From assembly GCF_009884975.1 (NCBI RefSeq), contig NZ_CP041970.1, forward strand, positions 3,534,001 to 3,598,000: a DNA stretch of 64,000 nucleotides, given 5' to 3'. A model generated the notes under the pieces. The model worked only from the letters and a program-made list of their open reading frames with translations, was not told where the DNA came from and ran no database searches. Numbering within the stretch: the first letter of the stretch is position 1; each line of letters begins with the position of its first letter. Source of the DNA: Acinetobacter dispersus. Lineage in GTDB: Bacteria > Pseudomonadota > Gammaproteobacteria > Pseudomonadales > Moraxellaceae. Of the stretch, positions 1 through 64,000 are shown piece by piece. The translations under genes were made by a program, and so were the position numbers.

Positions 1-692
1 ACTGGTATGCGAGTCCGAAACAATACGCTGAATACTTGCTTAAAGATCTTCAAGTTCGTGAGTTTTTAATTAAAAAACTTAAGAGCGCGATGATCAGCAA
101 TATTCTTATCGAACGTCCTACAGGCGCTGCTAAAGTAACTATTAGCACTGCTCGTCCTGGTATCGTTATCGGTAAGAAAGGCGAAGACATCGAGAAATTA
201 CAGCGCGAACTCACCACTATTATGGGTGTTCCAGCTCAAGTTAGCATCAATGAAATTGATCGCCCTGACTTGGACGCACGTCTAGTTGCTGAAGCAATTG
301 CTTCTCAATTGGAAAAGCGTGTTATGTTCCGTCGTGCTATGAAGCGTGCGGTTCAAAACACGATGCGTGCTGGCGCTAAAGGTATCAAAGTTGAAGTTTC
401 TGGCCGTTTAGGTGGTGCAGAGATTGCTCGTACTGAATGGTATCGTGAAGGTCGTGTACCTTTGCATACACTTCGTGCTGACATCGACTATGCTACTATG
501 CGTGCAGAAACAACATACGGTACGATTGGTGTTAAAGTTTGGATTTTCCGTGGTGAGATCTTAGGTGGCATGAAACAAGTCATGAACCCTGCTCCTGCTG
601 AAGAACGTCCAGCTAAACGCGGTCGTGGTCGTGGTGAAGGTCAAGAGCGTCGTGGTCGTCGCGGTGACCGTGCTGCTGACAAGGGAGAATAA
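1..692 (+). CDS. rpsC: 30S ribosomal protein S3 (5' end outside window)
   Basis: Small-subunit protein S3, which binds 16S rRNA in the head of the 30S subunit near the mRNA entry site. The reading frame is open from position 3 and has 229 visible residues; roughly 20 N-terminal residues lie before the window. The KH-domain GKKGED loop is visible at the codons near 170-190. The C-terminal tail is rich in Arg and Gly. rplP follows after 3 nt, so this is the usual S10-operon order. Assignment is certain; only the start is missing. Confidence 0.98.
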
Positions 693-695
693 TCC

Positions 696-1109
696 ATGTT
701 GCAACCTAAACGTACCAAATTCCGTAAAGTGCACAAAGGCCGTAACACTGGTCTAGCGCATCGTGGTAGTACAGTATCATTTGGTTCGATTGCAATTAAA
801 GCAACTGAACGTGGTCGTATGACTGCGCGTCAGATTGAAGCTGCACGTCGTACCATTAGCCGTCGTATCAAACGTGGTGGTAAAATCTTCATCCGCGTAT
901 TCCCAGACAAACCAATTACCGAAAAACCATTAGAAGTACGTATGGGTAAAGGTAAGGGTAGCGTGGAATACTGGGTGTGTCAGATCCAGCCAGGTAAGAT
1001 CCTGTACGAAATTGAAGGTGTTAGCGATGAGTTGGCGCGCGAAGCTTTTGCTTTAGCTGCTGCTAAACTTCCGTTTAAAACCACTATCGTGACTCGGACG
1101 GTGATGTAA
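696..1109 (+). CDS. rplP: 50S ribosomal protein L16
   Basis: Large-subunit protein L16 (137 aa), which binds 23S rRNA near the A site and helps position tRNA. The basic N-terminus ([16 protein letters not shown]) and the internal [18 protein letters not shown] stretch are typical of the family, and the length is standard. It follows rpsC by 3 nt. Its stop overlaps the rpmC start by one base (TAATG), which suggests translational coupling. Confidence 0.98.
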
Positions 1110-1306
1110 TGAAAACTAAAGATCTACGTGAAAAGTCGGTAGAAGAGTTGAAAGCTTTGCTTGATGAGCAACAGCTTAACCAATTCCGTCTTCGTATGGC
1201 GAAAGCAACTGGTCAATTAGGCAAATCGCATGAAGTGCAAATTGCTCGTAAGACAATTGCTCGTATTAAGACACTCCTTACCGAAAAACAGGGGAACGGA
1301 CAATGA
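1109..1306 (+). CDS. rpmC: 50S ribosomal protein L29
   Basis: Large-subunit protein L29 (65 aa), a small two-helix protein at the polypeptide exit tunnel. The [14 protein letters not shown] start and the [22 protein letters not shown] helix are typical. The start shares a base with the rplP stop, and the stop overlaps the rpsQ start by 4 nt (ATGA), so three S10-operon genes are tightly coupled. Confidence 0.97.
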
Positions 1307-1560
1307 GTGAAAAAACAGTCCGCACGTTAACCGGCAAAGTTGTAAGCGACAAAATGGACAAGTCTATTGTTGTGCTTATTGAACGCCGCGTTCAACACCC
1401 GTTGTATGGCAAATCAATCCGCCGTTCAACTAAATTACACGCTCATGATGAGAACAATGTTGCTAAAACTGGCGACTTAGTGACCATCAAAGAAAGCCGC
1501 CCAATTTCTAAAACTAAAGCTTGGACTTTAGTGGAAGTAGTTGAAGCTGCTGCTGAGTAA
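1303..1560 (+). CDS. rpsQ: 30S ribosomal protein S17
   Basis: Small-subunit protein S17 (85 aa), an OB-fold protein that binds 16S rRNA early in assembly. The [27 protein letters not shown] block is the family core (start of that block near residue 11). It is the last gene of the S10 operon; a 92-nt gap with nested inverted repeats separates it from rplN. Confidence 0.98.
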
Positions 1561-1575
1561 TTAGACGTTCTTGTT

Positions 1576-1633
1576 GCATCATCGGACAATTTCGAGTACT
1601 CTTTGAGCCTTTCGAAATTGTGACCGGTGATGC
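1576..1633 (+). promoter_or_regulatory. Nested inverted repeats in the rpsQ-rplN gap
   Basis: Two inverted repeats are nested. The outer arms are GCATCATCGG (1576-1585) and CCGGTGATGC (1624-1633), pairing with one G-U. The inner arms are CAATTTCGA (1587-1595) and TCGAAATTG (1612-1620), a perfect 9-bp pairing. No T-run follows, so a simple terminator is unlikely. It sits just before rplN, the first spc-operon gene, and could be a structured leader or a processing site. That role is inference. Confidence 0.5.
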
Positions 1634-1652
1634 TCGGTTTTGGAGTAGGGCA

Positions 1653-2021
1653 ATGATTCAAACCGAAAGTATGCTCGACGTAGCAGACAACAGTGGTGCA
1701 CGCCGCGTACAATGTATTAAAGTACTTGGTGGTTCACACCGTCGTTATGCTTCAGTTGGCGATATTATTAAAGTTACTGTAAAAGAAGCAATTCCACGCG
1801 CACGTGTTAAAAAAGGTGACGTGATGAATGCTGTAGTTGTTCGTACAAAATTCGGCATCCGTCGTCCAGACGGTTCAGTTATTCGTTTCGACGATAACGC
1901 TGCTGTTATTTTGAACAACAATAAAGCTCCGATTGCGACTCGTATCTTCGGACCAGTGACTCGTGAACTTCGTACTGAACAGTTCATGAAAATCATTTCA
2001 TTGGCTCCTGAAGTTCTATAA
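1653..2021 (+). CDS. rplN: 50S ribosomal protein L14
   Basis: Large-subunit protein L14 (122 aa), which binds 23S rRNA and forms part of an intersubunit bridge. I chose the ATG at 1653 because it gives the standard length and the family start [19 protein letters not shown]; an in-frame GTG-like extension upstream would run into the nested hairpin. First gene of the spc operon, 9 nt before rplX. Confidence 0.97.
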
Positions 2022-2030
2022 GAGGCAATC

Positions 2031-2348
2031 ATGGCTAAGATTAAAAAAGGCGATCAAGTAATTGTGATCGCAGGTAAAGAAAAAGGCAAACAAGGTGTTG
2101 TTTTGTCTGTTTCTGAAGAACGAGTTAAGGTCGAAGGTCTTAACTTGGTGAAGAAGCACCAAAAGCCAAACCGTGTAACTGGCGCTGAAGGCGGTATCGT
2201 TACTCAAGAGGCTACGCTTCATATCTCAAACGTGGCAATTTTTAATGCTACAACCCAAAAGGCTGACCGTATTGGTTACCAAGTGATTGATGGCGCGAAA
2301 ACTCGTGTTTATAAATCAAATGGTGAATCAGTGGCGGTAGCGAAGTAA
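2031..2348 (+). CDS. rplX: 50S ribosomal protein L24
   Basis: Large-subunit protein L24 (105 aa), an assembly-initiator protein near the exit tunnel. The N-terminal KOW motif is visible ([20 protein letters not shown], residues about 3-22). Followed by rplE after 16 nt, as in the standard spc order. Confidence 0.98.
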
Positions 2349-2364
2349 TAGGTTGAAAAAGGCA

Positions 2365-2901
2365 ATGGCCAGACTTAAAGCACGTTACAACGACGAACTT
2401 AAAGCGAAGTTACAAGAAGAACTTAGCGTTAAGAACGTGATGGATATTCCTCGCATCACAAAAATCACTCTGAACATGGGTGTAGGCGCAGCTGCAACTG
2501 ATAAGAAATTATTAGATGGCGCTGTTGCTGATATGCAACTCATTGCTGGTCAAAAGCCAGTTGTGACTCTTGCTCGTAAATCAATCGCTGGTTTTAAAAT
2601 CCGTGATGGTTGGCCGATCGGTTGTAAAGTTACTTTACGCGGCGACCAAATGTACGAATTCTTGGATCGTTTGATCTCAATCGCAATCCCTCGTATCCGT
2701 GACTTCCGTGGTTTCTCTTCGAAATCATTTGATGGTCGTGGTAACTACTCTATGGGTTTAAAAGAGCAAATCGTTTTCCCTGAAATCGATTTTGACAAGA
2801 TTGATCGTATCCGTGGTTTAGACATCACGATTACGACCACTGCTCGTAGCGATGACGAAGGCCGTGCGCTTATGCGTGCATTCGGCTTCCCGTTCAAATA
2901 A
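2365..2901 (+). CDS. rplE: 50S ribosomal protein L5
   Basis: Large-subunit protein L5 (178 aa), which binds 5S rRNA in the central protuberance. I chose the ATG at 2365 ([10 protein letters not shown]) over the in-frame TTG at 2353 because it gives the usual length and start. The conserved ITLNMGVG and PRIRDFRG segments are present. rpsN follows after 9 nt. Confidence 0.97.
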
Positions 2902-2910
2902 GAGGTCGAT

Positions 2911-3216
2911 ATGGCTAAGAAAGGTATGATTAATCGCGAATTGAAACGCGAAAAGACAGTTGCTAAATACGCTGCAAAACGTGCTGAATTAAAAGCAACA
3001 ATTGCAAACGTAAATGCAAGTGACGAAGAACGTTTCGCCGCGACATTAAAGTTACAGGCATTGCCACGTAACGCATCTCCAGTACGTCTTCGTAACCGTT
3101 GTGGTTTAACTGGTCGTCCTCATGGTTACTTCCGTAAGTTCGGTTTAAGCCGTAACAAATTACGTGACACAGTAATGCAGGGTGATGTACCAGGCGTTGT
3201 TAAGGCAAGCTGGTAA
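2911..3216 (+). CDS. rpsN: 30S ribosomal protein S14
   Basis: Small-subunit protein S14 (101 aa) in the 30S head. This is the long, zinc-free form: the C-terminal [20 protein letters not shown] region has a single Cys rather than the CxxC pairs of the short zinc form. It lies between rplE and rpsH in normal order. Confidence 0.98.
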
Positions 3217-3227
3217 GGAGCGACTAA

Positions 3228-3623
3228 ATGAGTATGCAAGATACCGTTGCCGACATGTTAACACGTGTTCGTAACGCACAAATGGCTAAGAAACAAACTG
3301 TTTCTATGCCTTCTTCTAAGTTGAAAGTTGCAATTGCAAACGTTCTTCAACAAGAAGGTTATGTTTCAAATGTAGAAGTTGCTTCTGAAGAGACAAAATC
3401 TACTTTGACCATTACATTAAAATATTTCGAAGGCAAGCCTGTTATCGAAACCGTTAAGCGTGTAAGCCGTCCAGGTTTACGCCAATATCGCGGTAAAGAT
3501 AAAATTCCTAGCGTTAAGCAAGGTTTGGGTATTGCAATTGTTTCTACAAGCAAAGGCATCATGACTGATCGCGCTGCACGTGCTGCGGGCGTTGGTGGTG
3601 AAGTTATTGCTTTTGTTTCTTAA
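3228..3623 (+). CDS. rpsH: 30S ribosomal protein S8
   Basis: Small-subunit protein S8 (131 aa), a primary 16S rRNA binder in the platform; in E. coli it also represses the spc operon at the mRNA level. The start [18 protein letters not shown] and the C-terminal [19 protein letters not shown] are family hallmarks. rplF follows after 13 nt. Confidence 0.98.
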
Positions 3624-3636
3624 TAGGTGATTCCTC

Positions 3637-4170
3637 ATGTCTCGTGTGGCTAAAGCCCCAGTAACTGTACCGAATGGTGTAACAGTTACTCAGAACGGCC
3701 GGCAGGTCGAAGTGAAAGGCAGCAAAGGTACATTGTCTTTCAACCTGCATGCGCTGGTCGAGCTAAAACAGGAAGAAGGTAAACTTCAACTTGCTCCAGC
3801 TAAAGAGTCGAAAGACGCTTGGATGCAAGCTGGTACTGCTCGCGCTGTATTGAACAACCTTGTAAAAGGTGTTAGCGAAGGCTTCGAACGTAAGTTACAG
3901 CTTGTTGGTGTTGGTTATAAAGCTGCGGTTAAGGGTACTTCTGTAAACCTTAACCTTGGTTACTCACACCCGATTGACTACGCTTTACCTGAAGGTGTAA
4001 CAGCGGAAACTCCAACTGCTACTGAAATCATTTTGAAATCAGCAAACAAGCAGTTGTTAGGTCAAGTGGCAGCGGAAATCCGTGCATACCGTGCTCCTGA
4101 ACCATATAAAGGTAAAGGTGTTCGTTATTCGGATGAAGTTATTCTTCGTAAAGAAGCTAAGAAGAAATAA
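3637..4170 (+). CDS. rplF: 50S ribosomal protein L6
   Basis: Large-subunit protein L6 (177 aa), which supports the sarcin-ricin loop region near the factor-binding site. Two similar domains are visible: [20 protein letters not shown] near the N-terminus and the C-terminal [20 protein letters not shown]. Standard length and position. Confidence 0.98.
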
Positions 4171-4184
4171 GGCGCGAGGTTCTT

Positions 4185-4535
4185 ATGAACGAAAAGAAAC
4201 AAACCCGTTTGCGTCGTGCGAAAAGCACACGCTTGCACATTCGTGCATTGGGTGCGACTCGTTTGTGTGTAAACCGCACTCCGCGTCACATCTATGCGCA
4301 AGTTATTTCAGCAGATGGTGGCAAAGTTTTAGCGCAAGCTTCAACTTTAGATGCATCTTTGCGTAGTGGCTCTACAGGTAATGTAGACGCAGCTACGAAA
4401 GTTGGTGCTTTGATCGCAGAACGTGCTAAGGCAGCTGGTGTTACTAAAGTTGCATTTGACCGTTCTGGTTTTAAATATCATGGTCGTATCAAAGCCTTGG
4501 CTGATGCTGCTCGTGAAGGCGGCTTGGAGTTCTAA
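4185..4535 (+). CDS. rplR: 50S ribosomal protein L18
   Basis: Large-subunit protein L18 (116 aa), a 5S rRNA binder. Conserved elements seen are [20 protein letters not shown] at the N-terminus and [20 protein letters not shown] at the C-terminus. rpsE begins 2 nt after its stop. Confidence 0.98.
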
Positions 4536-4537
4536 TC

Positions 4538-5035
4538 ATGGCGAAAGTTGAACAAAACGAAGGTCTCGTTGAAAAGCTGGTTGCCGTTGATCGTGTAGCC
4601 AAGGTTGTTAAAGGTGGTCGTATCTTCTCTTTCACAGCATTAACTGTTGTGGGTGATGGTAACGGTCGTGTAGGTTTTGGTCGTGGTAAAGCACGTGAAG
4701 TTCCAGCTGCTATTTCTAAAGCACTTGAAGCTGCTCGTCGTAACATGATCACTGTAGACCTCGCGGGTACTACTTTACAACACCCTGTGAATGCTCGTCA
4801 TGGCGCAAGCCGTGTATACATGCAACCTGCTTCAGAAGGTACTGGCGTAATTGCTGGTGGCGCTATGCGTGCTGTTCTTGAAGCTGCAGGTGTACATAAC
4901 GTACTTGCTAAATGTTATGGTTCTACAAATGCTGCTAACGTAGTAAACGCAACTTTCAAAGGTTTGCGTGATATGACTTCTCCTGAGAAAGTCGCTGCGA
5001 AACGTGGTCTTTCAGTAGAACAAATTCAAGGGTAA
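4538..5035 (+). CDS. rpsE: 30S ribosomal protein S5
   Basis: Small-subunit protein S5 (165 aa), which contributes to decoding accuracy and mRNA unwinding. The RNA-binding domain ([20 protein letters not shown], about residues 23-42) and [17 protein letters not shown] are typical. Normal spc position, 6 nt before rpmD. Confidence 0.98.
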
Positions 5036-5041
5036 TCAATC

Positions 5042-5218
5042 ATGAAAACGATTAAAGTTACCCAGACTAAATCTTCTTCGCATCGTTTAAAAAATCATAA
5101 ACTTTGCCTTCAAGGTTTAGGTCTGCGTCGTATTGGTCATACTGTAGAAGTGCAAGATACGCCTTCTAACCGTGGTATGGTCAACAAAGTTTACTATATG
5201 GTTAGTGTAGAGGAATAA
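5042..5218 (+). CDS. rpmD: 50S ribosomal protein L30
   Basis: Large-subunit protein L30 (58 aa). I translated this short frame directly: it begins [20 protein letters not shown] and contains [20 protein letters not shown], the family signature. It lies between rpsE and rplO, with 6 nt before and 3 nt after, exactly where L30 is expected. Confidence 0.97.
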
Positions 5219-5221
5219 GCC

Positions 5222-5662
5222 ATGACTCTGCGTTTGAATGAACTTGCGCCTGCAGAAGGTGCAAAACGTGAAAATCGTCGTTTAGGCCGTGGTATCGGTT
5301 CTGGCGTTGGTAAGACTGGTGGCCGTGGTGTCAAAGGTCAAAACTCACGTAAAAGTGGTGGTACTCGTCCAGGCTTTGAAGGCGGTCAAACTGCGTTATA
5401 TCGTCGTTTGCCTAAATTCGGCTTCACTAGTCAAATCGCTTTGAAAACTGCTGAAGTACGTTTGTCTGAGTTGAATAAAGTTGAAGGTGATGTTGTTAGC
5501 CTAGAAACTTTGAAAGCTGCGAATGTTGTTCGTCGTGACCAAATTCGTGCTCGCATCGTTCTTTCTGGTGAAATCACTCGCGCATTCACTATTCAAGGTG
5601 TTGTGTTGACTAAAGGCGCTAAAGCTGCTGTTGAAGCTGCTGGCGGTAAAGTCGAGGAGTAA
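5222..5662 (+). CDS. rplO: 50S ribosomal protein L15
   Basis: Large-subunit protein L15 (146 aa), a late-assembly protein with a long Gly/Arg-rich N-terminal extension that threads into 23S rRNA ([20 protein letters not shown] near residues 23-42). The globular C-terminal half follows. secY begins 6 nt downstream. Confidence 0.98.
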
Positions 5663-5668
5663 TCTCGA

Positions 5669-7027
5669 GTGTCTATGACTCCTAGTTCTTCAGGTCATGT
5701 AAACATGATGAAAGGCCAACCATTTCATGTGAAATACCGTGAAATTATTCGTCGATTAATGTTTTTGATTGGCGCGTTGTTGGTCTTTCGACTAGGAGCG
5801 CATATTCCGTTGCCGGGGATTGATAATGTAGCGCTAGCACAGTTTTTTAAAGCTAATGAAGGTACCTTCTTAGGTTTATTTAACATGTTCTCTGGCGGTG
5901 CATTAGAACGCATGTCGATTCTAGCATTAGGAATTATGCCGTACATTTCTGCATCGATTATCGTGCAGTTAATGTCTACTGTAATTCCTTCGCTAGAAGC
6001 TTTGAAAAAAGAAGGCGAGCAAGGCAAACGTAAGATCAATCAATATACGCGTTATGGCACCTTATTTCTTGCACTTGTGCAGGGTATAGGGATGTGTGCT
6101 GGCTTGATCAGTCAAGGTATTACCTTAACTTCAGGCCTAGCATTTTATGTTCCAGCATTAACTTCGTTAGTTGCAGGAACAATGTTCTTGATGTGGTTGG
6201 GCGAGCAAATTACCGAACGTGGTGTTGGTAATGGTATTTCGATGATCATTTTTGCGGGTATTGTGGCAGGTTTGCCAAATCTCGTGATTCAGTCGTTAAC
6301 GTCTGTACAAAATGGTCAGGGTAGTTTAATCGGATTGGTTGTTTTCGGTTTATTATCGTTAGCAGTCTTAGCAGCGATTGTGTTTATTGAAAAAGCACAA
6401 CGTCGTATTCCTGTAAACTACGCACAAAAACAGCAAGGGCGTCGTGTGTTTACTGCACAGCAAACACATTTGCCGTTAAAAATTAACATGGCAGGTGTAA
6501 TTCCAGCGATTTTTGCTAGCTCATTGTTATTATTTCCAGCGAGCTTGGGACAATGGTTAGGAAGTGCTGATCCAAATGCAGGGATTGTGAAGCGTAGCCT
6601 ACAAGATCTGGCATTGGTGTTATCGCCTGGACAGCCGTTGTATTTAATGCTCTTCGGTGCGTTAATTATTTTCTTCTGTTATTTCTATACCGCGCTAGTT
6701 TTTAGCCCGAAAGAAGTATCAGAGAATTTAAAACGTAGCGGAGCATATGTACCTGGCATCCGACCAGGTGAGCAAACGGCTCGTTATTTAGATCATATTC
6801 TTAACCGTTTGACCTTCATTGGTGCAATCTACATTACTGTAGTGTGTTTAATGCCTATGGTTCTACAAAGTTCGTTCGGTATTCCATTCCATTTGGGTGG
6901 GACATCGTTACTGATTGTAGTAGTAGTCGTAATGGACTTTATGGCGCAACTCCAAGCGCACCTTACGTCGCATCAGTATGATAATCAAACGTTAATGAGA
7001 AAAACGACTGCTCATCCTAAGGGATAA
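5669..7027 (+). CDS. secY: Protein translocase subunit SecY
   Basis: Channel subunit of the SecYEG inner-membrane translocon (452 aa). About ten hydrophobic segments are visible, beginning near residue 30 ([20 protein letters not shown]). The conserved GQGTG-like and [16 protein letters not shown] segments are present, the latter near residue 185, as is the cytosolic [15 protein letters not shown] loop. The start is GTG at 5669, 6 nt after rplO. Placement inside the spc operon is standard. Confidence 0.97.
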
Positions 7028-7048
7028 GCGCACTTAGAAGGTTTCATC

Positions 7049-7165
7049 ATGAAAGTACAAGCTTCTGTAAAGAAAATTTGTGGTAGCTGTAAAGTTATCC
7101 GTCGTAATGGGGTTATTCGCGTAATTTGTAGCGCAGAACCTCGTCATAAGCAGCGTCAAGGTTAA
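7049..7165 (+). CDS. rpmJ: 50S ribosomal protein L36
   Basis: Large-subunit protein L36 (38 aa), read directly from the sequence: [20 protein letters not shown], then [18 protein letters not shown]. The Cys/Cys/Cys/His zinc ribbon is intact (C11, C14, C27, H33). It closes the spc operon, 21 nt after secY. Confidence 0.96.
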
Positions 7166-7180
7166 TTTAATTAAGACCTG

Positions 7181-7237
7181 TTGATTTCAGTAGGCTAATT
7201 AGGTTATTATCCGCCCCTCAAGATTTTTGTGGGGCGG
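7181..7237 (+). promoter_or_regulatory. Candidate alpha-operon promoter and leader hairpin
   Basis: In the 107-nt gap before rpsM there is TTGATT (7181-7186), an 18-nt spacer and TATTAT (7205-7210), a plausible sigma-70 promoter. A GC-rich hairpin follows at once: CCGCCCC (7211-7217) pairs perfectly with GGGGCGG (7231-7237). No T-run follows the stem, so it is not a canonical terminator. In E. coli the S4 repressor site lies in the alpha-operon leader; whether this hairpin serves that role here is inference. Confidence 0.45.
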
Positions 7238-7272
7238 TTGATTATCTTGACTGCCTTTTTGGAGAAAATTGA

Positions 7273-7629
7273 ATGGCTCGTATTGCCGGTGTAAACATTC
7301 CGGATAACAAGCATGCTGTTATCTCTCTCACGTATATTTTTGGTGTAGGTCGCCACACTGCTAAGAACATCTTAGCTGCTGTAGGTATCACTGAAACTAC
7401 AAAGATCCGTGAATTAGATGATGCTCAGCTTGATGCGATTCGTGCAGAAGTTGCTAAGGTTCCGACCGAAGGTGATTTACGTCGCGAAATTTCCATGAAC
7501 ATTAAACGTTTAATGGATTTAGGCTGCTACCGCGGTCTTCGTCATCGTCGCAGCTTGCCTGTCCGTGGACAACGCACCAAAACTAACGCACGTACCCGTA
7601 AAGGTCCGCGCAAACCGATTAAGAAATAA
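7273..7629 (+). CDS. rpsM: 30S ribosomal protein S13
   Basis: Small-subunit protein S13 (118 aa) in the 30S head, contacting the 50S subunit and P-site tRNA. It starts [20 protein letters not shown] and ends in the basic [20 protein letters not shown] tail. First gene of the alpha operon, with a GGAG ribosome-binding site just before the ATG. Confidence 0.98.
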
Positions 7630-7648
7630 GATTTCTGGAAGCTAAAAG

Positions 7649-8035
7649 ATGGCTAAAGATACTCGCGCACGCAAGAAGGTCACTCGTACCGTCTCTGAAG
7701 GTGTCGCACACATTCACGCTTCTTTTAATAACACCATTGTTACGATTACCGATCGTCAAGGTAATGCATTGGCTTGGGCTACCTCAGGTGGACAAGGCTT
7801 CCGTGGATCACGTAAATCAACACCGTTTGCTGCTCAGGTAGCTGCTGAAGTTGCTGGTAAAGCTGCTTTAGATTACGGTTTGAAAAACTTGGACGTCCTT
7901 GTAAAAGGTCCTGGTCCTGGTCGTGAATCTGCGGTTCGTGCATTAGGTGCAGTGGGTTATAAAATTAACAGCATTACCGATGTGACTCCAATTCCGCACA
8001 ACGGTTGCCGTCCACCTAAAAAACGTCGCGTGTAA
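7649..8035 (+). CDS. rpsK: 30S ribosomal protein S11
   Basis: Small-subunit protein S11 (128 aa), which lines the E-site side of the platform. Core segments seen are [33 protein letters not shown] and the basic C-terminus [10 protein letters not shown]. Lies 19 nt after rpsM and 12 nt before rpsD. Confidence 0.98.
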
Positions 8036-8047
8036 GGAGAAACATTC

Positions 8048-8674
8048 ATGGCTCGTTATATTGGTCCAAAATGCAAACTCTCTCGCCGCGAAGGGACAGA
8101 CCTGCAATTAAAATCTGGCGTTAAACCGTTTGACGTTAAGACTAAAAAACATGCTAAAGCTCCTGGCCAACATGGCGGAGCTCGTGGTAGCAAACAATCT
8201 GAGTACTCACTACAATTACGTGAAAAACAAAAAGTACGTCGTATGTACGGTGTGTTAGAGCGTCAATTTAGTAACTACTACAAAGAAGCTGCTCGTGTAA
8301 AAGGCGCAACTGGTGAAAACTTGTTGAAATTGCTTGAAAGCCGTCTTGATAACGTTGTTTATCGCATGGGTTTTGGTTCTACACGTGCAGAAGCTCGTCA
8401 GTTAGTATCTCACCGTAGCATCACTTTGAACGGTCGTCGTGTTAACATTGCATCTATCCAAGTTAAAGCTGGTGATGTAATTGCAGTACACGAAGGCGCT
8501 AAACAACAATTACGTATTAAAAACGCAATTGAATTAGCTGCTCAACGTGGTATCCCTGCTTGGATGGAAATTGACCATTCTAAGTTAGAAGGTACGTTTA
8601 AAGCTGCACCAGATCGTTCTGATTTACCTGCTGAAATCAACGAAAGCTTGATTGTAGAATTGTATTCTAAATAA
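8048..8674 (+). CDS. rpsD: 30S ribosomal protein S4
   Basis: Small-subunit protein S4 (208 aa), a primary 16S assembly protein and, in enterics, the alpha-operon repressor. The N-terminus [19 protein letters not shown] and the S4 RNA-binding domain ([20 protein letters not shown], about residues 98-117) are visible. It has an isolated Cys and no zinc cluster. rpoA follows after 18 nt. Confidence 0.98.
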
Positions 8675-8692
8675 TCCTTGAGGTAGCAATAA

Positions 8693-9699
8693 ATGACGCG
8701 TACTGCAAACGAGTTTCTAACTCCGCAAGCGATCAAGGTCGAAGCGGTGAGCGGGACCTCGGCAAAAGTGATTCTGGAACCTTTAGAGCGTGGCTTTGGT
8801 CATACTCTAGGTAATGCTTTACGTCGCATTCTATTGTCTTCTTTACCTGGCGCTGCTGTGGTTGAAGTAGAAATAGAAGGTGTCGAGCACGAGTACAGTA
8901 CTTTAGAAGGCTTGCAGCAGGACATCGTCGAGCTCTTGCTGAACCTAAAAGGATTGTCTATTAAGCTGTTCGATCAAAACGAAGCATATTTGACATTAGA
9001 GAAACAAGGGGCGGGTGACGTAACTGCAGCTGACCTTCGTTTACCTCATAATGTTGAAGTGGTTAACCCTGATCATTTAATCGGTACTTTGAGTTCTACA
9101 GGTTCATTGAAAATGCGCCTTAAAGTTTCTCAAGGTCGTGGTTATGAAACATCTGACTCACGTTTCCCTGAAGGTGAAACACGTCCTGTAGGTCGTTTAC
9201 AGTTAGATGCTTCTTATAGCCCAATTAAGCGTGTTTCATACACAGTAGAAAATGCTCGTGTTGAACAACGTACCGATCTTGATAAGTTAGTGATTGATCT
9301 TGAGACTAACGGAACTGTTGATCCAGAAGAAGCAATCCGCAAAGCGGCAACAATCTTGCAACAACAAATTGCAATTTTGTTGATCTTCAGAAAGATCAAA
9401 CTCCTGTTGCTCAAGAGCCTCGCGAAGAAGTTGACCCAATCTTGCTTCGTCCAGTAGATGATCTCGAGCTAACTGTTCGTTCTGCTAACTGTTTGAAGGC
9501 AGAAAATATTTACTACATTGGTGATCTTGTTCAACGTACTGAAGTTGAGTTATTAAAAACTCCTAACTTAGGTAAAAAATCGTTAACAGAGATCAAAGAT
9601 GTTTTGGCTTCGAAAGGTTTGCAACTCGGCATGCGTTTAGAGAACTGGCCACCAGCTAGTCTCCGTATGGATGACCGTTTTGCCTATCGTAGCCGTTAA
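8693..9699 (+). CDS. rpoA: RNA polymerase alpha subunit, frame broken by one missing T
   Basis: RpoA assembles RNA polymerase (N-terminal domain) and contacts UP elements and activators (C-terminal domain). The first frame runs 8693-9457. After about residue 228 the protein turns into non-family sequence; the true continuation ([12 protein letters not shown], then [19 protein letters not shown]) lies in the -1 frame and ends at 9699. Adding one T to the TTTT run at 9375-9378 restores an uninterrupted 335-residue RpoA, the normal length. Both halves are otherwise perfect, including the C-terminal [20 protein letters not shown] helix region. rpoA is essential, so a sequencing or assembly error in the homopolymer is the likeliest cause. 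A real frameshift rescued by slippage is possible but less likely. Confidence 0.93.
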
Positions 9700-9717
9700 T
9701 TAAGTAGGACTATCACC

Positions 9718-10083
9718 ATGCGTCATCGTAATAGTGGTGTGAAATTAGGCCGTACCAGCAGCCACCGTAAGGCGTTGTTCCAAAATTTAACAAATGCTTT
9801 AGTTGAGCACGAGTTAATTAAAACAACTTTACCTAAAGCGAAAGAACTTCGCCGCGTTGCTGAGCCTTTAATCACTTTGGCAAAAAACGATACAGTAGCA
9901 AACCGTCGTTTAGCGTTTGCTCGTACTCGTTCTGCAGCAACTGTTGGTAAATTATTTACCGTTCTTGGCCCTCGTTACAAAGAACGTAACGGCGGTTATC
10001 TTCGTGTTCTTAAAGCGGGCTTCCGTGCAGGTGATGCTGCACCGATGGCTTACGTTGAACTCGTTGACCGTGAAGTAAAATAA
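9718..10083 (+). CDS. rplQ: 50S ribosomal protein L17
   Basis: Large-subunit protein L17 (121 aa), near the exit tunnel. It begins [20 protein letters not shown], the family signature, and ends [17 protein letters not shown]. It is the last gene of the alpha operon, 18 nt after rpoA, and is followed by a strong terminator. Confidence 0.98.
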
Positions 10084-10114
10084 TACTTCTACGTGTAGAA
10101 CAGTCAGTTGTTCC

Positions 10115-10147
10115 AAAAAAGGCCGGTGTAATAACCGGCCTTTTTTA
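10115..10147 (+). terminator. Intrinsic terminator after rplQ
   Basis: The GGCCGGT/ACCGGCC stem, flanked by six A on the left and six T on the right, forms a classic Rho-independent terminator closing the ribosomal block. A smaller palindrome, TTCTACGTGTAGAA, lies just before it at 10087-10100. Confidence 0.93.
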
Positions 10148-10234
10148 TTTATCTTTTTTAATTAGTCTGGGTTTGGCCAACTGGTTGATATGCTAAATTA
10201 AGTCGTGATCCTATAAAAATTCAAATAGACAAGT

Positions 10235-10732
10235 ATGTTAAATATTGAGATTAAAATTCTAAGTGTGAATGAGCTGAATGACTTTAGAACGATCAGGCTT
10301 TCAGCTTTAGCAAAAGCCCCTGAAATGTTTGGTTCTACTTATAGTATAGAAGTGGTGAAGCCCTTAAGTTTCTTTGAAAATTGCTTATCTAGTTCAACAG
10401 TTTTTGGCGTTTACTACAACGATAAAATTATTGGTTTAGCGACTTTAACCCGAGAGGTCGCAACAAAGCTTGCTCATAAGGCTTATTTATCAAGTGTATT
10501 TATTGAACCTGAATTTCAAAGACAGGGAGTGGCAGATAGATTACTCACGACTGTTATTGAACATAGTAAAGAATATCTAGAACAAATTTTACTTATTGTC
10601 GCTGATGATAATCAGCCAGCAATTAAGCTTTATCAAAAGTTTGGTTTTCAAACTTATGGGGTGGAATCAAAAGCCTTGAAAAATAACGCAGAATATATAG
10701 ATGAGCTTTTGATGAAGCTTTTTTTATTCTAG
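10235..10732 (+). CDS. GNAT family N-acetyltransferase
   Basis: A 165-aa protein with the GNAT fold, which transfers acetyl from acetyl-CoA to an amine; the substrate cannot be told from sequence. The acetyl-CoA-binding loop is seen as VFIEPEFQRQGVADRLL (about residues 90-106), and the later beta-bulge region as LYQKFGFQTYGVESKAL (about 133-149). It is a lone gene between the rplQ terminator and the monooxygenase and is AT-richer than its neighbours, which fits accessory content. Start: ATG at 10235; no strong ribosome-binding site. Confidence 0.85.
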   Translation: MLNIEIKILSVNELNDFRTIRLSALAKAPEMFGSTYSIEVVKPLSFFENCLSSSTVFGVYYNDKIIGLATLTREVATKLAHKAYLSSVFIEPEFQRQGVADRLLTTVIEHSKEYLEQILLIVADDNQPAIKLYQKFGFQTYGVESKALKNNAEYIDELLMKLFLF

Positions 10733-10749
10733 GATATAAATGGCATTTT

Positions 10750-11037
10750 CTATTTGAAATTAAAGCTACGATCTAAAATTGCTAATACATCTATTTCTAC
10801 ATCATCTCTTATCCTGAGCTTTTTCCTTAAAAATTGTCTCCCTGTAGATATTGAATAAAGCATGTTTATAAGTATTCCGTGAGTACAGATAATTTTTTCA
10901 TCTACGAAAGCAAACCCTGTACTGAACGAAATCCAAGCAGAAATCTCAGGATTTTTTAGCACTCTTTTTTCTAAAATTGTCCCGAAGTGATATGAAAAAA
11001 CCGATGAATGACCAAACTTGACATTGCGTATTGTCAA
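10750..11037 (-). CDS. Possible small hypothetical protein (weak)
   Basis: The 10733-11082 gap holds this 95-codon frame, which opens with TTG and has no clear ribosome-binding site. I recognise no domain. It contains mixed hydrophobic segments and a basic patch (RQFLRKKLRIRDD). Its start overlaps the inverted repeat TTGACA(8 nt)TGTCAA at 11018-11037. It may be a real short gene, a decayed remnant or chance. Confidence 0.25.
   Translation of the reverse strand: MTIRNVKFGHSSVFSYHFGTILEKRVLKNPEISAWISFSTGFAFVDEKIICTHGILINMLYSISTGRQFLRKKLRIRDDVEIDVLAILDRSFNFK
11018..11037. promoter_or_regulatory. Inverted repeat upstream of the monooxygenase
   Basis: TTGACA (11018-11023) and TGTCAA (11032-11037) form a perfect 6-bp inverted repeat with an 8-nt spacer, 46-65 bp before the monooxygenase ATG. 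This is a plausible operator or a -35-containing site; the binding protein is unknown. Confidence 0.35.
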
Positions 11038-11082
11038 ATTTGTGCTTTAATAAAGTCATGGTTTATACAGGGTATAAAAAAA

Positions 11083-12573
11083 ATGGAAAAGCAAGTTGAT
11101 GTATTAATTATTGGTGCAGGTATCTCTGGGATTGGGTTAGCTGTGCATCTCTCGAAGAACTGTCCACAACGTAAATTCGAAATCTTAGAACGTCGTGATA
11201 GCTTTGGCGGGACTTGGGATTTATTCCGTTACCCTGGTATTCGTTCTGACTCGGATATGTCAACGTTTGGTTTTAATTTTAAACCATGGGCAAAAGATAA
11301 AGTATTGGCAAGTGGTGCTGAGATCAAAGGTTATTTAAGCGATGTCATCAGTGAAAATCAGTTAAAAGATAAAATTCATTTTGGTCATCGTGTCCTTTCT
11401 GCAAACTACGATTCTGCAAAGAAAAAATGGGCAGTTGAAATTGAAGACAGTAACAAGAAAAAGCAAACTTGGTCTGCAAATTTTGTGATGGGTTGTACAG
11501 GCTACTACAACTATGATCAAGGTTATGCGCCGAAATTCCCAAAACAAGAAGATTTCCAAGGCCAATTGATCCACCCACAGCACTGGCCTGAAAACTTAGA
11601 TTACACTGGCAAGAAAGTCGTTATTATTGGTAGTGGTGCAACCGCAATTACCCTTGTTCCTTCAATGGTGAAAGGCGGTGCAGGGCATGTGACTATGTTA
11701 CAGCGTTCTCCTTCTTATATTGCGACGATTCCTTCAATTGACTTTATTTATGAAAAAACCCGTAAATTTATGTCTGAGGAAACTGCTTATAAATTTACCC
11801 GTGCACGTAATATTGGTATGCAACGTGGTATTTATGCATTAGCGCAAAAATATCCGAAAACAGTACGTCGCTTATTGTTGAAAGGTATTGAATTACAGTT
11901 GAAGGGTAAAGTGGATATGAAACACTTTACACCAAGCTATAATCCTTGGGATCAACGTTTATGTGTTGTGCCAGATGGTGATTTGTTCAAGGCGCTACGT
12001 GAAGGCCAAGCCAATGTTGAGACGGATCAAATTGAGAAGTTCACGGCAAATGGTATTCAATTGAAGTCTGGTAAACACCTTGAAGCTGATATTGTGATTT
12101 CGGCGACAGGTTTGGAAATCCAAATCTTAGGTGGCGTAAAAGGTACAATCGATGGCAAACCAATGGATACCTCTCAACACATGCTCTATCAAGGTGTGAT
12201 GGTAAGTGATGTACCAAATATGGCAATGATCATTGGCTATATCAATGCATCTTGGACATTGAAAGTTGATATTGCAGCGGATTATATCTGTCGTTTGCTG
12301 AATCATATGGATAAAAATGGCTATGATGAAGTCATTGCCCATGCGGATCCAGCATTGCGTGAACAAGATACCATTATGGGTAAAATGTCTTCTGGTTATA
12401 TTGCACGTGCAGCAGATGTGATGCCAAAACAAGGTAAAAAAGCACCGTGGAAAATTACCAATAACTACCTTGCGGATCGTAAAGAATTAAAAGATGCATC
12501 ATTCAACGACGTGGTCTTGCAATTCCATAAGCGTGGTGAGCAAGTCGATCGTAAGCCAAAGCTAGTGTCATAA
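11083..12573 (+). CDS. almA: Flavin-binding monooxygenase, AlmA type (long-chain alkane oxidation)
   Basis: A 496-aa FAD/NADPH-dependent Baeyer-Villiger-type monooxygenase. The N-terminal FAD site is GAGISGIGLAVHL (residues about 11-23); FGGTWDLFRYPGIRSDSDM follows at about 41-59; the family fingerprint FQGQLIHPQHWP is near residue 161; the second dinucleotide site is IGSGATAITLVPS at about 183-195. I chose the ATG at 11083 because the in-frame upstream extension carries no family sequence. From memory it closely resembles Acinetobacter AlmA, linked to growth on alkanes of about C32 and longer. That substrate is family knowledge, not shown here. Confidence 0.85.
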   Translation: MEKQVDVLIIGAGISGIGLAVHLSKNCPQRKFEILERRDSFGGTWDLFRYPGIRSDSDMSTFGFNFKPWAKDKVLASGAEIKGYLSDVISENQLKDKIHFGHRVLSANYDSAKKKWAVEIEDSNKKKQTWSANFVMGCTGYYNYDQGYAPKFPKQEDFQGQLIHPQHWPENLDYTGKKVVIIGSGATAITLVPSMVKGGAGHVTMLQRSPSYIATIPSIDFIYEKTRKFMSEETAYKFTRARNIGMQRGIYALAQKYPKTVRRLLLKGIELQLKGKVDMKHFTPSYNPWDQRLCVVPDGDLFKALREGQANVETDQIEKFTANGIQLKSGKHLEADIVISATGLEIQILGGVKGTIDGKPMDTSQHMLYQGVMVSDVPNMAMIIGYINASWTLKVDIAADYICRLLNHMDKNGYDEVIAHADPALREQDTIMGKMSSGYIARAADVMPKQGKKAPWKITNNYLADRKELKDASFNDVVLQFHKRGEQVDRKPKLVS

Positions 12574-12591
12574 TTATTTATTGAATTTATT

Positions 12592-12623
12592 AAAAAACCC
12601 TATGCATAAGCATGGGGTTTTTT
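12592..12623 (+). terminator. Intrinsic terminator after almA
   Basis: AAAAAACCC pairs with GGGTTTTTT, extended inward by ATGC/GCAT around an ATAA loop; the 3' arm ends in a T-run. Confidence 0.88.
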
Positions 12624-12700
12624 ATTTGAAATCAGGCTTTAAATTCGATCAATATCGCGTATATTGAGCACATTAGAAAATTTTGATTAGGGATAATACG

Positions 12701-13201
12701 ATGAAAAAAATCATCATCTTAGGGGCATTATTATTTAGTACATCAGTCTTTGCCGATGACGTAAAACAAAAAGAAGTCATTGCACAAAAGCTGGTATCTG
12801 TTGATGGAACTGAGCAAGGACTGCAAAACACCGATAAAATGATTTTAGAGCAAATTCGTATGCGTTTGCCAAAAGACTTACCCGAAAGTTTTTATACCGA
12901 TTTGAGCAAAAACCTGAATAGTGAACAGCGTAAGCAATTTATCGTGCAACGTTATGTGGAAAGTTTTAGCCAGAAAGAGTTACAAGCTGCATTGACCTTC
13001 TATGAATCTGTAGAAGGGAAGGCTTGGGCAAAGAAAGCCAGTGATGTTGGCAGTGAAGTCGCGCATTTCACCACACAAAATGCGCGTACTGCGCTCAATA
13101 CCACCATGCAACAATATATTGAGAATCCTAAAGTTAAGCAATTGATGGCAAGAATGAATCCACAGCCTGTTCAAGCTGCTGAAAAACCTGAATCGAAATA
13201 A
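12701..13201 (+). CDS. DUF2059 domain secreted protein
   Basis: A 166-aa protein with a Sec signal peptide (MKKIIILGALLFSTSVFADD, cleavage likely after FA-D near residue 18), so probably periplasmic. The C-terminal half has the DUF2059 pattern: YVESFSQKELQAALTFYES followed by GKAWAKKASDVGSEV. The function of the family is unknown. The start at 12701 was chosen because it opens a proper signal peptide after AGGGATAATACG. Single-gene unit between two terminators. Confidence 0.85.
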   Translation: MKKIIILGALLFSTSVFADDVKQKEVIAQKLVSVDGTEQGLQNTDKMILEQIRMRLPKDLPESFYTDLSKNLNSEQRKQFIVQRYVESFSQKELQAALTFYESVEGKAWAKKASDVGSEVAHFTTQNARTALNTTMQQYIENPKVKQLMARMNPQPVQAAEKPESK

Positions 13202-13203
13202 AT

Positions 13204-13240
13204 AACAAAGGGATCGCGCATTGGGCACGATCCCTTTGTT
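13204..13240. terminator. Shared hairpin between convergent genes
   Basis: AACAAAGGGATCG pairs perfectly with CGATCCCTTTGTT over 13 bp around an 11-nt loop. It lies between the DUF2059 gene and the convergent acyl-CoA dehydrogenase. It lacks a long T-run on either strand, so it may work as a bidirectional terminator or an mRNA-stabilising hairpin. Confidence 0.7.
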
Positions 13241-13250
13241 CTAGCGATAT

Positions 13251-14423
13251 TTAGAGGGTACGGGAAATGAGTTCTTTCATAATTTCATTGGTACCTGCAT
13301 AAATACGATTGGCACGGTTGTCGATATAGGCACGGGCAATTGGATATTCCAGCATATAACCATAACCACCATGTAGTTGTAAGCAGTCATCTACAACTTT
13401 TGAGAACATATCTGAAATTTTGTATTTGGCAGCTGCTGCCGCATCCACACCTAAGTTTTCTTCAAGCTGTAGTTCCATACAGCGATCGAGATAGGTGCGA
13501 CAGAAATCAATTTCAGTACGCAATTCAGCCAGTTTAAAACGAGTATTTTGGAAGGTACTAATTGCTTTGCCGAATGCTTTACGATCTTTGGTGTATTGCA
13601 CGGTATGTGCAAAGGCTGCTTCAGCACCTGCTTGACAGATAATTGCAACCAGCATACGTTCCCAAGCGAGTTCTTTCATCAACATGATAAAGCCCATGCC
13701 TTCCATACCTAATAGGTTTTCTTTCGGCACACGGACATTATCAAAGAACAATTCACAGGTATCTTGGCCTTTCATACCAATTTTGTTCAGTGGTTTACCT
13801 TTGCTGAAACCGGAACGATCCGCTTCTACAATCAGCAAAGATAAGTTTGCTGAGCCTTTTTCATTGTTGCCTGTTTTACACACCACAATCGCCATGTCGC
13901 AAAGATAACCATTGGTAATAAAGATTTTAGAACCATTGATGACATATTCATCGCCATCTAATACGGCTGTCGTGCGAACTGCTTGTAGGTCAGAACCTGT
14001 ACCAGGTTCAGTCATCGCAATCGCTGTGACGGCTTCGCCTGTTGCCATTTTTGGTAACCAGTGTTGCTTTTGCGCTTCATTGCCGAAGTTATTGATATAG
14101 TTGGCAACGATATCTGAATGCAAAGAAAAACCCGTACTTGAATCCATGGCATAGGCTTGTTCTTCGATCAGAATCATACTGTAAAGACGATCGACACCTG
14201 AACCACCGTATTGTTCAGGCATTGTTGTACAGAGTAGACCAAGTGCCCCCGCTTTATTCCATAAATCACGATCTACATGTTGTTGTGTCTCATATTTTTC
14301 AATATTTGGAACAACTTCTTTCTCATAGAATTTACGCACGGTCTCGCGGAATGCTTCGTGGTCTGAAGTAAACAGTTTGCGTGGCAGCATGTTTGGAACT
14401 GGACGAATAGCACCTGATTGCAT
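13251..14423 (-). CDS. Acyl-CoA dehydrogenase, long-chain/isovaleryl-like
   Basis: A 390-aa FAD flavoenzyme that introduces the alpha-beta double bond in acyl-CoA. Signatures seen are AMTEPGTGSDLQAV (about residues 136-149), QLHGGYGYMLEYPIARAYID and the C-terminal IYAGTNEIMKELI. In medium-chain enzymes the catalytic Glu is in IYEGT. Here that position is Ala, and a Glu lies instead in KELAWERML (about residue 255), as in the long-chain and isovaleryl enzymes. This supports that subclass, though the true substrate is not determinable. Monocistronic and divergent from sdhE. Confidence 0.92.
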   Translation of the reverse strand: MQSGAIRPVPNMLPRKLFTSDHEAFRETVRKFYEKEVVPNIEKYETQQHVDRDLWNKAGALGLLCTTMPEQYGGSGVDRLYSMILIEEQAYAMDSSTGFSLHSDIVANYINNFGNEAQKQHWLPKMATGEAVTAIAMTEPGTGSDLQAVRTTAVLDGDEYVINGSKIFITNGYLCDMAIVVCKTGNNEKGSANLSLLIVEADRSGFSKGKPLNKIGMKGQDTCELFFDNVRVPKENLLGMEGMGFIMLMKELAWERMLVAIICQAGAEAAFAHTVQYTKDRKAFGKAISTFQNTRFKLAELRTEIDFCRTYLDRCMELQLEENLGVDAAAAAKYKISDMFSKVVDDCLQLHGGYGYMLEYPIARAYIDNRANRIYAGTNEIMKELISRTL

Positions 14424-14610
14424 TTGTTATTTTTCCCTAGTGTGTTGGATTTAAATCATCTTCATCACCATACAAGAAATTGAAAATAGTGAACAATGTG
14501 ATCAATGCTCAATTTGCTTGATGTATTTGGTCACTTGAGAAAAATCTCTCAGAACTTCATTGGGGAGATCGGGTACACTATGGGAAAATTGTTGCATTGC
14601 GGAGCCAATA

Positions 14611-14868
14611 ATGTCTGATGAAATGACACTGGAAGAGCGTAAGGTTGTGTATCGTGCCCGTCGCGGTTTAAAAGAAATCGATGTGTATTTTGATCCTTAT
14701 GTTAAAAACCACTACCTGACAGCCGATATTGCTGAAAAGGCATTATTTGCCGAGTTGGTTGATCAAGAAGATCCAGATTTATTGGATTGGTTTATGGAGG
14801 TAGGGGAACCACCTCGTGCAGAATTAAAAGATTTTATTTTAAAATTAAAACACTATGTCCATGGCTAA
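14611..14868 (+). CDS. sdhE: FAD assembly factor SdhE
   Basis: An 85-aa protein of the SdhE/Sdh5 family, which promotes covalent flavinylation of succinate dehydrogenase. The RRGLKEIDVYFDPYV segment (about residues 12-26) carries the RGxxE motif needed for this activity. The ATG at 14611 gives the family length. It overlaps the next gene by 14 nt, as in the E. coli sdhE-ygfX pair. Confidence 0.9.
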   Translation: MSDEMTLEERKVVYRARRGLKEIDVYFDPYVKNHYLTADIAEKALFAELVDQEDPDLLDWFMEVGEPPRAELKDFILKLKHYVHG

Positions 14869-15250
14869 TGGTGTTTTCGAGCTGCAACGCAGTCGTTTTG
14901 CGATCGCATTGCAGCTCTTGATTTTCATTGCCATCCTCGGATTAACTTATTCCTTACTTGCCTTATGGATTTGGCTAGTGTGTTGCTGCATGATGGGCGT
15001 TGCTTGGTTCTTTTTTTTGAAACAGCCACAAATTAAACGTTTTGAATACTTGGATCATCAAGAATGCTCGTTCGAATTTTATGACCCCAAATTAAAGATC
15101 CAGCGTAGACAGATCATCAAAATATTAGATCAGCAACTTTATATCGCGCTCTATTTTTCTCATAAAAAGCATAAAAATTGCATTATTTGGTGGGATCAAT
15201 TATCACATTCGCAATGGAAAAAGCTAAAATTACGCGCAAAACTGGGATGA
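14855..15250 (+). CDS. YgfX-like inner-membrane protein (CptA-type partner of SdhE)
   Basis: A 131-aa protein with two adjacent transmembrane helices (about residues 17-33 and 37-55: LQLLIFIAILGLTYSLL, then LWIWLVCCCMMGVAWFF) and a soluble, basic C-terminal part. Sequence identity alone would not name it; size, topology and overlap with sdhE match YgfX/CptA of enterics. Whether it acts as a toxin or as a membrane partner of SdhE is unsettled. ATGs at 14855 and 14861 are both possible starts. Confidence 0.72.
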   Translation: MSMANGVFELQRSRFAIALQLLIFIAILGLTYSLLALWIWLVCCCMMGVAWFFFLKQPQIKRFEYLDHQECSFEFYDPKLKIQRRQIIKILDQQLYIALYFSHKKHKNCIIWWDQLSHSQWKKLKLRAKLG

Positions 15251-15457
15251 TTGTTTGACAATTCTACAACTGTATAAAATTAATAAAAATATAAATTTCA
15301 ATAATTTAATTAAAATTAAGGTTTGTCTTATTTAAATTGTTAGATTAAATACTCTAAAAAATAGTGAAAATTATGATTGTCAGACAATCTGGCGATCAAG
15401 TCCGATTTATTTTCGTTAAAGTACAAACACCAACGTAAAGTATGGTGGAGGTCCAAA
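15251..15457. other. AT-rich gap before the mini membrane protein pair
   Basis: About 200 nt of very AT-rich DNA. It holds a perfect palindrome at 15375-15389 (listed separately). TTGACA occurs at 15255-15260, but I found no well-spaced -10 partner. No other gene is seen. Confidence 0.5.
15375..15389. promoter_or_regulatory. Perfect 15-bp palindrome, GntR/FadR-type operator pattern
   Basis: GATTGTCAGACAATC is a perfect odd palindrome. Its core TTGTCAGACAA fits the TNGTNNNACNA pattern of FadR-subfamily GntR regulators. It lies about 70 bp before the first mini-protein ATG. No GntR gene is present in this window, so the regulator is unknown. Confidence 0.45.
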
Positions 15458-15658
15458 ATGGAAATTCCAACATGGTCGTTTCTGGTGGTCGCAATCATTT
15501 TTGCGATTGTAGTAGGAAGAGCAGGAACTTTACTCAGGGAATTTCTTGAATCACGTCAAGTTGTCGTGACCAAGAGAAAGAGATTGAAAGTGTCATCAAT
15601 ATATCACTCTCCCGTGAATATCGATGGTGAACGCCAATCTAGTATCTATCAAAAGTAG
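15458..15658 (+). CDS. Small single-span membrane protein A (66 aa)
   Basis: It opens MEIPTWSFLVVAIIFAIVVG, one N-terminal transmembrane helix (about residues 6-21), followed by RAGTLLREFLESRQ and a basic tail (KRKRLKVSS). I chose the ATG at 15458 over an upstream in-frame start because of the strong ribosome-binding site GGAGGT 5 nt before it and because the downstream 33-aa protein begins in the same way. I recognise no named family. Tandem paralogue of the gene at 15682, with 23 nt between them. Confidence 0.72.
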   Translation: MEIPTWSFLVVAIIFAIVVGRAGTLLREFLESRQVVVTKRKRLKVSSIYHSPVNIDGERQSSIYQK

Positions 15659-15681
15659 ATACGTAAGTGTAGGAGGTCTCT

Positions 15682-15783
15682 ATGGAGATTTCAATGTGGA
15701 TGTTTCTGGTAATTGCGATCGTTATGGCGATTGTAGTAGGAAGAGCTGGAACATTACTCAAGGATTATTTTCAACAAAACTAA
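15682..15783 (+). CDS. Small single-span membrane protein B (33 aa)
   Basis: A 33-codon frame preceded by AGGAGGT at ideal spacing: MEISMWMFLVIAIVMAIVVG, then RAGTLLKDYFQQN. It is nearly the same as the first 33 residues of the protein encoded upstream, sharing the ME-I-x-x-W start, the hydrophobic helix and the VVGRAGTLL motif. Conservation of the pair with separate strong ribosome-binding sites supports real translation. Function unknown. Confidence 0.72.
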   Translation: MEISMWMFLVIAIVMAIVVGRAGTLLKDYFQQN

Positions 15784-15816
15784 AATATAAAGAGTTTCAC
15801 GATTTTACCAGTTAAT

Positions 15817-15856
15817 AAGTAGCATGTGCTGAACCGTCGCAATGCTACTTTTTTTT
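15817..15856 (+). terminator. Intrinsic terminator after the mini-protein pair
   Basis: AAGTAGCAT (15817-15825) pairs with ATGCTACTT (15842-15850), followed by an uninterrupted T-run to 15856. Confidence 0.88.
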
Positions 15857-16016
15857 GCCTGAAATTTCTGTATTGCTGCGTATCTGTCAATTCTTTCATT
15901 TGTGAATTATGTCAAAATGTCCTCGTTAAATTAGAGCAATTACTCTTTAATTCAAGTATTGCATCTGATAATGTACAGCTAAAAGGAAAAAACAAATTAT
16001 TAGAGGGACAGGAAGT

Positions 16017-17120
16017 ATGTCTAAACTCCATAAAATTGGGCAGGGTGTGGCGGTTGCTGTATTAACAACATCAATGCTATCAGGATGTTCTTATGTGATT
16101 AAAACCGGTGCGAATGTAGCACTTGGTTTTGGTGAAAAACATATTGTTCCACCGATTTTATCGATGGATGATGCCGAAATGGTGTGTAACTCAGGGAATG
16201 CTTTAACCCCTGCGGTCATGTCAACCAAAGATATGGGGGCTGATCCAACTCGTATGGCTGTATTGCTTTATACAGCAGCAGGTGTGTGTGCTGAGAATCA
16301 AGCCTTAGAAGCAGAATTACGTTATTTGCGTGCCTCTAAAGCTGGGCAAGTGTCTGAAGCGCAAGATGCACGTATTGAGCAGAAACGTTGGGCTGCGATT
16401 GCGGCTGAGCGTCAATATGCAGGCTATCAACTTTTTGCCAATCGCTGGGAAACCAAATACAAATATAAATTAGGCGATTCATGCCCAACCATGCGCAATG
16501 ATCTAGATCAAACTGTTTATTTACTCGGTATGGTGAGTGGTTTGCAAGCCATGACCAATGATATTAACTCAGGTGGTGCGATCAATGTTCCTAAGGATAT
16601 TGCGGGGATCGTTGAGCGAGGCATGACCTGTTTGGATAATGAAAAATTCTGGGGTGCGCCAATGGCAACCCGTGCTGTGATCTGGACCTTACTACCAGGT
16701 GCCGGTGACGGTAAACCTGAACCCTATGCCACCATGAAGCAATCTATGGCAATTGGTGAGAAGAAGGGCGTTCGTTTAGCGCATGCACTTTATGCAGTTG
16801 CTGCACAAGCCAGTGGTGATGATGCCAAACTGCGTGATGCTTTCCGTTCATATGCTGCGGCAACTGGTGAAGATAAACCTGCGAACCCACAATTTAGATT
16901 GATTGATAAAATGGCAGGTTTGATGGTCCGTGGTATTGCAGATCGTTATTGGACTGAAAACACGGGTGTGAGAGCGAGTGATGAAGGTCTTACTTCATTC
17001 TGGGATGATAAACAAGAAAGCTCGGCTGAACTAGATTCACTCTTCGATGGTGGTGGCGATGCTGGATCTGCACCAGCTCAAGATGCAACAGCTCCAGCAT
17101 CAGAGACATCAGCACAGTAA
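16017..17120 (+). CDS. Lipoprotein, TRAP transporter TatT-component-like
   Basis: A 367-aa lipoprotein: the signal peptide ends in the lipobox LSGC (Cys24). The mature part is alpha-helical and alanine-rich, consistent with the TPR-like TatT (T-component) lipoproteins that partner some TRAP transporters. The C-terminus is a low-complexity Ala/Ser/Thr/Pro-rich tail. A fused TRAP permease lies 840 nt downstream, past a rhombosortase gene, which supports the call. The name is from family resemblance plus context and is not certain. Ribosome-binding site AGGAAGT. Confidence 0.6.
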   Translation: MSKLHKIGQGVAVAVLTTSMLSGCSYVIKTGANVALGFGEKHIVPPILSMDDAEMVCNSGNALTPAVMSTKDMGADPTRMAVLLYTAAGVCAENQALEAELRYLRASKAGQVSEAQDARIEQKRWAAIAAERQYAGYQLFANRWETKYKYKLGDSCPTMRNDLDQTVYLLGMVSGLQAMTNDINSGGAINVPKDIAGIVERGMTCLDNEKFWGAPMATRAVIWTLLPGAGDGKPEPYATMKQSMAIGEKKGVRLAHALYAVAAQASGDDAKLRDAFRSYAAATGEDKPANPQFRLIDKMAGLMVRGIADRYWTENTGVRASDEGLTSFWDDKQESSAELDSLFDGGGDAGSAPAQDATAPASETSAQ

Positions 17121-17132
17121 CCTGAATTAAAC

Positions 17133-17180
17133 GACCTTTTACATTTGAAACATCTACACTTGTAAAAGGTCTGTTTTTTT
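17133..17180 (+). terminator. Intrinsic terminator after the lipoprotein gene
   Basis: GACCTTTTACA (17133-17143) pairs with TGTAAAAGGTC (17161-17171), followed by TGTTTTTTT. The terminator makes the downstream rhombosortase a separate or attenuated unit. Confidence 0.9.
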
Positions 17181-17196
17181 AAGAGGTAGTAGATAA

Positions 17197-17778
17197 ATGA
17201 AAGATCAAATATGGATAAGGAAAGTCATTTTGATCGCGATATGTATTTCCATATCGGCTTGTCTACAAGTGTTTGCTGATCATTTTATTTATTGGAGACC
17301 TAGTCTACTGACTGAGTTTTGGCGCTTATGGACTGCGCATTGGGTACATGTGGGTTGGATTCATTTCTTGTTAAATATGTTGGCATTTGCATGTTTACCA
17401 TTTATTTTTCCGCATGTCCGAAATTGGCATCTCTGGGCTTTGTTGTTGGTACTTCCTCCATTCATTAGTTTAATCTTTTATTTTTATTTACCTTATATTG
17501 ATGCTTATGCAGGCCTTTCAGGCGTTTTGCATGGTTTATATACCGCCGTTGGATTGGTGTATTTGCAATATAAGAATGAACGTAAATTTGCAATCTTGGT
17601 GTTGGCACTTATTGTTGCAAAACTGATTTGGGAAAACTCTTTTGGTCAAACAGGAACGGCCCAATTAATTGGCAGTCCAGTCCTCACCGAAGCACATTTG
17701 ATTGGTGCAATTGGTGGTGTGTTATGTGGTTTAAGCTATTTACTTATAAGAAGGAAAAATAGAGAACATATAAATTGA
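17197..17778 (+). CDS. rrtA: Rhombosortase (rhomboid-family intramembrane serine protease)
   Basis: A 193-aa polytopic membrane protein with the compact rhomboid core. Catalytic Ser is in AGLSGVLHG (Ser108), the catalytic His in TEAHLIGAIGG (His167), and the HWVHVGWIHFLLNM segment (about residues 49-61) gives the conserved His/Asn. The small size fits rhombosortases, which cleave C-terminal GlyGly-CTERM tails. I saw no GlyGly-CTERM substrate in this window. A GlpG-like rhomboid is the alternative, but the sequence is shorter than GlpG. Confidence 0.8.
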   Translation: MKDQIWIRKVILIAICISISACLQVFADHFIYWRPSLLTEFWRLWTAHWVHVGWIHFLLNMLAFACLPFIFPHVRNWHLWALLLVLPPFISLIFYFYLPYIDAYAGLSGVLHGLYTAVGLVYLQYKNERKFAILVLALIVAKLIWENSFGQTGTAQLIGSPVLTEAHLIGAIGGVLCGLSYLLIRRKNREHIN

Positions 17779-17913
17779 TAAAAATAACCAACAAAAAAGT
17801 GATTGCAGTCATTCTTTTTTGAAAAAGTTTGCTGCAAATTTAATCGGTTTAAAAGGGATTGGTTAAGAAGAGGGTAAATTCATTTATCTATCAACCATGG
17901 ACATCGCATGATT

Positions 17914-17935
17914 CAACATCTTTGGATGGATGTTG
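17914..17935. promoter_or_regulatory. Inverted repeat in the TRAP permease leader
   Basis: CAACATC (17914-17920) and GATGTTG (17929-17935) form a perfect 7-bp inverted repeat with an 8-nt loop, ending 22 nt before the ATG. It could be an operator or an mRNA hairpin near the ribosome-binding region. Confidence 0.35.
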
Positions 17936-17957
17936 ATAACAATAAACTGGAATAGAC

Positions 17958-20162
17958 ATGCAAAATGATCAAGAGAATAAATCCGGATTAGCCCGGTTAG
18001 GCTATATCTGGAATGATTGGATATCAACATTCATCATTCTTGCTTTGTTGCTAATGACTTTGCTTATTGGTACAGGCGAGATGATTCACGGTCAGATGCT
18101 TCGTATGGGGGAGCGTCTGTACGGTGATCAGACAACAGGGATGCAGTATTCATTTTTACGGGCGGAACCTGAAAAACCATCTTGTGATCGACATCCTAAC
18201 ATTGATGCACAAGTTCAAGAGCAGATGAAAGCCAATGCTGCCGATGAATTTGCAAGTATGTTTGGTGCGGCTTCTGAATCTGATGTTCGTGCATCTTTAC
18301 TCGCAGCACAACAACAGTGTGAAGAAAAATATCAATTCTACGATAAAGCAATGAAGCATTTGGAAGCTCATCCAAGCATTCGTACCTATCGTAAAGTTGA
18401 AACCACCTTCTTTGGTATCTTTAAACTGGGATCTGAAAACCAAACTGTTATTTTATTGATAATGGTATTGTTTGCTTCAATTACAGCATCTTTACGTTAC
18501 CATCACATCGGTTTACGTGCGCCAAAAACCAAAATTGACTTCCGTGTCTATTCGGCGTTGATGGTTGCGGGTAATGCTTTACTTAGTTATTCAGTTGTCA
18601 GCCAATATCACTCGGTATTGAATTCTGGGGTAGAGGTTGCGGGTAAAACAGCTGTCTTGTACTGGTTGTGGATTGCACTATTTGTATCACTGACCATTAT
18701 CAGTATTTTCCAATTTATCTTTATTCCGAAGACCGCTCAGCCGAAGGGTAACTTTGGTTTAGCTTTACTCAGTGTGCCCCTGTACGCATTCATGTCTTTG
18801 GTGACAGGAATTGTATTTACCTTCTTCATGGATTATCCAATGGGGCAAGGGATTTACTTAGGTATCTTGGTTGAGTTCTCAGGTATTTTCTTAAATCTGG
18901 CATTGTTTATTTGGGCAGGTATGTTGCTTACTCAAACACGTGTGATGGATTTATTCTTAAATATCCTACGTCCATGGAACTTGGCACCTGAAACTTTAAC
19001 TTGGTTGATTTTGATTGCAGCGGCGATCCCAACAGCATATACAGGTGCTTCGGGTATTTTCGTTATCGCAGCAGGTGCGATCATTTATAAAGAAGTCTGG
19101 AACTCTGGTGCGCGTCGTCAATATGCCTTGGCTGTATCTGCAATGTCAGGTTCTTTGGGTGTGGTGATTCGTCCATGTCTATTGGTTATCTTGATCTCGA
19201 TGCTCGACAGTCGTCATGTGACTTCTACTGAGTTATTTGATCATGGTATCTATGTCTTCTGGTTAACAGCATTCATTTTCCTTGGTGTTTCATTAATTCT
19301 TGCTGAAGAAAAATTCCGTGTGAACTCGCCTAAAGTTGCAGTTCCAGGAATGTTACGTGCATGTGTACCTGTGATTCCTTATATCATCATTGGTTTTGCT
19401 GTGGTGATGTTCTATAAGCTTGCTTTAGATACCTCAATCAATGAATTCACTGCACCAATGATTTTACCGTTGGTATTGATTGCAATGATCTTGTTTGACA
19501 AGTTATTTTCAGCAAAACTTGCACCTGCACCCGTTGTTGATGCGAAGCATGAAGCACTAGTTCGTGAGCATGAAAAGAAATCAGAATTCCTGAAGTCACA
19601 TGATCCACATGGTGGCAAGAGCTTGGGTTTTGGTGGTGCATTGCGTTTTGCGACATCAGAAACGGTTGGACATATCGGTGCATTAATCCTGCTTATGGCA
19701 TTGTCTGCAAGCGTTGGTGGTTTAATCGAGCGTGCCGAAGTGGTTGAGTTATTACCAACGCACTTGGGTAATATCTATATTTCACTTGCCTTTATTGCGC
19801 TGTTACTTGCCATTATTGGTATGACAACCGATCCATTCGGTGCGGTGATTTTGGTTGCTGCAACCGTTGCACCTGTCGCCTACGAGAATGGTATTCATCC
19901 AATTCACTTCTGGATGATCGTATTGGTTGCATTCGAATTTGGTTACGTAACACCGCCAGTTGCCCTGAATCACTTGCTGACGCGACTCTCCGTCGGGGAT
20001 GAGGAGGTTACGGCTGCAGATAAGGAAGCGAAAGAGAAATACACCAGTTTCTACTTCCGCTACGAGCGTTGGTTATTACCAATTATCGTCTTGTTCTCAT
20101 CGTTGGTGTTGGTGACTTATGCACCGTATATCTTCCAGATGTTTGGGTGGTATAAGCACTAA
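17958..20162 (+). CDS. Fused TRAP transporter permease (small + large subunit, DctQM-like)
   Basis: A 734-aa membrane protein. An N-terminal helix (about residues 20-45) precedes a soluble insertion of about 100 residues with two or more Cys, then many helices. The C-terminal third has the large-subunit signature: GMTTDPFGAVILVAATVAPV, then GIHPIHFWMIVLVAFEFGYV and TPPVALNHLL. It should move an organic substrate with Na+ or H+ symport, normally together with a periplasmic DctP binding protein. No DctP gene is in this window, but a TatT-like lipoprotein is. The substrate is unknown. Confidence 0.83.
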   Translation: MQNDQENKSGLARLGYIWNDWISTFIILALLLMTLLIGTGEMIHGQMLRMGERLYGDQTTGMQYSFLRAEPEKPSCDRHPNIDAQVQEQMKANAADEFASMFGAASESDVRASLLAAQQQCEEKYQFYDKAMKHLEAHPSIRTYRKVETTFFGIFKLGSENQTVILLIMVLFASITASLRYHHIGLRAPKTKIDFRVYSALMVAGNALLSYSVVSQYHSVLNSGVEVAGKTAVLYWLWIALFVSLTIISIFQFIFIPKTAQPKGNFGLALLSVPLYAFMSLVTGIVFTFFMDYPMGQGIYLGILVEFSGIFLNLALFIWAGMLLTQTRVMDLFLNILRPWNLAPETLTWLILIAAAIPTAYTGASGIFVIAAGAIIYKEVWNSGARRQYALAVSAMSGSLGVVIRPCLLVILISMLDSRHVTSTELFDHGIYVFWLTAFIFLGVSLILAEEKFRVNSPKVAVPGMLRACVPVIPYIIIGFAVVMFYKLALDTSINEFTAPMILPLVLIAMILFDKLFSAKLAPAPVVDAKHEALVREHEKKSEFLKSHDPHGGKSLGFGGALRFATSETVGHIGALILLMALSASVGGLIERAEVVELLPTHLGNIYISLAFIALLLAIIGMTTDPFGAVILVAATVAPVAYENGIHPIHFWMIVLVAFEFGYVTPPVALNHLLTRLSVGDEEVTAADKEAKEKYTSFYFRYERWLLPIIVLFSSLVLVTYAPYIFQMFGWYKH

Positions 20163-20173
20163 ATGTTGAAATT

Positions 20174-20199
20174 AAAAAAGCACCTCCGGGTGCTTTTTT
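20174..20199. terminator. Bidirectional terminator between TRAP permease and lipoprotein genes
   Basis: AAAAAAGCACC, loop TCCG, then GGTGCTTTTTT. T-runs are present on both strands, so it can serve the plus-strand TRAP gene and the convergent lipoprotein gene. Confidence 0.92.
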
Positions 20200-20236
20200 A
20201 TTAATAGGATTTGAGAAAAATTATTTAAAAGCCATT

Positions 20237-20779
20237 TTAGATAATTTTTTGATCTCTTAAAGCTTGTAATAGTTCTCCAATATTTGAAGAAATTGCTGAG
20301 CGTACAGCCTCGGAGTCTGTTCCTCCTGCTGTTTTTGGAGCAGCTTTATGTGTTTTGATGGTATTTTTATAAATCGTTTTCCCACCTTTGGTAACTAAAT
20401 AGTCGACGTCTAAATAGAAGTCGACTTCTACAAAGCCAATCCAATTATATTCAAATTTTTGTACATCTCCGGAGATTTTAAGATCTGCATCTTGGTTTGG
20501 GTTGAATCCTGAGGCAATTAATTCTTTAGTTAAAGATGATTTTAATAACACATTTGCTTTATCAGACATATACATGTTACCAATCGCTGCTGCTGGTTTT
20601 TGAAACTCATTTTGTTTAACTAAACCGTTTTCAGCGGGAATATATTTGAATACACCAACACCGATATCACCCTGTCCTCGAATAGATGGAGAGGCAATAT
20701 AGTTAATCGGCATTGTGGTGGAGCAACCAGAAGCAATTAAAGCTACCCCGATTAATGAAGTTAAAAATATTTTTTTCAT
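20237..20779 (-). CDS. Uncharacterised lipoprotein
   Basis: A 180-aa protein with a lipoprotein signal peptide (MKKIFLTSLIGVALIASGCS, Cys19). I chose the ATG at 20779 because it opens the signal peptide directly; an upstream in-frame start would add a charged, non-signal segment. The mature part is soluble, with an EVDFYLDVDYLV strand-rich region. It loosely recalls the YajG-type lipoproteins, but I cannot assign it. Confidence 0.78.
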   Translation of the reverse strand: MKKIFLTSLIGVALIASGCSTTMPINYIASPSIRGQGDIGVGVFKYIPAENGLVKQNEFQKPAAAIGNMYMSDKANVLLKSSLTKELIASGFNPNQDADLKISGDVQKFEYNWIGFVEVDFYLDVDYLVTKGGKTIYKNTIKTHKAAPKTAGGTDSEAVRSAISSNIGELLQALRDQKII

Positions 20780-20881
20780 TAGATATTTCCAATTGTTATA
20801 AAGTCGCACAATTTATCAAAAGGTCTAATAAAATAATAGGTGATCTTTCTATTAAAAATTCATGATATGTAGATGATTAGC

Positions 20882-21760
20882 TTATTTAAATAATTTCTTT
20901 CTTTGTATTAAAGGGCTACATAAAAAAATAGCCAAAATAATAATACCAAAACCAATCACACTATATAGATCAGGCACTTCATTCCACAGTAAAAAACCCC
21001 AGATCCCAGCAAAGATAATCGCTACATAATTGACTGGTGCAATTTGCCCAGCAGGAGCAAGACGATAAGCATGAGACATAAAGATTTGGCTGACATTGGC
21101 TAGCACGCCTGCCGCAATAAGAAAAAATAGTTCATGGAGATGGTAAGGTCGCCACACCCAGAACATCGGAATCACAGACAGTAATGAGCCAATAAAACAG
21201 AAATAAAATACGATTCGTTCAGGTGGTTCTGTTTGGGTGAGTGCGCGCACTGTAACAAAGGCCATCGATGCCAATAAACTCGAACTGATGCCAACGATTG
21301 AAATCCAATTCAGTAAGCCTTGATCAGGCTTTGCAACACAGAAGACACCTATAAAGCCCAAGCCTGCTGCACAGAGCATCGCCGTGGTGATTTTCTCTTT
21401 CAAAAAAAGCCACGCAATCAGTGGAATAAAGATCGGAGAGGAATAGGTAAACACCATGGCATTGGAGAGTTTTAAATGGGCAATCGCATAGAAGAATCCA
21501 TACATTGCAGCGAGTCCGACAATACTGCGCCAGGTATGCATCCACAGTTTTTCTGTTTTTACAAAGCTGGTTCCTTGCTTAAAAATAAACGGCAAAAAAA
21601 GGACCAGTCCAACTACATTACGGAAAAATACAATGGTGTAGTTATCTACTGTGTGTGAGGCATAACGAATACAGATTCCCATCACTGAAAAGAGCAGAGC
21701 AGAAAGGGTAAGACAGCCAATCGCGAGGACGAGGTTGCGATTGGTTTGTTGAGCATCCAT
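20882..21760 (-). CDS. EamA-family (DMT) transporter
   Basis: A 292-aa protein with about ten transmembrane helices in two EamA halves (first half about residues 10-140, second 150-285). Family segments seen are VVGLVLFLPFIF, the SNAMVFTYSSPIFIPLIAWL turn and LLWNEVPDLYSVIGFGII near the end. DMT proteins export metabolites or amino acids; the substrate is unknown. It lies 111 nt downstream of the AraC gene on the same strand. Confidence 0.88.
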   Translation of the reverse strand: MDAQQTNRNLVLAIGCLTLSALLFSVMGICIRYASHTVDNYTIVFFRNVVGLVLFLPFIFKQGTSFVKTEKLWMHTWRSIVGLAAMYGFFYAIAHLKLSNAMVFTYSSPIFIPLIAWLFLKEKITTAMLCAAGLGFIGVFCVAKPDQGLLNWISIVGISSSLLASMAFVTVRALTQTEPPERIVFYFCFIGSLLSVIPMFWVWRPYHLHELFFLIAAGVLANVSQIFMSHAYRLAPAGQIAPVNYVAIIFAGIWGFLLWNEVPDLYSVIGFGIIILAIFLCSPLIQRKKLFK

Positions 21761-21871
21761 AGCGATGATTGTATTGGGAGATTGTGCTTATTTTATGCTC
21801 CTGCTGTGCGGAAAGAAATGAGATTCTCATGTAGATGGCGCGACTGAACTCTCAAGTAATTGATCAACTCT

Positions 21872-22648
21872 TTAAGTAAATTGCTTCAGATAATCACTTG
21901 GTGTCATGCTGGTTTCACGCTTAAACATGGCACTAAAAGCACTGGGGCTGTCATAACCTAGGTCGAGAGCCACATTTAATACAGGTTTGTTCATCGCCAG
22001 ATCAATCATGGCTTGCATCAGTTTGGCTTGGCGCACCCAATGAGAAAAATGTAAGCCAGTTTCCTTTTGGAAGTGCCGTGCCAACGTTTTACTACTCATA
22101 TGTAGTTGAGCTGCGGTATCTTCTAGACTCCATTCCACAGCTAAATTGTCTTTAATTCTTTGGCATAGTTGCTGAAGTTTTGGATTTTGGGGATCGGGTA
22201 GATTGAAGGCGAGAGTCGGTAATAGTCTGACCTCATCTAAAATCAATTGCAGTAGTCGTTCATTACGACTGTTGGTTTGAATTCTTGTCCGTATGTCCAT
22301 GGCACTGCTCATGAGTTCTCTTAATAAGGCAGGAATTGCGACAACGCGACATTCATCCAGCATATTGGTTTGTGGTGATACCTCAATAAAAACTCCCCGT
22401 GCTTTGACATCACCACTACTGAGTAGCGCATGTGGTTTTTGTGCAGGAATCCAGACACCGCGTCCTGGTGGTGTAATCCAAATTCCTTCAAGGGTCTGAA
22501 CACGGATCACGCCCGATAGGGTATGGATCAACTGAATCCGATCATGGCTATGCCAATCTTCAATATGACCATGGGGATAATTTTCAGAAAAGGCATAGAC
22601 GGGATAATCTAAAAAGCCATGTTCAAAGTTCTTTCCCATATCAAGCAT
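21872..22648 (-). CDS. AraC-family transcriptional regulator
   Basis: A 258-aa regulator. The N-terminal cupin sensor domain is seen around residues 25-95 (WHSHDRIQLIHTLSGVIRVQ). The C-terminal double HTH is at about 165-258 (SLEDTAAQLHMSSKTLARHF, LNVALDLGYDSPSAFSAMFK). It is divergent from a DMT gene at 22754 and upstream of another at 20882, so it likely controls one or both. The same layout recurs at 47748-49561. Confidence 0.93.
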   Translation of the reverse strand: MLDMGKNFEHGFLDYPVYAFSENYPHGHIEDWHSHDRIQLIHTLSGVIRVQTLEGIWITPPGRGVWIPAQKPHALLSSGDVKARGVFIEVSPQTNMLDECRVVAIPALLRELMSSAMDIRTRIQTNSRNERLLQLILDEVRLLPTLAFNLPDPQNPKLQQLCQRIKDNLAVEWSLEDTAAQLHMSSKTLARHFQKETGLHFSHWVRQAKLMQAMIDLAMNKPVLNVALDLGYDSPSAFSAMFKRETSMTPSDYLKQFT

Positions 22649-22666
22649 CTCAAATCGGTTGTCTTT

Positions 22667-22697
22667 TTCTCGATGGTATTCGTCTTATTATCGAGAA
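22667..22697. promoter_or_regulatory. Inverted repeat between divergent AraC and DMT genes
   Basis: TTCTCGAT (22667-22674) and ATCGAGAA (22690-22697) form a perfect 8-bp inverted repeat, 15 nt apart, in the 105-nt divergent promoter region. It is a candidate operator for the adjacent AraC regulator. Confidence 0.45.
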
Positions 22698-22753
22698 ACT
22701 ATAGTCTGAATATTTTTTAGCATGATTAATACCGCAATGTACAGGTCTAGATC

Positions 22754-23668
22754 ATGTTTCAGAAAGCTTACTTTTATCCCTTATTCGCTATCTTGTTTTG
22801 GGCTGGGAATGTGGTGGTGTCTAAAATGGCCAGGCATGCCATTTCTCCTGTGGCAATCACATTTTATCGTTTGGTACTGGCACTCACTGTGATGAGTACA
22901 TTTGTGCTGATTCCTGTCTGGAAAAATCGACAGACCATTAAACAGTATTGGAAACAGTTGGCGCTTGGTGGTTTTCTTTCAGTATCTCTATTTCAGTTTT
23001 TGTCCTATCAAGCGGCAGCGACCACCACGGCAACCAATATGGCAATTGTGACGGCATTGATTCCTTTACTGACCATGATTTTAACGAGTGTGATGCTGAA
23101 AGATCGCATCAGTTATGGCATGTTGTTTGGAGGAGCCTTATCTTTTTATGGCATTTTGTATTTGCTAAGTCATGGTTCAATTGTTGATATTTGGAAGCAA
23201 GGTGTTCATTTGGGCGATGGCTTAATGTTGATCGCGGCAGCAGGTTATGCCTTATATGGTGTTTTACTGAAACGCTGGAAAATGCCGATCCCTGCGTGGC
23301 AATCTAACTTCGTACAATCTAGTTTTGCGATTATTTATGTATTGCCATTTTTCATATTTTTGCCTGCATCGGAAATCCAACTGAATCAACAAACCATTCC
23401 ACTGATTGTCTATGCCAGTATTTTTTCATCGGTGTTGTTATCTTATTTATGGATTGAAGGGGTGAGACATTTAGGGCCGAATCGAAATAGTATTTTTATG
23501 AATCTATTGCCCTTATTTACGGCATTGATTGCAGTGGCCTTATTGGGGGAGCATTTACAGATGTTTCACTACATTGGTGGCGGCTTAACTTTATTGGGAA
23601 TTTTAATTGCGCAAACCATTCAGAAACCGATTCAATTCAAACAAGGATCAAAGCAAATTCTAGATTAA
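22754..23668 (+). CDS. EamA-family (DMT) transporter
   Basis: A 304-aa ten-helix exporter of the drug/metabolite superfamily. The first helix pair has FAILFWAGNVVVSKMARHAI with the typical AISPVAITFYRLVLA turn, and the second EamA half ends AVALLGEHLQMFHYIGGGLT. It is transcribed divergently from the AraC gene, which suggests regulator-controlled export. Substrate unknown. Confidence 0.9.
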   Translation: MFQKAYFYPLFAILFWAGNVVVSKMARHAISPVAITFYRLVLALTVMSTFVLIPVWKNRQTIKQYWKQLALGGFLSVSLFQFLSYQAAATTTATNMAIVTALIPLLTMILTSVMLKDRISYGMLFGGALSFYGILYLLSHGSIVDIWKQGVHLGDGLMLIAAAGYALYGVLLKRWKMPIPAWQSNFVQSSFAIIYVLPFFIFLPASEIQLNQQTIPLIVYASIFSSVLLSYLWIEGVRHLGPNRNSIFMNLLPLFTALIAVALLGEHLQMFHYIGGGLTLLGILIAQTIQKPIQFKQGSKQILD

Positions 23669-23681
23669 AGAGACCACTAAC

Positions 23682-23716
23682 AAAAAAGCTTTAACCGAGG
23701 TTAAAGCTTTTCTTTT
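23682..23716. terminator. Bidirectional terminator
   Basis: AAAAGCTTTAAC, loop CGAG, then GTTAAAGCTTTT, with A- and T-tracts on both sides. It serves the DMT gene and the convergent coiled-coil gene, whose stop abuts the T-run. Confidence 0.9.
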
Positions 23717-24166
23717 TTAAGATTTATTCTGGGCAGCAATCTGGGCTTCCAAGAGCTTAATCTGATCTTCTTTCAGCTTGAGCAATGTATCCACATCGCT
23801 ATTTTGCTGTTTCAAATCATGCTGTTGGTCTTGCAATTGTTGGTGAATATCATCCAGCTTCGCGATTTCTTCTTTCGCTAAAGTGTCATTGGCTGGAATT
23901 GGTTCCTTGATGATAGATGCTTCAACCAATTGGATCGGTTCTGCAACATCAGGTGTTGCTGTGGTTTCTTCAGCGGCTGTGGTTGTTTGCTCAGAGGGTG
24001 CTGCAACGTTTTTTGTTGCAACAGGCTGAGTTACGGTGGTACTTGTGTGCTGATCTTTTTGTGCTAAAAACCATTGGACAGCAAGGAACAGCACCACTAC
24101 AACACTCATTCCAGCAATTATCATCCATAATAATTTGGAATTTTCAGTTTGGTATGTGGACATCAT
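23717..24166 (-). CDS. Membrane-anchored coiled-coil protein
   Basis: A 149-aa protein starting MMSTYQTENSK. One transmembrane helix spans about residues 14-35 (LLWMIIAGMSVVVVLFLAVQ), followed by a Thr/Ala/Glu-rich linker and a C-terminal coiled coil (EEIAKLDDIHQQLQDQQHDL, about residues 97-116, and onward). Not a recognised family. The start at 24166 (or the adjacent Met at 24163) follows GAAGGTT. It begins 10 nt after the yheV stop, so it is probably in the prlC-yheV operon. Confidence 0.72.
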   Translation of the reverse strand: MMSTYQTENSKLLWMIIAGMSVVVVLFLAVQWFLAQKDQHTSTTVTQPVATKNVAAPSEQTTTAAEETTATPDVAEPIQLVEASIIKEPIPANDTLAKEEIAKLDDIHQQLQDQQHDLKQQNSDVDTLLKLKEDQIKLLEAQIAAQNKS

Positions 24167-24176
24167 TTTTAACCTT

Positions 24177-24383
24177 CTAGTCAAAATGACGAGGTTTGAA
24201 CTGTATCACCCCAATTTCATCTGGCTCAGCGGGTTGCTGCTCTTCCACGTGGGTCGGGCGTTTTTCGCTATAAGCACATTCGATACATTCAATCCACTCG
24301 TCATCCACAGTGATGATCTTAACTACACGATCTAAGGCGCCACATTTAGGGCATTTTGCGCCCGCGATGAACTGTCTTTTCAT
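24177..24383 (-). CDS. yheV: YheV-family zinc-ribbon protein
   Basis: A 68-aa protein with two Cys pairs: CPKCG (C11, C14) and CIEC (C33, C36), a zinc ribbon, in the FIAGAKCPKCGALD context typical of YheV (DUF2387). The role of the family is unknown. It lies 38 nt downstream of prlC on the same strand, and I recall prlC and yheV as neighbours in related bacteria. Confidence 0.88.
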   Translation of the reverse strand: MKRQFIAGAKCPKCGALDRVVKIITVDDEWIECIECAYSEKRPTHVEEQQPAEPDEIGVIQFKPRHFD

Positions 24384-24421
24384 GTCAGTTAATTACACCC
24401 TGTGAATAATAATGACATAGT

Positions 24422-26461
24422 TTAAGCGGTTTTATCTGTGTTCGTCCAACCTTGATGACGTAATAACGCATCTATTTTCGGCTCTCTTTTTCGGAAATTG
24501 CGAAACGCATCAAGTGCTGTATCTTTTCCGCCAACTGCTAGAATAAACTTTCTAAACTCTTTTCCAGTCTCAGTATTAAAAATACCTTCACTTTCGAAAC
24601 GGTCAAAAGCATCACTCGCCAAAACTTCCGCCCATTTATACGAGTAGTAGCCCGCAGCATAACCGCCTGCAAAAATATGACTAAAACTGTGCTGGAAACG
24701 GTTATAAGCAACGGCAGGTACAACCGCAAATTTACTGCGAATATCATCTAAAGTTGCTTGGATTTGCTGGCTGTTTAATGCAGGTGCTTGACGATGAATC
24801 GTGAGATCAAATAAAGCAAACTCAATTTGACGTAAAGTTTGCATACCTGATTGGAAGAAACGTGCATTCAATAACGCGGATAACAATTCTTGTGGCAACG
24901 TTTGTTTTGTTTCGGTGTGCTCGCTGAGTACATCTAAACTTTCATTGTCCCATGCCCAGAATTCCATAAACTGACTTGGTAATTCAACTGCATCCCAAGC
25001 TACGCCGTGTGTCCCTGCAACCGAGATGTTATCCACTTCGGTCAACATATGATGTAAGCCATGACCAAACTCATGGAACAAAGTAATTACTTCATCGTGG
25101 GTAAGCAAGGCAGGTTGATCGCCAATTGGTGGGGTAAAGTTACACACCATATAGCAAATTGGTTTTTGTAGTCCATTTGCCGTTTGCACACGAGAACGGA
25201 AACCGCTCATCCATGCACCACCACGTTTGCCATTGCGTGCGTATAAGTCGAAGTAGAAACCACCCACCACTTGGCCTTGATCTTCAATTTCAAAATAGCG
25301 CACGTCATTTTGCCAAACAGGGGCTTGGCGTTCGACAATCTGAATACCATAAAGACGTTGTACGATCTGGAATAAACCTTGAACCACCTTCGGTGCAGGG
25401 AAATATGGTTTAAGTGCTTCTTGTGAAAGGTTGAACTGTTGTTGTTTCAACTTTTCAGAATAATAGGTTGCATCCCAAGGTTTGAGTTCCTCGATACCAT
25501 CTTGTTGTGCAATGGTTTTGAGCTCTGCAATTTCAGCCAGTGCTGGCGTACGCGCATGTTCTGCCAAATCGACTAAGAATTGATTTACTGTTTCAACATC
25601 TGGTGCCATTTTGCTGGCAAGTGAGTATTCTGCATAATTGTTGAAACCTAGCAACTGAGCCATTTCCTGACGCAAGCTGAGGATTTCTTCCATCACAGGG
25701 GTATTATCAAATTCTGTTTGGTCGGATTGTTCTGATGCGCGGGTAACGTAAGCCTTATACAGCTCTTCTCTCAACTCACGATCTTCAGCATAGGTCAAAA
25801 TGGCAAAATAAGCAGGGAAGTCGAGTGTGGCAACAGCTTGCTCAAGCTCGCGTTGTTGTCCGTATTGTTTTAACAGTTCAACACTGCTTTGTGGCAGGCC
25901 TTTGAGTTGCGCTTCCGTTAGAGGTTTAAAATAGGCTTGTGTTGCATCTAATACATGGTTTGAGAAATCTGAAGACAGTTGAGATAAACGTGCTGAGATT
26001 TCTGCATAGCGCTTTTTAGCTTCACCTTCGAGTGCAACACCTGACAGTTTGAAATCACGTAGAGCCAGTTTAATCGCACTTTGTTGTGCTTCGCTCAGTG
26101 TTTGAAATACAGCACTATCATGAATCTGTTGATAGGTTTGATACAGTGCCGTGTGTTGCCCAAGCTGCGTATAGTATTCACTTAAACTTGGTAGCAGTGC
26201 CTGATACACCTCACGGGTTTCGGCATTGTTCATCACCGCATTGAGATGTGACAAAATCCCCCATGCTTCACTCATATTATTTTCAAGTTGATCAACTTCG
26301 GTCAATGTTGCCAGTTGGGCTTCAGTCCCTTGTGGAACTTCATCGAGTTGACTCAGGAAGTTTTGGCCGTTTTGAATGGTCTGTTCAATTTGTTGTTTTA
26401 AGTCGGCCAGTTGAATTTGATCAAATTGAGGAACGGGAAGTGTCGCTTGCTGGAGTGTCAT
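24422..26461 (-). CDS. prlC: Oligopeptidase A (M3 metallopeptidase)
   Basis: A 679-aa cytosolic zinc peptidase that degrades short peptides, including cleaved signal peptides. The zinc motif HEFGHGLHHML lies at about residues 463-473 and the downstream Glu ligand in the GVAWDAVELPSQFME segment. The ATG at 26461 (MTLQQATLPVPQFDQ) gives the usual PrlC length; in-frame upstream codons add non-family residues. First gene of a prlC-yheV-coiled-coil unit. Confidence 0.93.
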   Translation of the reverse strand: MTLQQATLPVPQFDQIQLADLKQQIEQTIQNGQNFLSQLDEVPQGTEAQLATLTEVDQLENNMSEAWGILSHLNAVMNNAETREVYQALLPSLSEYYTQLGQHTALYQTYQQIHDSAVFQTLSEAQQSAIKLALRDFKLSGVALEGEAKKRYAEISARLSQLSSDFSNHVLDATQAYFKPLTEAQLKGLPQSSVELLKQYGQQRELEQAVATLDFPAYFAILTYAEDRELREELYKAYVTRASEQSDQTEFDNTPVMEEILSLRQEMAQLLGFNNYAEYSLASKMAPDVETVNQFLVDLAEHARTPALAEIAELKTIAQQDGIEELKPWDATYYSEKLKQQQFNLSQEALKPYFPAPKVVQGLFQIVQRLYGIQIVERQAPVWQNDVRYFEIEDQGQVVGGFYFDLYARNGKRGGAWMSGFRSRVQTANGLQKPICYMVCNFTPPIGDQPALLTHDEVITLFHEFGHGLHHMLTEVDNISVAGTHGVAWDAVELPSQFMEFWAWDNESLDVLSEHTETKQTLPQELLSALLNARFFQSGMQTLRQIEFALFDLTIHRQAPALNSQQIQATLDDIRSKFAVVPAVAYNRFQHSFSHIFAGGYAAGYYSYKWAEVLASDAFDRFESEGIFNTETGKEFRKFILAVGGKDTALDAFRNFRKREPKIDALLRHQGWTNTDKTA

Positions 26462-26604
26462 TGTATTTTTGCCATATTCATCTTTAAACATAGTTATAGA
26501 TGTAGGGCTTCGGAGGGGAGAAATCAAGGTTTGTTTAATTGTTTGTATAATTTTCTAATGATAAAGAACGATATTCTATAAATTAATCGAGATGAGAGAA
26601 GGTC

Positions 26605-27048
26605 ATGAGTTTATTGCATAATACATTTAAAAATATTTCTTTAAATTTGGGATTACTTAAATCAGCCTATGATGAAACTCTGGGGCAAACCGTCATCCAG
26701 ATTGATTTTAAAGTGATTACTCCTAATAGAACTTATTCTTATATAAATCATGTTGGCCTAATCTTGTGGAAAATTGCATTAGAATCTTTGCTTAAAGAGC
26801 TTAAGCAATTACATCTAAGAGAAGTAAAAAAGGTTTTCTTTTATCCTGTAGAGATGTATTTCATTTTTGAGATAGAGCGATTTGATGTTCCTGATGATAC
26901 AGGCATACAGTGGTCTGTTAAATTTCCATCAGGAATATATTATGGTGCTGAAAGCGCAGGCTATGAAGAAGCAATAATTTTTGTAATCAATGATTCTTTA
27001 TTGAAGGACTTCATCGATGATTTAGAAAAAGAATTGGCTAATATTTAA
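26605..27048 (+). CDS. Hypothetical protein (147 aa)
   Basis: A soluble acidic protein with no signal peptide and no domain I recognise. It starts MSLLHNTFKNISLNLGLLKS after a GAGAGAAGG ribosome-binding site, and ends in an acidic helix (LKDFIDDLEKELANI). It is a lone gene in AT-rich DNA between prlC and the tautomerase. Size and composition recall small immunity-type proteins, but I see no matching toxin; that idea is speculation. Confidence 0.7.
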   Translation: MSLLHNTFKNISLNLGLLKSAYDETLGQTVIQIDFKVITPNRTYSYINHVGLILWKIALESLLKELKQLHLREVKKVFFYPVEMYFIFEIERFDVPDDTGIQWSVKFPSGIYYGAESAGYEEAIIFVINDSLLKDFIDDLEKELANI

Positions 27049-27076
27049 AAACTAGGTTGAATACATAATTTTATTA

Positions 27077-27118
27077 TAGGGTAAGTCCACGACTGAACTT
27101 CCCCTTGAGCGGATTAAT
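27077..27118. repeat. Intergenic hairpin repeat, copy A
   Basis: The element has the form TAGGGTAAGTCC, then ACGACTGAACTTCCCCT and GAGCGGATTA. It is about 80% identical to copy B at 29169-29209 (first arm AGGGCAAG, second CTTGCCCT there). Here the stem has one mismatch. Both copies sit just past the stop of a minus-strand gene. Confidence 0.6.
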
Positions 27119-27119
27119 C

Positions 27120-27335
27120 CTATTTTGCTTCGGATGCTTTTTTCCTTAAGGCAGTCACGCTTTGACCACCGACACCCCAATTATCCGTGTTGACCTCATC
27201 AATCACCACATAGGTTGTGGCATGTGGTTTATCTAGAACCTGATATAACAGTTCCGTCACACCTTCAATCAAAGCTTGTTTATGTTCAGGTGTCAAACCA
27301 CCTTCGTCTGTGACTTTAATATTTACATAGGGCAT
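27120..27335 (-). CDS. 4-Oxalocrotonate tautomerase family protein
   Basis: A 71-aa tautomerase-superfamily subunit. The catalytic Pro follows the initiator Met (MPYVNIKVTDEGGLTPEHKQ), as required for an N-terminal Pro base. The length fits the hexamer-forming 4-OT class. It lies 14 nt downstream of the SDR gene, so it is probably in an operon with it, with a LysR gene divergent upstream. The true substrate is unknown. Confidence 0.88.
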   Translation of the reverse strand: MPYVNIKVTDEGGLTPEHKQALIEGVTELLYQVLDKPHATTYVVIDEVNTDNWGVGGQSVTALRKKASEAK

Positions 27336-27349
27336 TTTTTAATTCCTTC

Positions 27350-28090
27350 TTACCAAGTACCAGCAGTTGAGCCGCCATCAACAGGTAAAATTGTACCAGT
27401 GACGAAGCTTGAATCGGTCAAATATAAAACAGCATCAACGATATCTTGCGGATCTCCTAAACGATGAGTCGGCGCCATCGCTTTTAATCTACTTTTTAGC
27501 TCATCATTATCGCCATGCATCGGGGTTTCAATAACACCGGGTGCAACCGCATTCACCATAATATCGAATGGTGCAAGTTCTAAAGCAAGTGTTTTAATTG
27601 CATTGTTTAAACCGCCTTTTGTTAATACAGGCAGTAAAGCGGGAAGTTTTGCATTCGGCTGCATGGCCAGCGCGGCAGTGATGGTCAGCAGATGTCCACC
27701 ACCATTTTTTGACATATGCTGAGCCGTAGCTTGAGCAGTATAAACAAAACTTCTTAGATTGATATCAAACATACGATCAATATCCGACTCGGTATATTCA
27801 GCCAGTGCTTTTGCAATAAAAATTCCAGCATTGTTAATGACGATATCGATTTTGCCAAAGTTTTGTTCTGCAAAATGAAACAGCTTGTGTACGGTATCTG
27901 ATTTAGAAATATCGCCAGCAATCAAGTGAAAATTCTGAGGTTGTCCAAGTTGTGCAGCTGCTTTTTGTAATTCTTCAAGCCGTAGAGAGTTTCCAATCAC
28001 GTTATAGCCACGTTCAAGATATGCCTTGGCAATTGCAAAGCCAATACCACTTGATGCACCTGTCACAATCACAGTTTTATTTGTAGCCAT
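27350..28090 (-). CDS. SDR-family protein with altered catalytic Ser/Tyr
   Basis: A 246-aa Rossmann protein of the short-chain dehydrogenase/reductase family. The cofactor motif GASSGIG is at residues 11-17, NNAG at 86-89 and the structural Asn at 111. The usual YxxxK appears as PVLTK (Pro154, Lys158), so the catalytic Tyr is missing, and the Ser normally 13 residues earlier is also absent (ITAALAM). The Lys and Asn remain. Either it uses other residues or it is a non-classical member. Paired with the tautomerase gene. Confidence 0.87.
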   Translation of the reverse strand: MATNKTVIVTGASSGIGFAIAKAYLERGYNVIGNSLRLEELQKAAAQLGQPQNFHLIAGDISKSDTVHKLFHFAEQNFGKIDIVINNAGIFIAKALAEYTESDIDRMFDINLRSFVYTAQATAQHMSKNGGGHLLTITAALAMQPNAKLPALLPVLTKGGLNNAIKTLALELAPFDIMVNAVAPGVIETPMHGDNDELKSRLKAMAPTHRLGDPQDIVDAVLYLTDSSFVTGTILPVDGGSTAGTW

Positions 28091-28173
28091 GAATCATTCT
28101 CTCATTTGATGGGGATAGGCTTAATCTAGCTTTAAAATAAGAGTTGAAAAACACAGCGAAAAACAATTTACTT

Positions 28174-28188
28174 ATTACATGATGTAAT
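28174..28188. promoter_or_regulatory. Perfect palindrome in the SDR/LysR divergent region
   Basis: ATTACATGATGTAAT is a perfect 15-bp palindrome with the T-N11-A pattern of LysR-type binding sites. It ends 12 bp before the regulator ATG. Confidence 0.5.
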
Positions 28189-28200
28189 GAGTTGGCGGAA

Positions 28201-29103
28201 ATGAATCGAAACTTTGATGATCTTCAAGTTGGAAGTCTTGAGCTATTTTGCCTAACAGTGGAACAGGGCAGTTTTACTGCAGCAGCGGTGTCCGCAGGAA
28301 TTACACCTGCTGCTGTCAGTCGAGCAATTGCGAGGATTGAAAGTCGTATTGGGGTCAAGCTGTTTGTTCGAACAACGCGGAAAATACGATTAAGTGAAGC
28401 TGGGCAACACTATTATCATTTTTGTCGACAGGCATTGGATCAGCTTTTAGAGGCAGAAAGACGAATCACAGGAGAGCAGGAGATACCCTCTGGTTTATTA
28501 AGAATTAGTGTGCCTACACCTTATGCCCATTACCGTTTATTGCCCAAAATTAATCAATTTTATCAACAATATCCAAACATCAAGTTTGAGTTCCATGTCA
28601 GTAATCACAATGTCGATTTAACTGCAGATCAATACGATATTGCGATTAGAGGCAATCACTTGCCTGATTCAAATTTGATTGCAAGAAAACTTGAAGATGC
28701 TGAGCTGTGTATTGTTGCAACCCCTGAATACTTAAAAAAATATGGTGAACCACATTCACTAGACGATCTTAAAGTACATGAATGCATTCAATTTGAGATG
28801 CCTAGCACAGGTAAATTAGCACCGTGGACATTTTTGCAGGCTGGTAAAAATATCTATGTAGATATACAGGGCGGGATCACTTGTAAAGATGATTTTTTAT
28901 CAACTCTAACGTTGGCTAGGGCTGGCATTGGATTGATGCAAGTTTATCGTTTCACAGTTGAAGACGACTTAAAAGCTGGAACTTTAGTCGAGGTGTTGAG
29001 CGATTATGGTCGAGTCACACGACCTTTTTTTCTGTTATATGCAAATGCGGATTATCATCCGTTAAAGCTGAAAGTTTTTGTGGAATTTATGCTTAAGGCA
29101 TAG
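28201..29103 (+). CDS. LysR-family transcriptional regulator
   Basis: A 300-aa LysR regulator. The N-terminal winged HTH is seen as GSFTAAAVSAGITPAAVSRA (about residues 22-41) with RIESRIGVKLFVRTTRKIRL following; the rest is the periplasmic-binding-like effector domain. I chose the ATG at 28201; a TTG at 28192 would add three residues. It is divergent from the SDR-tautomerase genes and likely controls them. Confidence 0.92.
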   Translation: MNRNFDDLQVGSLELFCLTVEQGSFTAAAVSAGITPAAVSRAIARIESRIGVKLFVRTTRKIRLSEAGQHYYHFCRQALDQLLEAERRITGEQEIPSGLLRISVPTPYAHYRLLPKINQFYQQYPNIKFEFHVSNHNVDLTADQYDIAIRGNHLPDSNLIARKLEDAELCIVATPEYLKKYGEPHSLDDLKVHECIQFEMPSTGKLAPWTFLQAGKNIYVDIQGGITCKDDFLSTLTLARAGIGLMQVYRFTVEDDLKAGTLVEVLSDYGRVTRPFFLLYANADYHPLKLKVFVEFMLKA

Positions 29104-29168
29104 CTGAACGGGTGATCAATATTATTTTTTATAGATTGGATAGGATGCAGTAAGCCAATAAAATCATG

Positions 29169-29209
29169 TAGGGCAAGTCCATAACTGAACTTGCCCTAGA
29201 GTGAATTAG
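29169..29209. repeat. Intergenic hairpin repeat, copy B
   Basis: Perfect stem AGGGCAAG/CTTGCCCT with a 12-nt loop, just past the rnr stop. Shares about 80% identity with copy A at 27077-27118, including the loop core TCCAnnACTGAA. No T-run follows on the minus strand. Confidence 0.6.
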
Positions 29210-31641
29210 TCTTGTTTTGCTTTCGCATTCGACTTTTTCTTTTTCACTTTTTTCTTGGCCTTGTCTTTGCTTTCAGGCTTAGCCGAAGCTTTTTTTGCAG
29301 GCTTTTTGGTATAAGAACTTGGTTTGTTCTTATCCTTTTTCTTGCGTACAGGCTTCTCACCATCTTCACTGACTTTGGATTGAGTAGAGGGCTGTTTGCC
29401 AAATACTTCTTCAGTTGTTGAAGCACGTTTCGAGCTAGAAGGATTCGCAGTACGCGGTGCTTTCTGACGAATTACACGGCCCAAGTGGGTGAGTTGTTGA
29501 ACCAACTGGAAGTCAATTTTACGCTCTTCCAAATTCACACCCGCAACTTGAATCTTCACTTCATCACCGAGACTAAAGGATTGTCCACGGTTTTGACCGA
29601 CTAAGCTTTGACTTGCCTGATCATAAATGAAGAAGTCATCACCTAACTGACTAACATGAATCATGCCGTCGACATAGAGGTCTTTTAGGGTCACGAATAG
29701 TCCAAACTCAGTGACTGCACTGATAACCCCGACAAATTCATCACCGATATGCTGTTGCATATAGTGGCACTTCAACCACATGGTGACGCTACGTGAAGCT
29801 TCATCAGCGCGACGTTCCGTTTTGGAGAAATGCTCACCCGCATCATCTAAGGCTGCACCTGACAGTGGATACACTTTTTTGTCTAAATACGCTTTGATCG
29901 CACGGTGTAACAATAAGTCAGGATAACGACGAATCGGTGATGTGAAGTGGGTATAGGCTTCATAAGCAAGACCATAATGTCCTGCATTCTTCGCACCATA
30001 GTAGGCTTGCATCATTGACCGTAACAACACCGCATGAATACTTGGTGCATCTAAGCGATCTTTGGTCGCTTCAATAACGGCTTGATAATCTGCTTGAGTT
30101 GGCTGTTCAGGAAATGGCAAACCAAGCAATTTCACAAAGTCACGCACTTTCTGAATACGTGAAAACTCTGGTGCTTCATGCACACGATACAACATCGGAA
30201 TATCATGCTCTAAAGCATATTCTGCCGCAGCAACGTTGGCCAGCAGCATACATTCTTCAATCAGTTTATGTGCATCGTTACGGCTACGCGGCAAGATTTC
30301 TTTGATCCCACCTAATTCGTCAAAGGTCATATAGGTTTCAATGGTTTCAAATTCCATTGCATGACGTTCAGCGCGTAAGCCTTTTAGTGTTTGATAAAGT
30401 TGGAAGAGTGTATTGAGTGACTTATGAATGCTTTTATCTTCAGGAATCGCATTGGTTGCCCCCTCAAAATATTGTCCCACTTGGGTATACGTCAGACGCG
30501 CTTTGGAATGCATCACCGCAGGGTAGAACTCATATCCTGTGACTTTACCTGCACGAGATAGTTTTAAATCACAGACCATACATAAACGGTCAACATGTGG
30601 ATTTAAAGAACACAAGCCATTTGATAACGCTTCTGGAAGCATAGGCAATACAAAGTGCGGGAAATAAACCGATGTACCACGTTCTTCTGCTTCTTCATTT
30701 AATGGAGAGTCTAAACGCACATAGTGGCTAACATCGGCAATTGCAACGACAACACGATAACCACCACCTGCACGTTTTTCTGCAAATACGGCATCATCAA
30801 AGTCACGTGCATCTTCACCATCAATAGTAACCAATGGTAGATCACGGAGATCAACACGCCCTTTAAGATCTTTTGCGGATGGTTCTTTAAAGCTTTCTGC
30901 TTCTTTCACCACAGCTTCTGGAAATTCGTAAGGCAGACCAAATTCTAGAATCGTTTGTGGAATGATGATTTCAGTATCGGCTTTATCCGCCATTGATTGA
31001 ACGATATGGCCTGTCGCAAGTTCTTCGCGTGTTGGATAGTCATCTATTGCAACACGAAGCATATCACCAACTTTAGCATTGGCATGCTCAATCAATTCTT
31101 TTTCTAAAGTAATAGGTTGATGCTGGTTTGGATTGGCTGGTTGAATGAAGTATTCACCTTCATGTTCAGACAATTTACCAATAATTTGTTTAACGCGGTG
31201 TTGTACCACTTCACTAATAAAGCCCCAAGGCTTACCTTTACGATCAACTGAGGTCTGACGCACTTTAACGCGGTCGCCATTAAAAACTAGGCGAAGTTCA
31301 CGTTCAGGTAAAAGGATATCGTCCTGACCTGCAATATTGGCAGTACCTAGACCTTTACTATTGATATAGACCGTTGCTTCATGAGTTGGTAGATCAGTTG
31401 CAGGTTGGTATTTAAAACCATCCTTCATAAGTTGCCCATCACGTACCATGGCACTTAAACGGTGATTCAATGCATCAATACTTTTTTGATCTGGGATATT
31501 AAAGTGGTCAACCAGCTCTGCATGAGACTGTGCAGTTTTTAATTGTTCTAGTGTAGTTAGAATAAGAGTTCGGCTAGGAATAGGATTATCGTAACGTTGC
31601 GCTTCTGCTTTTGCTTCGGGATCAACCCAATTTGTAGTCAT
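29206..31641 (-). CDS. rnr: Ribonuclease R
   Basis: A processive 3'-5' exoribonuclease (811 aa) that degrades structured RNA. The order seen is: N-terminal winged-helix and cold-shock regions, the RNB catalytic domain (VTIDGEDARDFDDAVFAEK, catalytic Asp cluster near residue 272), the S1 domain (EFVGVISAVTEFGLFVTLKD, near 650) and a Lys-rich C-terminal tail (KKKVKKKKSNAKAKQD). Length and layout match RNase R rather than RNase II. Monocistronic. Confidence 0.95.
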   Translation of the reverse strand: MTTNWVDPEAKAEAQRYDNPIPSRTLILTTLEQLKTAQSHAELVDHFNIPDQKSIDALNHRLSAMVRDGQLMKDGFKYQPATDLPTHEATVYINSKGLGTANIAGQDDILLPERELRLVFNGDRVKVRQTSVDRKGKPWGFISEVVQHRVKQIIGKLSEHEGEYFIQPANPNQHQPITLEKELIEHANAKVGDMLRVAIDDYPTREELATGHIVQSMADKADTEIIIPQTILEFGLPYEFPEAVVKEAESFKEPSAKDLKGRVDLRDLPLVTIDGEDARDFDDAVFAEKRAGGGYRVVVAIADVSHYVRLDSPLNEEAEERGTSVYFPHFVLPMLPEALSNGLCSLNPHVDRLCMVCDLKLSRAGKVTGYEFYPAVMHSKARLTYTQVGQYFEGATNAIPEDKSIHKSLNTLFQLYQTLKGLRAERHAMEFETIETYMTFDELGGIKEILPRSRNDAHKLIEECMLLANVAAAEYALEHDIPMLYRVHEAPEFSRIQKVRDFVKLLGLPFPEQPTQADYQAVIEATKDRLDAPSIHAVLLRSMMQAYYGAKNAGHYGLAYEAYTHFTSPIRRYPDLLLHRAIKAYLDKKVYPLSGAALDDAGEHFSKTERRADEASRSVTMWLKCHYMQQHIGDEFVGVISAVTEFGLFVTLKDLYVDGMIHVSQLGDDFFIYDQASQSLVGQNRGQSFSLGDEVKIQVAGVNLEERKIDFQLVQQLTHLGRVIRQKAPRTANPSSSKRASTTEEVFGKQPSTQSKVSEDGEKPVRKKKDKNKPSSYTKKPAKKASAKPESKDKAKKKVKKKKSNAKAKQD

Positions 31642-31857
31642 ATCGTTTCATTTCACATCTGGCAGATCGGTTTAGCATAAGTCATTCAAACTCTAACTGC
31701 ACGTCAAAGATTGCAAGATTCTGTTTATTGCCCAATCTGAATAAAGGAGAGAACACTATATTAACAAGCGTTGAACCAAAAAATGCTGAAAAAATGTGGA
31801 AATTGATTAAAAAACATTTGATTGAACTTAAAAAGCAGAAAAAAACAGGAACATCCC

Positions 31858-31886
31858 TTGTGTAATGTGGTTTTAGTTTGTATTAT
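31858..31886 (+). promoter_or_regulatory. Candidate promoter for the tRNA-Ser/tRNA-Arg cluster
   Basis: TTGTGT (31858-31863), a 17-nt spacer, then TATTAT (31881-31886) followed by the GC-rich discriminator TGCGCTCG, as expected for a stringently controlled tRNA promoter. The -10 box is 14 nt before the tRNA-Ser 5' end. Confidence 0.6.
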
Positions 31887-31900
31887 TGCGCTCGTGTTAC

Positions 31901-31990
31901 GGTGAGATGGGTGAGTGGCTGAAACCACATCCCTGCTAAGGATGCGTACGGGTAACTGTACCGAGGGTTCGAATCCCTCTCTCACCGCCA
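31901..31990 (+). tRNA. tRNA-Ser (GCU anticodon)
   Basis: Acceptor stem GGTGAGA pairs with TCTCACC, followed by G and an encoded CCA. The anticodon loop reads CTGCTAA (anticodon GCT). The long variable arm (TACGGGTAACTGTACC) is typical of tRNA-Ser. TTCGAAT of the T loop is present. Confidence 0.96.
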
Positions 31991-32001
31991 CTTTACTTAA
32001 A

Positions 32002-32078
32002 GCGCTCATAGCTCAGCTGGATAGAGCACTTGGCTACGAACTAAGGGGTCGGGAGTTCGAATCTCTCTGAGCGCACCA
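32002..32078 (+). tRNA. tRNA-Arg (ACG anticodon), copy 1
   Basis: Acceptor GCGCTCA pairs with TGAGCGC, with an encoded ACCA end. The anticodon stem-loop CTTGG/CTACGAA/CTAAG carries ACG. The sequence is identical to the copies at 32125 and 44654. It lies 11 nt after tRNA-Ser, so it is likely cotranscribed. Confidence 0.96.
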
Positions 32079-32124
32079 AGTAAAGATTTAAAGTAACACA
32101 CGCCTAAATAGGCACATAAGTAAT

Positions 32125-32201
32125 GCGCTCATAGCTCAGCTGGATAGAGCACTTGGCTACGAACTAAGGGGTCGGGAGTTCGAATCTCTCTGAGCGCACC
32201 A
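32125..32201 (+). tRNA. tRNA-Arg (ACG anticodon), copy 2
   Basis: Identical 77-nt sequence to copy 1, 46 nt downstream, followed by an intrinsic terminator. It marks the left edge of the repeat-protein segment; copy 3 marks the right edge. Confidence 0.96.
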
Positions 32202-32213
32202 ACTTAATAGAAG

Positions 32214-32237
32214 AAACCGCTTAATTGCGGTTTTTTT
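32214..32237 (+). terminator. Terminator of the tRNA cluster
   Basis: AAACCGC, loop TTAATT, then GCGGTTTTTTT. The same hairpin, with loop TTCATT, follows tRNA-Arg copy 3. Confidence 0.9.
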
Positions 32238-32280
32238 GTGCCTGAATTTTTTGATCGAATATGAATTAAATGATAAATAT

Positions 32281-32309
32281 AAAAAAGCCGCTGAAATCAG
32301 CGGCTTTTT
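32281..32309 (-). terminator. Terminator of the first giant gene
   Basis: AAAAAGCCGCTGA and TCAGCGGCTTTTT form a 13-bp stem with a minimal loop. On the minus strand the T-run follows the stem, 12 nt past the stop of the 1446-aa gene. Confidence 0.9.
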
Positions 32310-32320
32310 AGTTGGTCTAT

Positions 32321-35300
32321 TTAGAAATGATTGACTGAGCTGAATAGATGGTCGGTCAAATTGTTTAAAGCAGATGGAAGAGAAATAAGATCGGTTAACG
32401 AACCACCATTTGGATTCGGTTCACCCACAGCGATGCCTGAAGTGACTGTACCAGTCAACGCATCTAAAATTCCATCCAGACTTCCGTGAGCACTGTAATC
32501 TCCATTGCCAACGCTTACACTGATTAGATTATTGATACTCTCTAATGAGCCATCGCTGAATAGGGTACTGACATGATCTTGTAAAGCATCTACAGCAATG
32601 TTACCACTGCTAATGACGGTTTGAATCGGTTGAGCAATTCCTGCGATAACGTCTCCGCTATTTGCACCATTATTAATGGTTCCAAGAATATCTGTAATCA
32701 CACTTAGACCACCTTCACCACCAATACCGCCCGTAATACCACCGATAATGCCAGTGATTGAGCTTAAAGGACCACCTTCACCACCACCGATACCGCCCGT
32801 AATCCCACCAAGGATGTCAGAGATTGAACCTAAAGGACCGCCTTCACCGCCACCGATTCCACCAGTGATGCCACCGATGATGCCCGTGATTGAACCTAAA
32901 GGACCACCTTCACCACCACCTATTCCACCAGTAATGCCGCCGATAATGCCAGTAATCGCACCTAAAGGACCGCCTTCACCGCCGCCGATTCCGCCCGTGA
33001 TACCACCGATGATGCCAGTGATTGCACCAAGAGGACCACCTTCACCACCACCTATTCCACCAGTAATGCCGCCGATAATGCCAGTAATCGCACCTAAAGG
33101 ACCGCCTTCACCGCCGCCGATTCCGCCCGTGATACCACCGATGATGCCAGTGATTGCACCAAGAGGACCACCTTCACCACCACCAATACCACCTGTGATG
33201 CCACCGATAATGCCTGTGATTGCGCCTAAAGGACCGCCTTCACCGCCACCGATTCCACCAGTCACACCACCGATGAGGCCACCGACATCAGTGAGGTCAC
33301 CAGCAATATGCTGAACCAGACCAGAAGCAGTTGAACCGTTGGTAATTAATGTACCGACAACACCTGTAAGAGAACCCGCAGCACCACCGATATCCGCGCC
33401 AGCTAAATCAGAAATTGCTTCTAGTGTGCCGTTTACTGTATCGCGCGACGTTTCAAAGGTGAGGGTACCTAGATTGGTTAAATCAGTCACTGGATGAACG
33501 CCCGGAAGAACACCGCTAATTGCGCCACCTACCGTAGTGATACCTGTGTTGATGATATCTGTTTTTAGGCTTTCAACGCCTTGAAGGACATCAATACCTG
33601 TTTGGATCACTCCTGTGACAGGGTTGTTGCCAAGATCACCACCCGTGATGCCACCAATGATGCCAGTGATCGCACCTAAAGGACCACCATCACCACCGCC
33701 GATTCCACCCGTGATGCCACCGATAATGCCAGTGATCGCACCAAGAGGACCACCTTCACCGCCGCCGATTCCGCCAGTGATACCACCGATAATGCCAGTG
33801 ATCGCGCCTAAAGGACCACCTTCACCGCCACCGATGCCACCAGTCACACCGCCGATGAGGCCACCAACATCAGTGAGGTCACCAGCAATATGTTGAACCA
33901 GACCAGAAGCAGTTGAACCATTATTAATTAATGTACCGACAACACCAGTGAGAGAACCCGCAGCACCACCGATATCAGCACCCGCTAAATCAGAAATTGC
34001 TTCAAGTGTGCCATTTACCGTATCCCGCGACGTTTCAAAGGTGAGGGTACCTAGATTGGTTAAATCAGTAACTGGATGAACGCCCGGAAGAACACCGCTA
34101 ATTGCACCACCTACCGTAGTGATACCTGTGTTGATAATATCTGTTTTTAGGCTTTCAACGCCTTGAAGGACATCGATACCTGTTTGGATCACTCCTGTGA
34201 CAGGGTTGTTGCCCAAGTCACCACCAGTAATCCCACCGATGATGCCGGTGATTGCACCTAAAGGACCACCTTCACCACCGCCGATTCCACCCGTGATGCC
34301 ACCGATAATGCCAGTGATCGCACCTAAAGGACCGCCTTCACCGCCACCGATTCCACCAGCGATACCACCGATGATGCCAGTGATTGCGCCTAAAGGACCG
34401 CCTTCACCGCCACCGATTCCACCAGTCACACCACCGATGAGGCCACCGACATCAGTGAGGTCACCAGCAATATGCTGAACCAGACCAGAAGCAGTTGAGC
34501 CATTGTTGATCAATGTACCTACAACACCTGTAAGAGAACCCGCAGCACCACCGATATCCGCACCTGCTAAATCAGAAATTGCTTCTAGTGTGCCATTTAC
34601 TGTATCGCGCGACGTTTCAAAGGTGAGGGTACCTAAATTGGTGAGATCTGTGACTGGATGAACGCCCGGAAGAACACCGCTAATTGCGCCACCTACCGTA
34701 GTGATACCTGTGTTGATAATATCTGTTTTTAGGCTTTCAACGCCTTGAAGGACATCAATACCTGTTTGGATCACTCCTGTGACAGGGTTGTTGCCAAGAT
34801 CACCACCCGTGATGCCACCAATGATGCCAGTGATCGCACCTAAAGGACCACCATCACCACCGCCGATTCCACCCGTGATGCCACCGATAATGCCAGTGAT
34901 CGCACCAAGAGGACCACCTTCACCGCCGCCGATTCCGCCAGTGATACCACCGATGATGCCAGTAATCGCACCAAGAGGACCACCTTCACCGCCGCCAATA
35001 CCACCTGTAATCCCACCGATAATGCCAGTAATTGCGCCTAAAGGACCACCTTCACCACCGCCAATTCCACCAGTCACACCGCCGATGAGGCCACCAACAT
35101 CAGTGAGGTCACCAGCAATATGCTGAACCAGACCAGAAGCAGTTGAACCATTATTAATCAATGTACCGACAACACCAGTGAGAGAACCCGCAGCACCACC
35201 GATATCCGCGCCTGCTAAATCAGAAATTGCTTCTAATGTACCGTTTACTGTATCGCGTGAAGTTTCAAAGGTGAGGGTACCTAGATTGGTTAAATCAGTA

Positions 35301-36661
35301 ACTGGATGAACGCCCGGAAGAACACCGCTAATTGCGCCACCTACCGTAGTGATACCTGTGTTGATAATATCTGTTTTTAGGCTTTCAACGCCTTGAAGGA
35401 CATCAATACCTGTTTGGATCACGCCTGTGACAGGGTTGTTGCCAAGATCACCACCCGTGATGCCACCGATAATGCCAGTGATCGCACCTAAAGGACCGCC
35501 ATCACCACCGCCGATTCCACCAGTAATGCCGCCGATAATGCCAGTGATCGCACCTAAAGGACCGCCTTCACCGCCGCCGATTCCGCCAGTGATACCACCG
35601 ATAATGCCAGTGATCGCACCTAAAGGACCGCCATCACCGCCGCCGATTCCACCTGTAATACCGCCGATAATGCCACCTGCGTCAGTGAGATCGCCAGCAA
35701 TATGCTGAACCAGACCAGAAGCAGTTGAACCGTTGGTAATTAATGTACCGACAACACCTGTAAGAGAACCCGCAGCACCACCGATATCCGCACCTGCTAA
35801 ATTAGAAATTGCTTCAAGTGTGCCATTTACCGTATCCCGTGAAGTTTCAAAGGTGAGGGTACCTAAATGAGCTAGATCTCCAATAGGATGTTCCGATTGG
35901 TGAACTGCACTGATAATGGTGCCTGCGACAGTATCAATTCCTGTATTAATGATTTCAGTTTTTAAGCTTTCCACACCTTGAAGGACATCAATACCAGTTT
36001 GAATCACACCTGTTACGGGATTGTTGCCTAAATCACCGCCTGTAATACCACCAATAATGCCTGTGACTGCACCAAGTGGGCCGCCCTCAGTTCCACCCGT
36101 GATACTGCCAATGATTCCAGTTACCGCACCAAGTGGACCACCATTTGCTCCACCTGTAATACCACCGATAATGCCTGTGACTGTACCAAGTGGGCCGCCC
36201 TCAGTTCCACCCGTGATACCGCCAATGATTCCTGTTACTGCACCAAGTGGGCCACCATTTGTTCCACCCGTAATACCACCAATAATGCCTGTGACTGAAC
36301 CAAGCGGACCACCCTCGGTTCCGCCCGTAATTCCTCCAAGAATTCCTGTTACTGCGCCAAGTTGATTACCACTTGCCCCGCCAGTAACACCGCCTAAAAT
36401 ATTTGTGACTGTAGAAATTGGGCTACTGCTACCTGTTACATTTCCCAGAATGCCAGTAATTGAACTTATAGGATTGTTGGCTGCTCCACCTGTAAGATTG
36501 CTTACCGTATGAGTTACGGTATTTGTTGAAACGATATTTGTAATTGTAGACAAGGACAAAGGAGCAAGGATTGAACCGCCAACGTGTGATGTAGATGTAC
36601 TACTATCAACTAAGCTTGAAGTAATACTTTTAATGGGTGACAAAAGACTTTTGAAAAGCAT
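32321..36661 (-). CDS. Giant glycine-zipper repeat protein, 1446 aa
   Basis: Not a family I can name. It starts MLFKSLLSPIKSITSS, has no classical signal peptide and I see no Cys. Residues about 75-215 are short GGPLG-type repeats. Residues about 205-1130 are five copies of a ~110-aa module (GNNPVTGVIQTGIDVLQGVE ... GLVQHIAGDLTDVGG), each followed by three or four 22-aa repeats of the type GGPLGAITGIIGGITGGIGG. Eight or nine more 22-aa repeats follow, then a C-terminal domain ending GGSLTDLISL ... LTDHLFSSVNHF. The GxxxG-rich 22-mers look like glycine zippers, which can pack in membranes or fibres. Both termini match the 2287-aa neighbour, so the two form a family. A surface or secreted structural role is inferred; the export route is unknown. 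Confidence 0.85.
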   Translation of the reverse strand: MLFKSLLSPIKSITSSLVDSSTSTSHVGGSILAPLSLSTITNIVSTNTVTHTVSNLTGGAANNPISSITGILGNVTGSSSPISTVTNILGGVTGGASGNQLGAVTGILGGITGGTEGGPLGSVTGIIGGITGGTNGGPLGAVTGIIGGITGGTEGGPLGTVTGIIGGITGGANGGPLGAVTGIIGSITGGTEGGPLGAVTGIIGGITGGDLGNNPVTGVIQTGIDVLQGVESLKTEIINTGIDTVAGTIISAVHQSEHPIGDLAHLGTLTFETSRDTVNGTLEAISNLAGADIGGAAGSLTGVVGTLITNGSTASGLVQHIAGDLTDAGGIIGGITGGIGGGDGGPLGAITGIIGGITGGIGGGEGGPLGAITGIIGGITGGIGGGDGGPLGAITGIIGGITGGDLGNNPVTGVIQTGIDVLQGVESLKTDIINTGITTVGGAISGVLPGVHPVTDLTNLGTLTFETSRDTVNGTLEAISDLAGADIGGAAGSLTGVVGTLINNGSTASGLVQHIAGDLTDVGGLIGGVTGGIGGGEGGPLGAITGIIGGITGGIGGGEGGPLGAITGIIGGITGGIGGGEGGPLGAITGIIGGITGGIGGGDGGPLGAITGIIGGITGGDLGNNPVTGVIQTGIDVLQGVESLKTDIINTGITTVGGAISGVLPGVHPVTDLTNLGTLTFETSRDTVNGTLEAISDLAGADIGGAAGSLTGVVGTLINNGSTASGLVQHIAGDLTDVGGLIGGVTGGIGGGEGGPLGAITGIIGGIAGGIGGGEGGPLGAITGIIGGITGGIGGGEGGPLGAITGIIGGITGGDLGNNPVTGVIQTGIDVLQGVESLKTDIINTGITTVGGAISGVLPGVHPVTDLTNLGTLTFETSRDTVNGTLEAISDLAGADIGGAAGSLTGVVGTLINNGSTASGLVQHIAGDLTDVGGLIGGVTGGIGGGEGGPLGAITGIIGGITGGIGGGEGGPLGAITGIIGGITGGIGGGDGGPLGAITGIIGGITGGDLGNNPVTGVIQTGIDVLQGVESLKTDIINTGITTVGGAISGVLPGVHPVTDLTNLGTLTFETSRDTVNGTLEAISDLAGADIGGAAGSLTGVVGTLITNGSTASGLVQHIAGDLTDVGGLIGGVTGGIGGGEGGPLGAITGIIGGITGGIGGGEGGPLGAITGIIGGITGGIGGGEGGPLGAITGIIGGITGGIGGGEGGPLGAITGIIGGITGGIGGGEGGPLGAITGIIGGITGGIGGGEGGPLGSITGIIGGITGGIGGGEGGPLGSISDILGGITGGIGGGEGGPLSSITGIIGGITGGIGGEGGLSVITDILGTINNGANSGDVIAGIAQPIQTVISSGNIAVDALQDHVSTLFSDGSLESINNLISVSVGNGDYSAHGSLDGILDALTGTVTSGIAVGEPNPNGGSLTDLISLPSALNNLTDHLFSSVNHF
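32700..33260 (-). repeat. 66-bp tandem repeats (22-aa glycine-zipper array)
   Basis: Eight to nine near-identical 66-bp units in tandem near the 3' end of the 1446-aa gene, translating to GGPLGAITGIIGGITGGIGG plus GE/GD. The last two units (nearest 32700) are diverged (SSITG, SISDIL). The array is prone to copy-number change and to misassembly from short reads. Confidence 0.88.
33260..36040 (-). repeat. 582/648-bp higher-order repeats in the first giant gene
   Basis: The codon block for GNNPVTG recurs at about 33615, 34197, 34779, 35427 and 36021, giving spacings of 582, 582, 648 and 594 bp. The 648 unit is 582 plus one 66-bp repeat. Units are nearly identical at DNA level; the one nearest 36021 is the most diverged (SAVHQSEHPIGDLAHLG). 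Confidence 0.88.
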
Positions 36662-36725
36662 AACGATACCTATATTTTTAAAGTTGTGTTGTTTTTGATG
36701 TAGTTATTAAATTGCTATGATTTTT

Positions 36726-36741
36726 TGTGATTTAAATCACA
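36726..36741. promoter_or_regulatory. Perfect CRP/Vfr-type palindrome
   Basis: TGTGATTTAAATCACA is a perfect 16-bp palindrome and an exact match to TGTGA-N6-TCACA. It is centred about 72 bp upstream of the ATG of the 1446-aa gene. A weaker counterpart (TGTGA-N6-TCTCA, 44192-44207) lies upstream of the 2287-aa gene. Control by a CRP-family protein is inferred. Confidence 0.65.
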
Positions 36742-37180
36742 TTAATCTTTTTTAGTGTTATATGCGGCAGTTATTTTGTCAATATTATAAAACGCAATAA
36801 TTTATTGTTAAATTTATGTTTAAATTATTGAATATAAATACATTTCTTTATATTTTTTATTGAATAAATTTACACTTGTATTGATATTGAATTTTAAGCT
36901 TGGTAGTGAATAGAGAAAATTCATCTTTTATATCAGATAATTAAAGTGCAATTGAATCTTTGTGCGTGCGTCATAAGGGTACAGAAATAGATAAAGTTAT
37001 AAGATTTGTTACTTGTTTGAAAGTAAATATTTCCATACGGTTTTTTATAGATAAAGTTATTTTATATCAATTGATTAAGTGGTTATTTGTTTTGGTTTTC
37101 GAAAAGTAAAAATTAAGTGGTTTTAGCATATTTTATTTGTATATTCGCTTGTTATTAAACAAAACTTACTAATAGCCGAG

Positions 37181-37211
37181 AATCTGTTATCTCAATTTGA
37201 GATAACAGATT
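37181..37211. repeat. 14-bp perfect inverted repeat
   Basis: AATCTGTTATCTCA (37181-37194), loop ATT, TGAGATAACAGATT (37198-37211). No T-run flanks it. It lies past the terminator of the second giant gene, and its role is unclear (second terminator, operator or relic). Confidence 0.6.
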
Positions 37212-37234
37212 TGTACTGGTCTAAGAATATGTAG

Positions 37235-37264
37235 AGAAAAGCCACTACTTAAAGTGGCTTTTCT
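37235..37264 (-). terminator. Terminator of the second giant gene
   Basis: AGAAAAGCCACT pairs with AGTGGCTTTTCT around ACTTAA, 12 nt past the stop of the 2287-aa gene on the minus strand. Confidence 0.8.
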
Positions 37265-37276
37265 AATTTTTAACTT

Positions 37277-40200
37277 TTAGAAATGATGAAGTGATCCAAA
37301 TAGATGATCGGTCAGACTCGTTAATGGTGAAGAAACTGAAATAAGATCTGTAATGCTTCCACCATTTGGATGAGGCTCTCCGACTGCGATTCCAGAAGTA
37401 CTCGAAGAAACGGTGCCTGTGATGACATTCAAAATGCTATCGACACTATTGCCACCATTGTCATTATTCACATGAATAAGGTTGTTTAGTCCTTCAAACA
37501 CATTTTCGCTACTGAAGATATTACTCATATTATCTTGCAATAGATCGAGTGTGAGGTTGCCACTTCCAACAACAATTTGGATAGGTTGAGCAACGCCAGA
37601 AATCACGTCACCACCAATACCACCCGTAATGCCGCTGAGAATGTCTGTTATTGAGCCAAGAGGACTGCCATCACCACCGCCGATGCCACCTGTAAGACCA
37701 CCGATAATGCCAGTGACTGCGCCAAGAGGGCCACCATCACCGCCACCGATACCGCCAGTAAGACCACCGATAATGCCAGTGACTGCGCCAAGAGGGCCAC
37801 CATCACCGCCACCGATACCGCCAGTAAGACCACCGATAATGCCAGTGACTGCGCCCAGAGGACCACCGTCACCACCGCCAGTAAGACCGCCGATAATGCC
37901 TGTTACAGCACCGAGAGGGCCACCGTCACCACCGCCAATGCCACCAGTGATTCCACCGATAATATCGGTTACTGAACCAAGAGGACCGCCATCACCGCCG
38001 CCGATGCCACCAGTAAGACCACCGATAATGCCAGTGACTGCGCCAAGAGGACCGCCATCACCACCGCCAATACCACCCGTGATACCGCCAATGATTCCTG
38101 TGACTGCACCGAGAGGACCGCCATCACCACCGCCGATACCGCCAGTAAGACCACCGATAATGCCTGTTACAGCACCGAGAGGACCGCCATCACCGCCGCC
38201 GATGCCACCAGTAAGACCACCGATAATGCCAGTGACTGCGCTAAGAGGACCACCATCACCGCCACCGATGCCACCAGTAAGACCACCGATAATGCCAGTG
38301 ACTGCGCCAAGAGGGCCACCATCACCGCCACCGATACTGCCAGTGATTCCACCGATAATGCCTGTTACTGCACCCAGAGGGCCGCCATCACCACCGCCGA
38401 TGCCACCAGTAAGACCACCGATAATATCGGTTACTGAGCCCAGAGGGCCACCGTCACCACCGCCGATGCCACCAGTGATACCACCGATAATGCCAGTGAC
38501 TGCGCCCAGAGGACCACCGTCACCACCGCCGATGCCACCTGTAATGCCACCGATGATTCCAGTGACTGCGCCTAGAGGACCGCCATCACCACCGCCGATA
38601 CCGCCAGTAAGACCACCGATAATGCCAGTGACTGCGCCAAGAGGTCTACCATCACCGCCGCCGATGCCACCAGTAAGACCACCAATGATTCCTGTGACGG
38701 CACCGAGAGGACCGCCATCACCACCACCGATACCGCCAGTAATGCCACCGATGATTCCAGTGACTGCGCCCAGAGGACCGCCATCACCACCACCGATACC
38801 GCCAGTAAGACCACCGATGATTCCAGTGACTGCGCCTAGAGGGCCGCCATCACCGCCAATCACTCCACCAATTGTTCCCGTAATGATGTCGAGAGGGTTG
38901 CCACCTTCACCACCGATTACACCGCCAACCAGACCAGTCACCAGATCAAGAGGACTGCCACCCTCGCCACTGAGGACACCACCAACAATACCTGTGACAA
39001 CATCAATAGGGTTGTAATCGCCACTAATAATGCCTTCCACGCTAGCGGTTACACCGCCGACTGCGCCTGTGACAGTACCTAAGACACCTGTGCTATCGGC
39101 ATCACCAGTCACAACTGTGACGAGATTGGTTACAGGAGTAACTAGATCACCGTGAGAGATGCTATTTAAATCGAGTACAGAGATCGCATTGCCTGAGAAA
39201 TTGATTGGAATGGTAATAGGAGTCACGATGTTGGTACCATCTCCAACGCCATTGCCGATACCATAGTTATGGTCGCCATTGCCTGCACCAATACCATTAC
39301 CGATACCACCAGATCCATTGCCAATTGAACCATTATTTTCGGTGTCATTGTCTTGGAAGTTATTATGTGTAGTCGTTGTTGCATTATTGGTTGAAGTTGA
39401 TGTTGCAGTACCAAATAAGGAAATGGCATTGCCAGAGAAGTTAACGGGGATTGCAATGGGTGCGACAAAGTTTGCGTCATCCGCAATACCATTGCCGATA
39501 CCATAGTTATGTTCACCATTGCCTGATGCGATACCATTACCGATACCACCGCCAGAACCGACACCTGTACCGCTGCCGTTACTATTGTTGGTTGTATCAT
39601 TGTCTTGGAAATTGTTATTGGTTGTCGTAGATGAATTGTTGGTTGAATTTGCTGTCGCATTTCCAAAGATAGAGAAGGCATTCCCTGATGCATTCACAGG
39701 CGTTGTGATCGGGATAATAATACTTGCATCATCCGCAATACCATTGCCAATGCCGTAATTGTGTTCACCATTACCTGAAGCGATGCCATTACCAATACCG
39801 CCACCTAAGCCATCTGCACCGTTACCGCCGCTATTGCTGTTATTGGTTGTATCGTTGTCTTGGACATTGTTATTGGTCGTGGTTGAAGAATTATTTTGTG
39901 AATTTGAAGTCGCATCACCAAAGATAGAGAAGGCATTCCCTGATGCATTTAATGGTGTGGTAATTGGGATTACGATACTTGAATCATCTGCAATACCATT
40001 GCCAATACCGTAGTTGTGTTCACCATTACCTGCGGCAATACCATTCAGAATACCTCCAAGATCACTACCAGAACCGCTTCCTACGCCACCGTTATTGCTA
40101 TTGTTGATCGTATCGTTGTCTTGGAAGTTGTTATTGGCTGTTGTAGAGGAGTTATTAATTGAGTTTGATGTTGCATTACCAAAAATAGAGCCCGCATTAC

Positions 40201-43200
40201 CAGAGAAATTAACAGGGCTTGTGATTGGTGCGACGACACTGGCATCACTACCGATGCCATTACCAATACCAAAATTATGGTCTCCATTGCCAGAGCCAAT
40301 ACCATTGCCTATACCACCGCCAACGCCATTACCAGCACCACCCCCTACAACTGTACCGTTATTGCTATTGTTGGTTGTGTCATTATCTTGCAGGTTATTG
40401 GTTGTTGTGGTTGAACCGTTATTGACAGATGTATTGGTTGTATCACCAAAGAAAGTCCAAGAGTTACCTAAGCCATTGACTGGCGCGGTAACAGGCATGG
40501 TTACACTTGCGTCATCGCCATTACCATTGCCAATACCGTAGTTATGTTCACCATTACCCGCACCAATGCCATTGCCTATACCACCACCAACACCGTTACC
40601 TGTGCCGGTTCCAGGACCACCATTATTACTGTTGTTGGTGGTGTCATTGTCTAACACCGTATTGGTTGTTGTGGTTGCTGCATTATTGTGGGACGCATTA
40701 TTTGCATCACCAATGAAGGAAAACTCATTACCTAAACCATTGATTGGAGTGGTGACTGGTGTAACAACATCAACGTCATCACCATTGCCATTACCAATAC
40801 CATAGTTTTGTTCGCCATTACCTGCACCAACACCACTGAGTAGTCCGCCTACACCGTTGCCGGTGCCATCACCTACGCCAGTACCATTATTGCTATGGTT
40901 GATGTTGTCATTGTCTGAGACGATGTTGGTTGTATTGGTTGTTGCTGTATTGGTTGAGGTATTACCTAGACCATTCGGATCATTGTCATTATCCAGTCCA
41001 GAGACATTGTTGCCCATAAAGTTGATCGGTGTTGTCACTGGTGATGTCCAATCGGCATCATCGCCATTGCCGTTACCAATGCCATAATTGTGCTCGCCAT
41101 TACCAGCACTTACACCATTGAGTAAGCCATCAGCACCATTGCCTGTTGTTCCAGTGACACCAGTGCCATTGTTACTATTGTTGGTTGTATCGTTGTCTTG
41201 TACATAGTTAAGGGTGTTGGTAGAACCATTATTGACAGAACTAACATCGCCACCGCCGATAACACCCGCTGAATTTCCTAAGACATGGACAGGTGTGGTC
41301 CATGGGGCAGTGATATCTACATCATCACCGTTGCCATTGCCAATACCATAGTTTTGTTCGCCATTGCCTGCGGCTGGACCATTACCTAAACCACCAAGGC
41401 CATTGCCTGCATTTGTACCAACGCCATTATTACTATTGTTGGTTGTATCGTTGTCATAAACAATATTTGATGTGTTGGTTGGCGCTGTATTGACGGAGTC
41501 TACATCACCACTAACGCCTGCAACGGAGTTACCAAGAACTTGGACTGGTGTCGTAATGGGTGTCGTGACGCTGGCATCATCACCATTGCCGTTACCGATA
41601 CCATAGTTGTGCTCATCATTGCCTGCAGAAACACCATTTAATAGACCGCCTGCACTGCCATTGCCTGTTGCACCAACACCACTGTTGCTGTTGTTGATGG
41701 TGTCGTTATCTTCGATCACAGTAGAGGCATTGGTCGGAGCAGTATTCACCGAATTAACATCACCACCACCAATTGCGGAAACTGAGTTGCCTAGACCTTG
41801 GAAAGGCGAGGTCACAGGTATGGTGACACTTGCATCATCGCCATTGCCATTGCCGATACCATAGTTCTGTTCACCATTGCCTTCGGCTGGACCGTTGGCT
41901 ATACCGCCAAAACCATTGCCAGTCACACCAGTCGCATGATTGCTATTGTTGGTGGTGTCATTGTCTTGAATATGTGTGGTCGATGTTGTTGCTGCAGTGT
42001 TTACAGAATTAACATCACCACCGCCAATTGCGGAAACTGAGTTACCTACAGCTTGTACAGGTGTGGTCCATGGTGTGGTGATATCTGCATCGTCACCATT
42101 GCCATTGCCGATACCGAAGTTATTTTCATCATTCCCTCCGGATACACCGTTGAGTAAACCACCTTCATTACCATTGGTCGCTGATCCAACCCCATTGTTG
42201 CTGTTGTTGGTTGTATCATTGTCTTGAATCGCTGTAGTTGAGCTGGTTGAAACATTGTTTACAGAATCGACATCATTTGTGCCTATGCCTGAAACTGAAT
42301 TGCCAATTGCTTGGAATGGAGCAGTGACGGGTGCAGTAAAGCTGGCATCATCACCGTTGCCATTGCCGATCCCATAGTTCTGTTCACCATTACCTGCTGC
42401 TGGGCCGTTGGCTAAACCGCCAGAACCATTGCCAAGGACACCCGTTGCATTATTACTATTGTTGGTGGTGTCATTGTCTTGAATATTGGTAGTTGATGTT
42501 GTGGTTGATGTATTGACCGAATCTACATCGCCACCGCCAATTCCTGCAATTGAGTTGCCAACTGCTTGTACAGGTGTGGTCCACGGTGTGGTGATATCAA
42601 CATCTTCACCATTGCCATTACCAATACCGTAGTTATGTTCACCATTGCCAGCAGATACGCCATTTAATAAGCCACCATTGCTGCCATTTCCTGCTGCACC
42701 CACACCGTTATTACTGTTGTTGGTGGTGTCATTATCTTGAATCGTTGTCGTTGAACTTGTTGATGTATTGTTGGCAGAATCTACATCACCACCGCCAATT
42801 CCTGCGACTGAATTACCAATGGTTTGGACTGGCACAGTGATTGGTGTTGTGACACTTGCATCATCACCGTTGCCATTGCCGATTCCATAGTTTTGTTGCC
42901 CGTTGCCTGACGCTGGGCCGTTACCCAAGCCACCAAGACCATTGCCGGTACCCGTTAAGCCCGTACCATTATTGCTATTATTTATGGTGTCATTGTCATG
43001 GATTGTACTGGATGTATTGGTTGTTGAGGTGTTCACCGAATTGATATCGCCACCACCAATGCCTGCAACGGAATTACCCACTGCTTGAACAGGTGTGGTC
43101 CAAGGTACGGTTACACTTGCATCATCACCGTTACCATTGCCAATACCATAGTTATGTTCACCATTGCCTGCACCAATGCCGTTAAGTAAACCAGCACCCA

Positions 43201-44140
43201 CACCATTGCCAGTACCAGCTACACCAACGCCATTATTGCTGTTGTTGGTCGTATCATTGTCATCAATTACACTGCTATTTGTGGTTGACGTGCTATTAAT
43301 TCCATTGACATTAGCACCACCAATCGCTGCGGCTGAGTTGCCTATTGCTTGGAATGGTGCGGTAACCGGTGTGGTGATACCAGCATCGTCGCCATTACCA
43401 TTGCCAATTCCATAATTTTGTTCGCCGTTTCCAGCACCAATGCCATTTAATAGACCACCAGCACTGCCGTTTCCAGCAGAACCTATGCCAGTATTACTGT
43501 TGTTAGTCGTATCATTATCTTGAATTTGAGTTGAAGAGGTTGTGGGTGATGTATTCACCGCGTTGATATCAGCACCACCAACGGCAGCGATTGAATTACT
43601 GATTGCTTGAACTGGTGTGGTCCATGGCACTGTTACGCTGGCATCATCAGCATTGCCATTTCCAACGCCATAATTATGTTCACCATTGCCTGCGGCAATA
43701 CCATTTAATAAGCCACCGGCATTGCCATTGCCAGCTTGAGTACCAGTATTACTATTATTAATAATATCGTTATCGTGGATTTGAGTCGTTGATGTTGTTG
43801 GCGTTGTATTGGCCGTTGTAACAGGTGTTGTCGTGCCTAGCCATGAAAATGAATTGCTGAAAGGCTGGAACGCTGCTGTGAAAGAGGGGGTAAAGCTAAA
43901 ATCGTTTGCGTTACCTAATCCTGGACCGTAGTTGTGACTACCATTACCTGCCGCTATGTCGTTGAGCAAACCGCCATGACTCGTATTCGTACCACTATTT
44001 GTATGAGTAAGAGTGCTGCTGTCTTCGATGACTGTATTTTTTACAGTGGGTACAGTATTAACCGAAGAGGAGGATCCTTGGCTATTGCTAGAAAGAGACA
44101 GAATACCTTTAATGGGTGATAAAATATTTTTAAATAACAT
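37277..44140 (-). CDS. Giant chaplin-like plus glycine-zipper repeat protein, 2287 aa
   Basis: Not a family I can name. It starts MLFKNILSPIKGILSL, like its neighbour, with no classical signal peptide and no Cys seen. Residues about 50-1650 hold 19 repeats of roughly 80 aa with the pattern QDNDTTNNSNNG ... AGNGEHNYGIGNGNGDDA ... P-V-x-x-P-V-x-x-x-G-N. In later repeats the core reads PITTPVNASGNAFSIFG, which matches the chaplin core PVxxPVNxxGNxxxxxG position by position but lacks its Cys. Residues about 1755-2170 are about 19 glycine-zipper 22-mers (GGPLGAVTGIIGGLTGGIGG). The C-terminal domain ends GGSITDLISVSS ... LTDHLFGSLHHF. Chaplins are surface amyloids of Streptomyces; a fibre or coat role here is inference. 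Confidence 0.85.
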   Translation of the reverse strand: MLFKNILSPIKGILSLSSNSQGSSSSVNTVPTVKNTVIEDSSTLTHTNSGTNTSHGGLLNDIAAGNGSHNYGPGLGNANDFSFTPSFTAAFQPFSNSFSWLGTTTPVTTANTTPTTSTTQIHDNDIINNSNTGTQAGNGNAGGLLNGIAAGNGEHNYGVGNGNADDASVTVPWTTPVQAISNSIAAVGGADINAVNTSPTTSSTQIQDNDTTNNSNTGIGSAGNGSAGGLLNGIGAGNGEQNYGIGNGNGDDAGITTPVTAPFQAIGNSAAAIGGANVNGINSTSTTNSSVIDDNDTTNNSNNGVGVAGTGNGVGAGLLNGIGAGNGEHNYGIGNGNGDDASVTVPWTTPVQAVGNSVAGIGGGDINSVNTSTTNTSSTIHDNDTINNSNNGTGLTGTGNGLGGLGNGPASGNGQQNYGIGNGNGDDASVTTPITVPVQTIGNSVAGIGGGDVDSANNTSTSSTTTIQDNDTTNNSNNGVGAAGNGSNGGLLNGVSAGNGEHNYGIGNGNGEDVDITTPWTTPVQAVGNSIAGIGGGDVDSVNTSTTTSTTNIQDNDTTNNSNNATGVLGNGSGGLANGPAAGNGEQNYGIGNGNGDDASFTAPVTAPFQAIGNSVSGIGTNDVDSVNNVSTSSTTAIQDNDTTNNSNNGVGSATNGNEGGLLNGVSGGNDENNFGIGNGNGDDADITTPWTTPVQAVGNSVSAIGGGDVNSVNTAATTSTTHIQDNDTTNNSNHATGVTGNGFGGIANGPAEGNGEQNYGIGNGNGDDASVTIPVTSPFQGLGNSVSAIGGGDVNSVNTAPTNASTVIEDNDTINNSNSGVGATGNGSAGGLLNGVSAGNDEHNYGIGNGNGDDASVTTPITTPVQVLGNSVAGVSGDVDSVNTAPTNTSNIVYDNDTTNNSNNGVGTNAGNGLGGLGNGPAAGNGEQNYGIGNGNGDDVDITAPWTTPVHVLGNSAGVIGGGDVSSVNNGSTNTLNYVQDNDTTNNSNNGTGVTGTTGNGADGLLNGVSAGNGEHNYGIGNGNGDDADWTSPVTTPINFMGNNVSGLDNDNDPNGLGNTSTNTATTNTTNIVSDNDNINHSNNGTGVGDGTGNGVGGLLSGVGAGNGEQNYGIGNGNGDDVDVVTPVTTPINGLGNEFSFIGDANNASHNNAATTTTNTVLDNDTTNNSNNGGPGTGTGNGVGGGIGNGIGAGNGEHNYGIGNGNGDDASVTMPVTAPVNGLGNSWTFFGDTTNTSVNNGSTTTTNNLQDNDTTNNSNNGTVVGGGAGNGVGGGIGNGIGSGNGDHNFGIGNGIGSDASVVAPITSPVNFSGNAGSIFGNATSNSINNSSTTANNNFQDNDTINNSNNGGVGSGSGSDLGGILNGIAAGNGEHNYGIGNGIADDSSIVIPITTPLNASGNAFSIFGDATSNSQNNSSTTTNNNVQDNDTTNNSNSGGNGADGLGGGIGNGIASGNGEHNYGIGNGIADDASIIIPITTPVNASGNAFSIFGNATANSTNNSSTTTNNNFQDNDTTNNSNGSGTGVGSGGGIGNGIASGNGEHNYGIGNGIADDANFVAPIAIPVNFSGNAISLFGTATSTSTNNATTTTHNNFQDNDTENNGSIGNGSGGIGNGIGAGNGDHNYGIGNGVGDGTNIVTPITIPINFSGNAISVLDLNSISHGDLVTPVTNLVTVVTGDADSTGVLGTVTGAVGGVTASVEGIISGDYNPIDVVTGIVGGVLSGEGGSPLDLVTGLVGGVIGGEGGNPLDIITGTIGGVIGGDGGPLGAVTGIIGGLTGGIGGGDGGPLGAVTGIIGGITGGIGGGDGGPLGAVTGIIGGLTGGIGGGDGRPLGAVTGIIGGLTGGIGGGDGGPLGAVTGIIGGITGGIGGGDGGPLGAVTGIIGGITGGIGGGDGGPLGSVTDIIGGLTGGIGGGDGGPLGAVTGIIGGITGSIGGGDGGPLGAVTGIIGGLTGGIGGGDGGPLSAVTGIIGGLTGGIGGGDGGPLGAVTGIIGGLTGGIGGGDGGPLGAVTGIIGGITGGIGGGDGGPLGAVTGIIGGLTGGIGGGDGGPLGSVTDIIGGITGGIGGGDGGPLGAVTGIIGGLTGGGDGGPLGAVTGIIGGLTGGIGGGDGGPLGAVTGIIGGLTGGIGGGDGGPLGAVTGIIGGLTGGIGGGDGSPLGSITDILSGITGGIGGDVISGVAQPIQIVVGSGNLTLDLLQDNMSNIFSSENVFEGLNNLIHVNNDNGGNSVDSILNVITGTVSSSTSGIAVGEPHPNGGSITDLISVSSPLTSLTDHLFGSLHHF
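37610..38870 (-). repeat. 66-bp tandem repeats (about 19 copies)
   Basis: A tandem array encoding GGPLGAVTGIIGG(I/L)TGGIGG plus GD. One copy is shortened (LTGGGDGG) and a few vary (GSVTDIIGG, GRPLG). The unit is homologous to the 66-bp unit in the other giant gene, so recombination between the two genes is possible. Confidence 0.88.
39176..43990 (-). repeat. 19 chaplin-like repeats of about 240-260 bp
   Basis: Counted by the (E/Q/D)-(H/Q/N)-N-(Y/F)-G-I-G-N-G anchor. Early repeats alternate between EHNYG with PWTTPVQ and EQNYG with PVTAPFQ cores; the last eight (39176-41100) carry P-(V/I)-x-x-P-(V/I/L)-N cores. The first repeat at the N-terminus is degenerate (SHNYGPGLGN). Confidence 0.85.
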
Positions 44141-44191
44141 ATCGATATACCTATAATTATTGGAGTTTTGTTTTATTAAGTTTAATAATTA

Positions 44192-44207
44192 TGTGACTCC
44201 TGTCTCA
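44192..44207. promoter_or_regulatory. Degenerate CRP-type site upstream of the 2287-aa gene
   Basis: TGTGACTCCTGTCTCA matches TGTGA-N6-TCACA except at one base. It lies 52-67 bp before the start codon, similar to the perfect site before the sister gene. Confidence 0.35.
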
Positions 44208-44609
44208 TAATCTATATGTTAGTATTTATTAGTTGTCTATTTAATGTCAATAATGCAGTGTGTATCATATTTTTAATGGGGTATAAAAGTGAAGTAAAAC
44301 AGGGGGCTATATAATGACTTAGAGATAAATGGTTAAAATCAAAAAGATATTATAAAAAGATAGATTATTAATAAAAAATACAAAGTTTATACCTGAATTA
44401 AAACTTAGTAGAAATAATATTTATTTGAATTTTAATAATAATTATTGCTGTTTTGGGCGAGAAATTGTCTTATGACTGAGGCTAAGCAAGGAAATATTGC
44501 TTTACTTTTAAGGCCAAGAGAATCCGATGAAATGTTAGTCGATCCACATTGAAAAAAACAAATTATGCCGAATCTATAGCCAGTTGATCGTGATCTTGTG
44601 AAAAAGGTC

Positions 44610-44637
44610 TTATCATTTGGGGAAAAGTGCGTATAAT
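44610..44637 (+). promoter_or_regulatory. Promoter of tRNA-Arg copy 3
   Basis: TTATCA (44610-44615), a 16-nt spacer, then a consensus TATAAT (44632-44637) followed by the GC-rich GCCCTCC discriminator, 16 nt before the mature 5' end. Confidence 0.65.
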
Positions 44638-44653
44638 GCCCTCCATCAAATAT

Positions 44654-44730
44654 GCGCTCATAGCTCAGCTGGATAGAGCACTTGGCTACGAACTAAGGGG
44701 TCGGGAGTTCGAATCTCTCTGAGCGCACCA
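44654..44730 (+). tRNA. tRNA-Arg (ACG anticodon), copy 3
   Basis: Identical over 77 nt to copies 1 and 2, with an encoded CCA. It has its own promoter and a near-identical terminator, and marks the right edge of the 12.5-kb repeat-protein segment. Confidence 0.96.
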
Positions 44731-44742
44731 ATTTGAATAAAT

Positions 44743-44767
44743 AAACCGCTTCATTGCGGTTTTTTTT
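44743..44767. terminator. Terminator after tRNA-Arg copy 3
   Basis: AAACCGC, loop TTCATT, GCGGTTT and a T-run. It is the counterpart of 32214-32237, and the following bases (TGTGTCTTAAATTTTTG) also resemble those after copy 2 (TGTGCCTGAATTTTTTG). It may also serve the convergent SRPBCC gene. Confidence 0.88.
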
Positions 44768-44772
44768 GTGTC

Positions 44773-46071
44773 TTAAATTTTTGCTTTGATTTTTTGTACA
44801 AAAACGGCATTGCCACCGACAGCAGGCAATACATCATGATAAGGCAGGCTGCGCATGGCTCTCAATAAGAAAGGAGCTTTCTCATCGATCTTCATTGCAC
44901 TGGTTATTTTAAATAAAGTCCCTTGATCTAAACTGGTAAACCGCATTTGACCTTTAATAAAACGTAGATCGCCACCATTGGCATAAAAATTATTTTCAGT
45001 GCTTTGTGGATAGTTAAAGCGCAGTTTAAATGCAAAAGGAATATTGATGACTCCAAGTCCCACATTCACTTGAATGTCCGCATCTTGTGCCTGATTTTGG
45101 ATTGGTGTGGTTATAACTTTCTTGATTTGTCGTGGAAATAGCTCTTGATAAGCCAATGGTGTCAGCCATTTTTGTAATTGCTGCGGTGTTTGTTTATAAA
45201 ATTGATAGGTGGTGGTAAAGCGCATGGGTTCCCGTCCATGGGTATAAAGCATGCTGGTCGGTACATGAATAATACTAACTGGTTGTTGAGCCGTTTGAAT
45301 AAGTTGGCTAATTTTTGTGAGTTGTGCTGCGCTCAACTGGGGGGTGGGAAGTTGCCCTGCATTAAGTGGGGAAATGTTAGGTTTAATAAAACGATTCCTT
45401 AAAGCCTCAAGGATAAAAGCATTACTTCCACTTGGAAGTCCTAGTTTTGCTTCTGGAATTGCATTGAGAATTTTCTTAAAAATAAAACCTTTAGGCTGGT
45501 TTAAATCACCCCATTGAGTCAAAGTGATTAAGGTCCGATGTTCATCTAATGCAAACCATTCAAACTTTCCAACGCCGTATGGGATAGGCGCATCGATAAC
45601 TAAACTGGCAATGCTATTCGGCTTGATCTGGTGTTGTAGGGTGACATCTTCATTAAAGTTGAGCACAGGAATAGGTGTTGGGATGGAAACCCGATATTTC
45701 ATTTGTACAATGTTGCCTGATTGTTCGAGTGGCTTGGCTGATTTGAGTGTGGGAAATAGACCAACATATTGACTGAAATCGGTGAGTGTTTTGGCGACTT
45801 GCTGGGTGCTAACAGGAACAATAATGGCTGCTGAATTAAAGCTGGCCATCGGTTGTGGGTTACTTTTTAGCGTCGGGATTGAGGTTTTAGTCGCAGGATG
45901 CCCATAGATGAAAATATTGTTTTGAGTATAACTGGCCAAGAGTTGTGGATTGTTCTGAAAAGGCTGTAAGGCACTTGGAATATTGTCATTCCATGACAGG
46001 ATTTGTGCAGAGCTGTGTTGTACCATTGCCATAAAAATGCAGAGGCACGAGAGACGATTCAAATAAGACAT
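44773..46071 (-). CDS. Secreted SRPBCC/START-like protein
   Basis: A 432-aa protein. I chose the ATG at 46071 because it opens a signal peptide (MSYLNRLSCLCIFMAMVQHS, cleavage near SSA-Q) and is preceded by AAAGGAATGTG. Residues about 80-215 look like an SRPBCC (START-like) domain (VSTQQVAKTLTDFSQYVGLF, VQMKYRVSIPTPIP); the C-terminal third may hold a second copy (TTTYQFYKQTPQQLQKWLTP). Such domains bind lipids or hydrophobic ligands. Substrate unknown. Confidence 0.7.
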   Translation of the reverse strand: MSYLNRLSCLCIFMAMVQHSSAQILSWNDNIPSALQPFQNNPQLLASYTQNNIFIYGHPATKTSIPTLKSNPQPMASFNSAAIIVPVSTQQVAKTLTDFSQYVGLFPTLKSAKPLEQSGNIVQMKYRVSIPTPIPVLNFNEDVTLQHQIKPNSIASLVIDAPIPYGVGKFEWFALDEHRTLITLTQWGDLNQPKGFIFKKILNAIPEAKLGLPSGSNAFILEALRNRFIKPNISPLNAGQLPTPQLSAAQLTKISQLIQTAQQPVSIIHVPTSMLYTHGREPMRFTTTYQFYKQTPQQLQKWLTPLAYQELFPRQIKKVITTPIQNQAQDADIQVNVGLGVINIPFAFKLRFNYPQSTENNFYANGGDLRFIKGQMRFTSLDQGTLFKITSAMKIDEKAPFLLRAMRSLPYHDVLPAVGGNAVFVQKIKAKI

Positions 46072-46468
46072 CACATTCCTTTGATTTTTATCCGTGATTT
46101 CATTCATGACTTGATTGCTCGTAGGGAGCTGATCAACACTGCTTATTAATAAATTTTTTTATGCATAAAAAATAGTCGTATTATGTAAAACCCACTGAAA
46201 TATTCTTTCGAGCAAGACATTTTAGACATTTACTTTTTACCAGTTCTATAGATCAGAATGATTTAAATTAAATAGAAGTATATTTATATCGTTTCGACAT
46301 AATATTGATTTATAAAAATAAAAGTATTCAATGCAAGCAACATAAACAAGTATGAGATGGCGTGACAATATCATTTAAATTTTGTATTAAATCACGAGAA
46401 ATGTGATTGCCCGTTGAATCATTTATGTTCTAATAGATCAGTTTTTTTCAAATGTTAGAAATCTAAAA
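46072..46468. other. Divergent AT-rich promoter region
   Basis: About 400 nt between the SRPBCC and YcxB-like genes, very AT-rich, with no supported frame. A weak inverted repeat AATCAC/GTGATT lies at 46390-46408. No convincing promoter could be picked by eye. Confidence 0.5.
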
Positions 46469-46966
46469 ATGTCTGAACAACGTCCAACGGTATCTGTACG
46501 CTATTATTTGAATTTAGAAGAATCCCAAGATGGGTTTGCTTTGGTAACGTTCGGAAAAAAGACCTTTAGTCGTTTTTTAACCCCCGTAATTAGTATCGCG
46601 ATTATCTTGTGGGGCGTTTATTTAGGCTTTTCTGGCGTGGGACGTTATTACGTTGCACTCGGTGCTTTTTTTCTGATTATGCAGGGTGTCATGCGTTATT
46701 GGTTTTTACCAATGTTGTTTAAGCGCCAATTTGTACGTTATCAATTTGGTAAAAGCGAGCAAGGGATCGATTTGTACCAAGATCATTTTGAGCTTTATGC
46801 AGCAGGTAAAAGACAAACAGCGCAGTATGCAGAAGTACAATCTTTTGCAATTGGCAAGCTGACTTATATGCTAGAACTTAAAAGTCATACTGTCGTGATT
46901 GTGCCTAAACGCGCATTTACCGATCCTGCGGATCAAAGTAAGTTTGAAAATAGTTTTAAAAAGTAA
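46469..46966 (+). CDS. YcxB-like membrane protein
   Basis: A 165-aa protein with two transmembrane helices (about residues 37-55 and 60-78, PVISIAIILWGVYLGFSGVG and ALGAFFLIMQGVMRYWFLPM) and a C-terminal soluble domain of the YcxB type (IDLYQDHFELYAAGKRQTAQ, then VPKRAFTDPADQSKFEN). Function unknown. It precedes the FAA hydrolase gene by 33 nt and may share its transcript. Confidence 0.8.
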   Translation: MSEQRPTVSVRYYLNLEESQDGFALVTFGKKTFSRFLTPVISIAIILWGVYLGFSGVGRYYVALGAFFLIMQGVMRYWFLPMLFKRQFVRYQFGKSEQGIDLYQDHFELYAAGKRQTAQYAEVQSFAIGKLTYMLELKSHTVVIVPKRAFTDPADQSKFENSFKK

Positions 46967-46999
46967 ATTTATTGACGGTTGAAAGAACAAGGAGTTTTC

Positions 47000-47641
47000 A
47001 TGAGTACACGTCCTTCAAAAATTGTGTGTGTGGGTCGAAATTATGCTGAACATGCGAAAGAGTTGGGGAATGCTATTCCTGATCGCGCGTTGCTCTTTAT
47101 CAAACCGCCGAGCAGTCTTGGTTCTTTGACACAAGGCGTAAGCTGGAATCAGGCATTAGGTGAGTGTCACTATGAATGCGAAATTTGTTTGCAAATCGCA
47201 CATCCATTATCACAAGAAACCGATCCAGCCAAAGCCTTAGAAGCAATCGGTGCGGTGACTTTGGGCTTAGATTTGACCCTACGTGATTTGCAGGGCGATT
47301 TAAAATCCAAAGGCGAGCCGTGGGAACGTGCCAAAGCTTTTGATGGTGCATGTATTTTGGCGGACTGGATTGAAGCAGATGAAATTGGTGACTTGCAAGA
47401 GCTAGAGCTGATTTTGAATATCAATGGTGTAGACCGTCAGCATGGTTTTACCAAAGACATGATCTTCGATATTGGAACTCTACTTGTTGAGATTAACAAA
47501 TCGTTTAGTCTTGAAGTTGGTGATGTCATTATGACAGGTACGCCTGCTGGTGTTGGAGCATTACGTGCCAATGATCAATTGACCATGAAATTGATTACCC
47601 AGTCTGGCGAATACGATTGGAATACTTTTGTAAAAGCATAA
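47000..47641 (+). CDS. Fumarylacetoacetate hydrolase family protein (YcgM-like)
   Basis: A 213-aa protein with the FAH fold. The metal ligands are seen as Glu59 and Glu61 in HYECEICLQI and Asp91 in LGLDLTLRD; the substrate-side GRNYAEHAKE motif is at residues 12-21, and TGTPAGVG is near the C-terminus. E. coli YcgM-type members hydrolyse acylpyruvates. The ATG at 47000 is preceded by AAGGAG; an in-frame TTG upstream is less likely. Confidence 0.9.
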   Translation: MSTRPSKIVCVGRNYAEHAKELGNAIPDRALLFIKPPSSLGSLTQGVSWNQALGECHYECEICLQIAHPLSQETDPAKALEAIGAVTLGLDLTLRDLQGDLKSKGEPWERAKAFDGACILADWIEADEIGDLQELELILNINGVDRQHGFTKDMIFDIGTLLVEINKSFSLEVGDVIMTGTPAGVGALRANDQLTMKLITQSGEYDWNTFVKA

Positions 47642-47661
47642 GTTGCAATGAAATAAAGAGG

Positions 47662-47695
47662 ATGGCGCTGGTTTTGCAATCAGCGCCATTTTTTA
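47662..47695 (+). terminator. Intrinsic terminator after the FAH gene
   Basis: ATGGCGCTG pairs with CAGCGCCAT around a 10-nt loop, followed by a run of T. Confidence 0.9.
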
Positions 47696-47747
47696 TAGCT
47701 CAACATATGTGTTTTTGTTCGAGCTGAAATACAAACTCAGTCAAATG

Positions 47748-48548
47748 TTAACTGCCTTGATACAGTTTTCGGAATTGGTCAGGGGTAAAGTGCATCCAAC
47801 GTTTAAACATATAAATAAAAGCCGATGAGCTGGCATAACCTAAGTCTAAAGCAATATTTTCAATGGTTTTGCCCTGATTCAACATCGACATTGCTTTCAT
47901 CACTTTTAAACGTTGCCGCCATTCATGTAGAGACATTCCCAATTCTTTTTGACTATAACGGGCAAGGGTACGTTCAGTCATATTGATCATTTGTGCAAGC
48001 TGCTCCAAGGTGCTGTTGTCCGCAGGGAATTCATGTAAATGGGTCAATATTTTCGCCAGTGCGGGATGCTGTGTTGTAGGTAAATAACTACCGACAAGTT
48101 CGGCATGGGTCAGTGAGTCAAGTAAGACTTGAAGCAAGCGTAAATACTCTGGATCTTGTTCAGAAAAGGGATGCTTGCGGATATGTTCGAGTAGTGCAGA
48201 AACTAAGGGTGCAGACAATAAGATACCAGCCTGTTGAGGCATATTTTGGCAGAGTGATTCATGCACGTACAACGTGCAATGCGTGACCTCGTTACGATTG
48301 ATGCCGCTATGTTGTAAATGCGGCGGCAGCCAAATCCCATAAGGTGGTGGGGTTAAATAATGAATTTGATCAATATTGACCTCTAAAACACCGTCAAAAG
48401 CATAGATAAACTCTCCCCAAGCGTGCGCGTGTTGTGGGTAAAAAGTCTCGGCAGGTGCGTCCCGAATCTGAAGCCATAAGGGCGCAGGAATATCGTTGTA
48501 GGTCGGGATTGGTTGAAAATCTTGAATTCTTTGTGCTGATTTTTTCAT
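47748..48548 (-). CDS. AraC-family transcriptional regulator
   Basis: A 266-aa regulator. The N-terminal cupin part has the FYPQHAHAWGEFIYAFDGVL segment (about residues 36-55). The C-terminal double HTH is at about 170-266 (TLEQLAQMINMTERTLARYS, ENIALDLGYASSSAFIYMFK). Divergent from a DMT gene with a shared 107-nt promoter region that holds a strong inverted repeat. Paralogue of the 21872 regulator by layout and domain order. Confidence 0.93.
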   Translation of the reverse strand: MKKSAQRIQDFQPIPTYNDIPAPLWLQIRDAPAETFYPQHAHAWGEFIYAFDGVLEVNIDQIHYLTPPPYGIWLPPHLQHSGINRNEVTHCTLYVHESLCQNMPQQAGILLSAPLVSALLEHIRKHPFSEQDPEYLRLLQVLLDSLTHAELVGSYLPTTQHPALAKILTHLHEFPADNSTLEQLAQMINMTERTLARYSQKELGMSLHEWRQRLKVMKAMSMLNQGKTIENIALDLGYASSSAFIYMFKRWMHFTPDQFRKLYQGS

Positions 48549-48563
48549 AACATGAGAATTGCC

Positions 48564-48614
48564 TGAAAATACGCATCTATTGTCGTAATTTCACTATATC
48601 ATGAAAATACGACA
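48564..48614. promoter_or_regulatory. Candidate AraC operator array
   Basis: TGTCGTAATTTCA (48581-48593) and TGAAAATACGACA (48602-48614) form a 13-bp inverted repeat with one mismatch and an 8-nt spacer. A third half-site, TGAAAATACG, is at 48564-48573. All lie between the divergent AraC and DMT starts. Confidence 0.6.
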
Positions 48615-48655
48615 GTCTTATATTGGTGCTCAAACCATAAAATCAGGAGCGCGCA

Positions 48656-49561
48656 ATGGATGAGCGTAAAGCATTAGATGCAACGGCATCGGGTCTGATG
48701 ATCGTACTGTGTATGATCTGGGGATTACAACAAGTCATTTTAAAAATGGCAGCTCCTGACATTTCGCCCTTAATGCAAATCGCGCTGCGTTCGGGCCTTG
48801 CCGCCATACTGCTTTTACCCTTACTTTACCTCGATAAAACCAGTCAGCTGTTTAATCGCCAGAATTTGAAAGCGGGTGCACTGGTTGCTTTTTTATTCTC
48901 TTTAGAATTCTTTTTATTGGCACAAGCATTACAGCTAACCTCGGCTTCACATGCAGTGGTACTCCTGTATACCGCACCGATTTTTGTAGCCTTGGGATTA
49001 CATTGGAAACTTCCTTCAGAGCGTCTCAGTCTGTTGCAATGGACAGGTATCGGCATTGCTTTTTTAGGGATCGTGGTGACGTTCTTACGTGCTAATTCAG
49101 GTGGGTCGATTGCGGATCGACAGATGTTATTGGGTGACTTGCTCGCTTTGGCAGGCAGTATTGCTTGGGCAGCGACCACGATTACCGTACGTTTATCCTC
49201 ACTTGCGCAAGCTGCGGTGACTCAAACGCTGTTTTATCAATTGGCGGGTAGTTTTGTGTTGTTGTTTGGCACGGCTCTTGTTCTTGGGCAGGCGACGATT
49301 CACCTCACCCCTTTGGTGATGGGCAGTTTAGCATTTCATACCTTAGTGGTTTCTTTCGCCAGTTTCTTGGCGTGGTTTTGGTTGCTACGTAATTATTTGG
49401 CTTCCCGTCTTGGTGTTTTTTCCTTCCTGACACCTTTATTCGGGATGGCATTTGGTGTGTGGTTATTGGGCGAAAAAATTGAGCTGAACTTTGTGATTGG
49501 CTCTGCACTGGTCTTGCTGGGCATCATAGTGGTGAGTTTACAGGGTTGGCTAAGGAAATAA
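48656..49561 (+). CDS. EamA-family (DMT) transporter
   Basis: A 301-aa ten-helix exporter. The GLQQVILKMAAPDISPLMQI opening and the repeated EamA halves (SASHAVVLLYTAPIFVALGL; SFLTPLFGMAFGVWLLGEKI) are typical. It is likely controlled by the divergent AraC gene. Substrate unknown. Confidence 0.9.
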   Translation: MDERKALDATASGLMIVLCMIWGLQQVILKMAAPDISPLMQIALRSGLAAILLLPLLYLDKTSQLFNRQNLKAGALVAFLFSLEFFLLAQALQLTSASHAVVLLYTAPIFVALGLHWKLPSERLSLLQWTGIGIAFLGIVVTFLRANSGGSIADRQMLLGDLLALAGSIAWAATTITVRLSSLAQAAVTQTLFYQLAGSFVLLFGTALVLGQATIHLTPLVMGSLAFHTLVVSFASFLAWFWLLRNYLASRLGVFSFLTPLFGMAFGVWLLGEKIELNFVIGSALVLLGIIVVSLQGWLRK

Positions 49562-49585
49562 AAAAGACCTCGAAAGAGGTCTTTT
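49561..49585. terminator. Bidirectional terminator
   Basis: AAAAAGACCTC, GAAA loop, GAGGTCTTTT. It lies between the DMT gene and the convergent YihY-family gene. Confidence 0.9.
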
Positions 49586-49587
49586 AG

Positions 49588-50838
49588 TTACTTCTGTTCA
49601 AACAGGGTAGAAAGTGGAATAGATAGCTTGGCTGCTAAATAATCATTACTTTCAACCAATGAAGGTCCGAGTCGTTCCATCCATTCATCATCCTGATGGA
49701 TATGCTCAACATCAGGACGTAACGGCAGTGGATAAGGCAGGGCCGTGAAGAAGCTCCAGAAATCTACCTGAGCCAGATTACGGACCAATACGTATTCGTC
49801 TTTATCTGTTCGCATAATCAGGTTTTGGGCTTCGAGCTCCAAGATAAAAGAAGGTAAGCGACCGAGTTCACCACGACCAATAATATTTAACAGCTCCTTT
49901 TCGCTGACACTTTGTCCAATTTGCTGTTTTTTATAAAATAATTCCAGTATATCCAGCATCATTAAAATTGGATGACGCTTTTGTTCTTTACCAGAATGGA
50001 AAGCTGTCAGTGCATAGCTGATTTCGACGCCTAATAAGATAATGTTCCAAGATAAATATATCCACAGCAGAAAAATTGGGACCGCTGCAAAGGCACCATA
50101 CACGATTTCATAACTGGTGAAGTTGCTCATCACCCAACCAAAAAAGCGTTTTAAAACCTCAAAGACTGTCGCACTAAAGCAAGCTGCGATGAAGGCAGAA
50201 AAAACAGGCACAGTTCGATTGGGAATGGTCCAATATAAAATGAAGAAACCGACAATAGTTAAAACAAAAGAAATGAGCCATAACAGAAACGAGCCATCGA
50301 GTTGATAGCCGGCAAAGTTATTACTCAGGATATTCATTGAAGCCACTGTCGATGACAGTACAAAAGCACTGCCTAAAACAATCGGTCCTAATGAAATAAT
50401 AGTCCAGTAACGCATAAAACCGACTAAGCCAGTTCGGGTCTCCTTGACTCGCCAAATTCGGTTAAATACATTTTCAATCGAGGTTAGCATCAGTACTGTG
50501 GTTATAAACAGGAACAGCACACCAATAATGGTCAGGTTACTGGACTTTTCGGTAAAGGCATTTAAAGCTTTGTCAAAAGCGATGGTGCTTTTTGGTAGAA
50601 AGTTGCTATAGATCAGTTGTTGTAACTGTTGTCTGGCAGGTTCGAGTGCTTTAATCGAGGAGATAATCACTAAAAAGACCGTCAGCATCGGCACCACTGC
50701 AAATAGGGTGGTGTAGGTGAGTCCTCCAGCTTGCTCTCGGCAACGATCTGCTTCGAAACGTCGTAACACAAACACAATAAATTGAAACCATGTTTTCTCT
50801 AAAAAGGGCAGATTTTTTAGATAACGCTTTAAGATCAT
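49588..50838 (-). CDS. YihY-family inner-membrane protein
   Basis: A 416-aa protein. The start at 50838 (MILKRYLKNLPFLEKTWFQF) was chosen because longer in-frame starts run back over the wrbA promoter. Residues about 30-290 hold six transmembrane helices with the family GGLTYTTLFAVVPMLTVFLV and IVYGAFAAVPIFLLWIYLSW segments; the last 120 residues form a soluble domain. Once called RNase BN, this family is now of unknown function. Confidence 0.87.
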   Translation of the reverse strand: MILKRYLKNLPFLEKTWFQFIVFVLRRFEADRCREQAGGLTYTTLFAVVPMLTVFLVIISSIKALEPARQQLQQLIYSNFLPKSTIAFDKALNAFTEKSSNLTIIGVLFLFITTVLMLTSIENVFNRIWRVKETRTGLVGFMRYWTIISLGPIVLGSAFVLSSTVASMNILSNNFAGYQLDGSFLLWLISFVLTIVGFFILYWTIPNRTVPVFSAFIAACFSATVFEVLKRFFGWVMSNFTSYEIVYGAFAAVPIFLLWIYLSWNIILLGVEISYALTAFHSGKEQKRHPILMMLDILELFYKKQQIGQSVSEKELLNIIGRGELGRLPSFILELEAQNLIMRTDKDEYVLVRNLAQVDFWSFFTALPYPLPLRPDVEHIHQDDEWMERLGPSLVESNDYLAAKLSIPLSTLFEQK

Positions 50839-50951
50839 GGGTTCTATCCTAGTTATTTTTAATAAAAATCCGGTGTAATCACTGGATTTACTACAGCTCA
50901 AAATATAAAAAATGTCGTATAGTGTTCTTTTTAACAAAATTCTTGAAAGTG

Positions 50952-51551
50952 ATGCAACCTTACGTTCTTGTTCTTTATTACAGTAAATACGGTTCAACCA
51001 AGCAAATGGCGCATCTAATTGCCGATGGAATTGAAGCTGCTGGCGTGACTGCTCGTATTCGAACAGTACCGAATCTAGCTCCTGTTGTGACTCAAGCGGA
51101 AGCTAGTATTCCTGAAGATGGCGATATTTATTGTAGTTTAGATGATCTGACGCATTGCGCTGGTTTGGCCTTAGGTTCTCCAACACGGTTTGGCAATATG
51201 GCCAGTGAGATGAAGTACTTTTGGGACCAAACCACCAGCTTATGGCTGAATGGTGCTTTGCATAATAAGCCTGCTTGTGTGTTTACGTCTTCTGGTTCGA
51301 TGCATGGTGGGCAGGAAAGCACATTGCTAACGATGTTACCGCCGTTGTTTCATCATGGCATGATGATTATGGGACTACCCAATTCGATTCCAGCCTTGTC
51401 CAATACCAAAACTGGAGGGACACCGTATGGTGCCAGTCATGTTAGCGGGCCACGTCATGATCAGAGCTTAAGTCAAGATGAGAAAATCTTGTGTGAAGCA
51501 CAAGGCAAGCGTTTAGGTGAAGTGGTGAAAGCATTGGCTGGAAAATTTTAA
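50952..51551 (+). CDS. wrbA: NAD(P)H:quinone oxidoreductase, WrbA type
   Basis: A 199-aa flavodoxin-like FMN protein that reduces quinones by two electrons. The FMN phosphate loop YYSKYGSTKQMA is at residues about 9-20; SPTRFGNMASEMKYFWDQT and SSGSMHGGQESTLL follow. The ATG at 50952 gives the usual length. Divergent from the YihY gene, and overlapping the convergent downstream gene by 4 nt at the stop codons. Confidence 0.92.
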   Translation: MQPYVLVLYYSKYGSTKQMAHLIADGIEAAGVTARIRTVPNLAPVVTQAEASIPEDGDIYCSLDDLTHCAGLALGSPTRFGNMASEMKYFWDQTTSLWLNGALHNKPACVFTSSGSMHGGQESTLLTMLPPLFHHGMMIMGLPNSIPALSNTKTGGTPYGASHVSGPRHDQSLSQDEKILCEAQGKRLGEVVKALAGKF

Positions 51552-51922
51552 CTCAGCGAAAGTCGATATTTCCGCCCAGTTGCGACCAATCTCCAGAAAG
51601 TAAGATTATCAGTTGGATAGGGAATTGGAGCTAAGGCAAGATTCTGTAGTTCTATTTTTTCTGCACTTTGCTGGTCTGAAATTAAACTTGCATAGAGATA
51701 ATCCAGTAGATCAACTGCACTAAACACCTGTTTATAAGCATCTTGTAATTCGGTGTTTTGGCTGGCGAAACACACCCGATGTGGTTCATTGTCGTTGATG
51801 AAACTGAGTCCAAGTGATTTTTCGATTTGGCTGACAATCTGAGGATTGAACTGTAGGGGAGAGAGGCTAAGAACCAGCGCATGCACTTTAAAGTGGGCGA
51901 GATGCTGACGTTGTTGCTGCAT
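51548..51922 (-). CDS. Hypothetical protein (124 aa)
   Basis: Starts MQQQRQHLAHFKVHALVLSL after a strong AGGAGAG ribosome-binding site, which decided the start over a longer in-frame version. Soluble, with no signal peptide or domain I recognise; ends NLTFWRLVATGRKYRLSLS. It lies downstream of lgt, past a terminator-like hairpin, and is convergent with wrbA. Confidence 0.75.
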   Translation of the reverse strand: MQQQRQHLAHFKVHALVLSLSPLQFNPQIVSQIEKSLGLSFINDNEPHRVCFASQNTELQDAYKQVFSAVDLLDYLYASLISDQQSAEKIELQNLALAPIPYPTDNLTFWRLVATGRKYRLSLS

Positions 51923-51998
51923 CGACTCTCTCCTGAAAGGAATAGAATCAATATACGCTGTTTCTGAGTGATTGATAAATAGCTTAAATCGTCGGCCT

Positions 51999-52020
51999 AA
52001 AAAGGGGAGCATTCGCTCCC
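51999..52020 (-). terminator. Intrinsic terminator after lgt
   Basis: On the minus strand: GGGAGC, loop GAAT, GCTCCCC, then TTTTT. It lies 8 nt past the lgt stop. Confidence 0.82.
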
Positions 52021-52027
52021 ATTTTTA

Positions 52028-52840
52028 TTATTTCTTTAACTGCCAGTCATAAATATTTTTACGATAAGCGTACCAGATCATCCACAGACCAATAATAATC
52101 ATTGGGAAGCTGAGAATCTGACCTTTGGTCATCCAACCAAATAAGATATAGCCTTGGTCTGCATCGGGTTCGCGGAAGAATTCCATAAAGAAGCGTGCAA
52201 TACCATAGCCGACAAGGAATAGAGCTGAAACTGCCATACGCGGACGAGGTTTAGAGCTAAACCACCACAATACGATAAAGAGGATCAAACCTTCACACAG
52301 GGCTTGATAGATTTGCGAAGGGTGGCGCACCAAACCTAATGGGTCAGTTGGAAAGATCATCCCGAATGGATAGCTCGGGTCTTGTACAGGGCGGCCATAC
52401 AGCTCACCACCAATAAAGTTACCAAAGCGACCAAACATCAAGCCTGTTGGTACGCAGGGTGCAATAAAGTCCAAGGTCTGGAACCATGTCTTTTGGTATT
52501 TTTTACACCAAAACAGCATCGCAATCATCACACCGAGGAAGCCGCCGTGGAAGCTCATGCCACCTGTCCAGACTTGGAATAACCACAGTGGGTTTTCTAA
52601 AAATTTACCAAATTCGTAGAACAACACATAGCCAACCCGTCCACCGAGCACAACACCTAATGCACCGTAGAAAACCAGGTCTGACACCATGTCGCCTGTC
52701 CAGCCATCACGTTGTTTAGCGCGATAAGAAGCTAAACCCCATGCACATAGAAACGCCAAGAGATACATGAGCCCGTACCAGTGTACTTTGACAGGTCCTA
52801 AGCTCAGCGCAACTGGATCAATATTTGGATAGGTCAGCAT
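52028..52840 (-). CDS. lgt: Prolipoprotein diacylglyceryl transferase
   Basis: A 270-aa inner-membrane enzyme that transfers diacylglyceryl from phosphatidylglycerol to the lipobox Cys of prolipoproteins; it is the first step in making the lipoproteins seen in this window. Seven or so membrane helices are visible, with the HGGFLGVMIA segment (about residue 99) and the signature GRFGNFIGGELYGRP (about residues 139-153). Confidence 0.96.
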   Translation of the reverse strand: MLTYPNIDPVALSLGPVKVHWYGLMYLLAFLCAWGLASYRAKQRDGWTGDMVSDLVFYGALGVVLGGRVGYVLFYEFGKFLENPLWLFQVWTGGMSFHGGFLGVMIAMLFWCKKYQKTWFQTLDFIAPCVPTGLMFGRFGNFIGGELYGRPVQDPSYPFGMIFPTDPLGLVRHPSQIYQALCEGLILFIVLWWFSSKPRPRMAVSALFLVGYGIARFFMEFFREPDADQGYILFGWMTKGQILSFPMIIIGLWMIWYAYRKNIYDWQLKK

Positions 52841-52949
52841 TGCTGTTCCTCAATTTTATATTTTGAGCAGATTGTAGCGGAATGATGTTAAAAATGTTGT
52901 ACATTCAATGTGAAAGATCAATGTTCCAAACATGTGAGAAAAAGAATCT

Positions 52950-53732
52950 ATGTGTATTGTCGCTTTTGCATGGCAAGTGCCGGATGAGATGCCTTTGTGT
53001 CTCATTTCAAATCGTGATGAGTTTTATCATCGTCCAAGCTCACCCTTACATCTGTGGGAGCAGAGCACCATTGTAGCGGGGCAGGACTTGCAGTCTGGTG
53101 GGACATGGATGGGGGTGACAGCATCGGGGCGTTGGGCGATTGTTACCAATTTCCGTAATGGCCGAGATCAAAAAAGTTATACGACTTCTCGTGGGCATCT
53201 GATTCAATCTTTTTTGGAAAGTGATTTAGCCCCAATCCGTTTTGCTCAGCAATTGGAACAAAAGCAACAGGATTATGCGGGCTTTAATTTGTTTGTCGGT
53301 GATACAGAACAAGCGGTTTATATGAGTAACCGAGGTGAAGCTCCGCAGGTCCTCGCCAATGGTGTTTATGTGGTCTCAAATGGATTAATGTCAGAAGATT
53401 GGGAGAAAACCAGACATTTGCGTAAACGCTTTACCCAAGAGTTTTTACCGATGTTGCAGCAACCACAAATTGCTGAATCAGCAATCGATGCCGCTGCTTG
53501 GGACATTTTGGAAGATGAACGAAAAGTCATTTCAGGCCTGTTACCTGATACGGGCATTAATCCAGACATGGAAGCTTTGTTGTCTTCCACCTTTATTCAA
53601 AGTCCAATTTATGGAACGCGATGCTCTAATTTTTTAAGATTGACTCAAGCGCAGTGGCATTGGCTGGAAAAATCCCAACAAGGTGAACAGCAGGGAAAAG
53701 TTGTCGATCTTCAAATTACATTAGCGGATTAA
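52950..53732 (+). CDS. NRDE (TANGO2-like) family protein
   Basis: A 260-aa protein of the NRDE family. The N-terminal Cys follows Met (MCIVAFAWQVPDEMPLCLIS) and the motif SNRDEFYHRP is at residues 21-30. NRDE/TANGO2 proteins resemble N-terminal nucleophile hydrolases; their substrate is not settled. Divergent from lgt. Confidence 0.88.
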   Translation: MCIVAFAWQVPDEMPLCLISNRDEFYHRPSSPLHLWEQSTIVAGQDLQSGGTWMGVTASGRWAIVTNFRNGRDQKSYTTSRGHLIQSFLESDLAPIRFAQQLEQKQQDYAGFNLFVGDTEQAVYMSNRGEAPQVLANGVYVVSNGLMSEDWEKTRHLRKRFTQEFLPMLQQPQIAESAIDAAAWDILEDERKVISGLLPDTGINPDMEALLSSTFIQSPIYGTRCSNFLRLTQAQWHWLEKSQQGEQQGKVVDLQITLAD

Positions 53733-53783
53733 ATTGATATGTTATAACGTAATTTATATATAAAACAACAAGATGAAATAATA

Positions 53784-53812
53784 TTGTCATTAAGGTGACA
53801 TAAAAGGGTCAC
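53784..53812 (+). promoter_or_regulatory. Pho box upstream of the phosphatase pair
   Basis: Three 7-nt units at 11-nt spacing: TTGTCAT, TAAG, GTGACAT, AAAA, GGGTCAC. This is the direct-repeat layout of a PhoB site (consensus unit CTGTCAT). It lies 62-90 nt before the first phosphatase ATG. Confidence 0.65.
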
Positions 53813-53873
53813 CCAGCATTGTTATGGTCTATGCAACGAAATTACGTCCAAACAATAAATCTGGGGATATTTT

Positions 53874-55466
53874 ATGTTCTTATCAAAGATGAGCTTTTCC
53901 AAAAAGCTATTGGCGGTCAGTTTGATGGCGGTCTTATCGGGCGGGATGACAGCCTGTAACGATAATGATAATGATGACAAAGCAGAAGTACCAAAAACAC
54001 CAACTGCAAAAAATGTAATTTTCTTTTTAGGCGATGGTATGGGAATTACCACCTTAACCGCATCGCGTATTTATTCTGTTGGTGAAGATGGTGATTTGAC
54101 CATTGATAAGCTCCCAGAAACAGCGTTTGTTCGTACCTTTTCAGAAGATGGTCAGGTGACGGATAGTGCACCTTCTATGGCTGCCTATATGACCGGCGTG
54201 AAAATGAAGAATGAAGTCATTTCCATGCAGACAGGAACAATTGCATCACCACCAAAAGCAGATGGGACCAGTACCTGTGATGATGTCGCAGAGAATAAAG
54301 GCAAAAAACCAGCAGAAACCTTACTTGAACTTGCCAAAGCACAAGGTATGGGTACAGGACTGGTAACTACAACGCGTATTACTCATGCAACACCAGCAAC
54401 CACCTATGCACATGTTTGTCATCGTGATGCTGAAAATGATATTGCAGCGCAATTGGTTCCTGCAGGGAAGGGTACTGGATGGGGTGCGTATAACACCAAA
54501 TTAAATGATGGCGTGGATGTGGTCTTGGGTGGCGGCTTACGCCAGTTTAAACCTACGACTGTATCGGGTGGTAAACGTGCTGATGGTCGTGATTTGGTCA
54601 AAGAAATGCAAGATCAAGGTTATAGCTTTGTTGCAACGGGGAGTGACCTGACCAAAATTGATCCAACCAAGACCAAAAAATTATTGGGCTTATTCAATGC
54701 CAGCCATATGAACTATGACCTCGATCGTACCAATAAAAAAATTGATGAGCCAAGCCTTGCTGATATGACGACCAAGGCAATTGATGTCTTACAAGCGAAA
54801 AACAAAAGCTTCTTCTTGATGGTTGAAGGCGGACGTATTGACCATGCCTTGCATGACACCAATGCAAAACGTGCCTTACAAGACACGGTTGCTTTTGATA
54901 ATGCGATTAAAGCAGCGATTGATAAAGTCAAAAAAACAGATCCAGAGCTTAAGAATACTCTGATCGTGGTGACTGCTGACCATGACCATACTATGGTCTT
55001 GAATGGTTATGCGAAACGTACGGGTAAATATGTAAAAGGTGCAGAGACCAGTGTACTAGGCTTGGTTAAAAACTATAACAAAGCTGGCTATGCGACTGAT
55101 GAAAATGGAACACCGTATCCAATTATTGGCTTTGGTACTGGTAAAAAGCGTCTAGATAATAACCGTCTTGAAGCACGTGGTGCTTTAAAGGATAACGATA
55201 GCTGTAATCCAGTCGCAGGTCCTGCAGATAAATATACCGATAGCCGTGGGACAGACATTGATAAAGAGGGTTGGTGTACAGGTACTGCGGCAGATGATTT
55301 CCAACAGGAAGCCGTGGTACAGACTGGTTTTGCGGATAGTGAAACACATGGCGGTACCGATGTCTTCCTTGGTGCAATTGGTGTCGGCTCAGACAACTTC
55401 CATGGCAGCCTCGAAAATATCGAAGTATTTAACTTAGTTCGTAAAGCCATTGGCCTAGATAAATAA
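53874..55466 (+). CDS. Alkaline phosphatase, lipoprotein form
   Basis: A 530-aa alkaline phosphatase of the PhoA superfamily that frees phosphate from organic monoesters. The signal peptide ends in a lipobox-like MTAC (Cys28), so it may be lipid-anchored. The metal site opens as FFLGDGMG (residues 50-57), catalytic Ser98 lies in VTDSAPSMAAYMTG, and the further ligands are in GGRIDHALHDTN and TADHDHTM, with ETHGGTD near the C-terminus. It is followed 17 nt later by a paralogue. A ribosome-binding site GGGGAT lies 7 nt before the ATG. Confidence 0.9.
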   Translation: MFLSKMSFSKKLLAVSLMAVLSGGMTACNDNDNDDKAEVPKTPTAKNVIFFLGDGMGITTLTASRIYSVGEDGDLTIDKLPETAFVRTFSEDGQVTDSAPSMAAYMTGVKMKNEVISMQTGTIASPPKADGTSTCDDVAENKGKKPAETLLELAKAQGMGTGLVTTTRITHATPATTYAHVCHRDAENDIAAQLVPAGKGTGWGAYNTKLNDGVDVVLGGGLRQFKPTTVSGGKRADGRDLVKEMQDQGYSFVATGSDLTKIDPTKTKKLLGLFNASHMNYDLDRTNKKIDEPSLADMTTKAIDVLQAKNKSFFLMVEGGRIDHALHDTNAKRALQDTVAFDNAIKAAIDKVKKTDPELKNTLIVVTADHDHTMVLNGYAKRTGKYVKGAETSVLGLVKNYNKAGYATDENGTPYPIIGFGTGKKRLDNNRLEARGALKDNDSCNPVAGPADKYTDSRGTDIDKEGWCTGTAADDFQQEAVVQTGFADSETHGGTDVFLGAIGVGSDNFHGSLENIEVFNLVRKAIGLDK

Positions 55467-55483
55467 CAACAGACTGGAGAACG

Positions 55484-57019
55484 ATGATGTTAAAACAATT
55501 TAAATTAGGTCAGTTCGGTATGAAAGCTTCTGTTTTAACTGTTGCATTAGTTGCGGCAAGTACGGGTGTACAGGCGGCGGGTGAAGCCAAGAATATCATT
55601 TTCTTTTTAGGCGATGGTATGGGGCCAACCACCGTCACGGCAAGCCGTATTTATGGTTATGGTGAATCTGGTAAATTAACCATGGACACTTTACGCCGTA
55701 CCGTACGCATCAAAACGTATTCAGAAGATGGTCAAACCACCGATAGCGCGCCGTCAATGGCGGCTTATATGACGGGCAAGAAAACCCGTAATGAAGTGAT
55801 TGGAATGACACCGGGAACGGTCGCGGTTGAACCAGGTACGTGGACAGATGGAAAAAACACGATATCCAATGCCATTAATAATTGCCCAACACCAGGTTCG
55901 AGTGTCACTGCAGGGAGTCCTGCGGAGACAATACTTGAACTCGCTAAAGCCAATGGTAAAAAAGTTGGTGCAATTACCACTACAGAGTTGACCCATGCAA
56001 CACCTGCTGCGACCTTCTCTCATGTGTGTAATCGTAATGCACAGTTTGAGATTGCACGTCAGATCATTCCTGGCGGAGCAGGTTATAACACTAAACTGTT
56101 AGATGGCGTTGATGTATTAATGGGTGGCGGACGTAACCATTTCACCCCTTATAATGCAGCAGATAACAAGAAGGGGCGTATTGATGGGCGTAACCTACTG
56201 AATGAATTAAAAGCCAAAAACTACACTGTTGGTGCGACCAAAGCAGAAATGGATGCAGCGCCATTGAATAAAAAGTATATTGGTCTTTATTCTGCAACTT
56301 CACATCTAGAATATGATTTAGACCGAGCACGAACAGCACCAAATCAGCCAAGTTTGGCTGAAATGACTGAAAAATCGATTGATTTATTACAGGCACAAGA
56401 TACCGCAGGTAAAGGCTTTTTCTTGATGGTTGAAGGTGGGCGTATTGACCATGCTCTACATGGAACCAATGCCAAACGTGCGCTACACGATACCATTGCA
56501 TTTGATAATGCGATCAAGAAGGCCTTAGATAAAATCAAGAAAACTGACCCTGAATTAAAAAATACTTTAATCGTTGTTACGGCTGACCATGACCATACCA
56601 TGACCTTTAATGGTTATACAGCACGTACTGGAAAAACAACTACTGCGAATCCTGGTATCTTGGGTTTAAGTTATAGCTATCAAGAAGCCAAAGCGACAGA
56701 TACGCGCACGCGTGTGTTGGCCGATGGCAAAAAGCATGCACCTAACTTAGATGCGAAGGGCAAAACCTCAACCACGTTGGTGTTTGGTAATGGTGGTGGA
56801 CCACGTCCAACGTCACGTATTGATATTACTGATGATGAAGCGGCGGCAGATGATTATTTGCAACAAGTCGGCGTTAAACTCGGTAGCCCAGGTTCTGAAA
56901 CACATGGTGGTGGTGATGTCCTCTTATTTGCTGAGGGTGCAGGTTCTCAAGTGTTTAAAGGTACACGTGAAAATGCTTGGGTGTTTAGCAAATTGAAAGA
57001 AGCATTCGGATTTAAATAA
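55484..57019 (+). CDS. Alkaline phosphatase, periplasmic form
   Basis: A 511-aa paralogue of the upstream gene. A Sec signal peptide ends GVQA-A (near residue 31), without a lipobox. Catalytic Ser88 lies in TTDSAPSMAAYMTG; GGRIDHALHGTNAKRALHDT and VTADHDHTM follow. Cotranscribed with the upstream copy (17-nt gap, GGAGA ribosome-binding site) and under the same Pho box. Duplication with separate anchoring is inferred. Confidence 0.92.
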   Translation: MMLKQFKLGQFGMKASVLTVALVAASTGVQAAGEAKNIIFFLGDGMGPTTVTASRIYGYGESGKLTMDTLRRTVRIKTYSEDGQTTDSAPSMAAYMTGKKTRNEVIGMTPGTVAVEPGTWTDGKNTISNAINNCPTPGSSVTAGSPAETILELAKANGKKVGAITTTELTHATPAATFSHVCNRNAQFEIARQIIPGGAGYNTKLLDGVDVLMGGGRNHFTPYNAADNKKGRIDGRNLLNELKAKNYTVGATKAEMDAAPLNKKYIGLYSATSHLEYDLDRARTAPNQPSLAEMTEKSIDLLQAQDTAGKGFFLMVEGGRIDHALHGTNAKRALHDTIAFDNAIKKALDKIKKTDPELKNTLIVVTADHDHTMTFNGYTARTGKTTTANPGILGLSYSYQEAKATDTRTRVLADGKKHAPNLDAKGKTSTTLVFGNGGGPRPTSRIDITDDEAAADDYLQQVGVKLGSPGSETHGGGDVLLFAEGAGSQVFKGTRENAWVFSKLKEAFGFK

Positions 57020-57049
57020 GCGCTTTATTCAATATTTTCATCATATTGC

Positions 57050-57083
57050 AAAAAACCTCAGTCATTATGACTGAGGTTTTTTT
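57050..57083 (+). terminator. Intrinsic terminator after the phosphatase pair
   Basis: AAAAAACCTCAGTCA, loop TTA, TGACTGAGGTTTTTTT. The next gene starts only 15 nt later. Confidence 0.92.
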
Positions 57084-57097
57084 ATGCGGGAAATAAC

Positions 57098-57748
57098 ATG
57101 CGTCTAGTGATGAGTTCGGTATTGCTCAGTTTGGGAATGACGTCTTTGCATGCTACACCGTTATTGAGTGCCAGTATTACACGAGAGACTCAGACCATTG
57201 GCAATGATGGTGTGACACGTACCAGTGTGTTTCAGGAGCGTATGTATCGTGATTCTCAGAATATCTGGATTGAACGTGTGTTGCCGAGACAGCATCAGCA
57301 TGGTGACGAAAAGGGTGGACATAAACATCTAGATCTAGCGGAAGCTGCTCAACATTATTTTATTGATCAGAAAAAACAACCCAAACTGAATTTGGTTTTG
57401 GTCGAAGATAAAACCGTCGTACATTTGCAAGATGCGGATGTGGATATGCTGGGCTTAAGCAACTGTTGGTCATGTGTCTATTCGTTACTTGATCCTAAAA
57501 CCTTAAAAGGGATGAAGATCATTAAAAAGGATACCAACAGTACCCTATATGAAAGCCAAAATAAGAAGAATAAGATTCGTGTGGAATGGGATAACCGTAA
57601 CAATATTGCCAAACGCGTTGATATTCGTAGCTTAGATGGTTTGCGCTATGACATCATGAAAGCCAATATCCAACAGGTCAATATTGCAGAACCATGGAAA
57701 AAATATAGTAAATTCAGCAGTAAAGATTATTCAGATTTTGGTGATTAA
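57098..57748 (+). CDS. Exported hypothetical protein near the phosphatases
   Basis: A 216-aa protein with a signal peptide (MRLVMSSVLLSLGMTSLHAT, cleavage near HA-T). The mature part is basic and His-rich near residue 65 (RQHQHGDEKGGHKH) and contains a NCWSC pair (about residue 126). I recognise no domain. It directly follows the phosphatase terminator, so it may be expressed by read-through in phosphate starvation. Confidence 0.75.
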   Translation: MRLVMSSVLLSLGMTSLHATPLLSASITRETQTIGNDGVTRTSVFQERMYRDSQNIWIERVLPRQHQHGDEKGGHKHLDLAEAAQHYFIDQKKQPKLNLVLVEDKTVVHLQDADVDMLGLSNCWSCVYSLLDPKTLKGMKIIKKDTNSTLYESQNKKNKIRVEWDNRNNIAKRVDIRSLDGLRYDIMKANIQQVNIAEPWKKYSKFSSKDYSDFGD

Positions 57749-57932
57749 TTGCATAAAGTTGGATTGATTGAGTCGAGCTCCTTTTTTAAAGGGGTTTTTT
57801 TTATCATAGAAATTGATCTGTTTGGTGACCGCTATCATTTCAATCTTTGAATAAAATGATCTCGCTTTTCTATTATTTTTATATAAGCACGAGCACTAGC
57901 TGAATGGTTAGATTGTGATTGATTTAGACAAG

Positions 57933-57964
57933 CAAATGCCGACATGATGTCGGCATTTGTTTTT
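57933..57964. terminator. Terminator shared with phoX
   Basis: CAAATGCCGACA, loop TGA, TGTCGGCATTTG, with a short T-run on the plus side. It lies 18 nt past the phoX stop on the minus strand. Confidence 0.85.
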
Positions 57965-57981
57965 GAGTGGATTACTGAAAT

Positions 57982-59967
57982 TTAAGCTTTTTTCTCAATC
58001 GATGGTCCGACTGGATCAGCAGTGATATAGCCAACACTTGCACTATAACCACCATTGTAGTTTTCTAATACTTTTGCTTTTAATTCAGCTGGAAGGCTTG
58101 AGCTATCACCCGCATGTTGGAAGTTGCTCATGATATAGGTCCAGCCATTTACTGAATCAACTGCATGTAGACCAGTAGATTCTGCACCTGCTGGTGTGGA
58201 CAGAATTCGGTCTAAAGACTTGGTCTCAACATTATAAGCCCAAAGGAAGTTATTGGTATGGTTACCACTATCTTCACCGATGAACAAAGTACGTAAAGTT
58301 TCAGAGAATTTTAGGTTGTCTGGGCTTGCAATGTTATTTGGATCAGCCGTATTACCCAAGCTATCTACTGGAATATCTTTGCCCATCAGAACCATATGGC
58401 TTTGGTAAGGTGTCCATTCACTATTGATCACATTGTTTAGGTGGTCAACTTGGCTGCCTTTCAGGTCATGCGCAAGTACGCCGCCTGCTTTCAATGTATT
58501 CTTGAATTTGACATTATGTGCAGCAACCCAGCTCGATTTACCTTCGATCATCGAGTCTTGAATGTTGGCAAGTGCAGAATAAGCAACCTTATCTTTGATA
58601 TTAACAGTGGTTCCTTCCATCTTGGTGAATGCCATACTACCGCCTTTCAACGCAGCATAACGGTGTGTTTCAAGGAAGGCAGCAGCTAATTCGATTTCTG
58701 CTTTGCTGAAACCGTTATTGGCTTCTTTTAACTTGATCCAAAGCGTCTTCTTATCTAGGACAATCTGCGTATAACCCGTTAAGTCTGCAGGTGCTGTGGT
58801 TAAGCTCTCCATAATGTTTTCAGCTTTAATGCCGCGAACATTGACTAAGTCTTCAATGGTTTTACTGTCGGTATGACCCAGTTTGATCCATTTAATTGGT
58901 GCGGTAGACGTTTCATTCAACTCAGCAGTGTACTTTGCAACGTATAGTGTTCCCACAGATAAATCTTTTTCCTTATCTGCAACAAACATAAAGAAACCAC
59001 CGTTGGTATAGTCATCACCCATGATTACTGTGCGGTTGTCTGGCATGACTTGAATCAGCTCATGTGAAATACGGCCTAAGCAGTAGTGTTTAACCGCAGT
59101 ACCACGACCTTTACCATCTAGAATGATTTCTGGTAAGTGACCATAGTTATAGGCATTGGCCGTATTTTCATTGCCATACAGATTTTTACTGTAAGCTCTT
59201 AATGTTGCTAAGGTACTACCGATTTGATCAAACGCATCTGGTTCATATTCTTCACTTGAAAGGTGCGTATTCCAAGGTGAAAGGCTAGCGCCACAAGTAA
59301 TCCATAGGCCATGAACTTTAGACATATCGACATTGAAGTATTTTTTCAATGCAAGATGTCCTGTTTTTTGATCTTGGTCTAAGGTCAATACTGCAATAGG
59401 AGATGGCAACTGACCATACATACTTTGTTTGGCTAAGTTTTGTGTGGTGTACTCAAACTGAACCACATGGAAGACTGGGTTGTTGACGCCTTCAACTTTT
59501 GCATCTTTGAGGTGGATCATTGAAGAGCCATCTGGACAGTCAGAGAAGAATTGACGTTCTTGACCTGCAACCGATGTATCTCTGATCGCTTTGTTATTAA
59601 TGTCGTAATAGCTACCTGCGATAATTTTGCCGCCGTTGATATTGTCAACTTCCATACCTGTGCGGAAAAATTCTTGATAACCTAATTTATATTCAGTGCT
59701 GGTATTGTCTTCCCAAGTCACTGTTAAACTTGATTTAACAGAAGTGGTGGCCATTTCTGCTGTGGTTGATGGTGCAGCCATTGGCGTAAATTTGGCATTT
59801 TTAAATTTAACTAGTTTTGCTGGTGGTGTAACAACGTTATTATCGTTGTCATCATTGCAACCCGTTAAAGCTGCTGCTGTGCCCATTGCCCCTAGTGGTA
59901 AAAACGGAACACCCGCGAACCATTTTAAAATATCACGACGACTTGGCTGATTAGTATTGGCTGTCAT
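57982..59967 (-). CDS. phoX: PhoX-type alkaline phosphatase (Tat-exported)
   Basis: A 661-aa PhoX (DUF839) phosphatase, a calcium/iron enzyme in studied members. The Tat signal SRRDILKWF (Arg10-Arg11) is followed by a lipobox-like LTGC (Cys37). I chose the ATG at 59967 so that the Tat motif is near the N-terminus. Family segments seen are SPWNTHLSSEEYEPDAF (about residue 238) and HYCLGRISHELIQVMPDN (about 288). It is upstream of tatABC by 180 nt, and its own leader carries a four-unit Pho box. Confidence 0.9.
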   Translation of the reverse strand: MTANTNQPSRRDILKWFAGVPFLPLGAMGTAAALTGCNDDNDNNVVTPPAKLVKFKNAKFTPMAAPSTTAEMATTSVKSSLTVTWEDNTSTEYKLGYQEFFRTGMEVDNINGGKIIAGSYYDINNKAIRDTSVAGQERQFFSDCPDGSSMIHLKDAKVEGVNNPVFHVVQFEYTTQNLAKQSMYGQLPSPIAVLTLDQDQKTGHLALKKYFNVDMSKVHGLWITCGASLSPWNTHLSSEEYEPDAFDQIGSTLATLRAYSKNLYGNENTANAYNYGHLPEIILDGKGRGTAVKHYCLGRISHELIQVMPDNRTVIMGDDYTNGGFFMFVADKEKDLSVGTLYVAKYTAELNETSTAPIKWIKLGHTDSKTIEDLVNVRGIKAENIMESLTTAPADLTGYTQIVLDKKTLWIKLKEANNGFSKAEIELAAAFLETHRYAALKGGSMAFTKMEGTTVNIKDKVAYSALANIQDSMIEGKSSWVAAHNVKFKNTLKAGGVLAHDLKGSQVDHLNNVINSEWTPYQSHMVLMGKDIPVDSLGNTADPNNIASPDNLKFSETLRTLFIGEDSGNHTNNFLWAYNVETKSLDRILSTPAGAESTGLHAVDSVNGWTYIMSNFQHAGDSSSLPAELKAKVLENYNGGYSASVGYITADPVGPSIEKKA

Positions 59968-60026
59968 AGTAAATCCGTATCTGTAATATATGGTAAATAA
60001 ATCCTGATCGATTCTATGAAGCGGAG

Positions 60027-60066
60027 ATGACAGTTTTCTGACAGTTTGAAGGCAGTTTGAAGACAA
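60027..60066 (-). promoter_or_regulatory. Four-unit Pho box upstream of phoX
   Basis: Read on the plus strand: ATGACAG, TTTT, CTGACAG, TTTG, AAGGCAG, TTTG, AAGACAA, four 7-nt units at strict 11-nt spacing. On the minus strand these are CTGTCAT/CTGTCAG-type units, the PhoB consensus, pointing toward phoX. Confidence 0.75.
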
Positions 60067-60151
60067 TTTTTATTTTATAAATAATTAATAAATAAAGAAT
60101 TAAAATAGAGGAATTCCCAGAGGGTTTCTGGGAATTCTTTATCGATCTGCA

Positions 60152-60916
60152 TTAATCTGATGCTTTTCTTTTTTCAAGGATTTTCCCAAACAATAGACCT
60201 AATTCAAATAACATCCACATTGGAACGGCAAGCATAATCATCGATAAGGCATCGGGTGGCGTCACAAACATCGCGACAAAGAAACACCCCACGACGATGA
60301 AGCGACGCTTGTCGATCAGTGTTTGGGTGCTGACCACACCAATTAAAATCAAAACTAAAGTAATAATTGGGATTTCAAAGGTAAAACCGAACACCAAGAA
60401 TAATTTTAGACAGAAGCTTAGATAGCTGTTGATGTCTGTCATTGGTGCAACTGTTTCAGGGGAAACACTAATAAAGAAATGCAAAATCGCAGGTAAGGTA
60501 ATGAAATAAGCAAATGCCACGCCTAAATAGAACAGCACAATACTGCCTAATAAGAGCGGAATGGCCAAATGACGTTCTTTTTCATAAAGTGCTGGTTTGA
60601 TGAATGACCAGATTTGATAAATGATATAGGGCATTGCCAGCATAAACGCGACAAATAAATTCAGCTTAAACGGTGCCATAAATGTTGCAGTGACATCGGT
60701 TGCAATCATGGTTGAGGTTGCTGGTAGCTGTTGTCTTAATGGTTCAGACAGCCATTGATAGGTGGTATTTCTAAAAGGCAATAAGCAGAAGAAAAGAAAA
60801 ATCGTTACCCCAACAATCTTAAATAGATATTGGCGCAGCACAATCAAATGCTGCATCACAGGCATTTGTTGTAAGGGTTCTTCAGTACTGACTGAAGTTG
60901 ATGGTAATTGGCTCAT
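60152..60916 (-). CDS. tatC: Twin-arginine translocase subunit TatC
   Basis: A 254-aa six-helix membrane protein that binds twin-arginine signals. Seen are the N-terminal MQHLIVLRQYLFKI, the conserved FKLNLFVAFMLAMPYIIYQI and PALYEKERH. The start overlaps the tatB stop by 4 nt. Its adjacent substrate PhoX carries a twin-arginine signal. Confidence 0.95.
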   Translation of the reverse strand: MSQLPSTSVSTEEPLQQMPVMQHLIVLRQYLFKIVGVTIFLFFCLLPFRNTTYQWLSEPLRQQLPATSTMIATDVTATFMAPFKLNLFVAFMLAMPYIIYQIWSFIKPALYEKERHLAIPLLLGSIVLFYLGVAFAYFITLPAILHFFISVSPETVAPMTDINSYLSFCLKLFLVFGFTFEIPIITLVLILIGVVSTQTLIDKRRFIVVGCFFVAMFVTPPDALSMIMLAVPMWMLFELGLLFGKILEKRKASD

Positions 60917-61353
60917 ACGGCAATCTTTAATTCTGTATCAAACTGTTGAGTGGGTACGTTCGACTTTAGTTTGAAAGGTAACTGCTTTTGATATTCAAGA
61001 CTGAAAGGAATGGTCGTTTGCTGAGAAAAAAGCGTATAGATGATTGGGGCTTTAGTCTCAGTTTTTACTTCTTCAACTTCAGAAGGCGTTTGTGCATTTT
61101 TAAGCGCATCCAGCTGTTGTTGCATCCTGCGTTCAAGTTCAGTGATTTTATCAATTTCTTTTTGCATTTCTTCGCGGAACTCAGAAAGGCGTAATTCTCG
61201 ATCAATTTCGTTCTGAATGTTGTTGATAAACTTTTTAATTTTTCCATACCATTTCGCTACGAACCGAGCAGCTTCTGGCAATTTATCAGGACCGAGCACC
61301 AGCAATGCAATCACGGCAAAGCAAAAGATTTCGGTCATTCCCAAATTCAGCAT
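60913..61353 (-). CDS. tatB: Twin-arginine translocase subunit TatB
   Basis: A 146-aa protein: an N-terminal helix (MLNLGMTEIFCFAVIALLVL) with the GPDKLPEAAR hinge, then a long amphipathic and charged helix region (residues about 30-95). It forms the receptor complex with TatC. The overlap with tatC and the 12-nt gap from tatA show an operon. Confidence 0.93.
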   Translation of the reverse strand: MLNLGMTEIFCFAVIALLVLGPDKLPEAARFVAKWYGKIKKFINNIQNEIDRELRLSEFREEMQKEIDKITELERRMQQQLDALKNAQTPSEVEEVKTETKAPIIYTLFSQQTTIPFSLEYQKQLPFKLKSNVPTQQFDTELKIAV

Positions 61354-61365
61354 AGTCGTGCTCGC

Positions 61366-61584
61366 TTAGCTTTTTACTGAGCTTTCAGTATTTTTAACTT
61401 GAGCATCAATGGTGCGAGGTTCATTTAAAGGTGTCGCAGCTTCTTCTTCTTTCATTGATTTTTTGAAGTCTTTGACTGCACCACCAACATCTTTACCGAG
61501 GTTTTTAAGCTTCGATGTACCGAACAGTAGAATCACTACAATTGCAAAAATCAGTACGTGCCAAATTGATAAACCAGCCATCAT
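61366..61584 (-). CDS. tatA: Twin-arginine translocase subunit TatA
   Basis: A 72-aa protein: [20 protein letters not shown] helix, then [20 protein letters not shown], the FG-hinge and amphipathic helix of TatA. It forms the pore. I chose the ATG at 61584, preceded by TAGGAAT; the longer in-frame frame would add a non-family N-terminus. First gene of tatABC. Confidence 0.94.
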
Positions 61585-61733
61585 TCTATTCCTATAAAAC
61601 TTTGGATATATCTCAACAGCTTGGCATGACAAAGATGTGACACTTATATTGCAGTTTTAAGACAATGCATTTACCCAATGGTAAATAGTGCTAGCATAAG
61701 CAACATATCAAGACATGATAAAAACAGATCGAC

Positions 61734-62621
61734 ATGACCTTTATTCTCCCCATCAGTGCCTTTATTTTCGGGCTGTTGCTTGCTCAATTCAAAGTCGCGG
61801 AACAGGCAAAGAAAATCTTATCTTCCTTATTGGCACGCTTATTTATTCCTGTGGTGATCATCTATAACATGGTGTTTTATCAGGCGGGTAGCTTTGCATT
61901 GATGGGATTTAGTTTCATTACATCGATTCTTCTATTCTATTGTTTTTTCCACTTTTCAAAGGATCGCTTACAAGCGCTTTGTATGAGTTATAGCAATATT
62001 GGTTGGTTGGGTTTTCCATTTGCCATCGCCTTATTTGGGGAGCAGGTCAGTAGTGCCATGATCGCGCTGTATATTGGAGGTTCACTGTTTGGCAATATTT
62101 GGGCGGTGTCTGCCGTTTCAGAAACACCAACACATTATCTATCAACACTGCAAAAAGTTTTAAAGTCACCACCTGTGTTGGCATTGTTTGCTGCACTGAT
62201 TTTATGGCTATTTGGCATGCATCGTTTGCAAGGTAATCTGGTTCTAGAAGGGCTGTATGATATTGCCAAATTTGGGATGAGCTTTGCGGGGATGTGTATT
62301 TTAGGGATGTGGCTGAGACATACTCGGGTACATTTTGTTGATTTGTGGCTGAGTGCACGAACCTTAATGTTCAAGCTCTTGTGTGGTGTGGTGATCTGTA
62401 CGTTGACTTATTATTTTTTTGCGATTCCGCAAATTGAATCATTGCTTCCTGTGCTGTTTTTCTTATTTTGTTTGCCACCTGCCGCCAATATTGTTGCTTT
62501 GGAAACACATTATCAAGGTACGGGTGTTTCAGCCCGCTATATTGCTGCGGGAACCATCGTGAGCTGTTTGGTGATTGTGATCTATGGTTTAGTGCTGCAT
62601 ATAAAAAATGCCCTCATCTAG
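61734..62621 (+). CDS. AEC-family (auxin efflux carrier-like) transporter
   Basis: A 295-aa protein with about ten transmembrane helices in an AEC layout: opening TFILPISAFIFGLLLAQFKV, a mid SYSNIGWLGFPFAIALFG motif (about residue 82) and a second half ending YQGTGVSARYIAAGTIVSCL. Bacterial members export organic anions or unknown solutes. Divergent from tatA. Confidence 0.82.
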   Translation: MTFILPISAFIFGLLLAQFKVAEQAKKILSSLLARLFIPVVIIYNMVFYQAGSFALMGFSFITSILLFYCFFHFSKDRLQALCMSYSNIGWLGFPFAIALFGEQVSSAMIALYIGGSLFGNIWAVSAVSETPTHYLSTLQKVLKSPPVLALFAALILWLFGMHRLQGNLVLEGLYDIAKFGMSFAGMCILGMWLRHTRVHFVDLWLSARTLMFKLLCGVVICTLTYYFFAIPQIESLLPVLFFLFCLPPAANIVALETHYQGTGVSARYIAAGTIVSCLVIVIYGLVLHIKNALI

Positions 62622-62633
62622 GAGGGCATTTTT
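62603..62633. terminator. Bidirectional terminator overlapping the AEC stop
   Basis: AAAAAATGCCCTC pairs with GAGGGCATTTTT; the loop includes the TAG stop of the AEC gene. T-runs on both strands serve it and the convergent rdgB. Confidence 0.88.
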
Positions 62634-62638
62634 AAGTT

Positions 62639-63262
62639 TTAAACCAAACTGGCTTTAAACAGCTGCATTGCTTGACCGCGATGGCTAATTTTATTTTTAT
62701 CAGCTTTGCTCAGTTCAGCACTCGAAACATTGAGTTCAGGCAGCCAGAATAAAGGGTCATAACCGAAACCATTTTCACCACGAGCAGCTTCTAAAATCTC
62801 ACCTTTCCAGATACCTTGGAAAATTTGTGGCAGTGGATCTTCTGCATGCGTGACCAGTGCCAATACGCAGACAAACATCCCTTCAATGGCTTCACCTTCT
62901 TTACGCAAAGGTGCAAGATCAGCCAACAATTTCTGATTGTTGGCAGCATCATTACCATGCTCGCCAGCATAACGCGCTGAGTAGATGCCAGGCGCACCAC
63001 CTAAAATAGGTACACAAAGTCCAGAGTCATCTGCTAGCGCAGGTTTACCTGAAAGCTTAGAGGCATGGCGTGCTTTGATAATGGCATTTTCAACAAAGCT
63101 GAGACCGTCTTCAATCGCATCTTCAATATCGAGTTTGCCTTGAGGAATGATCTCGACAGGAAGATTAAGTTGTTGAAAGAGATGTTCAAATTCGACAACT
63201 TTGCCTTTGTTATTACTTGCAAGGACAAGGCTGCCTTGGTTGAGCCATTGTTGGGTAGACAT
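62639..63262 (-). CDS. rdgB: XTP/dITP diphosphatase (RdgB/HAM1)
   Basis: A 207-aa housecleaning pyrophosphatase that removes dITP, XTP and related bases from the nucleotide pool. Seen are the N-terminal SLVLASNNKGKVVEFEHLF (about residues 11-29), the ADDSGLCVPILGGAPGIYSA block (about 77-96) and the C-terminal SHRGQAMQLF. Normal length. Confidence 0.94.
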   Translation of the reverse strand: MSTQQWLNQGSLVLASNNKGKVVEFEHLFQQLNLPVEIIPQGKLDIEDAIEDGLSFVENAIIKARHASKLSGKPALADDSGLCVPILGGAPGIYSARYAGEHGNDAANNQKLLADLAPLRKEGEAIEGMFVCVLALVTHAEDPLPQIFQGIWKGEILEAARGENGFGYDPLFWLPELNVSSAELSKADKNKISHRGQAMQLFKASLV

Positions 63263-63445
63263 ATCAGTTTTAAATTCGCTTAGATTGAGTAGAATTTTAG
63301 GAATTTTTTTAAGAAATTAGTAGTGAATATGTGTGTTATAAGAAAAAATATTAATGCCATTAGAGTTATGGTATTTCTGTAATTCTACTTGTTTTATATT
63401 TCATATGGTATCAGATGTACTTAAGAATAATTTTTAGAGGAAGAT

Positions 63446-63979
63446 ATGGATTGGCCTACACAGATTTCTAGAATGGCTTATGTTAAATATAAGATAAATG
63501 AGGCTGATATTCAAAATATTTGGCCATATCATTTGCCAGAAGTAGCGGCAACTAAAATACAGTTATTAGAAGTAGAGCAATACTTAGAAAAATTTGCTGA
63601 CCCTTTATATTTCAATTTTCTTAGTTATGCGAATGGTTGGAAAGGAATATATCAATATGTTGATTTATTTGGAACAGTTGATCTAATTGTGAGCCCACTT
63701 ATGAGCTATGCAAAAGGTTTATTAGACGCTATTGAGGATTCTTATTTTGATCAAAAAAATATAACTAGAAATAGTGTTTTACCTATAGCTACAACTCTGA
63801 TTGATAAGGATTTATTTGTAATTGGTGCTAAAGGAACTTCAATAGAAGGCCAAGTAATATGGCTAGCAGGAGAAGAAATAGATAGATTTCCAAATTTTGA
63901 GGAGTTCTTTCTTGCTATGGTGGGTTACAATATTGAGGAATTTAATGATTTAAATTTCTTAAATATAAAACCGACATAG
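63446..63979 (+). CDS. SMI1/KNR4 (SUKH)-like protein
   Basis: A 177-aa soluble protein. The layout recalls the SUKH fold: a leading helix, then the LPEVAATKIQLLEVEQYLEK region and YFNFLSYANGWKG (about residues 65-77), near the NGW/NGG turn typical of the family. SUKH proteins are often immunity partners of polymorphic toxins, but no toxin is in the window. Strongly AT-rich, with a ribosome-binding site AGAGGAAG. Domain call is tentative. Confidence 0.65.
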   Translation: MDWPTQISRMAYVKYKINEADIQNIWPYHLPEVAATKIQLLEVEQYLEKFADPLYFNFLSYANGWKGIYQYVDLFGTVDLIVSPLMSYAKGLLDAIEDSYFDQKNITRNSVLPIATTLIDKDLFVIGAKGTSIEGQVIWLAGEEIDRFPNFEEFFLAMVGYNIEEFNDLNFLNIKPT

Positions 63980-63991
63980 AAAGTCGGTTTT
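63967..63991 (+). terminator. Terminator overlapping the last stop codon
   Basis: AAAACCGAC pairs with GTCGGTTTT; the stop TAG of the preceding gene lies in the loop. Confidence 0.85.
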
Positions 63992-64000
63992 ATATTTTCG

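Follow-up and report, generated by a model that had tools for sequence, protein, structure and literature searches.

Giant Acinetobacter repeat proteins with a chaplin-like core: profile comparisons, origin and possible role

The literature describes chaplins as actinobacterial coat proteins, and a giant protein encoded by the Acinetobacter locus analysed here had been proposed to carry repeats of the same kind. The locus raises the question of whether these repeats truly resemble the chaplin domain and, if so, whether the resemblance reflects common descent, convergence or chance, and what such a protein might do for the cell. A literature search pairing chaplins with Acinetobacter, most subscription papers falling outside its scope, gave no pointer to chaplins in this genus.

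The giant protein and its repeat units

The features of the locus are collected in Table 1, where all positions refer to the window, i.e. the whole stretch of 64,000 nucleotides that was analysed. The first-pass annotation had described a Cys-free protein with 19 repeats between positions 39176 and 43990. Mapping on the minus-strand open reading frame of the protein, hereafter P0003, confirmed both the number of units and the span, which corresponds to residues 51-1655 of the frame, and the amino acid composition returned no cysteine. The first unit begins at residue 64 and the last at residue 1619 (positions 43951 and 39286); the end of unit 19 at residue 1663 is our own cut at 45 residues. 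Downstream of the array the first GGPLGAVTGIIGGLTGGIGGGD-type motif occurs at residue 1728, and the region from residue 1700 to 2150 showed a GRAVY value of 0.71. A Pro-rich open reading frame of 462 residues on the plus strand (37629-39017) runs antisense to the Gly-rich repeats and is probably a by-product of their codons.

Table 1. Coordinates of the giant genes, their repeat regions and the flanking tRNA genes in the window
Feature	Position	Strand	Details
Giant repeat protein P0003	37277..44140	-	2,287 aa; 3 Lys, 1 Arg, 0 Cys (open reading frame, translation and composition)
Conserved N-terminus MLFKNILSPIKG	44105..44140	-	Similar form in the sister protein and relatives
19 chaplin-like units, spaced 80-94 aa	39152..43951	-	Residues 64-1663
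Units 12-19, N after P-x-x-x-P-[VIL] in the cores	39152..41107	-	
Gly-rich hydrophobic repeats, GGPLGAVTGIIGGLTGGIGGGD type, 66-bp period	37655..38959	-	TRF 37655-38854, 18.3 copies
Conserved C-terminal block GIAVGEP...LTDHLFGSLHHF, candidate secretion signal	37277..37393	-	Also in the sister protein; varying form in relatives
Sister giant gene	32321..36661	-	1,446 aa; resembles P0003 in its termini and Gly-rich repeats but lacks chaplin-like units; contains five DLGNNPVTG-type modules
tRNA-Ser, tRNA-Arg, tRNA-Arg	31901..32201	+	One side of the two giant genes
tRNA-Arg(acg)	44654..44730	+	Other side; same sequence as the two tRNA-Arg genes above

The core P-x-x-x-P-[VIL]-N-x-x-G-N was found in all of units 12-19, in agreement with the annotation of the later eight units as carrying cores of this type. 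The asparagine of the core is replaced by glutamine in units 1-10 and by histidine in unit 11, and unit 1 is degenerate (SFTAAFQPFSN). The annotation had further claimed that every P, V, N, G and N of the chaplin core coincides with the repeats and that the chaplin cysteine is replaced by serine or alanine. Within the eight units the P, N, G and N positions are indeed kept, whereas the V positions hold V, I or L; the cysteine position is occupied by serine in five of the eight, by leucine in two and by methionine in one, and alanine does not occur there. Across the family, cysteine was found in only 2 of 270 units, neither time at the chaplin cysteine position. Nearly all units preserve the motif DNDTTNNSN, and its first aspartate is invariant in a set of 95 family units.

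Chaplins are reported to contain three GN motifs 12-13 residues apart (PMC13251363). This arrangement is not reproduced by the family units, in which the middle motif is nearly invariant, the third is absent and the first can be aligned to chaplins only across a four-residue insertion (NYGIGNGN versus chaplin SPGVLSGN). The repeat array as a whole is hydrophilic (GRAVY -0.48), and individual units range from -0.76 to 0.08, the highest value belonging to the short last unit, against -0.17 to 0.70 with a mean of 0.15 for 71 chaplin domains; whole units therefore lack the hydrophobicity of the chaplin domain. Since the 30-residue unit cores, which range from -0.86 to 0.64, gave positive values in 17 of 19 cases, the core alone is comparable to chaplins in this respect.

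Profile comparisons with chaplins

The units were compared with the chaplin family of Pfam, PF03777, using 95 family units picked for low redundancy from 245, with the last unit of each protein left out; this set contains no window row because the window units are near-duplicates of units from relatives. PF03777 was the commonest Pfam match, 12 of the 95 units hitting it at E<=0.1 with a best E-value of 1.4e-4; the next family matched 2 of 95, and the baseline of this figure is the other Pfam families and not shuffled units. Seven Pfam families matched at this threshold, among which PF03777 is the sole recognised amyloid family. When units of the window itself were searched, one of 6 and one of 17 matched PF03777, unit 17 on both occasions, and the relative from A. 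baumannii had no Pfam match at E<=0.1 other than PF03777 (E 0.01). Matches of PF03777 at E<=1 were found in 79 of 149 genomes of the genus and in 4 of 14 controls. The whole of P0003 gave no match to PF03777 at E<=10, and the curated cut-off of 21 bits was passed in none of the 149 same-genus genomes, the best score being 20.5 bits, with 20.1 bits in the genome of the window. By the family's own rule, P0003 is not a chaplin. Several same-genus genomes share a short frame containing ITVPIATPIN-x-x-GNSV (L031, L034 and L035, matches at 1501-1599), which scores 16.5-19.0 bits against the same model and looks non-coding.

Scoring against a profile built from the 71 chaplin domains was carried out on 264 units from 19 proteins, the one of the window and 18 from relatives, without the HMMER composition correction. 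In this test 235 of the 264 units, which are related and do not amount to 264 independent tests, beat the 99th percentile of their own shuffles and 127 scored above all 2,640 shuffles, while reversed units reached at most 9.3 bits against the 27.4 bits observed. Unit 19 was the best of the window's units (25.6 bits), and the best-scoring unit was the last or next-to-last in 14 of 15 proteins with at least 14 units; in four proteins of 934-974 residues, units 1-3 and 8 scored best. The consensus of the 95 units scored 18.2 bits, higher than the mean of the single units (14.9). Chaplin score and typicality of the core were correlated (Spearman 0.27, p 0.008, n=95; 0.12, p 0.24 for the whole unit), which is not taken as proof because the units are related.

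The reverse comparison was performed with a profile of 17 of the 19 window units, with units 12 and 19 left out. Searched against ten whole Streptomyces and Kitasatospora genomes, it returned 16 matches at E<=1 in nine of the ten, and 15 of the 16 fell on chaplin domains, as judged by eye from the coordinates, the exception being G471:C23:60406-60570. The best of these matches had an E-value of 0.045, so that no single one is significant; their concentration on chaplins is. A profile of 18 window units (unit 19 left out) was searched against 3,578 local six-frame open reading frames from Streptomyces-type loci, including 206 chaplin frames, and 167 of its 169 matches at E<=1 were chaplin frames, whereas 30 column-permuted profiles returned no chaplin match on the same frames. 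Profile-profile alignment by hhalign, with the same 18 units, gave P 9.7e-5 and, with the roles swapped, 8.7e-6, a score reached by none of 200 column permutations. With the 95-unit set, of which 92 units were used, the values were 7.7e-5 and 1.1e-5, and neither 150 column nor 150 block permutations reached the score; against long chaplins P was 2.6e-4. The hhalign probabilities were only 42-83%, with 24-30 columns aligned, and the alignment covers about half of the PF03777 model.

These data bear on the simplest alternative, i.e. that low-complexity sequence matches chaplins by chance. Such a match would agree with single-unit scores below the curated cut-off and with the short frames elsewhere in genus genomes that overlap those scores, reaching 19.0 bits in a 55-residue frame (genome G099). 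However, shuffled, reversed, column-permuted and block-permuted controls all failed to reproduce the resemblance, and the reverse search was almost wholly chaplin-specific; we consider chance a very improbable explanation. The resemblance to chaplins is real by profile and lies above background in both directions, as shown by the reverse matches, the frequency of PF03777 among the Pfam hits and the failure of the permuted controls. The chaplin interpretation of the first-pass annotation is therefore supported in part: judged from their sequences, P0003 and its relatives constitute a new protein family of giant, repetitive members whose chaplin-like core is real.

Structure prediction was also considered. 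A model of units 15-18 built from 49 sequences was of low confidence (mean pLDDT 55.5, pTM 0.56) and contained strands only, with one strand of 23-28 residues per unit where pLDDT was about 60-77, while the corresponding chaplin model (mean pLDDT 34.9) was unusable for a comparison of folds with it. Foldseek with the repeat model returned nothing at E<=0.001. Its two top rows, both weak, were Pseudomonas FapC (E 0.06, probability 0.07) and curli CsgA (E 0.47, probability 0.01), proteins with Gly/Asn-rich beta repeats as in P0003. VIA-align placed chains of the SufBD complex and 4dn7 (Z 4.8-5.6) above CsgA (3.9) and FapC (2.6), none of them significant. No PDB chain was found by phmmer with P0003 at E<=1, and the 17-unit window profile returned two chance-level rows among PDB chains.

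Descent or convergence

A core V-x-x-P-[VI]-x-x-P-V-N-x-x-G-N-x-V-x-[VI]-x-G is common to the units of P0003 and to chaplins, without a shift in register. The units differ from chaplins in scoring below the PF03777 cut-off, in missing the third GN motif, in being hydrophilic and in belonging to a Gram-negative host. Moreover, chaplins hold one or two copies of the domain against 19 in one giant protein, their long forms bear a sortase motif that P0003 lacks, and they contain two conserved cysteines against none. Published work describes ChpE and the C-terminal domain of ChpB as also devoid of cysteine (PMC3079736, PMC13251363) and cysteine as not required for chaplin fibrils in vitro (PMC3079736). 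Since cysteine-less chaplins are thus on record and the residue is dispensable for fibrils in vitro, its absence alone does not decide between descent and convergence.

Descent is favoured by the specificity for chaplins, by the fixed register and by the consensus, which aligns NYGIGNGN with SPGVLSGN. In its full form, this reading would have a chaplin-derived domain cross from Actinomycetota to Acinetobacter, lose its cysteines, multiply to arrays of 8-19 units and now build a surface coat or fibre in Gram-negative cells, A. baumannii included, that trypsin-based proteomics would largely miss because the chain encoded in the window has almost no Lys or Arg. Taken as a whole, we regard it as unlikely. 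Convergence, to which we give slightly less than an even chance, would mean that an Acinetobacter-specific beta-repeat without common descent came to resemble the chaplin core in its strand-turn-strand segment because both are rich in Gly, Asn and Pro and form beta structure; this would be a rival as to origin and not as to function. It is in keeping with a sample devoid of intermediates, as the repeat profile matched no genome among 298 other Pseudomonadota at E<=0.01, and with the lack of a clear chaplin among the genomes sampled from that phylum, where 3 of 299 passed the PF03777 cut-off in a 50-residue frame or in frames with internal stops that look spurious. The partial coverage points the same way, about half of the model being aligned and the third GN motif and the cysteines missing. 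Against convergence stand the 24-30 columns in agreement, which single out chaplins among all frames of the ten Streptomyces and Kitasatospora genomes, the failure of permuted and block-permuted profiles with identical composition, and the family consensus, which scores above the average unit. Beyond Pseudomonadota, the comparison covered these ten actinobacterial genomes. The 50-residue frame, which contains SPGIFSGN and lies in a fragmented Pseudomonadota genome (L124, G311), scored 24.5 bits against PF03777.

Export, possible role and genomic setting

P0003 may act outside the cell as a giant beta-repeat protein, building a fibre or coat at the Acinetobacter surface or within the biofilm matrix, a proposal to which we give an even chance and which applies whether the core arose by descent from a chaplin or by convergence. 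The coat or fibre role, like surface location and amyloid formation, is inferred. In each unit of about 86 residues, a strand-turn-strand core of chaplin type, P-x-x-x-P-[VIL]-[NQ]-x-x-G-N-[SA]-x-x-x-[IFL]-G, would precede an extended polar strand running into DNDTTNNSN; strands of successive units could stack into a long sheet, with the hydrophobic Gly-rich region and the sister protein contributing to assembly. The protein would leave the cell without a Sec signal or sortase motif, possibly by type I secretion through its conserved C-terminus, whose block we consider a candidate secretion signal. A secretion signal peptide is among the traits of chaplins; in P0003 no Sec signal was visible by eye in the N-terminus, neither LPxTG nor LAxTG occurs in P0003, and an NCBIfam scan of the whole protein returned no match at E<=1 and nothing indicating export.

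Alternatively, P0003 could serve adhesion and not form a coat: as a giant adhesin of the Bap/LapA/RTX type, exported by type I secretion, it would bind Ca2+ through its DNDTTNNSN segments, and the chaplin-like segment would be incidental. Acinetobacter Bap and other giant adhesins are, like P0003, giant and repetitive. Bap modules are Ig-like, while Ig-like and PKD-like Pfam models match units of the P0003 family only singly (PKD_5 in one of 17 and one of 95, a phage Ig-like domain in one of 17). The modules of Bap measure 80-110 residues (PMC4647330). Giant size, the near absence of Lys and Arg, acidity (142 Asp, 28 Glu), DNDTTNNSN in nearly every unit and the conserved C-terminus all agree with an adhesin, and a TIGR03375-type transporter scored over cut-off in 18 of 19 carriers, G023 being the one without. 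The same transporter was also found in 101 of 130 non-carriers, so its co-occurrence is uninformative. Furthermore, none of the neighbouring genes examined could be recognised as encoding a transporter, and neither an RTX model nor a type I target domain was found in P0003 (Pfam E<=10, NCBIfam E<=1), although the same whole-protein scan also missed PF03777. The adhesin appears possible but doubtful.

The repeat units are carried by 19 of 149 genomes of the genus, including that of the window, and a search of the viral library gave no match at E<=0.001. A relative is present in five A. baumannii records, and the one examined encodes a protein of 974 residues annotated as hypothetical. Three records entered as A. 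baumannii plasmids (NZ_CP077849.1, NZ_CP104448.1 and NZ_CP064203.1, 3.7-4.1 Mb) are probably chromosomes, and the 240-kb CAKLQF020000004.1, entered under the name of an Acinetobacter phage, appears to be a bacterial contig with a wrong label since it carries ribosomal protein and secY genes. A relative of 4,547 residues in G016 (L167:2559-16202) holds a run of unknown residues, which makes its true length uncertain.

The two giant genes lie inside a tRNA-Ser-Arg-Arg-Arg array (31901-44730). The third tRNA-Arg and the neighbouring gene (44773-46107) flank 13 of 14 long-type loci from other genomes, the 14th being incomplete, and in G006 the sister gene stands alone at the tRNA site. As the gap between the tRNA-Arg genes measures 264, 263, 45, 598, 574 and 369 bases in the six non-carriers with both genes readable (L202, L203, L204, L207, L209 and L210), the gene pair occupies an otherwise short gap. 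An assignment of the sister protein as HyaE was set aside (29.8 bits against a cut-off of 210). Its counterpart in G020 (L170:2308-5316) matched PF10842 (DUF2642) over 18 residues with E 0.00042 and 20.6 bits against a cut-off of 22.7, and P0001 matched the same model weakly (E 0.032).

With four Lys or Arg in 2,287 residues, P0003 yields tryptic pieces of 4, 7, 23 and 2,253 residues and would therefore be largely invisible to trypsin-based proteomics. The protein is put forward as a candidate matrix protein. Arrays of 8-19 chaplin-like cores in a Gram-negative genus to which A. baumannii belongs would either carry this class of self-assembling coat proteins into another phylum or show clearly that two lineages converged on one strand-turn-strand design.
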